The notes beneath the pieces were generated by a model, which saw only the letters and a program-made list of their open reading frames with translations, did not search any database and was not told where the DNA came from. Position numbers and translations under genes: made by a program. Of a stretch of 38,130 nt of DNA, positions 1-38,130 are shown one piece after another; position 1 is the first letter of the stretch, and each line of letters begins with the position of its first letter. The DNA is from a virus. The stretch lies in IMG/VR virus record IMGVR_UViG_3300024336_000023, positions 1 through 38,130 of that record; one strand, 5' to 3'.

Positions 1-82
1 AAATAACTTCTCCCTCAATTCCGTATTCTTCTTTTAAAAATTGTACCAACCCTGGGTGCCTAGTTACTATCAATTTTTCCAT
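1..82 (-). CDS. Csx16-family protein, 5' end only (terminal overlap copy)
   Basis: This is the first 26 or so codons of the gene that is complete at 37807-38082, starting at the ATG at 82-80. Bases 5-82 are identical to 38005-38082. Bases 1-4 differ, so the last visible codon reads Ile rather than Val. It is most simply the same gene seen twice because the contig ends overlap, not a second gene. The ribosome site GGAGGGACGAC lies directly upstream. Confidence 0.85.
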   Translation of the reverse strand, partial: MEKLIVTRHPGLVQFLKEEYGIEGEVI

Positions 83-130
83 GTCGTCCCTCCTTTTTTT
101 CCACGTTTTATTATAAATTATGTTTTTCAA
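5..130. repeat. Terminal direct repeat, left copy (contig circularises)
   Basis: Bases 5-130 match 38005-38130 without a difference, an offset of exactly 38000. The length is close to a large assembly k-mer, so this is probably the overlap of a circular assembly rather than a biological terminal repeat. Gene order across the join is coherent: the gene at 111-419 is followed, in the direction of transcription, by Csx16. Confidence 0.9.
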
Positions 131-419
131 CAGCTTCTTTGAGTTGTTGGATATTCCATCCCTGTTCATTGATTTTTGTACTTACTAATTTTCCATCCAC
201 TTTACCATTTTCATTATTTGCCAAAACCCATTCTTTCCATTCTTTTCTGCGGTTTATTGTAACCTCTTTTGTCCAGGTTACATCTTTTGCATCAAAGATC
301 CTATCTTGTATTACTATTATTTTGTCTCTGTAAGGATTATAACCATCGTTATTACCCTCGTTATAAATATTATCATATTCAACCATTTTTTCTTTAAGAT
401 CAGTTATTTCTTTTTCCAT
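111..419 (-). CDS. Hypothetical protein, first gene of the second leftward operon
   Basis: A 102-residue protein of unknown function, rich in charged residues, with no membrane segment. The start at 419 is chosen because GGGAGAG sits just upstream; longer starts would begin inside the promoter at 466-494. Its first 12 residues, MEKEITDLKEKM, are identical to those of the gene at 37199-37417. Its last residues, KEAVEKHN, are echoed in the untranslated leader of that same gene, so the two genes share recombined ends. It is the promoter-proximal gene of a unit that continues through the contig join into Csx16 and several small proteins. This is a typical position for early or accessory phage genes. 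Confidence 0.75.
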   Translation of the reverse strand: MEKEITDLKEKMVEYDNIYNEGNNDGYNPYRDKIIVIQDRIFDAKDVTWTKEVTINRRKEWKEWVLANNENGKVDGKLVSTKINEQGWNIQQLKEAVEKHNL

Positions 420-465
420 GTTTTCTCTCCCTGTATTATGTGTGTTTGTCTTACTCATGTCTATA

Positions 466-494
466 GTTATACAGGTTGTTTTGATTAATGTCAA
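466..494 (-). promoter_or_regulatory. Strong sigma70-like promoter, leftward
   Basis: On the minus strand, TTGACA (494-489) is followed by a 17-base spacer and TATAAC (471-466). This is near consensus in both boxes and spacing. Transcription would begin around 459 and run into the gene at 419 and on through the contig join. It is the best promoter match I found in the window. Confidence 0.8.
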
Positions 495-617
495 GCCTTT
501 TTTCAAAAAAAATAAAAAAAAGATGATTATTTTTTAACTAAATGAAATCACACAAAACTTTCTATAATAATCAAAGTGAAGAGGATATAGTAATGTCTTT
601 GATAAGACTTGGATATC
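495..617. other. A/T-rich spacer between late operon end and promoter
   Basis: This stretch separates the end of the lysis genes from the 466-494 promoter. It contains long A and T runs (500-533) that could form a weak A-T stem followed by U residues on the leftward transcript, so it may terminate the late message. No convincing GC-rich terminator stem is visible, and only a 15-codon rightward ORF is present. Confidence 0.4.
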
Positions 618-809
618 TTAAAATACAGGAGAATCAATAACACTATTCCATGAACCCAAAGCCTGTAAAGGCCTGTCCTGGTACATTGCTTTTGAGTACC
701 AATACTCTGTTGTACCAAGGTCGGTATTTAATTTATAAGCCTTTATACAAGCATTTAAGGCTATTTTGTAAAGTTCACTATCAATCAGTGCCACTCTGTA
801 TAAGAGCAA
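618..809 (-). CDS. Possible short ORF after the holin-like gene
   Basis: An open frame of 63 codons that would need a TTG start and has no clear ribosome site. It overlaps the end of the holin-like gene in another frame. The translation (Leu-Tyr and Trp-Tyr rich, for example LGTTEYWYSKAM) looks protein-like rather than random and resembles small carbohydrate-binding modules of tail proteins. It could be a decayed fragment or be reached by translational coupling. No function is assigned. Confidence 0.3.
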   Translation of the reverse strand: MLLYRVALIDSELYKIALNACIKAYKLNTDLGTTEYWYSKAMYQDRPLQALGSWNSVIDSPVF

Positions 810-954
810 ATAGGCCTGTTACAATAGGACTAATGACAAGTAGCGCATCCTTGGTATCAAGATCAGTAAAAGCCCATCCAGCTGACGTTACAACAGCAAT
901 AAGACCAATCACAATTATAATTATCTGTTTGGTTAACGGCATTAATTTCTGCAT
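781..954 (-). CDS. Small two-helix membrane protein, probable holin
   Basis: A 57-residue protein with two hydrophobic segments (about residues 10-28 and 37-54) joined by a short polar turn around TDLDTKD. This is the layout of a class II holin, which would open the inner membrane at the end of infection. It begins inside the end of the 52-residue gene upstream (942-1100), with GGGAG eight bases before the ATG. It is the last clear gene of the lysis cluster, after the M15 peptidase. The family is not recognised by sequence; the role is inferred from topology, size and neighbours. Confidence 0.65.
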   Translation of the reverse strand: MQKLMPLTKQIIIIVIGLIAVVTSAGWAFTDLDTKDALLVISPIVTGLFALIQSGTD

Positions 955-1100
955 CCTGTATACTCCCTTAAAGTTGTTTTAAGTGTCCGTCTGTCAAAGG
1001 ATCTCTGATCTGATTTAATCCTGCGGTCAGGAAAGTCAATTCCATATTGATTTTTACGTCTGTCATTAGATCTTCTTTCACCAAATCTTTTAGCTTCCAA
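942..1100 (-). CDS. Small basic protein in the lysis cluster (TTG start)
   Basis: A 52-residue, strongly charged protein rich in Arg and Asp, with no membrane segment. The TTG start is supported by a very strong GGAGGT six bases upstream, which itself overlaps the stop codon of the M15 peptidase gene. Its 3' end overlaps the start of the holin-like gene by 13 bases, so the three genes are probably translationally coupled. Function unknown. Confidence 0.6.
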   Translation of the reverse strand: MEAKRFGERRSNDRRKNQYGIDFPDRRIKSDQRSFDRRTLKTTLREYTGCRN

Positions 1101-1101
1101 T

Positions 1102-1458
1102 TTAATACCTCCACAAAACATAAGGTGTTTTTTTCATATCCACATCTACATGAATAAAGTCTTTTGCAATGCCAATACGGTCAAAATATTTGTACAAAGC
1201 TTTTAGGATTATAAATCTGTTTCTGGAAGTGTCACATTTGATATCTACCGCCTTGCCAATTAAGTGACTTGATCTTTCCTTCCCGTGAACATCATAATTA
1301 TGTTTAGGGCAACGAATAGCAGAAGTAATTATGAAAGGTACACCAGAAGAACGTCTTGCAAGGTTTAATTTCGATATTAAGCCAATATCCATATCGTCTA
1401 CCCCATAATCACATTTCCCACACTTGCACTTAAATTCTTTTGGTTTGAAGCAGTTCAT
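1102..1458 (-). CDS. Peptidase M15 family endolysin
   Basis: A compact 118-residue zinc peptidase of the M15A / D-Ala-D-Ala carboxypeptidase-like family, which cleaves peptide cross-links in the cell wall during lysis. The metal and catalytic pattern is visible: His65 in SSH, Asp72 in AVDI and His103 in FIHVD. An N-terminal Cys cluster (CKCGKC, residues 11-16) is common in these short phage enzymes. No signal peptide is present, so release to the periplasm would need the holin. It overlaps the gene upstream by ATGA and is followed directly by the small basic protein and the holin-like gene. Confidence 0.85.
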   Translation of the reverse strand: MNCFKPKEFKCKCGKCDYGVDDMDIGLISKLNLARRSSGVPFIITSAIRCPKHNYDVHGKERSSHLIGKAVDIKCDTSRNRFIILKALYKYFDRIGIAKDFIHVDVDMKKTPYVLWRY

Positions 1459-1658
1459 TTCTTTAACTCCCTTTGGACTTCTGTTTCAAGCAGTTGGTCT
1501 AATGTGGAAAGACTTACTTGGGCATTATGGATAGCTTCTTTTGTCAGGTTATACGCTGTGATGGTTCTGTTTTCTTCAAGACAAATTTCAGAATAACATT
1601 TATTTAGGATATCAATTTCATAATCCAGATGTTCTTTCACGTTGTAAATCGCCGACAT
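1455..1658 (-). CDS. Hypothetical helical protein
   Basis: A 67-residue, probably all-helical acidic protein with no membrane segment. The start has a strong AAAGGAGG a few bases upstream. It sits between the XhlA-like membrane protein and the endolysin, overlapping the endolysin by four bases (ATGA). Its place suggests a lysis accessory role, but no spanin features (lipobox or N-terminal anchor) are visible. Confidence 0.65.
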   Translation of the reverse strand: MSAIYNVKEHLDYEIDILNKCYSEICLEENRTITAYNLTKEAIHNAQVSLSTLDQLLETEVQRELKK

Positions 1659-1668
1659 ACCTCCTCCT

Positions 1669-2025
1669 TTAACTATTTTTTAACATCCATCCTGCTAAAA
1701 TTATAATTACTGTCATTGCCCCAGCACCAAGATATACCCTAATTGCCAGTTTTTTCATTTCGTCCCCCAATTTCTGAAAAGCTTTTGGCAAATTTTTAAC
1801 TGCTGCCATGTTTAATTCCAGGTCTCTAACACGTTGCTCCATACCATTTTGCCAAGTCACGCACGCTTCTTTGGCTTTGCTGTTTGCGAGATCAGCACTT
1901 TCGAGACGACCTACCTGAAGCTTCAGCTCATTAACACTATCAAAGATTTCCTTGTGTTGCTCATTATTTTCTTTAATGAAATCTTTTAGCATACTCAGCA
2001 TTTCAACATTCATTTCATCAGACAT
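1669..2025 (-). CDS. XhlA-like coiled-coil membrane protein
   Basis: A 118-residue protein with a long helical, coiled-coil-like N-terminal part and a single C-terminal membrane segment (about residues 95-114, VYLGAGAMTVIIILAGWML) ending in a short tail. This is the layout of the haemolysin XhlA family, small phage membrane proteins found beside endolysins and holins. AAGGAG lies upstream of the ATG. It probably takes part in lysis with the genes that follow. The assignment rests on topology and position more than on sequence identity. Confidence 0.7.
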   Translation of the reverse strand: MSDEMNVEMLSMLKDFIKENNEQHKEIFDSVNELKLQVGRLESADLANSKAKEACVTWQNGMEQRVRDLELNMAAVKNLPKAFQKLGDEMKKLAIRVYLGAGAMTVIIILAGWMLKNS

Positions 2026-2144
2026 TTTTATACACTCCTTTAGGCCATGTTCAAAATGAAACGCATCTGGAAACCGTGTAACGCGGCAAGCAATATTGCG
2101 AATTTAAAATTTTTAAAATATCCTTCCTGGACTTCATGCAATAT

Positions 2145-2603
2145 TTATGCTATCAACCTATGTATTTTCTCCACGTCATAATCAACAATCTTACGTCTTT
2201 GTGCGGAACCATAAACAAGTTCACCATCTTGTAAGAATGCTATACATCCATGATATCCACGATCACGTATTTTAATTATACAGTCCATAGCTAGTGTGTT
2301 TCCAATGCCTGCTTCACTAAGATTACCCCTCAATACTTTGACAGCCCACTCAGAAAGTTTCTTAATAAATATACGCACGGCATCGTCACAATCTTTTTCA
2401 TCCTTCTTGTAAATAAAATCAGTAGGAGAAAACCTATCCATAATCTCTTGAGGATTAGCAGGAATGTTGTAAGTACCATCGCTACAGTGTAAATGAATAG
2501 CGTCAGGAGCAAGTTTTTTAAGTATTCTCCTGAGTTTTCTTGAGCTAATTTCATCAGCTATTTCAGGTTTCCACTCTTGTTTTTTCTGCCAAGGCCATCC
2601 CAT
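2145..2603 (-). CDS. Possible papain/transglutaminase-fold protein
   Basis: A 152-residue protein. A Cys in the motif DEKDCDDAV (near residue 72) is followed after about 50 residues by YHGCIAF and a DGELVYG segment. The order CDD, then His, then DG resembles the papain-like (MOA-type or transglutaminase-like) domains seen in phage structural and lysis genes. It may be a cell-wall or host-surface peptidase, but the match is weak. The GGAG ribosome site lies inside the open frame that follows the stop codon of the preceding gene. It lies between a fiber-assembly-like gene and the lysis genes. Confidence 0.55.
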   Translation of the reverse strand: MGWPWQKKQEWKPEIADEISSRKLRRILKKLAPDAIHLHCSDGTYNIPANPQEIMDRFSPTDFIYKKDEKDCDDAVRIFIKKLSEWAVKVLRGNLSEAGIGNTLAMDCIIKIRDRGYHGCIAFLQDGELVYGSAQRRKIVDYDVEKIHRLIA

Positions 2604-2669
2604 AAGTTACTCCAGTTTTTCAAGTCGTTCAGTTAAAGCGTCAATCTGCTCCTGTAAGTTTGATTTTAC

Positions 2670-2996
2670 CTAAACCAACCCATTTTTTTCTCCTATTTCT
2701 TTTTTAGCTTTGATCCTGAATGCCTGATAATCATCGTAATCAGTGATATCTTTTGCCTTGCCTCTGAATTTATTATTCAGTAAGGCAATTTCATCATCTA
2801 CTGTGTACTTGTCTCTCATAATTGCCCTGATTAAGGAGTCTCTATTCTTGTTTTCAACCTCAATATATTCATAATTAAATACCGTCCTTGTACCGGCTTC
2901 GTCTGTTTTTTGAGACTCAACGATATTAAAATTAAAAAAAGTCTTACCTTTTGATTTGATGAATGCTACGGGCATTGTTTCTGAATTTGCTTTCAT
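2670..2996 (-). CDS. Tail fiber assembly-like protein, amber-terminated
   Basis: A 108-residue protein. The C-terminal pattern (TVDDEIALLNNK, then YQAFRIKAKKEI) is typical of small proteins encoded just after phage fiber genes (XkdW / fiber-assembly type). It presumably helps fold or attach the fiber encoded upstream. The ATG has AAGGAG before it. The stop is TAG, and the same frame stays open for 20 more codons (to TAA at 2607) encoding a perfect coiled-coil heptad stretch, IDALTERLEKLE. This suggests a recent nonsense mutation or amber readthrough. Confidence 0.65.
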   Translation of the reverse strand: MKANSETMPVAFIKSKGKTFFNFNIVESQKTDEAGTRTVFNYEYIEVENKNRDSLIRAIMRDKYTVDDEIALLNNKFRGKAKDITDYDDYQAFRIKAKKEIGEKNGLV

Positions 2997-3089
2997 TTTT
3001 TCTCCTTATGAAAAAGTGTAATATTTATCTATCTTTTTAATCTTTGTATAGAAGGGCAAATTGTCCTTATATTTTCCTAATATTTTGTC

Positions 3090-3230
3090 CTAAAAGCAGA
3101 GCCGCCCGCCGATACTCACATAGTCAACCGACGAAGCGTGATCCAGATGCCAACAAGCGACCCCCGCATACGCCCCATTAGCCGCATGCCCGCCGAGCAG
3201 GGCAACGCGCCAACTTGTGCTTTGATAATA
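3090..3230 (-). other. Putative DGR variable region at the 3' end of the fiber-like gene
   Basis: Codons at the sites that are usually AAC or AAT in DGR templates here read CAT, GCG, GCT, TAT, TGT, CAT, GAT, CAC, GTT and TAT. They sit in an invariant GC-rich frame (GGCGGG, GCTTCGTCG, ATCGGCGGGCGGCTC). The region ends at the stop codon, as expected for a C-terminal variable region. The limits are approximate. Confidence 0.6.
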
Positions 3231-4394
3231 ATAATCTGTAAGATATGTTGATGATGACCCACCAATACTCGCAGGTAAAAACCCACGCGATTGCTGCTCT
3301 AAAGTGATTTGATAACCGTTTGCATTTGCAAGCGTAATACCCAGGTCGGTATAATTAGTCATGGTATCGTCTGCAAAATTGGTATCTGTATTAGACACAT
3401 ATGGAACATTTGCGTTAACATTAATACCATCAACCCATTTCCAGACATTCCCAAAAAAGTTTTCAATGCCTCTGTATGTCATATACGCATCATTGGTATT
3501 GCCACCAACTGAATTTGTCTCATTTCCATCGCTGTTAGATTTTCCACATTTGCCGATGTAGCTATCAGCAACCCATGAACCTCCAGAGAGTTCCGTCCTG
3601 CCCGCCCCGATCATACTCTGAGAATACCAATCCGCATATTCAATCAAATATAAAAGTTGCACAGCGGATGCAAGATCGTAATCCAATTGCCTCCAACCTG
3701 TCCCTCTGTTTGCTGCCATTGCTCTAAACTCTGCTCTCGTTTCATTTACTTTTGGGTAACCATCTGTATCAGATATTGAACAAAGGAGATCCCCCGCAGC
3801 ATACATATTCTCTATAATATCAGCAGCAGGAACCATCTGACTTAAAGAATCATCATACATCGAACCCTCATAAGCTCCTATGTACCGAGAATCAACTTCC
3901 GCTCCATTTTTCGTGAAGGCAGGATGAAGCGTAAATCCATTAAGCTTCGTAAGTGAAATTTCCCATGTATGGACCGTTCCTGAATAGCTGTATCGATAGT
4001 AAAAAGCGGGGATCTCCACCATTACCTGACCAGATGCTCCGGTCAGATCTGAGGCAGTTGAGCAATCAGCCTGCTTCGTCGAATCAGTAGAACATAAATA
4101 ATATTGTACCACTCCGGCATCATTTAAAAGGCACCGTTTTATACCAGCATGGATAGGAAAAATCAGGTCGCTGATAGTTGATTCACTTACGTCAAGCCCC
4201 ACAAATTTTCCTGTCCTGGCATAAACATCCGCTGATTCATCCCACATGACCCCATAATAATCTGTAGCGTACCTGTCGTCGTTAAAAGCCTTAGATGGTC
4301 TTGACTGCATAAACTGTATGCCATCCGCAAACGTGGTTGCAGCCATGGTAAAGGCTATGAACAAAGCCAGGAGGATTGTATTTAACTTTTTCAT
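3090..4394 (-). CDS. Exported fiber-like protein with DGR-type variable C-terminus
   Basis: A 434-residue protein. It begins with a clear Sec signal peptide (residues 1-23, cleavage after TFA). A middle part has the fiber/receptor-binding pattern VEIPAFYYRYSYSG and LHPAFTKNGAEVD, and a C-terminal formylglycine-enzyme / C-type-lectin-like domain begins near GTGWRQLDYDL. The last 45 residues match the layout of a DGR variable region: WRVALLGG, NGAYAGVACWHLDHASS, then IGGRLCF at the very end. The DNA of this end is far richer in GC than its surroundings. In known DGRs such a domain binds receptors and is diversified at adenine positions. No reverse transcriptase or template repeat is visible in the window. 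A signal peptide on a virion-type protein is odd. Confidence 0.75.
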   Translation of the reverse strand: MKKLNTILLALFIAFTMAATTFADGIQFMQSRPSKAFNDDRYATDYYGVMWDESADVYARTGKFVGLDVSESTISDLIFPIHAGIKRCLLNDAGVVQYYLCSTDSTKQADCSTASDLTGASGQVMVEIPAFYYRYSYSGTVHTWEISLTKLNGFTLHPAFTKNGAEVDSRYIGAYEGSMYDDSLSQMVPAADIIENMYAAGDLLCSISDTDGYPKVNETRAEFRAMAANRGTGWRQLDYDLASAVQLLYLIEYADWYSQSMIGAGRTELSGGSWVADSYIGKCGKSNSDGNETNSVGGNTNDAYMTYRGIENFFGNVWKWVDGINVNANVPYVSNTDTNFADDTMTNYTDLGITLANANGYQITLEQQSRGFLPASIGGSSSTYLTDYYYQSTSWRVALLGGHAANGAYAGVACWHLDHASSVDYVSIGGRLCF

Positions 4395-4420
4395 TTTTTT
4401 ATATCCCTCATATAATTGAA

Positions 4421-4768
4421 TTAATTATTATTAAAAACAAACACCTCGATCACCGGAGTGCCCGTTGCTGCCTGGGCAAAAAATAATGTGGTTGGCTGTC
4501 TTGCCCGGTTGAAGGTAATAATCAGCGCGGCTCCGTCTTTAACTGTAAAATAATTTGTAGATGTCGCTGTTTTTTTCCAATAAAAATCTGATCCGTCCCG
4601 GGACTGGAACAAATAAGATGTGCACGCTGTTGCCCCGTCAAGTGCTATGGCTGTCCAGGTGGTTGTATCAATTGTTGTATTGACCGGTTCTTCCGTGTCT
4701 GCAAATGCAATGGTTGATACCAGGATCAAAGCCAGAATAAATACGGCAAGTAAACATAATTTTTTCAT
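4421..4768 (-). CDS. Small exported beta-rich protein
   Basis: A 115-residue protein with a signal peptide (residues 1-23, cleavage after AFA) followed by a Thr-rich, probably all-beta domain. The mature part, with stretches such as YFTVKDGAALIITF, resembles small beta-sandwich virion proteins that normally lack a signal. It is followed by the DGR-like gene, which has the same kind of signal peptide and cleavage site, so the two are probably exported together. The ribosome site AGGAGA is good. Function unknown. Confidence 0.65.
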   Translation of the reverse strand: MKKLCLLAVFILALILVSTIAFADTEEPVNTTIDTTTWTAIALDGATACTSYLFQSRDGSDFYWKKTATSTNYFTVKDGAALIITFNRARQPTTLFFAQAATGTPVIEVFVFNNN

Positions 4769-4773
4769 TTTTT

Positions 4774-4914
4774 TTATCTCCTATATAATTTTTTATTATC
4801 AGTAGTCCCAATTTCACCCACTACCTCTGAAATTCCGCATCCCTCGCATAAGTATTCAGCACCGTTCTCTCTTTCTATTTCTTCCATTTCATCATCACAA
4901 ATAGGACAATTCAT
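4774..4914 (-). CDS. Small zinc-ribbon protein
   Basis: A 46-residue protein with CPIC near the start and CEGCG about 18 residues later, a four-cysteine zinc ribbon. It starts by ATGA overlap with the end of the tail hub gene and ends nine bases before the next gene. Function unknown; similar one-domain ribbons recur in this genome (21260-21427, 37456-37803). Confidence 0.65.
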   Translation of the reverse strand: MNCPICDDEMEEIERENGAEYLCEGCGISEVVGEIGTTDNKKLYRR

Positions 4915-7457
4915 ATATTTTTAATCCTTGTTGTATAGGTAAAATCCAAATCTGCATCAGAATCACCGGGTTGACAGACAATGCCTATAATTCGCCATCT
5001 GATCCAAACTTCTTTATTGCCTTCCAATATTTCATTAAATTTATATTCACAATTCAATATCCTGTCTCCTGTTGCTGTGCTATTCCCAGAGGCAGCACAT
5101 GGATATGTAGTAAACTCTCCACCATTCCACCAAGTCTCTAATACCTCAAATGATAAAGTATATGGATCAACAGAACCAGCATCAGGATAAAATGGAGTGG
5201 CTGTTGATTCAGCGAAAGAAACGTCAACACCATAAATTGTTGTTTCATCACCTGACGTTACTGTGTCTATATCAATTTCAAGCTGTAAATTTGCTATTGC
5301 AAAAGGTGTCAAAAATCTTCTACTATCATAATCATGATTAGATGGTTGAGCATTTGCTGGAATTAATCTGATGTGTTGAGTGAATCGTCTATTTATATTA
5401 TACTCTAAAATACCAGTATCGTCATAATCAAAATAAGCAAACGGATAACAAGTAGCCCCATACTCATTTTTTAATTCGCAATCTGCAAGATCAATAATTG
5501 AGCTGTCAATAGTTCCTTTAATCTCAAAGGTTGTTCCATTCCATTTGAAGTATCCAGCAGATCCCCCCGCACGCATATAGCCATCCCCATCAACAAAAAA
5601 TCCTGGGAAAGTTGCCGCATTGGTGAGAGTTAAGCTATCAGCATTGCCACCAAGGGCAATCTTGGGTGTTCCGTCAAGGTTTCCGAGCACAATTTTGGTT
5701 GCTGCATCTGAGATTGAAGAACTTGCACCACCCCAAAAATCGTTTGTCCCGGTATAAAATCCTGCTAATCTTGCTGTAGAAGGGATTGTTAAAGAGGCAT
5801 CCGCCGATCCTGGCAGATCAGCCATAACACCATTTGTTGATACATTTCTTAACTTAATATAACAGGTGTTCCCTGGTTCATATATGACTCCAAGAGCATT
5901 AAAAGTGAATGTACCAGTATTGTCATTGCCTACAAAATAATAAGTGGAATTATCATTGCTGGCATAGATAGCAGTATGATAATAAAACGGGTCTCCTGTT
6001 GGTGGGGTAAATAAAACCCTGACAGCATCAAAATCATAAGCAGTACCGACTGTTGTAGATGCTGCGGATATACTTGTGGAAGGTGCAGGGGTTTTAAATG
6101 GATTAGGTAAATTTGATTCGTAGCTTGCTTGAGTACCCACTTCAGCATCGTCATACATGCCAGAATAATAAGCCTCTAAAACAAATCGCATCTTGCCTTG
6201 AGCATCTTCTGATCTGGACATCACTATAAATTGTTTTGTTGTCCACCCGGGGAGCGCATGGGTAACAGTCACAAGATCAAGAACTTCAATATCACTCGCC
6301 CCTGATAAAGCAGTTAATGAGCAAGCATAATCTGCGTATCGTTTTTTATTATATTTAAATCTTGTCCTACGCCTTGCTAATTCTGCATCAGTAAGGAACC
6401 AAGCTGTCTCTTCATAAAGAATCTCACCATTTTGATCAATATCGTATTCGTCTTTTTCTTCTACTGTCGCAGTTTTATAATTCTTCTCTAAATCCTTGAA
6501 CTTGACTCTAACCACATTTGGTTTTTCAAGTTGCCTCCAGGTGAAGGAATCTTTAACAATATTATCAAGATCAAAGGCATGGGAAACAGTCTTTGCCGTT
6601 AAAGAACCTGCTCCATCTTCCATTTGCCCTGAATCCCAGATAGGTTTGATTGTACCTTGGGACATTATTGACCTGCCATTAAAGGATGCCCAGATAAGTT
6701 TCTTAACATCATTTATTGGCATATTGGAATCAATATTAAAATCAAATCTATATCTAGGTAAAGTTCCACCTGTTGGAACTTCGTCACAAAGCTCTTCCAA
6801 GGATTTAAATGCATTTAAATCAAGATCCCCTGCACTGTACCCATCTTCAACATTAAGATACCAATCGTAAAGTATAACTGCTGGATTTCTGGTAAATGCA
6901 TCAGCACCACCTGCCATTGGGGCACATTTTAAGCCCTCCATAATAACTGTTATGTTAGGGTTATAACCGACCTGTTTATCATCTTTTACAAATGTAAATG
7001 CTGTATATGCCATATCCCTATATGCACCAGCTCTGCTTGAAAATCTTGCATCTGCTGTTTGAGTCCTAGTACCTGTATATTCAGTTTTAGTGTGGGAACC
7101 AGTTAATTCAGACCATTCAATATCGTTAACTTGCCATTCTATTATTCCTTCAACTTCTCCAAGACAATGAGCAACTATCAACCTTAAATCAGTTGCGTCA
7201 GGGTCATTAAATCTTATTTTATTCCCACCTATTTTACATTTTCCATAACACCTTGATACCATAACTCCTTCAGATATAGTGTTCCCTATCCTGTCAGAAT
7301 TGTAGGTCGGTGATCCCCCAGAATCAAAATCAGGAATATCAGGAACAAACAAGTCAGCTAAAAAGGTAAATGGAGCAAAGGTACCATCAACCATAAAATC
7401 AACAATATCTTTCCCAAAATCAAAAACATCCTCAAAAAAATCACCAACAAAACCCAT
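4911..7457 (-). CDS. Tail hub / tip attachment protein (gpJ-like)
   Basis: An 848-residue central tail protein of the lambda J / phage-tail_3 type, which forms the hub at the tail tip and contributes to host recognition. The N-terminal part has the family pattern of a short amphipathic start and then RCYGKCKIGGNKIRF and VNDIEW. Middle residues carry the hub beta domains, followed by fibronectin-like segments (about 460-560). The C-terminal part includes GYFKWNGTTFEIKGTI, a motif common at the ends of J-like proteins. The GNAT-like, L-like, M-like and tape measure genes precede it in the order expected for a lambda-type tail tip. Confidence 0.85.
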   Translation of the reverse strand: MGFVGDFFEDVFDFGKDIVDFMVDGTFAPFTFLADLFVPDIPDFDSGGSPTYNSDRIGNTISEGVMVSRCYGKCKIGGNKIRFNDPDATDLRLIVAHCLGEVEGIIEWQVNDIEWSELTGSHTKTEYTGTRTQTADARFSSRAGAYRDMAYTAFTFVKDDKQVGYNPNITVIMEGLKCAPMAGGADAFTRNPAVILYDWYLNVEDGYSAGDLDLNAFKSLEELCDEVPTGGTLPRYRFDFNIDSNMPINDVKKLIWASFNGRSIMSQGTIKPIWDSGQMEDGAGSLTAKTVSHAFDLDNIVKDSFTWRQLEKPNVVRVKFKDLEKNYKTATVEEKDEYDIDQNGEILYEETAWFLTDAELARRRTRFKYNKKRYADYACSLTALSGASDIEVLDLVTVTHALPGWTTKQFIVMSRSEDAQGKMRFVLEAYYSGMYDDAEVGTQASYESNLPNPFKTPAPSTSISAASTTVGTAYDFDAVRVLFTPPTGDPFYYHTAIYASNDNSTYYFVGNDNTGTFTFNALGVIYEPGNTCYIKLRNVSTNGVMADLPGSADASLTIPSTARLAGFYTGTNDFWGGASSSISDAATKIVLGNLDGTPKIALGGNADSLTLTNAATFPGFFVDGDGYMRAGGSAGYFKWNGTTFEIKGTIDSSIIDLADCELKNEYGATCYPFAYFDYDDTGILEYNINRRFTQHIRLIPANAQPSNHDYDSRRFLTPFAIANLQLEIDIDTVTSGDETTIYGVDVSFAESTATPFYPDAGSVDPYTLSFEVLETWWNGGEFTTYPCAASGNSTATGDRILNCEYKFNEILEGNKEVWIRWRIIGIVCQPGDSDADLDFTYTTRIKNI

Positions 7458-7458
7458 T

Positions 7459-7854
7459 TTATATCTCCAGACTCATCAAAGTTGATTTTGTTTGAAATCC
7501 ATATCTTTCCAAGTTATTTGGTTTTCTTGTCATAAGATTTACTGATTTAACATTCTTTTCCGTTCCCCATTTTATCATAATATCAATAACTTGTTTATGG
7601 TATTGGTTGCCCCCAGAATAATACATACCGTATATATAATTACAAATTGGTTTACTATCCATACAAACAGCCACAAAATAATCAACCATTTTATGATCTT
7701 CAAAAATACCTTGAATCATAAATTTATCACTATCTATATTTTGGATTAAAAATTGAACCCACTCCCCAAGTTCACAGGGTGCTAATTCTTCAAAATATAT
7801 GTCATCCAAATACATTAATTTAGTTATGTCTTCTACCTCTAATTTTCTAATCAT
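7459..7854 (-). CDS. GNAT-like protein in the tail module
   Basis: A 131-residue protein with the layout of a GNAT acetyltransferase: N-terminal IRKLEVEDI, a central beta strand pair (VDYFVAVCM and NYIYGMYY), a helix, and a C-terminal NLERYGFQTKS segment as in NxxxRFYxKxGF-type ends. The classic acetyl-CoA loop Q/RxxGxG/A is not clear, so activity is uncertain. It occupies the place between the L-like and J-like genes where lambda has the K peptidase. No NlpC/P60-type gene is seen here. A role in tail assembly or virion modification is inference. Confidence 0.6.
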   Translation of the reverse strand: MIRKLEVEDITKLMYLDDIYFEELAPCELGEWVQFLIQNIDSDKFMIQGIFEDHKMVDYFVAVCMDSKPICNYIYGMYYSGGNQYHKQVIDIMIKWGTEKNVKSVNLMTRKPNNLERYGFQTKSTLMSLEI

Positions 7855-7855
7855 T

Positions 7856-8716
7856 TTATTCTCTATCCAAAGGAGCTGTTATATGAATACAACCGCCAAA
7901 ATTTAAACTATTGTCTGCGCTCGGCCCCCATTCATTGTCAGATTCGCAAGTTTCCCATACCTGATCGCACCCTTTGAATAGTTCATAGGTTGTTGTATTA
8001 TCAATTGTAACAGGCAGCCCAACATCCAAGGTAATTGTATCCGAGCTTGCTACAAAATCTTTTACTTTTCTTCTATAAACAACTCCGCCCTTTGTTATCT
8101 TCATCTTACCAAAATTCCAGTAATCATCTGCTTGGGTCAAGGCATTATCTACAAGGGTACTTGTTGTCCCACTATCAGCTGTACCTGTGGCAGTCAAAGA
8201 GGTTAAATCAGCAAGTCCATCTGTATTACACTTACTACCTCCAAAGATCCAGGGACACATCCGTTGATAAGGAAAGGTTAGAGCTTTTTTAGTCAAAGGC
8301 TTTCCACTTGTTGCGGAAACTGTTAACCAGTGCCTTGTTATCTCAGAGGGTCTCTCCATATATCCATTAAATAACTCATTAAAGTTTAGAGCATTTCCAA
8401 GGGCATCAAGATAGACTCTTTTAATAGTCAAATTAATCCCTCTAAAATCCTCGTTATGAGCGTATGAAGCCATATCCCTACTTACATTATCAAACTTAAC
8501 CGTAACCCTCCCTATTTGTCCCTCAAGGGCTTGTATTACGTTATTTACTTGTATATTCTTTGCAGTGTAAGTATTCCCAGCTGTTGGGAAGACTAGATTT
8601 GTATTATACGCAACAAATCTAAGAGTTGAAGATAATCCAAGCTCAAATAATAACACAGGTCTTTTCTGAGTTGCGTCCATTTGGGTAACTACAGCAGCTT
8701 GTAAATCTCTAGGCAT
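7856..8716 (-). CDS. DUF2163-type minor tail protein (gpL-like)
   Basis: A 286-residue protein with the two-part layout of the phiJL001 Gp84 / BR0599 family, which corresponds to lambda L at the tail tip. Conserved Cys residues in CPWIFGGSKC, in CDQVWETC and in the C-terminal FGGC are in the positions that hold an iron-sulfur cluster in lambda L. The N-terminal half carries the beta domain with FDNVSRDMA. It lies directly after the M-like gene. Confidence 0.85.
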   Translation of the reverse strand: MPRDLQAAVVTQMDATQKRPVLLFELGLSSTLRFVAYNTNLVFPTAGNTYTAKNIQVNNVIQALEGQIGRVTVKFDNVSRDMASYAHNEDFRGINLTIKRVYLDALGNALNFNELFNGYMERPSEITRHWLTVSATSGKPLTKKALTFPYQRMCPWIFGGSKCNTDGLADLTSLTATGTADSGTTSTLVDNALTQADDYWNFGKMKITKGGVVYRRKVKDFVASSDTITLDVGLPVTIDNTTTYELFKGCDQVWETCESDNEWGPSADNSLNFGGCIHITAPLDRE

Positions 8717-9073
8717 TTAATTCTCCTTTTCAAAAGATACAGTGATTTTCCATTTATTTGAGTTTGGCGTTATTCTTAAGCTGCCTTTTATCCATCTGCC
8801 TGTAATATTTGCGCCACTATTTATATAGTCTGGTACACTTTGCCAAGAAAAATTATGATATCCACCAGACTGGTCATTAAAATGGGTCAAAATAGTATTC
8901 ATCACGGTACTGGTAACAGCTTTAAATGTTAAATCCCATTTTTGTACAGCTGTTGCTGAAATATCATAATATTCTTTTTTTTGACTCTCTGTTTGAGACT
9001 CAATATTGTTGTATTCCGGTTCATGAGGTACAACAATTTTTGGAATAATTGTAAACGCACTGCCAGCAGCCAT
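8717..9073 (-). CDS. Minor tail protein (gpM-like)
   Basis: A 118-residue protein of the Phage_min_tail family (lambda M). It is recognised by the early I(I)PK, a central KWDLTF, the FNDQSGGYHNFSW region and a beta-rich end. It is a structural component of the tail tip between the tape measure and the L-like protein. Its ATG overlaps the stop of the small gene upstream (TAATG). Confidence 0.75.
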   Translation of the reverse strand: MAAGSAFTIIPKIVVPHEPEYNNIESQTESQKKEYYDISATAVQKWDLTFKAVTSTVMNTILTHFNDQSGGYHNFSWQSVPDYINSGANITGRWIKGSLRITPNSNKWKITVSFEKEN

Positions 9074-9180
9074 TATTTATTACCTTTTATAATTTGTCTC
9101 AAAATGCCATCTTTGTTATAATCATCAACAACAACAGAGATTATCCATTTTTTAATATATTCTTTTAATTTACTAATCAT
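9073..9180 (-). CDS. 35-residue protein between tape measure and gpM-like gene
   Basis: A very short gene linked to both neighbours by overlapping codons: TGATG with the tape measure gene and TAATG with the M-like gene. This tight coupling argues that it is translated. The product is a basic amphipathic helix with a central IISVVV stretch. Function unknown. Confidence 0.55.
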   Translation of the reverse strand: MISKLKEYIKKWIISVVVDDYNKDGILRQIIKGNK

Positions 9181-11174
9181 CACATACCGCCTTTCACCAT
9201 ACTTCTAATAGCACCGTCATTTTGATAATTTTCTATGATAGCACCAGGTGCAATTTGTCTTGTAACTACTTCTGAAATTTGTGCCATGGTTTGTCTTTGT
9301 GTTTCTAAGTCCTGGAAAACTGGATTATTCATTATTATATTGACCCCTTGACTTCCCTCACCCATTTTAACGGGGATCTTGCCGCCACTGGGAATTGGGA
9401 TATGCGCCTCTGCAATATTACCTGTCTGGTATATCCCTTGAGCATTACTTATCCCACCTTGATCGTACGAAGGGGGTTGCTGATTAGCGATTGAAGCAAT
9501 TTTAACTGCTGCTGCTGCTCCTGCAACTATTGGCATAATCATATTTAAAGGCCAGGGTGCTGCTAACCCTGCTAATACAGCCTGGGCACCTGCTATTAAA
9601 GCCTGTGCCATTGCGAATGCTTTATACATTTTAAAAGCTTCTTTACTATGTTTCCCACCTGCCTGGGCAATCATTTGAAAGGTATCTGCAATCCCACCGG
9701 CAACACCTTGATAAATTGTCAACTTTGCCTGCTGTTCTGCCTGGGCAATCTTTTTTAATTTATCAGAAGTCAGCTCTGAAATTTTTGTACGATTAACACC
9801 AGCTTTTTTATATATTTCTGTCATGCGCTCAACTTGCAGCCGTTCAAGTTCAAATCTATCAAGCCCTATTTCTTCATAACTTAAATTAAATTCTTTTTGC
9901 GTTTCTAATTTTTGTTCATACAATTCTTTTTCTTTTTCAATTTGAGCATTGGAAAACTCAATCTCCGCTTGCCATTTTTCGGCTCTCAATCTTTCTTCTT
10001 CTTGGATGGCGGCAATTCTTGCTTTTTGTAGAGAATCCCCTTTTTTGGCCACCGGAGTGATATCACCTGGCACGTTGACTATTCCAAGAGGTGGCTCTTT
10101 CCCATTGTACAAACTATATCCTGGTGTTTGACTATTGATAGATTTGGTCACACCCTCTTGTTCTAATCTAAATCTTTTAACGGCATCAACCCCGTCCAAT
10201 AATGCTTCTTTCCAGCTGATAATACCTGTTGATGCAAGACCGATTGCCTGTGCGGTACTTACAAACACATTGTAAAACTCAACACCAAATAAAACCACAT
10301 CACCCATGGCTGAAGCTAAATCCAGAATATTTTTTGTGAACTCACCAACCTGTTCTATTATTTTTGGATTTCTTTCTATTGCTATATTGATTTGATTAAT
10401 CCATGCGGTGACTTGTGGTAATAATTCCCCACCAATCGTTGCAGCAATGTTTTCAATATTGGCGTGGAGTTGTTTCATCTGATTGGCATAACTGCCCATG
10501 GTTCTTTGCTGGTCTCCAATTGCGGCCGCAGACCCTTTGAGCATTAATCTGAAAGCAATCTGCGCTTTGGTGTTGGCATCGACCATGCCTTTTCCATCCC
10601 ACAATTTTAAATTAAGTGCCTCTTGTTTTATGACGGTTTCATTTAAAACAACCCCGTATTTTTTCATGGTTTCAAAATTGCCGACCAGGGCGCTTTGAAT
10701 ATCAAGCATGACGGTTGAGGTTGGTAAATTATTAAATGATCCTAAATCAGCCGCCAGTTTTACAACTGCATTTGACATCATGATAGCTTTATCAGAGGAC
10801 ATGCCCATGGGAACAAGCAAATCTTGAACGCTTGATAAATATTGTTTGGCTTCCCTTGTTGACATGGCATATGATTTGACAAGAACTTTTGCCATTGCCT
10901 CTGCCTGTTGACCATGCTTTTTAAAAACAACATCAAACTTGCCAACAGTCTCCTCGAGATTGCTGGCGGCATCAATCGCTTTTTTCATTCCAAACCCAAC
11001 CGCAACACTAAACGCAAGCGTGGCAGCGCCAACCGCTTTAAAATTAATTGAATCTAATTGCTTTTGTATTTTAACAGCCGCTTGTTTAGTCAGGGTCTTG
11101 GCGTTTGCAAGATCCCGTTTATATTTGTCAGTCTTTGCCCTGACATCTATAAATATTCCTCCCAGTTTAGCCAT
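9180..11174 (-). CDS. Tail tape measure protein
   Basis: A 664-residue protein that sets tail length and is threaded through the tail tube. It is recognised by a helical N-terminus, repeated Ala/Lys-rich helices, a central coiled coil rich in Glu and Lys (about 390-480), a hydrophobic Ala/Ile-rich stretch near 555-605, and its place directly after the tail assembly chaperone pair. At about 0.15 nm per residue, the usual rule for tape measures, the tail would be roughly 100 nm; this is an estimate only. Confidence 0.9.
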   Translation of the reverse strand: MAKLGGIFIDVRAKTDKYKRDLANAKTLTKQAAVKIQKQLDSINFKAVGAATLAFSVAVGFGMKKAIDAASNLEETVGKFDVVFKKHGQQAEAMAKVLVKSYAMSTREAKQYLSSVQDLLVPMGMSSDKAIMMSNAVVKLAADLGSFNNLPTSTVMLDIQSALVGNFETMKKYGVVLNETVIKQEALNLKLWDGKGMVDANTKAQIAFRLMLKGSAAAIGDQQRTMGSYANQMKQLHANIENIAATIGGELLPQVTAWINQINIAIERNPKIIEQVGEFTKNILDLASAMGDVVLFGVEFYNVFVSTAQAIGLASTGIISWKEALLDGVDAVKRFRLEQEGVTKSINSQTPGYSLYNGKEPPLGIVNVPGDITPVAKKGDSLQKARIAAIQEEERLRAEKWQAEIEFSNAQIEKEKELYEQKLETQKEFNLSYEEIGLDRFELERLQVERMTEIYKKAGVNRTKISELTSDKLKKIAQAEQQAKLTIYQGVAGGIADTFQMIAQAGGKHSKEAFKMYKAFAMAQALIAGAQAVLAGLAAPWPLNMIMPIVAGAAAAVKIASIANQQPPSYDQGGISNAQGIYQTGNIAEAHIPIPSGGKIPVKMGEGSQGVNIIMNNPVFQDLETQRQTMAQISEVVTRQIAPGAIIENYQNDGAIRSMVKGGM

Positions 11175-11524
11175 TACTTTTTTTCCTTTAAAAATTTAAG
11201 TCTCATAACTTCACCCCTGACAAGCTGAATTAAATCCAAGCAATACAATTGATCTTCTTTTTTTATTCCGACTAACTCCATCACTTTGAACACATCCACG
11301 TTTTCAATTGAACTAAACACACGCCAATAGACTTCGTATATTTTAGCATTTTCATTTTGCAACTCCGGTAAACAGGTTTGACATGGCGTGTCCTCTTTAT
11401 AATATTTATATGTCGTTCTGCACTCTTTGCATTTTACTTCGCTGGTTCTAATGCAGAACTTTTCAAGTTTTTTTTCTGATCTTCCTTTTCGATGGCGATA
11501 TCTTTTGCAAGAGTATCTCGACAT
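11174..11524 (-). CDS. Tail assembly chaperone, -1 frameshift extension (gpT-like)
   Basis: This frame overlaps the gene upstream by 91 bases in the -1 frame and has no ribosome site of its own. It is best read as the C-terminal part of a frameshift product. Ribosomes slipping at 11467-11473 would join 132 residues of the first gene to 97 residues encoded here, giving about 229 residues. The extension carries two CxxC pairs (CKEC, CQTC), so it probably binds zinc. The longer product would be the minor species that recruits the tape measure protein during tail assembly, as gpGT does in lambda. Confidence 0.75.
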   Translation of the reverse strand: MSRYSCKRYRHRKGRSEKKLEKFCIRTSEVKCKECRTTYKYYKEDTPCQTCLPELQNENAKIYEVYWRVFSSIENVDVFKVMELVGIKKEDQLYCLDLIQLVRGEVMRLKFLKEKK

Positions 11525-11862
11525 TCCGCAACGAACTCATTGAATCCTTCAATTTCTCTTGATGCCAAAATAATATTTTTATGATTGCAAGCCATTAGCT
11601 TATCTTTTCTATCAAAAAAGCCTGTCCAATCAACAATAGCCAAAGTTAAAGTCAATTCTCGATCAAGTTTTTTATCTGTATTTTGGGAAAAATTTGGTTC
11701 AAGCTTTCCTTTTTTCCCTTTTTTATATTCGATATTTTGAGTAAATACTTTATCAAAGATGTCTGCTATCTCTCCAGGTGATAAGTGTTTGATTTTTAAT
11801 TTTGCATTGTCTTTATCTTCTGGTACGTCGAACCAGCGTTCTACAGCTTTTGAAACTCTCAT
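11434..11862 (-). CDS. Tail assembly chaperone (gpG-like)
   Basis: A 142-residue protein between the major tail protein and the tape measure, the position of lambda G. The start at 11862 has GGAG upstream; the longer open frame has no such site. The N-terminus (KAVERWFDVPED) and the LSPGEIADIFDKV pattern are typical of siphophage tail chaperones. Near its end the message has eight A residues followed by C, forming the slippery heptamer A AAA AAC in the correct frame. A fraction of ribosomes should therefore shift to the frame of 11174-11524. Confidence 0.8.
   Translation of the reverse strand: MRVSKAVERWFDVPEDKDNAKLKIKHLSPGEIADIFDKVFTQNIEYKKGKKGKLEPNFSQNTDKKLDRELTLTLAIVDWTGFFDRKDKLMACNHKNIILASREIEGFNEFVAECRDTLAKDIAIEKEDQKKNLKSSALEPAK
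11467..11473 (-). promoter_or_regulatory. Programmed -1 frameshift site (A AAA AAC)
   Basis: The leftward message reads CAG AAA AAA AAC in the zero frame, giving a canonical X XXY YYZ heptamer. After a -1 slip, reading continues with CTT GAA AAG in the frame of the chaperone extension. A run of eight A residues makes slippage likely. Confidence 0.75.
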
Positions 11863-11903
11863 GTTATTTGCTCCGTTTATTTTGCCCCATTTATTTAGGG
11901 CAG

Positions 11904-11925
11904 AAAGTGGTGGAGCAACCACTTT
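11904..11925 (-). other. Intergenic RNA hairpin before the chaperone gene
   Basis: A perfect 8-base stem (AAAGTGGT with ACCACTTT, 6-base loop) lies in the gap between the major tail protein and chaperone genes. Flanking GGGCAG and CTGCCC can extend the structure. No U run follows, so it may lower or stabilise the downstream message rather than terminate it. Confidence 0.5.
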
Positions 11926-11959
11926 TCGGGTTTTATCCCTATCTGCCCGTGAACGGCGG

Positions 11960-12412
11960 TTAAATTAACCGCATTGCACCTTCAATTTTCCCTTCAAAAT
12001 CAATTGTACCAAGCCCATTCTTATCAAATGCAATGCTTGGTTCAGTCATGATTCTAATTACACTAACCATTGTACCAGCAGGCAAACCACCACCGGCAGC
12101 TGTTGTGCTGTTCGGTGTATAGTAACTGGTATCATCAACATAAAATCTGATTGTGGTTAAATCTGATTTAAGCCAATATGCATCTCTGATAAGGTTTTGA
12201 CCCTGTGTGTCATCTGCTTTGTAGTTACCGGCAAAAGTAACATTGCCACCAGTTCTCAACCCTCTTAAAAAGTTATAATCATCATCGCAAAAATCAGTAT
12301 CATCCAATTCTGCGTATGATCCACCTGAAATATTCCAAGTGCCGATTCCTAAAATACAATTTGCACCGATCTTGACAGCAGCATCAATACCGATCTTGCT
12401 TTCATTAGACAT
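11960..12412 (-). CDS. Major tail protein (tail tube subunit)
   Basis: A 150-residue beta-rich protein placed between the tail terminator and glycosyltransferase genes upstream and the chaperone pair downstream, where siphophages encode the tube subunit. The segments DDDYNFLRGLRTGG and TIDFEGKIEGAM are typical of the tube fold. AGGAGA lies upstream of the ATG, inside the end of the glycosyltransferase gene (8-base overlap). It polymerises around the tape measure protein. Confidence 0.75.
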   Translation of the reverse strand: MSNESKIGIDAAVKIGANCILGIGTWNISGGSYAELDDTDFCDDDYNFLRGLRTGGNVTFAGNYKADDTQGQNLIRDAYWLKSDLTTIRFYVDDTSYYTPNSTTAAGGGLPAGTMVSVIRIMTEPSIAFDKNGLGTIDFEGKIEGAMRLI

Positions 12413-13709
12413 TTTTTTTATCTCCTATTATTTTTGTAAATAATTTATACGTTCCAAAATCAACAGCCAATAAAGTCAAATGCTTAATATCAATAGAGCA
12501 ATCAACAAATATTGGTATTTTTAAATCTTTTAATTTTTTGCAAAATCCGATATCTTCGCCAATAGGTTGGCCATGGTCACCAACCGATAGCCTAAAAGGT
12601 TTTGCAGGCAGCATATTATTAAAAATTCGCATGTCATATAGGATGCAACCAGTTCCAGTGTAATCAACCTGCAACTCCTGGTTAAAATTTCCATCTTGAT
12701 CTTTTATTTTATCATCTGATATCTGTCTTAAATTTCCAATGTCACCTTCAAGTAGCAAAGGATCAAATGGCGGATATCTTCTGTGAACCCTTGCCCCCAA
12801 AACCTTTTTATTATGAGCAAGCATTTTATGAATCATGTTATCTGTATTATAAAGTTGATCTGTGTCCATCATCAGAATATGGGTGCATCCCAAAATTAAT
12901 GCTTGGTGAACAAGATTATTCCTTATCTCGTCTATTTGTCCTGGAAAATCTGGCATAACCACATCAAATGAGACTGGTTTGCCTGATCGGATTAGAGATG
13001 ATTGATATTCAGTTATAACTTTTATAAATGTAAAAAAGAATTGTGTGTAAACTTTATCATCGGTCAATGGCACTGCAATGGCAAGTTTGACCCCATATTT
13101 TTCCTGCATCCTGTCACGTTTCCGGTTGCAATATGTTTTAAAATCATGAATCTGCTTATCTTCTTTATATGCAAACTGATATCCTTCATCATCATCTGCA
13201 GTGGCATTGATAGGATGATTGTGCAGCACTCTTGATTTCTTTGCCCGAACCCATCTACCCATTTCCTCTGCAATATCTTTCAGTTCATTGTCACACCAGC
13301 AATGTTTATATTCAGTTGAAAAAAAATAACCACCCGGAATATGATCAAGCATTTTTTTATGCGCCATCCAGTGTGCAATTGGATTGCCATTTTTTAGATC
13401 TCTTATATCCTGGGTATTGAGTCCGACAACACCCCAACCATCTGGCAAAGTTTCCATGGCATCAATGGCATGTTTTAGAAAATCTTTTTCAGGAATTGTG
13501 TCATCCCCCAAGAACATGACAGTGTTAAAATTTGCCATGTCAGTCAGTTTTTTAACCATTCCGGGGCAACCGACTTTATCTAAATCAAAGGCTGTTAAAA
13601 TCTCAAATTGTTCATCTGGCACTCCAGCATTTTGCTTTATCGCCTGGATACATCTTTTAGCGCCCTCCTGTCTTATCACCGGAATAATAATTGATACTTT
13701 TTGCTCCAT
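12405..13709 (-). CDS. Two-domain glycosyltransferase within the tail module
   Basis: A 434-residue protein with two GT-A-like halves. The first starts with KVSIIIPVIR and has the acidic metal motif FLGDDTIPEKDF. The second has MMDTDQLYN (a DxD motif) and later GEDIGFC. The start at 13709 is supported by GGGAG. It should transfer a sugar from a nucleotide donor; the acceptor is unknown. Its position between the tail terminator and the major tail protein suggests that it glycosylates a virion protein, as reported for glycosyltransferase genes set beside structural genes in some phages, but that is inference. Modification of the host surface or of DNA are alternatives. Confidence 0.75.
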   Translation of the reverse strand: MEQKVSIIIPVIRQEGAKRCIQAIKQNAGVPDEQFEILTAFDLDKVGCPGMVKKLTDMANFNTVMFLGDDTIPEKDFLKHAIDAMETLPDGWGVVGLNTQDIRDLKNGNPIAHWMAHKKMLDHIPGGYFFSTEYKHCWCDNELKDIAEEMGRWVRAKKSRVLHNHPINATADDDEGYQFAYKEDKQIHDFKTYCNRKRDRMQEKYGVKLAIAVPLTDDKVYTQFFFTFIKVITEYQSSLIRSGKPVSFDVVMPDFPGQIDEIRNNLVHQALILGCTHILMMDTDQLYNTDNMIHKMLAHNKKVLGARVHRRYPPFDPLLLEGDIGNLRQISDDKIKDQDGNFNQELQVDYTGTGCILYDMRIFNNMLPAKPFRLSVGDHGQPIGEDIGFCKKLKDLKIPIFVDCSIDIKHLTLLAVDFGTYKLFTKIIGDKKNV

Positions 13710-13725
13710 TAATTTGCTCCCTTTT

Positions 13726-14139
13726 TTAGCTTCTTGCCTTTTCAAGTAAAACATTATAGCCAACAGAATACCCCTGCACTGGTGGCACTTGTGAATAATC
13801 ATTATTCGGGTTAACCATGTCTCTTTTAAATTGCAAATGTCGCCATCCTGTTACCGTCAAAATACAATTATCAAACATGATTTTTAACGATTCCAGAAGG
13901 TTGCCTGCTTCAAGGGCAGAATTGTTTTTACTAAAAATATTAAACTGAATTAAAAAATTTTCATGTTCATCTGAAAAATCTAAATCATCAACATCAGAAA
14001 CGGAGAAATAAACACAATATGGAAACGTGGCCTGCTGCGGTGCTACATTATGATACATCCGTCCCGAAACATCGTTATAAAAACCGGCTGTGGTCGTAGC
14101 TGAAAAATGGTTAAAAATACCTTTAAATAAACTGTTCAT
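13726..14139 (-). CDS. Tail terminator / completion protein (DUF3168-like)
   Basis: A 137-residue protein. The pattern of a short N-terminal helix, RMYHNVAPQQATFPYCVYF, a central beta strand with LIQFNIFSKNNS, and a helix NLLESLKIMFDN fits the tail terminator family that caps the tail tube. It follows the HK97 gp10-like gene, the usual neck order. Confidence 0.75.
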   Translation of the reverse strand: MNSLFKGIFNHFSATTTAGFYNDVSGRMYHNVAPQQATFPYCVYFSVSDVDDLDFSDEHENFLIQFNIFSKNNSALEAGNLLESLKIMFDNCILTVTGWRHLQFKRDMVNPNNDYSQVPPVQGYSVGYNVLLEKARS

Positions 14140-14140
14140 T

Positions 14141-14512
14141 TTATCCTGTCTTCATCCAAGAATCTAAATCGTCTTGAAACATTTTGTTTGCCTTTCTTCT
14201 ATTTTTTTTTAAAGCCGGTCTTAAAAAAGGTTTTGCTTCATCTTTAAAGGTTCCCATCTCCAAAAAGCTGGCATGATAAGGTTCAGTCCATTTCTTTGGC
14301 CCCTGGCAATAAACCAGATAACCGCCATTTTTGAATTTACTTTTTTCAACATAAAATTGATTTAAAAGCCCTTTTTCAGTCGTTGTCTTAGCCTTGCTTT
14401 TTAAAATCTTTTTGGCATCTTCCATTACAATATCAGCTATTTTTTTGCTGACTTTTGCGACAACGCTATTTGTGGCCTCAAGAATATCATCCGCAAACCA
14501 TTCGACAGTCAT
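14141..14512 (-). CDS. HK97 gp10-like neck protein
   Basis: A 123-residue basic protein with the HK97 gp10 family pattern: an N-terminal helical part with VVAKVSKKIADIV, then YHASFLEMGTF and KPFLRPALKKN near the end. It acts at the head-tail junction. GGAGG precedes the ATG, which overlaps the stop of the head-tail joining gene upstream. Confidence 0.8.
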   Translation of the reverse strand: MTVEWFADDILEATNSVVAKVSKKIADIVMEDAKKILKSKAKTTTEKGLLNQFYVEKSKFKNGGYLVYCQGPKKWTEPYHASFLEMGTFKDEAKPFLRPALKKNRRKANKMFQDDLDSWMKTG

Positions 14513-14838
14513 CAGAGATCCTCCGTGCAGAGCATATCAAGCACCTTGTTTCGTTCTTCAAAATTCAAGATTGAAACAATATTAAAAACACGAGCACCAA
14601 AAAGTATCCGATTTTTTGAAGTAATCCCGGATTGATACCGAATTCTTATTTTATGGGTAATAACTTGCTCAAGCTTCATACCATCAAGTCTTTCTTTTGC
14701 ACTTGTCGGCCATATTGCCGCCGGAACTGATCCCATGCCGGATACTGAATCCCAGGAAAGTGTTGAACCACCCAAACCATCCGGTGTTTCAGTCTGCACC
14801 TGGATGTCAACTCTATGTCTTAGGTTCCCTGCCCTCAA
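14512..14838 (-). CDS. Head-tail joining protein (SPP1 gp16-like)
   Basis: A 108-residue beta-barrel protein of the Phage_H_T_join family. It is recognised by the start AGNLRHRVDIQ, the GLGGSTLSWDSV turn and KIRIRYQSGIT followed by NRILFGARVFNI. It is the stopper-like ring below the connector. It overlaps the adaptor gene by four bases (ATGA). Confidence 0.85.
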   Translation of the reverse strand: MRAGNLRHRVDIQVQTETPDGLGGSTLSWDSVSGMGSVPAAIWPTSAKERLDGMKLEQVITHKIRIRYQSGITSKNRILFGARVFNIVSILNFEERNKVLDMLCTEDL

Positions 14839-15596
14839 AAAACACCCCCGAAAAGCTTATATGGCAAAAGCAAATTCTCAAAAGTTCTCAACTTATGGCT
14901 TGAAATTCCAAAATACTCAGTTTCCCGGTTTTCAAATAGATCAGAAATGGTCAATTTGATGGCGTGCCTTATTGGTTCTGGCACTGCCATACCAAGACAT
15001 GTCCATGTAATATCATTGTCAACAACCGTATCGCCTATTGTCAGAGGCCAAGTTGGTTCCGTGCTATGTGATGTACCAACATTACCAGCTTGATAAACAA
15101 GACCGTTTTCCGTAATAGGCATGACTATATTATTTTCAGAATAACCTGTGCCTACCACCCATGTTGAACCGATATAATACCCACATACAAATTCTATTTT
15201 GATAGGATTGTTCGGATACAGGGTGCCTGTCGGCCATGATTTTTGATATCCAAGTTCAATTATTCCAGGCTCGCTCTGAATATCGACTATATAATCATCT
15301 GCAGAAAAAGTTGATTCATTCCCGTCCTCATCTTTGTATTTGATACTACTCACACTCTGCAGACGGCCAAATGGTAATTTGAAAGACGTACCCAGTGGCC
15401 ATACATCAAGATAATTTTTCCACGTCTGAGTAACCAAGCGCCTGTGTAAAAACTGTTCAGCTTTTGCCGTGGCAGCAATGATCAGGCTTTTGACATAGGT
15501 ATCGTGAGTCGTCTCTGATCCGATCTCACATTGTTTTTTTGCTTCTGTCAAAGTGATTGGATATGCTGCCGGTGCTGTTACGAGTTCAGTTTTCAT
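14835..15596 (-). CDS. Head-tail adaptor (gp6-like) with an inserted domain
   Basis: A 253-residue protein. The N-terminal part (ITLTEAKKQCEI, then AATAKAEQFLHRRL) and the end (EPIRHAIKLTISDLFENRE) are those of gp6-like connector proteins, which bind the portal. The start at 15596 is preferred because it overlaps the stop of the small coiled-coil gene by 11 bases. About 65 residues (roughly 155-215) with GLVYQAGNVGTSHSTEPTWP and DNDITWTC interrupt the usual fold. This resembles a small repeated module otherwise found in phage tail and surface proteins. Family members usually lack it. Confidence 0.8.
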   Translation of the reverse strand: MKTELVTAPAAYPITLTEAKKQCEIGSETTHDTYVKSLIIAATAKAEQFLHRRLVTQTWKNYLDVWPLGTSFKLPFGRLQSVSSIKYKDEDGNESTFSADDYIVDIQSEPGIIELGYQKSWPTGTLYPNNPIKIEFVCGYYIGSTWVVGTGYSENNIVMPITENGLVYQAGNVGTSHSTEPTWPLTIGDTVVDNDITWTCLGMAVPEPIRHAIKLTISDLFENRETEYFGISSHKLRTFENLLLPYKLFGGVF

Positions 15597-15744
15597 TTTC
15601 AAGTTGCTTCTGGATATATTTATTTTCATTTATTGCACCGACCATTTTTATCCTTTGATCCATAAGAGATTCAATCTCAGCGCTGATTTTTTCATGGGCT
15701 GATATCAATTCCTTTTCCCTTTCTTTTAATGTTTTAATATCCAT
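15586..15744 (-). CDS. Small coiled-coil protein
   Basis: A 52-residue, highly charged helical protein (MDIKTLKEREKEL at the start) predicted to form a coiled coil. It is linked to the adaptor gene by an 11-base overlap, so translation is probably coupled. Function unknown; it may be a head or neck assembly helper. Confidence 0.6.
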   Translation of the reverse strand: MDIKTLKEREKELISAHEKISAEIESLMDQRIKMVGAINENKYIQKQLENEN

Positions 15745-15749
15745 TGAAA

Positions 15750-16079
15750 TTATGATGCAGCATAATATGGAACATATACTTTTGTTCCATCTACATTAAT
15801 GTTAATCCACCCTGTTTCTGCTGTGGCGCTTGGATCAATACTTGAGGCATCTCCGGCTTTAAGGTCAATCATAACTTTTTCTGCAGTCAGATCAATTGAA
15901 GCACCTGCACCAAATACAAGTTCATCAGCGCTTTCGTCCCACAGCATATAGGCTGAAGCAGTTGCACCAAAAAATTTAACATCAATTCCGTCATCATCTA
16001 CACCAAAGTGCATCGCACCTGTACCTGTAAAAACAAGGTTACCACTTGTCCATTTTGATTTTAAGTTTGCTACTGGCAT
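15750..16079 (-). CDS. Probable capsid accessory protein
   Basis: A 109-residue, probably beta-rich protein. The start at 16079 is chosen because GGAG precedes it. The segment AYMLWDESADELVFGAGA and the end INVDGTKVYVPYYAAS recur in small head-associated proteins of siphophages. It is encoded after the capsid gene, so a decoration or head-fiber role is likely but not shown. Confidence 0.6.
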   Translation of the reverse strand: MPVANLKSKWTSGNLVFTGTGAMHFGVDDDGIDVKFFGATASAYMLWDESADELVFGAGASIDLTAEKVMIDLKAGDASSIDPSATAETGWININVDGTKVYVPYYAAS

Positions 16080-16128
16080 GATTAATTCTCCGTATTTTAA
16101 GGTTTTTAAGGGAGCGGTTCCCCCTTGT

Positions 16129-16359
16129 TTATTTTTTAACTGCTTTTTTCCGGTTAACGGCCTTTTTTGAAACAGCTTTTTCTTTTTTGGGTTTTGGCTT
16201 TGGTTTTTGTCTATCAAATAAAGCCATAAAACCTTTATCTGGGTTCGCCAAGCCGCTATTCATCATTGCGAATGCCCTTGAATCAGAAACATTTGCCGTG
16301 ATACGATCAGCTGGCCAGTTCAAAGCCTTTCTACCTTTCTGAGTTAATCGAATTTGCAT
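16129..16359 (-). CDS. Small protein with lysine-rich tail
   Basis: A 76-residue protein with an N-terminal winged-helix-like stretch (IRLTQKGRKALNWPADRI) and an extremely Lys/Pro-rich C-terminus from about residue 50. The start at 16359 is supported by GGAAAGGA. It lies among head genes. The basic tail could contact DNA or the capsid interior; this is inference. Confidence 0.6.
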   Translation of the reverse strand: MQIRLTQKGRKALNWPADRITANVSDSRAFAMMNSGLANPDKGFMALFDRQKPKPKPKKEKAVSKKAVNRKKAVKK

Positions 16360-16372
16360 TTTAAAGTCCTTT

Positions 16373-16396
16373 CCCGGCAAGTAAAAACCTGCCGGG
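16373..16396 (-). other. Intergenic RNA hairpin in the head operon
   Basis: A perfect 7-base stem (CCCGGCA with TGCCGGG) with a 10-base loop fills the gap between two head genes. The message upstream of it, not downstream, carries the U run, so it does not look like a leftward terminator. It may stabilise or process the mRNA. Confidence 0.5.
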
Positions 16397-16416
16397 ATTA
16401 AAAAAAGTTTCTAAAA

Positions 16417-16893
16417 TCAGTCAGTAATTGCAGACGGAGGTAAATCGCTTGAATAACGCATTTCAAGGAAATAGTTGACACTGACAAAATTGGTTGCTTG
16501 GCTTGAGTCATCGATATCACAGCCGAGTACGTCATAATCGCCCAGTGTGGCCGGATCAATCTGGAAAACCATCATTTTCTTTTTGATGGTTGCCGCAACA
16601 TCGCCGGTAACGGCATCAGTTTGCCTGGTAAGGGCATCAAGTGTGGCTGTATCTTCATTCAACCACCATGGGACAGCAGTTCCAAGAGCAGCAGCGCCGG
16701 TTCCATCAACTGCGGTTGCCCGTTTCGGATCAACACCGGTTGCATGTCCAACTGCCTGGGTAAAATTCAAGACTATCCACGCACGTTTGACATTTTTCAA
16801 ACTGACATAATCGCAAGTAACCCCGCCATTAGTTGTGACAGGTCCACCAGATGCATCGATAATTTTTAAGTATTCTGGAAGTGTTAATAACAT
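16417..16893 (-). CDS. Probable head structural protein
   Basis: A 158-residue protein of higher GC content than its neighbours, placed right after the major capsid gene. The N-terminus (LLTLPEYLKIIDASGG) and the pattern NVKRAWIVLNFTQA suggest a folded virion component, such as a decoration or head completion protein. The family is not recognised with confidence. Confidence 0.6.
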   Translation of the reverse strand: MLLTLPEYLKIIDASGGPVTTNGGVTCDYVSLKNVKRAWIVLNFTQAVGHATGVDPKRATAVDGTGAAALGTAVPWWLNEDTATLDALTRQTDAVTGDVAATIKKKMMVFQIDPATLGDYDVLGCDIDDSSQATNFVSVNYFLEMRYSSDLPPSAITD

Positions 16894-16929
16894 TTTATTA
16901 TTCTCCTGTGATTGGAAATTTTAATTATA

Positions 16930-16959
16930 TCCAACATCAATGTTTTTATTGATGCTGGA
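16930..16959 (-). other. Hairpin after the major capsid gene
   Basis: A 12-base stem with one G-U pair (UCCAGCAUCAAU with AUUGAUGUUGGA) and a 6-base A-rich loop lies 25 bases after the capsid stop codon. It could be a weak terminator or an mRNA stabiliser that keeps capsid message in excess. Confidence 0.55.
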
Positions 16960-16984
16960 CATAATCCTCAATTTTAATTTTAAA

Positions 16985-18412
16985 TTATGCTCTTTCGGCA
17001 ATTCTGACGAACGGGCTTACTGTGCTTGAACTCCCCTTAAATGGAGTAATAGGGCTGACAAGCCTTGGTTGTCCGTCAAAGTAATAAACAAAACGGAAAG
17101 TGGTCTGAGAATAATCAAATTTAAAATGAATACTGGAAGCCTCATTAATATCGCCATAATCGACACAAAGATATTGACTGAAATCACATAACCATAGATC
17201 TCCGGCATCACCCAAAGATTCAGCTTGTTCAATGAATACAACAGGGAAACCTTCCATAGAGCCTTTTTCACCTGGCCTGCGTGGAGGAATATACATTCTT
17301 GCCAGTTCCCCACCTGTACCGATTGCGTATGCCATGGATCGTAATTCTTTGTAGCAATTCCGATTTGTAAGCCAAACAACATTTCCATCGCCGCCACGGA
17401 GATAAAACCGCATCAGCATTTTAAGAACATTATCTGCAAGAATGGTATCTGCCACCTGATCTGTCTCTTTGGCTATACTGATTTTACAATCAGTATTTTT
17501 AAGACCAAGCGCTTGACCTGCGCCAGTTCCTTCCATAACCAAATCCTGAGACTTAAAGGCAAATTCCTCTGTGAAAAGTTGCCGCATTTCTTGACCCAGG
17601 AAGGTAGCATTCATCAAAATTTTATCAGAGGCATAATACAACCCTGTCATTCTTTCAGGAGCAAGTTTGATTTTCTGGAATTTGGTTTGGCTGGAAGTCA
17701 TCTGAGAAAGTTCCGCATCAGTATAAACACGAACTCCACCGCCGCGTGATCCGTCCGCCCGGCTGGTTTCGTCAATACCGACGATCTCAAGAGATTCAGA
17801 ACCGGTCAAAGTTCTTTTATTACATCTTTTTAGAACTTCTGAATTGTTGAAACCGCTTGTCATCAGGTCTATGGAGGTTTCAGACTGTAGTAAAAAACCG
17901 CCTTCAGATCCTACACCCTGGATCATCCCCGTTCCAGCTGCCCTGGATTCTTCGGAAAAAAGAGGCTTCATAGAACGTTCTTCAAATTCTTTTGAAACCG
18001 GTTTCCCCTGTCTCTTTTCAATCAAAGTCATGGCTCTTTTGGTGTTTTGTTCAAGCCTTGATCTAGCCTCAGTTAAAGGTAGGCCACGAATACCGTTAGG
18101 ATCAGTTACAGCAGCAACATCACACATCTGCTGACCGAAGGCTGCAGAGTGAGTGCCACGATAAATCGGCTGATCTTCAATGGTAACTATACCGTCATCA
18201 AGATCGTCAAGATCAAAATCATCTCTGGTTTCAATTTCCATGGCTCTTTTTTCAGCATCAATGTCCTTGGTCAGAGTGTCGATCTCTGTCAAAATTGCAT
18301 CGCGTTCAGTCCGGTTGTCGTCTGTCAAATCTTCCGGTTTGATGGCTCTGATTGTTTTGAGCTTTGCCATTGCTTCCCGAAATAGTTTTTGTAAGCGTTC
18401 TAATTCATTCAT
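16985..18412 (-). CDS. Major capsid protein (HK97 fold)
   Basis: A 475-residue protein of the Phage_capsid family. The first 100 or so residues are charged and helical, matching the delta domain that acts as an internal scaffold and is removed by the protease encoded upstream. The capsid core follows, with GSEGGFLLQSE, FKSQDLVMEGTGAGQALG and VVWLTNRNCYKELRS, and a C-terminal beta region ending in FVRIAERA. It overlaps the protease gene by ATGA. It assembles with the portal and protease into the prohead. Confidence 0.93.
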   Translation of the reverse strand: MNELERLQKLFREAMAKLKTIRAIKPEDLTDDNRTERDAILTEIDTLTKDIDAEKRAMEIETRDDFDLDDLDDGIVTIEDQPIYRGTHSAAFGQQMCDVAAVTDPNGIRGLPLTEARSRLEQNTKRAMTLIEKRQGKPVSKEFEERSMKPLFSEESRAAGTGMIQGVGSEGGFLLQSETSIDLMTSGFNNSEVLKRCNKRTLTGSESLEIVGIDETSRADGSRGGGVRVYTDAELSQMTSSQTKFQKIKLAPERMTGLYYASDKILMNATFLGQEMRQLFTEEFAFKSQDLVMEGTGAGQALGLKNTDCKISIAKETDQVADTILADNVLKMLMRFYLRGGDGNVVWLTNRNCYKELRSMAYAIGTGGELARMYIPPRRPGEKGSMEGFPVVFIEQAESLGDAGDLWLCDFSQYLCVDYGDINEASSIHFKFDYSQTTFRFVYYFDGQPRLVSPITPFKGSSSTVSPFVRIAERA

Positions 18413-19041
18413 CGTTTAAGTCCTTCCGCGGTTCTTTCCGCGCTAAGAATGTCAATTTTTAAATTAACTTTTTCATCCAATGCACGGTTCGCCGTGTCTT
18501 TTGCTCTGTTCACAGAGTCTTTTTTTATATTATCTAATGATCGAAGGGCCACTTCGGTATCAGGATAAGCCGGAAAGGTCACAGGAGAAACATCAAAAAT
18601 ATTGTCTACTTCTGTAATGGTTCTTATTGGAACATCCTTATCCAAGTCCTTCCATTCATCAGATTTGATATTAAATCCAAACGATTGCTGCGTGATATCA
18701 CCCCTTTCTATCGGTGACAGAACCATATCTCTAACCAATTGTGTGTCAGGCGGAGTGACGGACATAAAAAGCCCTTTTTTGTCTTCTTTTAGATCTAATG
18801 TGCCGGCAGATATCCTGCCAAGAATAATATTTGAATCGTGGTTAAACAGCGCCCTGACATCAGAGGTTTTTAGAGACTTTTTAAACGCACCTGGGGCGAT
18901 ACGTTCTATAAAACCCATGTCTTCTGAATTTTTATTAAAAACTGCAGCATAACCCTCTATCTTAGGCAAATTATCGCCATCACGCAGAACTCGGAGTTCT
19001 GCGGTTTTTAAAATCCTTATTTCTTTTTTAAGTTTTGGCAT
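18409..19041 (-). CDS. Prohead protease (HK97 / S78 family)
   Basis: A 210-residue serine protease that trims capsid delta domains during head maturation. His68 in ALFNHDS and Ser120 in TQQSFGF are the expected catalytic residues, followed by the family segment DVSPVTFPAYPDTEV. It lies between portal and capsid, as in HK97. AGGAGA precedes the ATG. Confidence 0.92.
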   Translation of the reverse strand: MPKLKKEIRILKTAELRVLRDGDNLPKIEGYAAVFNKNSEDMGFIERIAPGAFKKSLKTSDVRALFNHDSNIILGRISAGTLDLKEDKKGLFMSVTPPDTQLVRDMVLSPIERGDITQQSFGFNIKSDEWKDLDKDVPIRTITEVDNIFDVSPVTFPAYPDTEVALRSLDNIKKDSVNRAKDTANRALDEKVNLKIDILSAERTAEGLKR

Positions 19042-19050
19042 AACATCTCC

Positions 19051-21027
19051 TCAAACGCTTAAATAACAATCGCACCCTTGATGTAATGGAGGATGCGCTT
19101 TTAAACCTCTTATTTTCATCGGGCCATTCACCCCATCAGGGTTTAATTCTTCACCATCATTCACAAAATTCTGGCCGGTAGCCACACGTTTACCTCTTAG
19201 ACTTGTACAATACGGGCATGTTTTTCCTCGTATACGCCAAACAGTAGAAAGACCGACACCAAAAGCAACCGCCTGATAAATAGCATTTGAATTTCTAACA
19301 GTTTCATTTAATGCTATTTTATCAGCCCGTTTTTCTTCCCATTCATCAACCCGCTCCTCAAGCAAATCTATATTTTCTTTAAGCAATGATGAGAGTTGAC
19401 CAAGTGAACTTTCAATGTGTCTTTCTGAATATCGGTTTATATAATCATCAATAAATTTTTCCAGATCTTCTGATATTCCGACATCAATGCCCATTTCATC
19501 AGCAGAGGCAGCTTGTATTGCCTCTGAAAAACTCCTTATAACAGGGCCAACTTTGGATTTTATTTCTGCGGGCAATTTTCTATAGAAACTATCAAGCCAA
19601 GACTGCATGTCACTGTTTGCTCGATTTTTACGCTGTTTGTTAATCTGTCCTTTTACTGCAAGCCCTTCTTTGTTTACAATAGATTGTGCAGCACGTTGGA
19701 AAAGAGGATAATATTGTTTTGATATTCGATCTCTAACCAGAATAGAATTTTTTGCCCGATACTCCCTGAAAGCCTTATCTTCTTTTTTGGGCTCATTGTT
19801 TTCTTTGGCAAATTCCCCGGCCATGTTCAAAGGAATCATGTTAAGCTGGACAAAATGCTGGTCTCCACCCTCAATTGGATTCATATTTTCTTTTGCAAGA
19901 ATTTTATTTGGAGATAAAGCACCCACCTGAAACATTTTTCCATAAAATTCACCACGAGCTTGAGAATCACCTCTTAAAAGACCATCAACCAAAAATTCAG
20001 CAAACAACCCCTGTATTCTTTCTTCCCGGGTCAAAAGCTGTAAGGAAATATTTTGTTCCCATCTGATAATCCAATGCATAAGGCACGAGTCAACATATCC
20101 AGAATTTTCCTGTTCTAAATTGTTATGGTTTGAATTCTGATCATGAATCGCAACCTTATGAGGGGGAACATGGTACATGCCGCAAATCTCAGTTTTTTGA
20201 AATTTTCTGGTTTCTAAAAATTGACTATCATTTAACGGCATGGTCATTGGTTTATATTTAGCCCCACCTTGAGCAATCATGATAGTGTGAGATTTACCAA
20301 GGCCTGTATAACCTTCTTTCAACGTCTTTTTGAATGATTCTTCATTGTCTCCAAGATACCCATCCATTTCATACACACCGGCTGGATGTGTTCCTTGACC
20401 AAAATAAAGAGAGCCAAACTCCTCAGTTGCCATGCCAAGTCCAATGGTTTCACGCGCCAAACCAATTAACGACATACCAACCAAACCGTTAAAACCAAAC
20501 CCTGGGATATGGAAAATATCTTGCTTCCGTTTTCGTTGCCGGCCTTTTTCTGGATCGTTCCATTCATAAAAAATAACACCCCGCTTTGATTTTTTGATTG
20601 AAACAGCACCAGGTGTTACGGGTATCCTGGCCAGAGATAGAATCTCCCCCTTATATGGTGCTCTTTTTATCTCAGAATATGTATTGCCCCATGTAAGCAA
20701 ATTATTTTGTGCAGATTCTCGAAAATTAAAAGATGTTGTACTTGGATTAGGTGCATTATGCAGGATATCTGAGAGTGGGTGGTCTAAAACTCGTTTTTTG
20801 CTTCCATCCTTACTCCGCTGATATAAAATAAGTGGCAACCGGGCAATATCACCGGAAATAAGAGAAACACAGGCAAAAACAGTCAGATACTTAAGAGCAG
20901 TTTCTTCATTTACCGTTGTTCCTGCTTTTGTCGGCCCACCGGTTACACCGTACCAGAAATCATCATATGCAGTGAGTGATCCGCCACCGATAATGCTGCT
21001 CCGTAATAATTTGCTGAAAATTCCCAT
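19051..21027 (-). CDS. Portal protein fused to a MuF-like C-terminal domain
   Basis: A 658-residue protein. Residues to about 410 are an HK97-family portal, with LTVFACVSLISGDIARLPL, NNLLTWGNTYSEI, then VPPHKVAIHD and ILAKENMNPIEGG. The portal is the dodecameric DNA gate at the head vertex. The remaining 240 residues are helical. They end with TCPYCTSLRGK near 604 and HPPLHQGCDC near 646, the signature of Mu F-like minor head proteins. These are usually a separate gene after the portal, so the two appear fused here. The open frame is continuous and no stop or frameshift separates them. Confidence 0.9.
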   Translation of the reverse strand: MGIFSKLLRSSIIGGGSLTAYDDFWYGVTGGPTKAGTTVNEETALKYLTVFACVSLISGDIARLPLILYQRSKDGSKKRVLDHPLSDILHNAPNPSTTSFNFRESAQNNLLTWGNTYSEIKRAPYKGEILSLARIPVTPGAVSIKKSKRGVIFYEWNDPEKGRQRKRKQDIFHIPGFGFNGLVGMSLIGLARETIGLGMATEEFGSLYFGQGTHPAGVYEMDGYLGDNEESFKKTLKEGYTGLGKSHTIMIAQGGAKYKPMTMPLNDSQFLETRKFQKTEICGMYHVPPHKVAIHDQNSNHNNLEQENSGYVDSCLMHWIIRWEQNISLQLLTREERIQGLFAEFLVDGLLRGDSQARGEFYGKMFQVGALSPNKILAKENMNPIEGGDQHFVQLNMIPLNMAGEFAKENNEPKKEDKAFREYRAKNSILVRDRISKQYYPLFQRAAQSIVNKEGLAVKGQINKQRKNRANSDMQSWLDSFYRKLPAEIKSKVGPVIRSFSEAIQAASADEMGIDVGISEDLEKFIDDYINRYSERHIESSLGQLSSLLKENIDLLEERVDEWEEKRADKIALNETVRNSNAIYQAVAFGVGLSTVWRIRGKTCPYCTSLRGKRVATGQNFVNDGEELNPDGVNGPMKIRGLKAHPPLHQGCDCYLSV

Positions 21028-21035
21028 TTATTATC

Positions 21036-21212
21036 TCATTTTTTATTTTTTCCCAGAATTGATCGCAAAACTCCAAAATTAAGGACTATAACGCCAATTG
21101 TTACTGCAAAAATACCCGGATTTTTCAATAAAAAAAGGCCATATCCAACAAGGATACAACCCAAAAGTATTAAAACATCGCTATAATCTATATTTTTAAA
21201 AAATGCCTTCAT
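21036..21212 (-). CDS. Small two-helix membrane protein
   Basis: A 58-residue protein with two membrane segments (about 13-29 and 33-49) and charged ends. It lies between TerL and portal. Function unknown; the topology would also suit a holin, but it is far from the lysis genes. Confidence 0.6.
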   Translation of the reverse strand: MKAFFKNIDYSDVLILLGCILVGYGLFLLKNPGIFAVTIGVIVLNFGVLRSILGKNKK

Positions 21213-21259
21213 TGAATATTATAAAGACATAAGACATGGAATATTACAATTAAGATTAT

Positions 21260-21427
21260 CTATATATAGATTTTTGTTTGTTTTTGTTGGTTTTTAGCTG
21301 TTAATCGTTCCTCTGTGACATCTTCAAACCCACAATATTGACACTCATATTTTCTTATCCGCACATTTTTACCAAACGGCCTGGAATCAATAATTTTTAA
21401 TTTTTTATCACACTCTGGACAAATCAT
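21260..21427 (-). CDS. Small zinc-ribbon protein
   Basis: A 55-residue protein with CPEC near the start and CQYC about 25 residues later, flanked by basic residues. This is the pattern of a Com/Ogr- or NrdR-like zinc ribbon. It lies between TerL and portal genes. It could bind nucleic acid; no function is assigned. Confidence 0.6.
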   Translation of the reverse strand: MICPECDKKLKIIDSRPFGKNVRIRKYECQYCGFEDVTEERLTAKNQQKQTKIYI

Positions 21428-21447
21428 CTTAACCTTCCTTTGCTCCT

Positions 21448-23049
21448 TTATAAAAATATTGGCATCGGTTGTTCTTTTGTTTCTTCAATATCTGGTAATT
21501 CTGCACCATTCATTGCCATGGCCATCGCAACCGTACCGTCAATGCGTCCGGTTGATTTATGCTTTTCAAATTTGCGATTTCCAGCCGGGTCTTTGTCAAC
21601 AACAGTATTAGAAACGCACATTGTTAAAACAGCATTACCGCCATGCCTGGCCCTGGATTCTGTGAACACATCCTCAACGGCCTCGATTGCTGGGTTCATG
21701 TCTTTATATCCCTGCCCATGAGGAACTAAACAAAGGCTTTCATCACTTTCAGGCTCTTCTTTGTCTTTTATATGACTTTCACACCCTATTTTATCTAATG
21801 CCTTTTGAAAGTCCTCTATTCTCCACCTATCAAAGCGTAATTCATCAATATGATGTAATACATGTAATTCCTGAACTTTTAAGGCAATATATTCATAATC
21901 TATGGTTTTTCCTGGTTTTGCTTCAATTAATCCCTGTTTAACCCAAATATCATATGGCACCCGGTCTTTTTTCTTGTGAGCCTGAATCATATCGCCCGGT
22001 TTCCAAAAATAAGAGAATAGGTTGTGTTCAAATTCCCAAAAGGCATCGATGACCAAAGCTGAAAGGTCGTTTTTACCTGACAAGTCAAGGCCTGCTGTTA
22101 TCCTTCCTTTTGACAATGCATCTATTTTTGGCAATGCATTGTTATCATTCCATGCACCAAGGGCCATAAAACGGGCGGTTGCTGCTACCCTTTGGTTTAA
22201 TCTAAGGTTTCTAAAACCGGGCTCAGAAGATGGCATATAGACTGCCATTCTCGCAAGTCCCATAAAATCCCTTAAATCAAGGAAATCTCCAAGTGCCGGG
22301 TTAGATAATTTAGCAGCCTCCATATTTGTTAATTCATAGATATTTCCGTCTTCGTCTTTTTCGGGGGTAGTGAAAAGAAAAAGCTCAACGGTTGGGTCAT
22401 CCTTACCTTCAGTTAAAGCATAGTCAATTTCTTCTGATAAAATAGCCTGGTCATTTTCTGCCTGGGTAGATATTATCAAAAGCAACGGCTCTGCATGAGC
22501 GCCAAAACCTTGAACAAGAGTATCATAATATCTTCTGTCTGCTTCAAATTGCGCTAACTCATCAAAGACAAGAATGGCAGGACTGATACCATGTTTTGAT
22601 TTTGCCTCGGCTGATAAGGCTGAATATTTTGATCCGGTTCTTGAACCCACAACCTCTTTTTTTGAAGTCCTTATATTTGTATTATCTTTTAACTCTTGAT
22701 CATACTCGATCATTTTAACCATGTATTCAAAAGTTAATCCAGCTTGCTCCCTTTCATATGCAGCAGAATATATCTGCTCATTTCTTTTCCATTCTGGACC
22801 TATAAGATGACAAAGAATAATTGCAGCTATTAATGGAGTTTTTCCGTTTTTTTTAGCCATGCTGCAAATGGCTTTTCTTACAACCCTGAAACCGTCCGCC
22901 CATTGCGGTGAATAGATCTTATAAATTATATCTTTTTGCCAGGGTCTTAAAATAAACGGGCGCCCTTCGTGTTTTCCTTCAGGAATTGTTAAGGTTTCTA
23001 TAAATTTGATTACACGTTTGGCTCTGGTTTTATTTTGGGTTATTTGCAT
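21448..23049 (-). CDS. terL: Terminase large subunit
   Basis: A 533-residue packaging motor of the HK97-like Terminase_1 family. The Walker A-like motif is at residues 63-71 (SMAKKNGKT) and Walker B at 157-164 (PAILVFDE). The nuclease domain starts with Asp321 in ITAGLDLSGKNDLSAL and has a later acidic site in RIDGTVAMAMAMNG. It cuts concatemers and drives DNA through the portal using ATP. Its own ribosome site is weak. The 23-codon ORF at 23040-23111 overlaps its start and may couple it to upstream translation. Confidence 0.95.
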   Translation of the reverse strand: MQITQNKTRAKRVIKFIETLTIPEGKHEGRPFILRPWQKDIIYKIYSPQWADGFRVVRKAICSMAKKNGKTPLIAAIILCHLIGPEWKRNEQIYSAAYEREQAGLTFEYMVKMIEYDQELKDNTNIRTSKKEVVGSRTGSKYSALSAEAKSKHGISPAILVFDELAQFEADRRYYDTLVQGFGAHAEPLLLIISTQAENDQAILSEEIDYALTEGKDDPTVELFLFTTPEKDEDGNIYELTNMEAAKLSNPALGDFLDLRDFMGLARMAVYMPSSEPGFRNLRLNQRVAATARFMALGAWNDNNALPKIDALSKGRITAGLDLSGKNDLSALVIDAFWEFEHNLFSYFWKPGDMIQAHKKKDRVPYDIWVKQGLIEAKPGKTIDYEYIALKVQELHVLHHIDELRFDRWRIEDFQKALDKIGCESHIKDKEEPESDESLCLVPHGQGYKDMNPAIEAVEDVFTESRARHGGNAVLTMCVSNTVVDKDPAGNRKFEKHKSTGRIDGTVAMAMAMNGAELPDIEETKEQPMPIFL

Positions 23050-23111
23050 TGGTTATTATTTTTCACCGAATCCTTATCCTCAATACTTGCAGGTTTTAAT
23101 TTAATTTTCAT
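23040..23111 (-). CDS. 23-codon leader ORF overlapping terL; remnant of a duplicated junction
   Basis: It encodes MKIKLKPAS at the start, nearly the same as the start of the PLD-like gene (MKIKLKRAS). The sequence just before it can be read as the last residues of TerS (KPKSKRSGLLGGF). It is therefore the second copy of the TerS/next-gene junction left after the PLD-like gene was inserted. It overlaps the terL start and may serve translational coupling. Confidence 0.5.
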   Translation of the reverse strand: MKIKLKPASIEDKDSVKNNNQCK

Positions 23112-23153
23112 TTTTAAATCCGCCTAACAATCCAGACCGTTTTGATTTTGGTT
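23095..23153. repeat. Imperfect direct repeat, copy A (TerS end duplicated)
   Basis: A 59-base segment closely matching 23813-23868 (56 bases; one 3-base gap and a few substitutions). On the minus strand it encodes the C-terminal end of TerS and the start codon of the following gene. With copy B it brackets the PLD-like gene. Confidence 0.85.
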
Positions 23154-23829
23154 AAATTATTATTTCCAAAGCCTTATTATTCGTGTCCTGCATTGTTTCT
23201 ATGATAAAATAATAGTCAAAATCGTATAGGTCTTTATTATTCTCAAATACGATCTGCTCGGCCATGTTATTCATGGAGTAGTTCATACTTCCCTCAAACT
23301 GATAAAAATTATTTCCACACCTGGCAAGGGTGATTTTTAAATGGGACCAAACCAAAATAAAGGAAATATCAAAACCAGATTCAGAAAGCTTTTTCATTTG
23401 ATTTATCAGGAAATTTAAATGGGATTCGTTCCTGAACCGGTTGGAACTGGCAAGGAACAAATTAAACTTTTTTATTTTACCGGCTTTTATGAGTGGCTCT
23501 ATAATGTTGAAAGCATCTTTATTAAAAGAATATGTGGCAATGGTCAATTCATCAATTGAGCCGTGCTCTTTCAGGATACGCAAAACCAAAGTTATCATGT
23601 TTACCTGCTGCTGTGTTCTGATTCGGAATTGTTCCCCAGGGAGCGGCAATCTTAAATCATCAAAAACTTTTACAAGCATTTTGATAATCTTTTTTGATTT
23701 TATTTCAAATATTCTCATCTCTTCAAGGAAGATTCTGACCTGATCGTTGTATTCAACTTTCTGGTTCACCTTCTCCTTTTTGGCTTTTTTCATATCCAAA
23801 ACAGATGCCCGCTTTAATTTAATTTTCAT
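23152..23829 (-). CDS. PLD-like (HKD-type) protein inserted between terS and terL
   Basis: A 225-residue protein. A helical N-terminal part is followed by DELTIATYSFNKDAF and LFLASSNRFRN (beta strand positions of a PLD fold). One degenerate HKD-like motif follows: SHLKI, then EGSMNYSMN. Phospholipase D-superfamily domains include nucleases such as Nuc and BfiI; an RNA or DNA processing role is possible. The motif is HxK followed by GSxNxSxN, so it could be active as a dimer. It overlaps terS by 11 bases and is flanked by the repeats at 23095 and 23813, so it appears to be a later insertion. Confidence 0.65.
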   Translation of the reverse strand: MKIKLKRASVLDMKKAKKEKVNQKVEYNDQVRIFLEEMRIFEIKSKKIIKMLVKVFDDLRLPLPGEQFRIRTQQQVNMITLVLRILKEHGSIDELTIATYSFNKDAFNIIEPLIKAGKIKKFNLFLASSNRFRNESHLNFLINQMKKLSESGFDISFILVWSHLKITLARCGNNFYQFEGSMNYSMNNMAEQIVFENNKDLYDFDYYFIIETMQDTNNKALEIII

Positions 23830-23868
23830 TTAATCCACCCAATAACCCGGCCCGTTTTGATTTTGGTT
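23813..23868. repeat. Imperfect direct repeat, copy B (intact TerS end)
   Basis: This is the functional TerS C-terminal coding end plus the start of the PLD-like gene. It matches copy A at 23095-23153. Similarity continues at lower level into the first dozen codons of the following reading frame. Confidence 0.85.
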
Positions 23869-24256
23869 TTGAGACTGATCCTTTTATTCCTCGGTTTACG
23901 GTTGTGTTGTTGACAGTAATTCCCAATTTTGTTGCCAGGGCCGTCGCAGATGCTTGGGCCTTAAATGCAATATTGATATATGGGTTTTCTTTAATGACAC
24001 CATTTTTCTGTTCGATGATTTCGCCAGACACTTCGACTTCATGATCTGCTTTTTTTTGTAATACACAAGCGGTGCAATACATTCTTAATAATTCCCGGTG
24101 CTGGGGTCTGAAATGACCAACAGGGTAGGCATTAACAACTGTTTTCCATACATGCCGTGCTTTAGAGGAAAGCCCCTTTGGTGGTCTTAATCTTTTTGGA
24201 ATTATCGGTTTTAATACCTTTATGTTTGTTTTTGGTTTTGGGCCTCTTTTTCCCAT
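23819..24256 (-). CDS. terS: Terminase small subunit (P27 family)
   Basis: A 145-residue protein of the phage terminase P27 family, which recognises phage DNA for packaging and recruits TerL. The pattern is an N-terminal basic GKRGPKPKT, PPKGLSSKARHVWKTV, a helical core with ELLRMYC, KENPYINIAFKA and LATKLGIT, and a basic tail ending in RAGLLGG. It follows an HNH gene, the usual order in HK97-like packaging modules. Confidence 0.9.
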   Translation of the reverse strand: MGKRGPKPKTNIKVLKPIIPKRLRPPKGLSSKARHVWKTVVNAYPVGHFRPQHRELLRMYCTACVLQKKADHEVEVSGEIIEQKNGVIKENPYINIAFKAQASATALATKLGITVNNTTVNRGIKGSVSKPKSKRAGLLGGLNEN

Positions 24257-24295
24257 TGATTGACCTCCTGCTCTGTCTTGATAAGGGTTTTAAAA

Positions 24296-24439
24296 TTATA
24301 TATAAAAACGTCGATTATTTTTTTCAATATGTTGTTTTCCTCTTAATGGCAGGTTTGGGAATAAAAGATTTTTCGCGTGTTCATATTTATGTTTTTTAAC
24401 ATCGCATGTTTTACATATGTCTTTGGATGTATATTCCAC
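24296..24439 (-). CDS. Small protein with a CxxC motif (GTG start)
   Basis: A 47-residue basic protein with CKTC near residue 9. The GTG start has an AGGGGGTG sequence just upstream. It fills the gap between the HNH and terS genes. The function is unknown; a partial zinc site with a second-ligand His pair is possible. Confidence 0.5.
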   Translation of the reverse strand: MEYTSKDICKTCDVKKHKYEHAKNLLFPNLPLRGKQHIEKNNRRFYI

Positions 24440-24506
24440 TTTCACCCCCTAAATTTACTGTTTACTAATATTGAGACTGCAGCTACGCTCACGAAAGCCT
24501 TAATCT

Positions 24507-24842
24507 CTATGGATTTACACCCCCCTCCCCCTCATTCCAAGGGTGATCATCATCAAGAGGTAGCCCATCAACTCTGCATCCAGGAGCAAAACCCCTCGAC
24601 TCCTGGAAAGCCTTAACTGAATCGTGACAATGCTTACAAAGTCCCTGCCAATTATTCCTATCCCAAAACAATTTTCTATTTCCTTTATGCGGTACAATAT
24701 GGTCAACCACATCTACCTCACTGGTCTTACCTTGCTTCAAGCATTCTTGACACAAAGGGTGTTTTCTCTTAAAACCCTCACTGGCCTTTTGCCATCGATA
24801 GGTATAAAGATACTGCCATGGTCTTTTGTTTAATGTGCTCAT
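24507..24842 (-). CDS. HNH endonuclease of the packaging module
   Basis: A 111-residue HNH nuclease with the zinc and catalytic pattern CQEC, VDHIVPHKGN, then a second CKHC pair (LCKHCHDSVKAF). HNH proteins beside terS/terL in HK97-like phages are needed, with the terminase, for specific cutting of concatemers. The gene order HNH, small ORF, TerS, TerL fits that role and favours cos-type packaging; this is inference from the family. Confidence 0.88.
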   Translation of the reverse strand: MSTLNKRPWQYLYTYRWQKASEGFKRKHPLCQECLKQGKTSEVDVVDHIVPHKGNRKLFWDRNNWQGLCKHCHDSVKAFQESRGFAPGCRVDGLPLDDDHPWNEGEGGVNP

Positions 24843-24864
24843 TTTCTATTTTTCTTATCAGCCA

Positions 24865-25416
24865 TCAACCCACCTCTTTTAATGCTTCAATCATCATCCA
24901 AAGAGCCTGCTTTCTGGGTGTACGGAGATTTATGCCAGCTTTAACTTTCAATTTTTCATAAATATCTGTGTGGTCTGCAAAATCCACAACAATCCTGGTC
25001 TGCAGCACCTTTGGTTCTGCTGGTACTGGATCTGATATCTTTATTTTTGTGGGTATGATCCCGTCGTCTTTTTTTTTGATTCCTTCATCCAGTGAAGAAT
25101 ATTCAGACCCACGGCACACTTTACAATCCTTTGTTAATTTGTCAGCTGCTCGGTTTGCAGTATCAAAATGATTTTGATCAGCTGGTAATGGTTTCTTGCA
25201 AGTGTTACAGAATTTTTCTTTCATGGGTTCTCCTTTCAGATGTTTTTCATATAATTTTTTCCCAATTTCACAATCGGTACAGCCTTCATATTTCATACAC
25301 GATTGAGCCCCACCAAATCCCCAGGCTCCTTTCCCTGAATGCTTTGCTAATATTTCCATTCTTGTAATACAGGTTTTGTCAGGGATGTCAGCTTTGTATT
25401 TTTCACAATGAAGCAT
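24865..25416 (-). CDS. Multi-cysteine, probably DNA-binding protein
   Basis: A 183-residue protein with three parts. The first is a Cys-rich start with CTDCEIGKKLYEK near residue 46. The second is a zinc-finger-like middle (CNTC at about 70, CKVC at about 97). The third is a C-terminal helical segment (TPRKQALWMMIEALKEV) like the end of a ribbon-helix-helix or CopG-type domain. It lies just ahead of the packaging genes. A late-gene regulator is possible, but nothing in the sequence proves it. Confidence 0.6.
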   Translation of the reverse strand: MLHCEKYKADIPDKTCITRMEILAKHSGKGAWGFGGAQSCMKYEGCTDCEIGKKLYEKHLKGEPMKEKFCNTCKKPLPADQNHFDTANRAADKLTKDCKVCRGSEYSSLDEGIKKKDDGIIPTKIKISDPVPAEPKVLQTRIVVDFADHTDIYEKLKVKAGINLRTPRKQALWMMIEALKEVG

Positions 25417-25612
25417 GGTTTTTTCCTTCCATTTTAAGAGCTTCTATGGCCACCGCCCCTTGATCAAGCAAAACGATTTCTCTTGTTGCCCATTTTTCTT
25501 GGTCAGCGTAGAATTTTAATGCATGATAATATTTTTCATTCATTTTCAGCGTGTTATTTAATAATTTCTGCACGACCTCAAAAGCATCCTGATAATCAAC
25601 ATCTCTCTTCAA
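25403..25612 (-). CDS. Hypothetical protein (TTG start likely)
   Basis: A 69-residue helical protein. The open frame reaches 25681 from a GTG but would then overlap the nuclease-like gene by 86 bases. A TTG at 25612 preceded by GGGG gives a short overlap and begins KRDVDYQDAFEVVQ. No family is recognised. It overlaps the multi-cysteine gene by 14 bases. Confidence 0.55.
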   Translation of the reverse strand: MKRDVDYQDAFEVVQKLLNNTLKMNEKYYHALKFYADQEKWATREIVLLDQGAVAIEALKMEGKNHASL

Positions 25613-25970
25613 AATATATTTCCCCTTTAACAAGTAGAACGTCTGTTTTTTTACAGTTCCATCGCCGGGCTTTCCCGCCACGTTTGACTTTTAATTTTCG
25701 CCATGAATGGATACATAATTGATTGCCTGCCTCAAGCCATGCCCTTGTATATTTCTGAAATTCTCCGGCAATTTTTTTGCGGTGGCTGGCAAGATCGGCT
25801 CCGGTTACCTGCACCCCTAATGTGCATCCAACATCCAAAACAACCAGGTCAATGATGTTGAATAAGTCAATTTTCTTTTTGGCCCAGGGATTGTAATACT
25901 CAACCTTCCAGTAGAGTGATCCCTGTTCTCTTAGTTTTTTAGTTGTTCTTTGTAGGTGACTATTTGCCAT
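25596..25970 (-). CDS. PD-(D/E)xK-like nuclease / resolvase-like protein
   Basis: A 124-residue protein with an N-terminal RTTKKLREQG helix, NPWAKKKIDLFNIIDLVVLD (the acidic strand), LGVQVTGADLASHRKKI, and a C-terminal WLEAGNQLCIHSWRKLKVK. This is the layout of a small phage family of PD-(D/E)xK nucleases in which the second acidic position is Gln in GVQVT. A branched-DNA or recombination nuclease is likely, but the metal site is non-canonical. Confidence 0.6.
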   Translation of the reverse strand: MANSHLQRTTKKLREQGSLYWKVEYYNPWAKKKIDLFNIIDLVVLDVGCTLGVQVTGADLASHRKKIAGEFQKYTRAWLEAGNQLCIHSWRKLKVKRGGKARRWNCKKTDVLLVKGEIYFEERC

Positions 25971-25987
25971 TTTGTTTTTCTTTATAA

Positions 25988-26218
25988 TTATTTAACCCAG
26001 TTTTCATAATTTAAAGCTTGTTCTTTAGTCTCAAAATACATTAACTTGGCTCCATCTTGTTGGTATGCAATTTCCATATCAAACAAATAATTAGCGTGCA
26101 TTTCATCATTGACTATCAAGCCTTCTTGGGCTATTTCTTGACATCGTTTACAGCAACCAACATCATTGCGATAAATTCTCTGTCCGATTTTATCTATAAA
26201 CCATTGCAGTCTTTCCAT
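25988..26218 (-). CDS. Hypothetical protein with CCKRC motif
   Basis: A 76-residue protein with CCKRC at about 22-26 and a C-terminal YFETKEQALNYENWV segment. It overlaps the preceding cysteine-rich gene by 29 bases. Not recognised; probably an early accessory protein. Confidence 0.6.
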   Translation of the reverse strand: MERLQWFIDKIGQRIYRNDVGCCKRCQEIAQEGLIVNDEMHANYLFDMEIAYQQDGAKLMYFETKEQALNYENWVK

Positions 26219-26363
26219 TTTCTTTTTCCCATTCTCTTCTGATCTGACAATCCCCCGGGCAATCTACTGCACCACCACGTTTGCCTTTAAAATGCGCTTT
26301 TCCATAGCATTTGCCGGTGGTCTTGCACCTGGCCGGGCAGTATGGGTTTTGAATTTTCCCCAT
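26190..26363 (-). CDS. Small cysteine-rich protein
   Basis: A 57-residue protein with Cys in CPARC, KCYG and DCPGDC, plus many Lys and Gly, suggesting metal binding. It starts by TAATG overlap with the PGDYG-like gene and ends inside the next gene. Function unknown. Confidence 0.55.
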   Translation of the reverse strand: MGKIQNPYCPARCKTTGKCYGKAHFKGKRGGAVDCPGDCQIRREWEKENGKTAMVYR

Positions 26364-26617
26364 TATTGCATAACAGGCTCATAAGTTGCCTCAAGCATAT
26401 CGGGTTTACATGGGTATAATTCCCCTTTAATCCCTTTGATGATCCAATCGCCCATATCAGCTTTCATATCTCCCTCAAGGGTATGAATGACCGCAGACAT
26501 ATCCATCAAGAAATCTATTTCCCGTGTTCCGGTATTAAAAGTAAGGATCTCTTCTCTGTTTTCGCCTGTCCATTTGATAGCGTTTATTACTACTGGTCTT
26601 TTTCTGAATTTTGTCAT
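26363..26617 (-). CDS. PGDYG-type small phage protein
   Basis: An 84-residue protein with the familiar phage pattern FRKRPVVINAIKW at the start and MGDWIIKGIKGELYPCKPD near the end, as in the PGDYG family. Such proteins are common in early regions; their role is unknown. The start at 26617 has GGAG upstream, and the longer frame would overlap the helicase gene. Confidence 0.8.
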   Translation of the reverse strand: MTKFRKRPVVINAIKWTGENREEILTFNTGTREIDFLMDMSAVIHTLEGDMKADMGDWIIKGIKGELYPCKPDMLEATYEPVMQ

Positions 26618-26618
26618 T

Positions 26619-28934
26619 TTAAATCTCCTGTAATTCAAACATTCCACGTTTTTTATTAAACAATACTTTTTCCTCAGTGCCTTTTGCTCCCTGCCTGTTT
26701 TTAGCAAGAATGATTTTGGTTTGAGATTCATCTATGTTTTCATCATAATAGCCGGGTCTAAATATAAAAAAGATCAGGTCTGCATCCTCTTCAAGCATTC
26801 CTGTTTGTTTTAGATCTGACATTTCAGGAGTTTTATTTTTCCTCATTTCCACGTTTCTGTTTAGCTGACACAACAACCCTATTGGCATCCTTAACTCTTT
26901 TTTAAGCAAAGCGATTGCGGCACAATTATCTGTATAAACTTCAAACTTACTTTTTTTAGAATCACCACGGATTTTTGATAGCTGATCTATGAATATAATT
27001 TCACAACCCATTTTCTTAAACTTGCGGCATTTACGTTCTACATCCTGAATGGTGCAGTCCGCATCATCAATGTAAATTGGCAGTGTTGATAAAAAATCTG
27101 CTGAATTTGTAACAGCCGACATAGATTCATCACTTAATGATTCTTTTGCATAAAAACACAATGAATTCACATTAGATTCTATACTTATCAGCCGGTCAGA
27201 TAATGATTCTTTATCCATCTCGATGGAAAGGAAACCAACCTTAACTCCTCTTGTCGCCAGGTGTTTTGCAATAGACAATGCCAGCGCAGTGTTATGTGTT
27301 GTTATATAGTTATTTGTAAGATATAAAGCTTTTTGATGGTCAACAGATATACATTGACATTTATAATCACCAGCATGTACGATTGATTCTATATTCAATC
27401 TACGTGTAAATTTTTTCTTAACCACTCTTTTCTTTTTATGGGGGATTGTCACGAAGGAATCATAGCCTTTAAAACTGATATAAATATTATATAATACTCT
27501 CCCAACTTTTTTAATTCCTTTGTATTTAAAATAAGGTAGCCTTGATTTTAAAGATGCGTATGCACCTAAAGAACGGGCAAGTTTTTGAAAATCCAAAGCC
27601 AATTGCTTACTCGATGTTGAATAAGTCATAGAACCATTCTTTTCTACAGTACCATCAGTATCTATTAAACCCCTTATCAATTCTAATCGACTTTCTTTAG
27701 TGGCTGATAAATATTGTTTTGGGATAAATTTTTCATAAGATCTTTTCCCTCTCAACCCTAAATTATCTATATTTTCTAAAAGTTGATTGCTTTGTCCTCT
27801 TGGTGTCACAATTCTATATGTAATTTTTTGATCTAACTTTAAATTAGCACCAAGCAACATTGGTTTAATTTTTTCTAAAATATGTTCATAAGATGTTGTT
27901 AATTTAATACCACTTGTTAATCCACCGTCACCCAACAGCACCCCAAGTAAATATGGATGAACTAAAATGTTATTATCTATTCCAAAATCTCCAGTATGAT
28001 TTGGGATATATATACGTTTTCGATATCTTTTATATTTTAATTTTCTTATTAACTGTTTTGTTGTCAACACTCTTGGCTTATCCCATTCACGATACATAAC
28101 TTCCCATTGGTGCTCAAGCCCTGCTTTAACACATCTACCATCACTAAATTCAATCTCATACACAGGTTTAATTCCTTGTGGAAAAACCCCTACCACTTTT
28201 GATTCTTTACCATCTATTGATGCAACTTTATCCCCGACCATAACATCCCCCATTTTTTTAAAGGTTCCGTTATATAGTAACACATCTGAGCATAAAGTCA
28301 ACTCTTTTCCCATCCCTGGCCTTGCAGCAATGAGAAATAGTTTAGAACCATACATATTTGTGTAATCATCAAGAGTTGGGAGCCCAAACCTTAAACCCAT
28401 CTCTATTTCTTGAGACTGTGCTTTTTCAATTCTATCTACTGCATCCAGCATCAAGGTCTCCATATCCCATATTTGGTCTTGAGAAGAAGTTGTCTGGATT
28501 TCAAGAATGGATTTCTGCGCCTGATTTATATAATCTTCCACGTTAGAGACTTTAAACCCTTGCTCTATTATCCCTGATGCTTTGTTTATTAATTTTCTTA
28601 CAACGGAAAGATCCTGAATAATCTTTCCGTAATGTTTAATATTTACTGCCACCGGAGCAGCATCAGAAATTTGAGCCAAATAAGCAGCACCACCAATTGA
28701 TTCTAACTCTTCTTTTTCTTTTAACCGGGATGCAATAGTAACCAGATCAATAGGTTCTTTTTTTTTCTTTAAATCCAACATAGATTTGAAAATAATTTTA
28801 TTTGCACTTTTATAAAAATCATCTGGCTTGAGAGAATCTATGTCTTCAAAACCATCGTTACTCATAAACAAAGCAGATAATACTGATTCTTCAGCATCGA
28901 TGTCTTGTGGTGGTAATCTATTATCCAGGTTCAT
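26619..28934 (-). CDS. dnaB: Replicative DnaB-type helicase interrupted by an intein
   Basis: The precursor has 771 residues. Residues 1-210 and 549-771 form a normal DnaB helicase of about 433 residues: the N-terminal domain starts LPPQDIDAEESVLSALF; Walker A ARPGMGK is joined after splicing to TALALSIA; CEIIFIDQLSKI is Walker B; CQLNRNVE and LAKNRQG follow. It unwinds DNA at the fork and is loaded by the O-like protein encoded upstream, with which it overlaps by ATGA. Residues 211-548 are an intein placed between Lys and Thr of the P-loop, so the helicase should be inactive until splicing. Confidence 0.95.
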   Translation of the reverse strand: MNLDNRLPPQDIDAEESVLSALFMSNDGFEDIDSLKPDDFYKSANKIIFKSMLDLKKKKEPIDLVTIASRLKEKEELESIGGAAYLAQISDAAPVAVNIKHYGKIIQDLSVVRKLINKASGIIEQGFKVSNVEDYINQAQKSILEIQTTSSQDQIWDMETLMLDAVDRIEKAQSQEIEMGLRFGLPTLDDYTNMYGSKLFLIAARPGMGKELTLCSDVLLYNGTFKKMGDVMVGDKVASIDGKESKVVGVFPQGIKPVYEIEFSDGRCVKAGLEHQWEVMYREWDKPRVLTTKQLIRKLKYKRYRKRIYIPNHTGDFGIDNNILVHPYLLGVLLGDGGLTSGIKLTTSYEHILEKIKPMLLGANLKLDQKITYRIVTPRGQSNQLLENIDNLGLRGKRSYEKFIPKQYLSATKESRLELIRGLIDTDGTVEKNGSMTYSTSSKQLALDFQKLARSLGAYASLKSRLPYFKYKGIKKVGRVLYNIYISFKGYDSFVTIPHKKKRVVKKKFTRRLNIESIVHAGDYKCQCISVDHQKALYLTNNYITTHNTALALSIAKHLATRGVKVGFLSIEMDKESLSDRLISIESNVNSLCFYAKESLSDESMSAVTNSADFLSTLPIYIDDADCTIQDVERKCRKFKKMGCEIIFIDQLSKIRGDSKKSKFEVYTDNCAAIALLKKELRMPIGLLCQLNRNVEMRKNKTPEMSDLKQTGMLEEDADLIFFIFRPGYYDENIDESQTKIILAKNRQGAKGTEEKVLFNKKRGMFELQEI
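27291..28304 (-). mobile_element. LAGLIDADG intein in the helicase P-loop, class 3-like
   Basis: A 338-residue intein (precursor residues 211-548). It starts with Glu where Cys or Ser is expected, yet the rest of block A is present (LTLCSDVLLYNG). Block B has EHQW (His275, Trp277). Block F has CQCISVD (Cys528). It ends TTHN with Thr549 as the next residue. Trp, block F Cys and Thr546 form the WCT set of class 3 inteins, which do without an N-terminal nucleophile. Two LAGLIDADG motifs (LLGVLLGDGG at 329, LIRGLIDTDG at 419) mark a homing endonuclease that may still be active. Confidence 0.88.
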
Positions 28935-29653
28935 AATAAAGCTCTCCTTTTTTCTTCGGCTATTTCCTCATCTGTTCTGAAATTATAAATATTACTTGGG
29001 GTAACTTTCCCAAAACTTATAGAATTACGAATCCAAGTTTGATATGCAGCATACCAAGATTTATATTTTGTACCCTTGGCTTGATGATGTAGTTTAAAAG
29101 CTTCAAATTGATCTTCTGCTTGTTCCTTGTTTAATTTTTTTGATTTGGCATAATCTATATGCTCTGGTTGGATTTCATATTTTTTAGGAATAAATGTTTT
29201 TATTTCAAAGATACCAAGAGACTTTTCTTTATATATTTCTTTTGTCTTTTGTATAGTGTCTTTTGTATGTGTCATTTTTGACACTACTTTTTGCGCATTT
29301 TTGACACTACCAGTGTCATTTTTGACACTACTTACCCAACTCTTATAACGCTTATTAAGCCTGTATTTAGATGTTAAAATAGTGTCATTTTTGACACCAC
29401 CTTTTTCCACATAAATTAGATTTTTATTATTTAAGCTTTTTAATGCCCTTGCAACAGCCTTACGGTTTAATGACGTGGCTTTTACGAATTGAGACAATGA
29501 AATAGCATCTGTTTTTTTGTTGTACCCATAAGTCTTTCTAATAATGAATAAAAGACACCTGATTTCAGAGCTTGGTAATTTGTATTTTATCAAGGCTTCC
29601 ATTAATTCATTTGCAATGGCTGTATACCCATTTTCCTTTTGCGGAGTAAGCAT
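28931..29653 (-). CDS. Replication initiator, phage O-like
   Basis: A 240-residue protein. Residues 1-85 form the winged-helix DNA-binding domain of the phage replication protein O family (YTAIANELMEALIKYKL, LLFIIRKTYGY, TSLNRKAVARALKSL). The middle (about 85-133) is low in complexity because the DNA there contains the iterons. The C-terminal part, with HHQAKGTKYKSWYAAYQTWIR, is a DnaD- or loader-like region likely to contact the helicase. It should bind the iterons inside its own gene and load DnaB, as lambda O does with P. It overlaps the helicase gene by four bases. Confidence 0.85.
   Translation of the reverse strand: MLTPQKENGYTAIANELMEALIKYKLPSSEIRCLLFIIRKTYGYNKKTDAISLSQFVKATSLNRKAVARALKSLNNKNLIYVEKGGVKNDTILTSKYRLNKRYKSWVSSVKNDTGSVKNAQKVVSKMTHTKDTIQKTKEIYKEKSLGIFEIKTFIPKKYEIQPEHIDYAKSKKLNKEQAEDQFEAFKLHHQAKGTKYKSWYAAYQTWIRNSISFGKVTPSNIYNFRTDEEIAEEKRRALL
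29255..29400. other. Probable origin of replication: iterons inside the initiator gene
   Basis: Copies of gtgtcatttttgacactac lie at 29269-29287, 29292-29310 (left half degenerate), 29313-29331 and 29382-29400 (one change). Each full copy is a perfect 6-base inverted repeat, GTGTCA and TGACAC, around TTTT. The first three are spaced 21-23 bases, two helical turns, and an extra half-site is at 29255-29260. An A/T-rich stretch (29221-29254) adjoins them. The layout matches lambda ori inside gene O. Confidence 0.8.
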
Positions 29654-29941
29654 TTAGATCCCTGCCGAATCCAGATGTATTCCAACTTTTGCTAATGTCA
29701 GCAAAGAGTGTTCAAATTTATGACATTTGCTGCAAAAGGTGATCAATTCACTATCGTCATATTCCCACGGGGCAAATCCAAAATGATAAACAAGATGGTG
29801 AATTTCAAGAGTCTCTTTATCCTCTTCACAGCAAGTACATTTCCAACCATCTCTTTCAAGAATTTTTAAACGTTTTTTTTGCCATCTGGGGTCTTTTAAT
29901 TTGTCAGTATATGTTTTTTTTCTAACTGTTACTGTGCTCAT
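29654..29941 (-). CDS. HNH endonuclease
   Basis: A 95-residue HNH nuclease: DPRWQKKRLKILERDGWKC with a CTCC pair, then LEIHHLVYH, and a second zinc pair FCSKCHKFEH. A strong GAGAGGGTG ribosome site lies in the small ORF that overlaps its start. It lies upstream of the initiator gene in the early operon; it could be a free-standing homing nuclease or part of phage DNA metabolism. Confidence 0.85.
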   Translation of the reverse strand: MSTVTVRKKTYTDKLKDPRWQKKRLKILERDGWKCTCCEEDKETLEIHHLVYHFGFAPWEYDDSELITFCSKCHKFEHSLLTLAKVGIHLDSAGI

Positions 29942-30035
29942 TAGTCACCCTCTCTTTGTTAAAAGTTAATTCCTGGATTGCAACCTTGACGGTTTCGGCA
30001 GGTTGCTTCTTGGGTCTTCCAGGATAGACCTTCAT
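29922..30035 (-). CDS. 37-residue ORF between the two HNH genes
   Basis: It starts with MKVYPGRPKKQPAE and overlaps the next HNH gene by 20 bases. No Shine-Dalgarno sequence precedes it. Instead the bases directly before its ATG (30036-30050) read as the 3' end of 16S rRNA. The RPKK motif occurs in small phage DNA-binding proteins. Translation is uncertain. Confidence 0.35.
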   Translation of the reverse strand: MKVYPGRPKKQPAETVKVAIQELTFNKERVTNEHSNS

Positions 30036-30050
30036 GAAAGGAGGTGATCC
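30036..30050 (-). promoter_or_regulatory. Copy of the 16S rRNA 3' end (anti-Shine-Dalgarno sequence)
   Basis: The minus strand reads GGATCACCTCCTTTC, identical to the universal 3' end of bacterial 16S rRNA including the anti-SD core. In a leftward early transcript this would pair with ribosome sites. On the plus strand it is an unusually long Shine-Dalgarno match placed directly before ATG at 30051. Confidence 0.5.
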
Positions 30051-30062
30051 ATGAAATATGTC

Positions 30063-30305
30063 CTACGCATATGTTTTTTCCTTCTCGTAAAAGAGATGTT
30101 TGTTTTTAAGACTTCCATGATCCGCATGACACTCAAAACAGCAAGTAACCACATTCTTATCCTCATAAGTTCCACCCTGGCTGCCGAATATTCGTCTGTG
30201 CATGTGCAATGGTGGTTGATCTTCTGAAAATTTCCTATCGCAATACTGGCAGCGGTATCCGTCACGTTCAAAAATTCTTATTGCTTTTTTATGCCTGGGT
30301 GTCAT
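30063..30305 (-). CDS. Small HNH endonuclease
   Basis: An 80-residue HNH-type protein: FERDGYRCQYCDRKF, then LHMHRRIFGSQGGTYEDKNV and CFECHADHG. It is close to the family minimum length. It sits between the DUF1367-like gene and the other early HNH gene. Confidence 0.8.
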   Translation of the reverse strand: MTPRHKKAIRIFERDGYRCQYCDRKFSEDQPPLHMHRRIFGSQGGTYEDKNVVTCCFECHADHGSLKNKHLFYEKEKTYA

Positions 30306-30307
30306 TT

Positions 30308-30742
30308 CTAATCATCCAATAATCGTACATATTCATCAGTCCCCAATCCAACCAAGGCAGCATGCCGCCTTAAAGCATCTGCGATAAAAGCATGAGATTC
30401 AGGCTGATCACAATTTGCATAAGCAAGGCTTTTTGGCACGAAATGTACTTGATTCATTTTGCTGTCATGGATTATTGATTCAACAAATCCACACCGGATC
30501 TTGGTTAAGAAATTAACCTTGCCCTGGGTGTCTATGTTAGAGTTAAAATTCATGTTTGCAATGTATGTGCAGGAGCCTTTGTAACAGCACAATTCCCTGT
30601 ATGCCCGTTCTTTTCGTATACCTTTGATGTGAGACTGCAATGGTTGATTCGCCGGATAAATCTGCACCTTTCTGACATCGTTGTCAGTCATGGCTTTCAT
30701 CCAGGGGCCGGATGTGCGCTGAATCATGATATCAACTGCCAT
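30308..30742 (-). CDS. DUF1367-like early protein
   Basis: A 144-residue protein. The early KVQIYPANQPLQSHIKG and the later VNFLTKIRCGFVESI, then HFVPKSLAYANCDQPE, resemble DUF1367 (nin-region-like) proteins of lambdoid phages. The match is tentative. It overlaps the MBL gene by TAATG, so it belongs to the recombination operon. Confidence 0.5.
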   Translation of the reverse strand: MAVDIMIQRTSGPWMKAMTDNDVRKVQIYPANQPLQSHIKGIRKERAYRELCCYKGSCTYIANMNFNSNIDTQGKVNFLTKIRCGFVESIIHDSKMNQVHFVPKSLAYANCDQPESHAFIADALRRHAALVGLGTDEYVRLLDD

Positions 30743-31437
30743 TATACATATACCTCTTTGCCTGTAATTTTTTGTATTTCAGCCTTGAATTGTTCAGGAT
30801 TCCCATTGTTGCCGCTGATATGAATTAAGTGTATTTGTTTCACGCTCGTAAGGTCATTTGATCTAAAAAACTCTTTCACGTTTTCCAATGAAAAATGTGA
30901 CCTAATTATCCTGTTTCTAACCTCTTTTGGTGTGACACCAGACTTGATATTTTCTTCCAACAATTCCTTTTCATAATTGCACTCAATCATATAGTAATTA
31001 ATACCTGAAAATTTATAACGACAATAGTATGTATCTGTTATATAACATAGCTTTTCACCGTTTTTGCTCTGTATCAAAAAACCGTGATTTTCAACGTCAT
31101 GTTGCAAGGAAAAAGTAAGGATTGAGAATGTTCCGATTTTGATTAATTCTCTTGATTTAAAAGTATGGATTCTATGCCCTGAAATACCAATTTCTTTTTT
31201 GGTTTGCTCGGACATAAAACAATCAATTCCAGCTTTTGAAATTTGTTTCACGGCCTTGCAATGATCTTTATGAGAATGTGAAATAAGACAGCCTGAAACG
31301 TCACTTAATTTAAAAGAAAAAGCCTCACGGATTACCTGGAAACGGATGCCACATTCTATCATAATGGTGGTTTCACCATCTGATATTTTATAGCAGTTTC
31401 CAGACGATCCAGAAGCGTATTTTTTAATATTCAGCAT
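30742..31437 (-). CDS. MBL-fold metallohydrolase, candidate recombination exonuclease
   Basis: A 231-residue metallo-beta-lactamase-fold protein with the metal motif SHSHKDH (His54, His56, Asp58, His59), a later His at LQHD, an Asp in YITDT and a final His in LIHISG. YycJ-type MBL proteins encoded beside RecT and an SbcC-like ATPase recur in phages. They are good candidates for the nuclease that makes single strands for RecT. It directly follows recT with no gap. Confidence 0.8.
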   Translation of the reverse strand: MLNIKKYASGSSGNCYKISDGETTIMIECGIRFQVIREAFSFKLSDVSGCLISHSHKDHCKAVKQISKAGIDCFMSEQTKKEIGISGHRIHTFKSRELIKIGTFSILTFSLQHDVENHGFLIQSKNGEKLCYITDTYYCRYKFSGINYYMIECNYEKELLEENIKSGVTPKEVRNRIIRSHFSLENVKEFFRSNDLTSVKQIHLIHISGNNGNPEQFKAEIQKITGKEVYV

Positions 31438-32226
31438 TTAGAATCCAGGCCCCGGTTTTTCAGCCTCTTTTTTTTCCTGGGCTTCTATTTCTGCTTTTTC
31501 ATCATCAGACATATCAATGTCAATAACTTCATTATTGGCATTTTGGTCTATCTCTTCCTGGGGATTAAAGCCTTTGAAGTCTGCATGGTCAGAAGTCATG
31601 GCAGTAGACATTTCTATGGTCATGGGGCCGTATTTTGGTATAATCTGCAACATCATTGTTTTCAATGCCATGGCATCAAAATCAGTTTTCCATGGAGAAG
31701 TTTTTGAATTATAACTTTTAGAAAATCTTTTTGCATGTGTTACAACTCTTGCTTTAGTCCAGGCAATAGCTTTTTGAAAACCGTTGATAAGCTCCATATA
31801 ACAATAATATCCAATAGCTTTTTCACTGGTCTTTTTTCCACCGATTTCAAGAGTTCCCTTAATCCGATCCTCAATCATTTCCTCACCTTCATACACAACT
31901 CCTGCATTTAGGTGTTTGTATTGACCAGTACGGATAGCAAGCTGGATATAACCCTTGTAGCCCATCTGAAATTGTGGTTTATTGCCGTATGGAATAACAT
32001 AAGCAAAACCAAGATTTTTGTTGATGGGCAAATCAAGCCCCGCGGCCTTCAAGGATTCTTTTATAACCAAATTAGGATTACATTTAGCAAGGTTATTATC
32101 CTCACCACAAAGGTCAAGAACAGATGTTATAAATGTTCCCGCCTTTTCCCCAAGTCGAGATTCTATCCTCGCTATAACATTCGGGCTAGATAGAGTTTTT
32201 TGTATAGCCGGTAAATTTGGTGTCAT
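31438..32226 (-). CDS. recT: RecT single-strand annealing protein
   Basis: A 262-residue protein of the RecT family: CNPNLVIKESLKAAGLDLP, YVIPYGNKPQFQMGYKGYIQLA, AIAWTKARVVTHAKRFSK, and an acidic C-terminal tail. It anneals complementary single strands in phage recombination. Its ATG overlaps the end of the SbcC-like gene, and the MBL gene follows, so the three probably work together. Confidence 0.93.
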   Translation of the reverse strand: MTPNLPAIQKTLSSPNVIARIESRLGEKAGTFITSVLDLCGEDNNLAKCNPNLVIKESLKAAGLDLPINKNLGFAYVIPYGNKPQFQMGYKGYIQLAIRTGQYKHLNAGVVYEGEEMIEDRIKGTLEIGGKKTSEKAIGYYCYMELINGFQKAIAWTKARVVTHAKRFSKSYNSKTSPWKTDFDAMALKTMMLQIIPKYGPMTIEMSTAMTSDHADFKGFNPQEEIDQNANNEVIDIDMSDDEKAEIEAQEKKEAEKPGPGF

Positions 32227-34214
32227 GCCGCCTTCTCCTTTTTGTTTGATACAGTTAATTCTTTATGATCTGGAGACACATAGAGGCTGATAACCTGGGC
32301 TTGTGTATCAATTATTTCAGTGCAGCTCTCCCTGTTATCAACAAATACAGTACAGGCAAACCCATAATATTCTGATAAAGCGTTAATAATATCCAAACCC
32401 ACCTTGATTTTTCCGGCAGAATTAAGAGCTTCCCATGGCACACCGTTATAAGTTGTGATGCAGGTTTCTTCTATCCCCTGATTAATCAAAACATTAAACA
32501 TTTTGAAACGAGCCATTTTAAATCGGCTGTTTATTTGATCCTCCAGGAGCTCAACTTTTTGGATGATAAACTTATCAAGCAGATAAAGTTCAGATTCAAG
32601 CTTTTCATACTCTGCAGCCAGCTTCTTTTCCTGTTTTTCAAGGTCTGCAATCCGGTCTATGGTTTTTTCAGCAGTTTTCCATTCAGCTTTTTTTTCATTT
32701 TCAGAAGAGATACTGCTTTCAAGATCTGCAATGAGTTTTTTTATTGCATCAATCTGAGCCTGGGAGCTGTTTTTTAATGATTTGATTTCAGATTCAAGGT
32801 CTGCTTTTTCTTTTGTCAGTTTGTCCGGGATCTCTGCTCCAGCTTCCGGGATAGAAGCAATCTTTTCTTTTTGCTCTGCAAGGGCAGTTTCAAATTCTTT
32901 CTTCTCATGATCGATGGAACCGTCAAGCGTGGCCTGTTCTTCATTTAAAAACTCAATCTCTTTTTCCGTGGCCTTAATCTCTTTTGAGAGTTGTTTGATA
33001 TAATCAGCACTCTCCTTGCCTTTGGCTGTAATATCAGCCAGTGTATCAGCCTTGGCCTTGTTAAACCGCTCTTTGGCATCTTCAATCTGATCTTCCGGCA
33101 ATTCTTGGTCACAGGTGGGGCATACTTCTTTTATCTCAGGTCTTTTTGAATTCTCTGTGTGCCATTCCTTCCTTTTGTTTTCAATGGCCTCGGTTGCTAT
33201 TTTAACCCTTTGAGTATCCTGCTGAAGTTGACGTTTGAAATCATCAATCTTATTATCATTTTCACGCTTTTGGGATTGCAAGATTCTCTTTCTTTTATCC
33301 CAAGCAGTCTCAAGGATATCAATAACATCAAGGAAAGGTTTTTTTCTCTTTGAAAGGCTTTGGTCTGCACCTGATTTTAATTTGATTATTTCAGCATCAA
33401 TTTCATTAACCCGGATCTGTTTTTTACTGACCTCTTCATTTGACTGTAAAGATCTGAATTTCTCCTGGTGCTCTGCAAGATCGGTTTTTAATTCTTTCTT
33501 AACATTATCATCAGGTTTTACAGCATTCTTGCTGGCTTCCTGGTTTTCTGAAATCCTGACAGGGATCTGCTCAAGCTCTTTGTTTATTTTTTTTTGTTGA
33601 GCTTTTGCTTTTGCCCGGTGATCATCAACGGATGAACTGTTAAGGATTTCTGAAAGGCTGGATAATTTCTTGTCAGAGTTGATAACATTCAGGTCAGATA
33701 CATCCCCGCACATTTCAAGCAATATTTGACGACGACCTTTCCAATGCAGCTGATTAAACTCATGCGGATTGGTGACAAGCTTAAAAGCATTAATATCTAT
33801 AATCTCAACAATTTTAGAATCATAATCTTTCTTTTTAACCGGCACATCATCAATAAAATAATCGGTGCCATGTCCTTGAAAAACTCTTTTTGTAGACCCC
33901 TTTTTTTTGGGATATTTTTCATAAAATCTTTTAAGAAGAACAAGGGATTTGCCATTAAGCAGCAAAGACGCTTCCACCTCTGTTTCAAGCTTGTGGATCT
34001 CCTGCCCATTCGTATCAACAGGTTTTAGCTGAAAGTCAGCTTTGCCTTGGCTGTCTTTACCAAACAACAGCCACATAAAGGCATCCTGTAATGTTGTTTT
34101 ACCAGAAGCATTTTGCCCCCATACACTGACATCATCTCCTCCGGGTTCAAGGGTGAAATTTTTTATACCCTTGAAGTTCTGTAAGCGGAGTTTTTGAATT
34201 ATTAAATTTTGCAT
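32223..34214 (-). CDS. SbcC/Rad50-like ATPase
   Basis: A 663-residue SMC-type ATPase. Walker A is GQNASGKTT at 33-41. Two long coiled-coil arms flank a CxxC zinc hook (EVCPTCDQELPEDQ, near 365). The C-terminal head has a degenerate signature NSAGKIKVGLDIINAL and a Walker B-like VFVDNRE. In cellular SbcCD this subunit pairs with the SbcD nuclease, which is absent here; the MBL protein encoded two genes on may take that place. AAAGGAGG precedes the ATG. Confidence 0.85.
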   Translation of the reverse strand: MQNLIIQKLRLQNFKGIKNFTLEPGGDDVSVWGQNASGKTTLQDAFMWLLFGKDSQGKADFQLKPVDTNGQEIHKLETEVEASLLLNGKSLVLLKRFYEKYPKKKGSTKRVFQGHGTDYFIDDVPVKKKDYDSKIVEIIDINAFKLVTNPHEFNQLHWKGRRQILLEMCGDVSDLNVINSDKKLSSLSEILNSSSVDDHRAKAKAQQKKINKELEQIPVRISENQEASKNAVKPDDNVKKELKTDLAEHQEKFRSLQSNEEVSKKQIRVNEIDAEIIKLKSGADQSLSKRKKPFLDVIDILETAWDKRKRILQSQKRENDNKIDDFKRQLQQDTQRVKIATEAIENKRKEWHTENSKRPEIKEVCPTCDQELPEDQIEDAKERFNKAKADTLADITAKGKESADYIKQLSKEIKATEKEIEFLNEEQATLDGSIDHEKKEFETALAEQKEKIASIPEAGAEIPDKLTKEKADLESEIKSLKNSSQAQIDAIKKLIADLESSISSENEKKAEWKTAEKTIDRIADLEKQEKKLAAEYEKLESELYLLDKFIIQKVELLEDQINSRFKMARFKMFNVLINQGIEETCITTYNGVPWEALNSAGKIKVGLDIINALSEYYGFACTVFVDNRESCTEIIDTQAQVISLYVSPDHKELTVSNKKEKAA

Positions 34215-34229
34215 GTATCCTCCTTTTTA

Positions 34230-34442
34230 TTAAATTTCTATTTCAACAGTTCTTTTTATTTCACCTTCAGGCCCCACATACCTTCTAAATCTGATAAATT
34301 TTTTTGTTCCAAACATAAAATCATATTTATGCCTGTATTTTTTACATCCATCGGCTAATCTTGGCAGGCTGTGGGTGCATTTCGCAAAAACCCAAAAGCT
34401 TTTTTTTTGGTTTTTGATATATGTATCATCTGGCTGGGGCAT
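34230..34442 (-). CDS. Hypothetical basic protein
   Basis: A 70-residue protein rich in Lys and Phe with a beta-rich end (FIRFRRYVGPEGEIKRTVEI). No family is recognised. It lies between the lipoprotein-like gene and the ATPase in the early operon. Confidence 0.6.
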   Translation of the reverse strand: MPQPDDTYIKNQKKSFWVFAKCTHSLPRLADGCKKYRHKYDFMFGTKKFIRFRRYVGPEGEIKRTVEIEI

Positions 34443-34444
34443 AT

Positions 34445-34609
34445 CTATTTCCTATGCAACCATGTTATTGAAAAACAGCCGAATCCAAACATTGAGATTC
34501 CTGCTGTCCCTGTAAGCAGTTGCTCGGTTGTTGTTTGTGCATCACAGCCTGTCAAAATTAATCCCATAATGGCGATTACTGCGGATATTGCTGTTAAGGT
34601 TTGTTTCAT
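34445..34609 (-). CDS. Small lipoprotein-like membrane protein
   Basis: A 54-residue protein. A hydrophobic start (MKQTLTAISAVIAIMGLIL) leads to the lipobox LTGC, and a second hydrophobic stretch lies near the end. The start at 34609 has AAGGAAAAG upstream. An early-expressed membrane protein at this place could act in superinfection exclusion; this is inference from position only. Confidence 0.6.
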   Translation of the reverse strand: MKQTLTAISAVIAIMGLILTGCDAQTTTEQLLTGTAGISMFGFGCFSITWLHRK

Positions 34610-34671
34610 TAGCTTTTCCTTTCGGGCAATCGATTCCCAAACCGATATATGCCCTGATTTGATTGAAAGCT

Positions 34672-34698
34672 GATCAGCCACCACAGATAATCAGCTCT
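34672..34698. repeat. Repeat flanking the switch region, copy 1
   Basis: Shares gatcagccaccacag and then tcagctct with 35410-35437; the inner 4-5 bases differ. It is itself partly palindromic (AGCTGA and TCAGCT just outside). Possibly a regulator or terminator site. Confidence 0.6.
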
Positions 34699-34706
34699 GT
34701 TTTATA

Positions 34707-34817
34707 TTATTGGTTATGTTCTTGCCTTAAACCGTTCCTTCCTTGTTTCCATGAGCCGTCGGCATTGCCTGTCGCTGTTTTGTTGTCCTGGATAGGTGTA
34801 GTTTCTATTGTATTCAT
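34707..34817 (-). CDS. Possible 36-residue polar ORF
   Basis: It starts MNTIETTPIQDNKTATGN and ends RQEHNQ. The ribosome site is weak (AGGG at a long spacing). It fills the gap after the 48-residue gene. Codon use looks ordinary but the case for translation is modest. Confidence 0.4.
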   Translation of the reverse strand: MNTIETTPIQDNKTATGNADGSWKQGRNGLRQEHNQ

Positions 34818-34835
34818 AGTATACGTTGATCCCTA

Positions 34836-34982
34836 TTAATCCTGACTGCTAAGATATTGTTCAGGATTAAAATTATTTTTGTGAAGGTGTTTTGCCATGA
34901 CTAATAAGATTGCTTGTTTCAGTGTATAATTTTTTTGAAATGCAAATATTGGATTACCTGGGGTGGCGTTTATGGTTTTCAT
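34836..34982 (-). CDS. 48-residue hypothetical protein coupled to the Cro-like gene
   Basis: It starts inside the stop of the Cro-like gene (ATGA) after an AGAGG. The product has one helix (KQAILLVMAKHLHKNN). Unknown function, probably early. Confidence 0.6.
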   Translation of the reverse strand: MKTINATPGNPIFAFQKNYTLKQAILLVMAKHLHKNNFNPEQYLSSQD

Positions 34983-35194
34983 GCAACCTCTTTTGTGTTT
35001 ATTGGTAATTGTGAAAAAGCCTGCTTGAGTTCTGCTGGACTTGCGTTTTTCCATTGCTGGATTGTCTTGCCTGGGAAGAGTCCAGTCAATCTGGATGCTA
35101 CTATCCAAGACACTTCTCGTTTACTATTGAGAAGCATTGAAAGATACTGCTCGGTGATCCCTAAAATGTTTGCTATGTATTTTCTTGATGTCAT
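34979..35194 (-). CDS. Cro-like helix-turn-helix regulator
   Basis: A 71-residue protein with the Cro/XRE-type helix-turn-helix SRKYIANILGITEQYLSMLL at residues 3-22, then SKREVSWIVASRLTGLFPG and a Trp (QQWKNASP). It should bind the palindrome at 35206-35224 and repress its own operon, as Cro does. The ATG lies 7 bases after the -10 box, so its transcript is probably leaderless and no ribosome site is seen. Confidence 0.8.
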   Translation of the reverse strand: MTSRKYIANILGITEQYLSMLLNSKREVSWIVASRLTGLFPGKTIQQWKNASPAELKQAFSQLPINTKEVA

Positions 35195-35201
35195 GGTGAT
35201 T

Positions 35202-35230
35202 ATTTTATGTTGATAATCAACATAAGTCAA
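35202..35230 (-). promoter_or_regulatory. Leftward early promoter with leaderless start
   Basis: On the minus strand TTGACT (35230-35225), a 17-base spacer and TAAAAT (35207-35202) form a good sigma70 promoter. The start site would fall on or beside the ATG at 35194. It drives the Cro-like gene and probably the early operon. Confidence 0.75.
35206..35224. promoter_or_regulatory. Operator palindrome inside the early promoter
   Basis: tatgttgataatcaacata is a perfect inverted repeat of 9 bases around one central base and fills the spacer between the -35 and -10 boxes. A bound regulator would block RNA polymerase. Confidence 0.75.
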
Positions 35231-35237
35231 GCATTTT

Positions 35238-35252
35238 TTAACATATAGTTAA
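35238..35252. promoter_or_regulatory. Second palindrome in the switch region
   Basis: ttaacatatagttaa is an inverted repeat of 5 bases around 5. It shares the AACATA half with the first operator and lies between the two divergent promoters, so it may be a second, weaker operator. Confidence 0.5.
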
Positions 35253-35291
35253 TTATTTATAAATAGCTGTAATTTTTGTACAAACTTAACA

Positions 35292-35320
35292 TTGACTATA
35301 AGTAAAGAGGTAAGTTATGT
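35292..35320 (+). promoter_or_regulatory. Possible rightward promoter of the switch
   Basis: TTGACT, 17 bases, TTATGT. The -35 box is good and the -10 is poor. It points away from the Cro-like gene. An ATG at 35329 lies 8 bases after the -10. Confidence 0.4.
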
Positions 35321-35388
35321 TAAATATTATGGAAAACGAAATAGAAATTTTCAGATCATATTTAAAAAAACATTTGACACACCCTTAA
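35317..35388 (+). CDS. 23-codon ORF in the repressor position
   Basis: Starts MLNIMENEIEIFRSYLKKHL, with AGAGG upstream of the first ATG. It may be a truncated remnant of a repressor gene or a leader peptide. Too short to identify. Confidence 0.35.
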   Translation: MLNIMENEIEIFRSYLKKHLTHP

Positions 35389-35402
35389 TTTTTTGAGACA
35401 AT
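35374..35402 (+). promoter_or_regulatory. Rightward promoter for the PAPS-reductase-like gene
   Basis: TTGACA (35374-35379), a 17-base spacer and GACAAT (35397-35402). The -35 box is perfect and the -10 matches four of six. It precedes the structured leader at 35410-35607. Confidence 0.6.
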
Positions 35403-35409
35403 AAATACC

Positions 35410-35437
35410 GATCAGCCACCACAGCTTGGTCAGCTCT
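35410..35437. repeat. Repeat flanking the switch region, copy 2
   Basis: Matches 34672-34698 (gatcagccaccacag, then tcagctct). It begins 7 bases after the rightward -10 box, so it is the first transcribed sequence of that message. Confidence 0.6.
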
Positions 35438-35452
35438 CCTGAAAAGGAGAGC
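35433..35452 (+). promoter_or_regulatory. Hairpin covering a ribosome site
   Basis: A perfect 8-base stem, GCTCTCCT with AGGAGAGC, closed by a GAAA tetraloop. Its 3' arm is the Shine-Dalgarno sequence of the ORF at 35456, so that start would be hidden when the hairpin forms. Confidence 0.6.
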
Positions 35453-35455
35453 GAA

Positions 35456-35587
35456 ATGAAAGACAATTTAAAGAAAGCCCATAGAGAAACTATCCTTATC
35501 TCTGATGGGCTTTTTGTATTTCAAAATAGCTCAAGAGCGTTGCGGAGTAAAACCGCCAATAAAATAATGCACCGGACGAGCCGGTGA
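35456..35587 (+). CDS. 43-codon leader ORF
   Basis: Starts MKDNLKKAHRETILISDG after AGGAGAG. It reads through the terminator-like hairpin at 35474-35515 and stops 20 bases before the PAPS-reductase-like gene. Translation through the hairpin would prevent its folding, so it may act as an attenuator leader peptide. Confidence 0.4.
   Translation: MKDNLKKAHRETILISDGLFVFQNSSRALRSKTANKIMHRTSR
35474..35515 (+). terminator. Terminator or attenuator hairpin in the rightward leader
   Basis: AAAGCCCAT pairs with ATGGGCTTT, extended inward by AGAGA with TCTCT, with a single bulged base. The stem ends in five T residues. It lies between promoter and gene, so it would attenuate rather than end the operon. 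Confidence 0.6.
35539..35556 (+). repeat. Hairpin-forming 18-mer, copy 1
   Basis: gttgcggagtaaaaccgc; the ends GCGG and CCGC pair. It is repeated with one change at 36426-36443, just after the gene. Confidence 0.55.
35570..35586 (+). other. Hairpin just upstream of the PAPS-reductase-like gene
   Basis: CACCGG and CCGGTG form a perfect 6-base stem around ACGAG, ending 9 bases before the Shine-Dalgarno sequence. It may tune translation. Confidence 0.5.
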
Positions 35588-35607
35588 TCATTACAGGAGG
35601 AAAGAGA

Positions 35608-36420
35608 ATGAAAGAGAATTTACTTGTTAGTTTTTCCGGTGGAAGGACGTCGGCATATATGGCACATTGCTTAAAAGAAAATTTTTCAGATAAATACAAT
35701 CTTGTTTATGTTTTTGCCAACACAGGACAGGAGCGAGAAGAAACATTAGATTTTGTCAATAAGTGTGATAAATATCTCAGTCTTGATCTGATATGGGTTG
35801 AAGCTCTTGTCTATACGGAACGTGGGAAAGGTACAAAGTACACTATTACCGATTATGATTCAGCAGATAGATCAGGGGTAAACTTTGAAGCTGTTATCAA
35901 AAAATACGGCATACCAAATGTGAACTTTCCACACTGCACAAGAGAGCTAAAGCAAAGGCCCATAAATGCCTACGCTAAAAAAACACTTGGTGAATACACA
36001 ACAGCTATTGGAATACGTGGTGATGAATACCGGAGAGTCAAGAAAAACCAAAACAAATTTGTATACCCACTTGCTGATTGGGTTCCGGTCACAAAACAAC
36101 AAGTAAACGATTTTTGGAGTCACCAACCATTCAACCTTGAACTTGAAGATCATCAAGGCAATTGCTCATGGTGTTGGAAAAAATCATTTAAAAAATTATT
36201 TATGCTTATAGACGAAACGCCGTGGGTTTTTGACTTCCCTAAAAAGATGGAAGCCCTTCACTCATCGTGTGGCCCTTCTGATACTGCACAAGTTTTTTTT
36301 AGGGGTATCAGATCAACAGATGATCTTTTTAAATATCACAAAGAAGACAGGCGAAATCTATTTGATCTTGGCATAGATGACGGATGCTCAGAAAGTTGTG
36401 AAATGTATGAAACAGTATAA
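35608..36420 (+). CDS. PAPS-reductase / PP-loop family protein
   Basis: A 270-residue protein of the phosphoadenosine phosphosulfate reductase family. The PP-loop SFSGGRTSAY is at residues 8-17, and VFANTGQEREETLDFV and HCTRELKQRPI follow. C-terminal Cys motifs CSWCWKK and CSESCE could hold a metal cluster. The family includes sulfate reduction enzymes, DndC of DNA phosphorothioation and many phage proteins of unknown role; no Dnd partners are present. The ATG has AGGAGG upstream. It is the only sizeable rightward gene and lies where lambdoid phages encode the repressor. The substrate cannot be told from sequence. Confidence 0.85.
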   Translation: MKENLLVSFSGGRTSAYMAHCLKENFSDKYNLVYVFANTGQEREETLDFVNKCDKYLSLDLIWVEALVYTERGKGTKYTITDYDSADRSGVNFEAVIKKYGIPNVNFPHCTRELKQRPINAYAKKTLGEYTTAIGIRGDEYRRVKKNQNKFVYPLADWVPVTKQQVNDFWSHQPFNLELEDHQGNCSWCWKKSFKKLFMLIDETPWVFDFPKKMEALHSSCGPSDTAQVFFRGIRSTDDLFKYHKEDRRNLFDLGIDDGCSESCEMYETV

Positions 36421-36520
36421 CAAAGGTTGCGGAGTAAATCCGCTTGTATGGAATTACAATAACACAAAATGGAAATGTATTTCATGTGCTGAAAAAGGCA
36501 CAGCTGAAAAGGGGATATAG
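36407..36520 (+). CDS. 37-residue zinc-ribbon-like ORF
   Basis: Starts MKQYNKGCGVNPLVWNYN and continues to a CISC pair; four Cys in GCG and CISC would not give a full ribbon but suggest metal binding. It overlaps the end of the PAPS-reductase-like gene by 14 bases in another frame, so coupling is possible. It contains the second copy of the 18-base hairpin motif. Confidence 0.45.
   Translation: MKQYNKGCGVNPLVWNYNNTKWKCISCAEKGTAEKGI
36426..36443 (+). repeat. Hairpin-forming 18-mer, copy 2
   Basis: gttgcggagtaaatccgc, 17 of 18 bases identical to 35539-35556. In one frame both copies read Cys-Gly-Val-x-Pro, so they may be remnants of a duplicated coding motif. Confidence 0.55.
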
Positions 36521-36551
36521 ATCCGGCATGGCATAAACAATAACAAACTTT

Positions 36552-36755
36552 TTACGGAGGTCTGCATGAATGGACAGAATCTTCAATCCTTTTATCAATC
36601 ATTTCTTCAAGAATTTTGGCAGCATTGGCCTGAGTCCGCAACCATTCAATTTGATCAGGCCGCAACTTAGTCGCATAACTGATCTTTTTGTTTTCTTTTT
36701 CAGGACGTCCAGCGCCTTCTCTCTTCCCGCCGTGTTTTAATTTATTACTCATCAT
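36552..36755 (-). CDS. Small KHGGKREGAGRP-type phage protein
   Basis: A 66-67 residue basic protein with the motif KHGGKREGAGRPEKEN at the start, shared by many small phage and plasmid proteins with a helix-turn-helix-like or MetJ-type fold. GGGGAG precedes the start. It is the last gene of the second leftward operon and runs towards the rightward unit. Confidence 0.7.
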   Translation of the reverse strand: MMSNKLKHGGKREGAGRPEKENKKISYATKLRPDQIEWLRTQANAAKILEEMIDKRIEDSVHSCRPP

Positions 36756-36798
36756 TCTCCCCAGGGCTTCATATACGGAATTTTTTCCACTTTATGAC

Positions 36799-36823
36799 CT
36801 GCCCGGCCTCATGAACCGGGCAG
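36799..36823. other. Intergenic hairpin (8-base GC stem)
   Basis: CTGCCCGG and CCGGGCAG pair perfectly around a 9-base loop between two small genes. No U run follows on either strand. It resembles the other GC-rich intergenic stems of this genome (16373-16396, 37172-37191). Confidence 0.5.
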
Positions 36824-36856
36824 CGTGGAATTGAAATATACTTGCCTGCTGTCGTG

Positions 36857-36886
36857 AGAGGGGGCTTTAATTAGCCCTCTTTTTTA
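36857..36886 (+). terminator. Rho-independent terminator for rightward transcripts
   Basis: AGAGGG-GGCT pairs with AGCCCTCT and is followed by six or more T residues on the plus strand. It would end messages from the PAPS-reductase-like unit. It overlaps the stop of the leftward gene at 36871. Confidence 0.65.
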
Positions 36887-37140
36887 TATAATTTTTCAAT
36901 ACTCTCTTGCATTTTTATCATTGTTGCAATGGCCCTATCGCTCATCAACAGGCCTCCAACGATACCATCATAATCACGGATAATTAAATTATCGTGATCA
37001 GACATCACCAGTTCACAGCCTGGGAGATCTAGCGTGTGAATTTGAAAATCTCCGGATCGCATGGGTTGGATATAGGCATTCTTGATAAAACCGCCTCCGG
37101 TCTTTCCTTTATATGTTTTATTTATTTCTATTTGGTGCAT
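36871..37140 (-). CDS. Hypothetical protein
   Basis: An 89-residue protein. The first half is beta-rich (IEINKTYKGKTGGGFIKNAY, DFQIHTLDL) and the C-terminal end is helical (ATMIKMQESIEKLYKKEG). GGAGAG precedes the start at 37140. Unknown function; accessory operon. Confidence 0.65.
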   Translation of the reverse strand: MHQIEINKTYKGKTGGGFIKNAYIQPMRSGDFQIHTLDLPGCELVMSDHDNLIIRDYDGIVGGLLMSDRAIATMIKMQESIEKLYKKEG

Positions 37141-37171
37141 TTTATCTCTCCTTTTTATTTTTTTAAATGGA

Positions 37172-37191
37172 ACCCGGCTTTGACACCGGGT
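37172..37191 (-). other. Intergenic hairpin (ACCCGG stem)
   Basis: ACCCGG and CCGGGT pair around an 8-base loop in the gap between 37199-37417 and 36871-37140. It may tune expression of the downstream gene. Confidence 0.45.
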
Positions 37192-37198
37192 GTTGGTT

Positions 37199-37417
37199 TT
37201 AATTGGTAGACCAATCAGTAATGATAAATTCATCTTCTGAGCTGTTTTCATCATTAACTACGGCTGAGCCGTCTTCATTCTCGATAATTTCACAATTATC
37301 GAAGATGTAATTGATAGCTTCTTTACGAGACCAGGTATCGCTATCATTTACACATAGTTCTTTTCTGAATTCTTCTATTGTCATTTTTTCTTTAAGATCA
37401 GTTATTTCTTTTTCCAT
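37199..37417 (-). CDS. Small acidic protein
   Basis: A 72-residue, strongly acidic protein, a type often seen among phage inhibitors of host DNA-binding or defence proteins, though no function can be claimed. Its first 12 residues and 36 bases are identical to the gene at 111-419 (37382-37417 against 384-419). The leader before it carries a copy of that gene's 3' end. GGAGACGAC lies upstream of the ATG. Confidence 0.65.
   Translation of the reverse strand: MEKEITDLKEKMTIEEFRKELCVNDSDTWSRKEAINYIFDNCEIIENEDGSAVVNDENSSEDEFIITDWSTN
37382..37417. repeat. 36-base direct repeat shared with 384-419
   Basis: Identical over the first 12 codons of two small genes. Similarity continues upstream (cctgtattatgt), and 37436-37452 matches the 3' end of the first gene at 119-135 (tatgtttttcaacagc). 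Confidence 0.85.
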
Positions 37418-37455
37418 TTTGTCGTCTCCTGTATTATGTTTTTCAACAGCCTCCT

Positions 37456-37803
37456 TTACTCATACATCCCGGATAGGCATGTATAGCAGAGATACTCACC
37501 TTCGTACTCCTCTGCCTCCCACATGTTTGTTTCTCTACCACAACATGGGCAAAGTAAAGTTTTTTCCTCAAGGGCTTTTCTCTTTGCTTTCGCAGCCCTT
37601 GAAGCGGCAACTCTTTCTGCTTCTTTTCGCTCTCTCTTCTCAAACTCAAACTCAGAAATGGTTTCGACCAGTTTTGGAGCATACTCCCTGCTTTTAAAAG
37701 CATGTGAGCATACCTGCTCCGTCCAAATTTCATAACCTTCTGGGATTTCAACAGCCCAGTTAATATTTGTCGGGCTGCCCCAACCAATTTTAATCTTTTT
37801 CAT
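37456..37803 (-). CDS. Hypothetical protein with C-terminal zinc ribbon
   Basis: A 115-residue protein. A folded start (IKIGWGSPTNINWAVEIPEG) is followed by a Lys/Arg/Glu/Ala-rich helix (about 53-82) and a zinc ribbon, CPCC and CYTC, near the end. It lies directly after Csx16 in the direction of transcription, 3 bases apart. Unknown function. Confidence 0.65.
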   Translation of the reverse strand: MKKIKIGWGSPTNINWAVEIPEGYEIWTEQVCSHAFKSREYAPKLVETISEFEFEKRERKEAERVAASRAAKAKRKALEEKTLLCPCCGRETNMWEAEEYEGEYLCYTCLSGMYE

Positions 37804-37806
37804 TTT

Positions 37807-38082
37807 TTAAATCCTCCTGACAGAATATGTCACCATCGGGGAGGCGATTTCCATCACCTCCTCTTTTGTTAATTCTTTCCCTCTCATCTCAGGGGTGAAC
37901 CTAAGAGGAACCTCGGAAAATGATTTTGTCAAGCATGAAAGACTATGAGGTAATACGCCGATTACGTCCCTACCTCTTACAATTTCAGGAGAAGCATGAG
38001 TCACAACTTCTCCCTCAATTCCGTATTCTTCTTTTAAAAATTGTACCAACCCTGGGTGCCTAGTTACTATCAATTTTTCCAT
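37807..38082 (-). CDS. csx16: Csx16-family (VVA1548) protein, candidate anti-type III CRISPR factor
   Basis: A 91-residue protein with the Csx16 pattern: LIVTRHPG at 4-11, a conserved His29, GRDVIGVLPHSL at 37-48 and MRGKELTKEE at 66-75. Csx16 is found beside type III CRISPR systems; comparative work places it in a Rossmann-like group proposed to bind or cut cyclic oligoadenylates. In a phage with no CRISPR genes it is a natural candidate for destroying that alarm signal, as AcrIII-1 does. The strong GGAGGG site fixes the start at 38082. Enzymatic activity is inference. Confidence 0.8.
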   Translation of the reverse strand: MEKLIVTRHPGLVQFLKEEYGIEGEVVTHASPEIVRGRDVIGVLPHSLSCLTKSFSEVPLRFTPEMRGKELTKEEVMEIASPMVTYSVRRI

Positions 38083-38130
38083 GTCGTCCCTCCTTTTTTT
38101 CCACGTTTTATTATAAATTATGTTTTTCAA
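38005..38130. repeat. Terminal direct repeat, right copy
   Basis: Identical to 5-130. It contains the start of the Csx16 gene and the 3' end of the gene at 111-419, and joins the two contig ends into a circle. Confidence 0.9.

Follow-up and report, generated by a model that had tools for sequence, protein, structure and literature searches.

The gene for a 434-residue tail protein in the viral record IMGVR_UViG_3300024336_000023, analysed here as one stretch of 38,130 nucleotides (the window), very probably marks a decayed, cis-encoded phage DGR, from which the template (TR) and reverse transcriptase (RT) were lost by deletion and in which the variable region (VR) is now frozen. In the ancestral locus, TR and RT would have come after the target gene with its VR, and a small gene for an OB-fold-like accessory protein would have stood between RT and p108; the present VR would have been written by mutagenic retrohoming. 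A deletion of approximately 1.6 kb, presumably a single event, would then have taken out both TR and RT and fused a point just past the stop codon of the target to the final quarter of the accessory gene. The formerly hypervariable surface of the tail protein, which probably binds a receptor, would now be frozen and change by ordinary mutation only, with no trans-acting DGR expected to serve the target. What at first appears to be a puzzle, a hypervariable region lacking a mutator, resolves into the loss of a cassette that left a physical scar behind. The coordinates of the locus are given in Table 1.

Table 1. Features of the decayed DGR locus and its surroundings in the window.
Feature	Position	Strand	Basis
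Endolysin (peptidase M15), synteny anchor common to the window and L138-L141	1102..1458	-	Pfam PF08291; 45-47% relatives downstream of p108
p108, which lies behind RT or the accessory gene where the cassette is intact and immediately behind the scar in the window	2670..2996	-	tblastn relatives behind RT in L001, L005, L006, L009, L019, L022, L031, L138-L141
Scar: final 22 codons of the DGR accessory gene with its stop, KYKDNLPFYTKIKKIDKYYTFS*	3006..3074	-	20/22 residues as in L138; profile E 5.3e-10
Interval with the putative junction of the deletion (lost: TR, RT and the larger part of the accessory gene; ~1.6 kb by the L138 layout)	3075..3091	-	DNA alignment to L138
Target gene, 434-residue tail protein ending in a C-type lectin-like (TaqVP/FGE-type) domain	3090..4394	-	phrog_5302 tail protein, E 1.5e-95; 5VF4 (TaqVP) profile, E 1.2e-5; model against TaqVP, Z 21.4
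Variable region (VR), 118 nt, template no longer alongside	3096..3213	-	A-specific differences from the L002 TR, p=1.4e-8; 10/10 NNY

The original prediction, made from the letters of the sequence, had placed the frame of a DGR-type VR at the C-terminus of a 434-residue ORF, and the ORF, its motifs and its coordinates were found as described; the C-terminal end reads WRVALLGGHAANGAYAGVACWHLDHASSVDYVSIGGRLCF. The modelled protein matches TaqVP of Thermus aquaticus (PDB 5VF4) with a Z of 21.4 over 271 residues and Mtd of Bordetella phage BPP-1 with a Z of 7.1-7.5, at a mean pLDDT of only 67 and with a poorly modelled, longer N-terminal part. It shares with TaqVP its family and fold, including a VR at the C-terminal end of the C-type lectin domain, but the two are only 20% identical over the aligned part, and the longer N-terminal part is peculiar to the window protein. 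Mtd, too, is a tail protein of the C-type lectin kind in which the C-terminus is diversified, although the structural match is weaker. Unlike the window, BPP-1 carries a working cassette of avd, TR and brt (PMC12875486); none of these components is intact in the window, and the accessory gene lost from it is OB-fold-like.

The sharp rise in GC content claimed for this end of the gene was also borne out, with 64% GC and 11 adenines in the 118 nt of the VR, as opposed to mostly 0.33-0.45 GC in its surroundings. Such a rise is expected because adenines have been lost from the VR, and the VRs of relatives show the same when set against their own TRs. Relative to the TR of the related locus L002, the window VR is changed at 26 of 37 template adenines and at 13 of the remaining 81 bases (Fisher p=1.4e-8), and all 11 adenines that it retains are adenines in that TR. 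The ten AAY codons of the L002 template all correspond to NNY codons in the window VR, with the third base unchanged in nine; at the NNY rate of 55% found elsewhere in the target gene, ten of ten would arise by chance about three times in 1000. Changes of A alone in Asn codons are enough to give every residue found at these positions (H, A, N, Y, H, D, H, V, Y and S). Judged by this pattern of substitution, the window VR is a genuine DGR-type variable region and not a chance signature. Differences from the TR at template adenines, along with a C-type lectin (FGE/TaqVP-type) fold that carries the VR at its C-terminus (pLDDT 67), characterize the gene as a former DGR target.

The 38-kb record carries an exact terminal direct repeat of 126 nt (5-130 and 38005-38130), and the genome is therefore probably a closed circle, consistent with the earlier impression of a complete contig. 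The predicted lack of RT and TR in this genome was likewise upheld. A search of the whole record with RVT_1 returned no match, and neither tblastn with the RT ORFs of relatives nor a profile of those ORFs gave a credible RT match anywhere in it. The L002 and L051 RT queries did match at the VR, but these matches reflect TR sequence translated at the N-terminal ends of those open frames and were rejected as RT, as was a long match to the L041 query, which is a target paralogue. An A-tolerant scan of both strands of the record found no second copy of the VR, the next-best site having 30 unexplained mismatches in 121 positions, and the only match to the L138 and L002 TRs by blastn was the VR itself. 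Of the RT, TR and intact accessory gene that a functional cis-acting DGR requires, nothing is thus left in the window but the final 22 accessory codons.

No accessory protein had been visible to the original prediction; an intact gene is indeed absent, but its 3' end remains. Between the target stop codon and the start of p108 lies a gap of 93 nt, which encodes the accessory C-terminus and is the sole significant match, in six frames, to a profile of 19 accessory proteins (E 5.3e-10). The scar matches the accessory C-termini of L138-L141 (21 of 24 residues over the blast segment), L002, L019, L022 and others. In DNA alignment with L138, similarity stops at the target stop codon, resumes at 3075 inside the accessory gene and then extends, at 77% identity, across the scar and into p108, which places the breakpoint no more than about 15 nt past the target stop. 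The position between target and p108 that is filled by TR, RT and accessory gene in L138-L141, L019 and L022 is thus filled in the window by the accessory scar, as is the mark of a DGR remnant. Because p108 adjoins the target across a gap that still encodes the accessory end, the cassette appears to have been encoded in cis and then deleted in place. An assignment of the scar to the RT C-terminus was considered and rejected, as in L022 and L002 the ORF for the RT ends before the scar sequence and the accessory protein has an ORF of its own. The target and scar share a reading frame, with a TAG between them, and a readthrough fusion of the two was also considered; no evidence for such a fusion was found.

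Relatives of the target are encoded at fifty viral loci, with RVT_1 detected in 28 of those records, and at about 27 of the loci a TR lies shortly behind the VR, with mismatches nearly all at template adenines. The closest intact cassettes, L138-L141, were found by searching with the RTs of relatives, and no intact cassette came to light in any closer relative. Their order is target, TR, RT, a 98-residue OB-fold-like accessory protein, p108 and, further on, endolysin, and the targets of L138-L140 are 68% identical to that of the window. L138, L139 and L140 are 99.1-99.5% identical across 6 kb; since these near-identical contigs have one common TR and differing VRs, their cassette is active in nature. 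A search for closer phages with TerL yielded only the fragment L112 (88% across the final 176 residues), the sequence of which does not include the target region, and no relatives of p108 were confirmed in the viral_contigs collection. Nine further target relatives are present in genome_contigs, where a TR lies beside the target only at the Deltaproteobacteria locus L127; RVT_1 matches occur elsewhere in the genomes of these relatives, with no tie to the targets. Two target relatives come from archaeal settings, namely that of Candidatus Methanoperedens nitroreducens (L130; 53%), which has no TR nearby and VR residues unreachable from AAY, and that of Methanosarcina virus MetMV (H1, MK170447.1; 41.5%).

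The scar also bears on the timing of the loss. It differs from L138 at 11 of 66 nt, and eight of these differences are synonymous; random change gave a mean of 1.7, and eight was never reached in 5000 trials. The same, mostly synonymous picture was obtained against the accessory genes of five other relatives. Because the differences are mostly synonymous, the accessory gene would have remained under selection until late, and the deletion would itself be late. In the TR-bearing relatives 7-10 of the ten codons are NNY, mostly all ten, as in the window. Loss of the cassette was thus probably recent, a reading based on 11 nucleotide differences in a short scar of 22 codons, mostly synonymous, and on the ten Asn-derived VR codons, all of which still fit AAY.

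The same undecayed codons could be expected if, after loss of its own DGR, the phage still had its VR rewritten in trans by a DGR of a host, a prophage or a co-infecting phage, which would supply RT and TR, with continued hypermutation of the receptor-binding protein. DGRs with remote targets exist (PMC8144416), and in an engineered BPP-1 system DGR components function from separate plasmids and can act on a target carried by a different replicon (PMC12875486), which makes trans-action mechanistically possible. Recent loss explains the codons equally well, however, and the TR that such a donor must supply did not emerge, which leaves trans-diversification, also raised in the original prediction, unsupported and unlikely. 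No TR matching the window VR at all non-A positions was found among 2.9 million viral contigs with A-tolerant patterns for its 3' half (43 nt) and 5' half (58 nt), nor with the 43-nt pattern among the 84,980 genomes of genome_contigs, both collections from which records very near the window may have been left out. Among more than 200 loci, the best TR for the window VR leaves 12 unexplained mismatches in 118. An exact search of viral_contigs with the constant 23-mer at the 5' end of the VR gave no match, since the TRs of relatives carry A even in GGR codons, and an exact search with the 3' 19-mer returned eight contigs with related VRs and no TR for that of the window.

An artefact of assembly, in which the real genome retains a TR and RT that the assembler skipped, is very unlikely. 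Assemblies can collapse at VR/TR repeats and at population variants, but the junction in the window lies outside the VR/TR repeat, and RT-less layouts recur in L003, L016, L030, L054, L055 and L057, with L055 bearing a scar of its own. The remaining proposal, that a phage which never had its own DGR at this locus gained by recombination a C-terminus that was already varied, could draw on the abrupt shift in GC at the VR and on DGR-bearing relatives as possible donors, but is hardly credible given that higher GC is what the loss of adenines in a VR should bring, that the accessory scar lies between target and p108 in the place and order of the cassette, pointing to a cassette once in cis and then deleted, and that any donor fragment with both VR and scar would itself be a decayed cassette. 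Loss can be distinguished simply from trans-action or acquisition by asking whether any part of the cassette survives ahead of the conserved gene that follows the target, and whether codons derived from the template have kept the NNY form.

RT-less targets recur in the family. Those with a good downstream stretch include L003, L016, L030, L035, L036, L042, L054, L055, L057, L129 and L130. In L055, an 89-kb record without RVT_1, a nine-codon accessory remnant (KIDRYYTLA*) follows right behind the target (L055:1541-1617), with a weak score (E 4.3) and in the right place; this locus is probably a second, independent cassette deletion. Other losses look older by the state of their VRs. The RT-less loci L035, L036 and L037 have near-identical VRs on differing backgrounds, with Met at a former variable site, and theirs looks like an old and frozen VR, while L016, L030, L038 and L130 contain non-NNY codons or residues that AAY cannot yield. 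A TR is retained in L015, a 71-kb record without RVT_1, and a TR or its remnant in L021 and L026, short contigs with no RT nearby. With VRs that range from clean to decayed, these recurrent RT-less targets may be used to ask when phages abandon targeted hypermutation.

The loss of RT with retention of a VR-bearing target is already known, and the window is a clear example of it rather than a new system. In AlphacrAssvirinae genus I, complete DGR cassettes are found in 15 of 91 genomes and incomplete ones in 66 (PMC7290462; PMC11054128). As in the window, these crAss-like phages keep the VR-bearing tail or receptor-binding protein while the RT is fragmented or deleted. They are a different phage group, however, and the junction of the window has an accessory-gene scar, which allows a dating argument; scar and dating are what the window locus adds. 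Treponema denticola isolates without RT and TR also have target genes, which are viewed as remnants of a lost core DGR (PMC4891356); these lie in a bacterial chromosome, in contrast to the free phage of the window.

The accessory protein itself is possibly of more interest than the loss. An ORF of about 98 residues lies behind the RT at some 34 loci (e.g. L138:3462-3755, L022:3467-3760 and L002:4482-4775) and is fused to the RT C-terminus in L046. It belongs to no Pfam family and matches phrog_19665 weakly. Its confident model (pLDDT 91.5) has OB-folds, including bacterial SSBs, among its best matches, at Z 5-7, which is below the convincing level for a fold match alone. From this model, the accessory protein may serve DGRs as a cofactor that binds ssDNA and differs from Avd. 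A literature search for an OB-fold accessory protein in DGRs found no paper joining the two. Elsewhere in the window, a 465-residue protein within the structural gene block (12405-13802, minus strand) has a marginal match to Anp1 glycosyltransferase, and the DnaB helicase (26619-28934, minus strand) contains an intein with a LAGLIDADG endonuclease domain at approximately residues 217-545.
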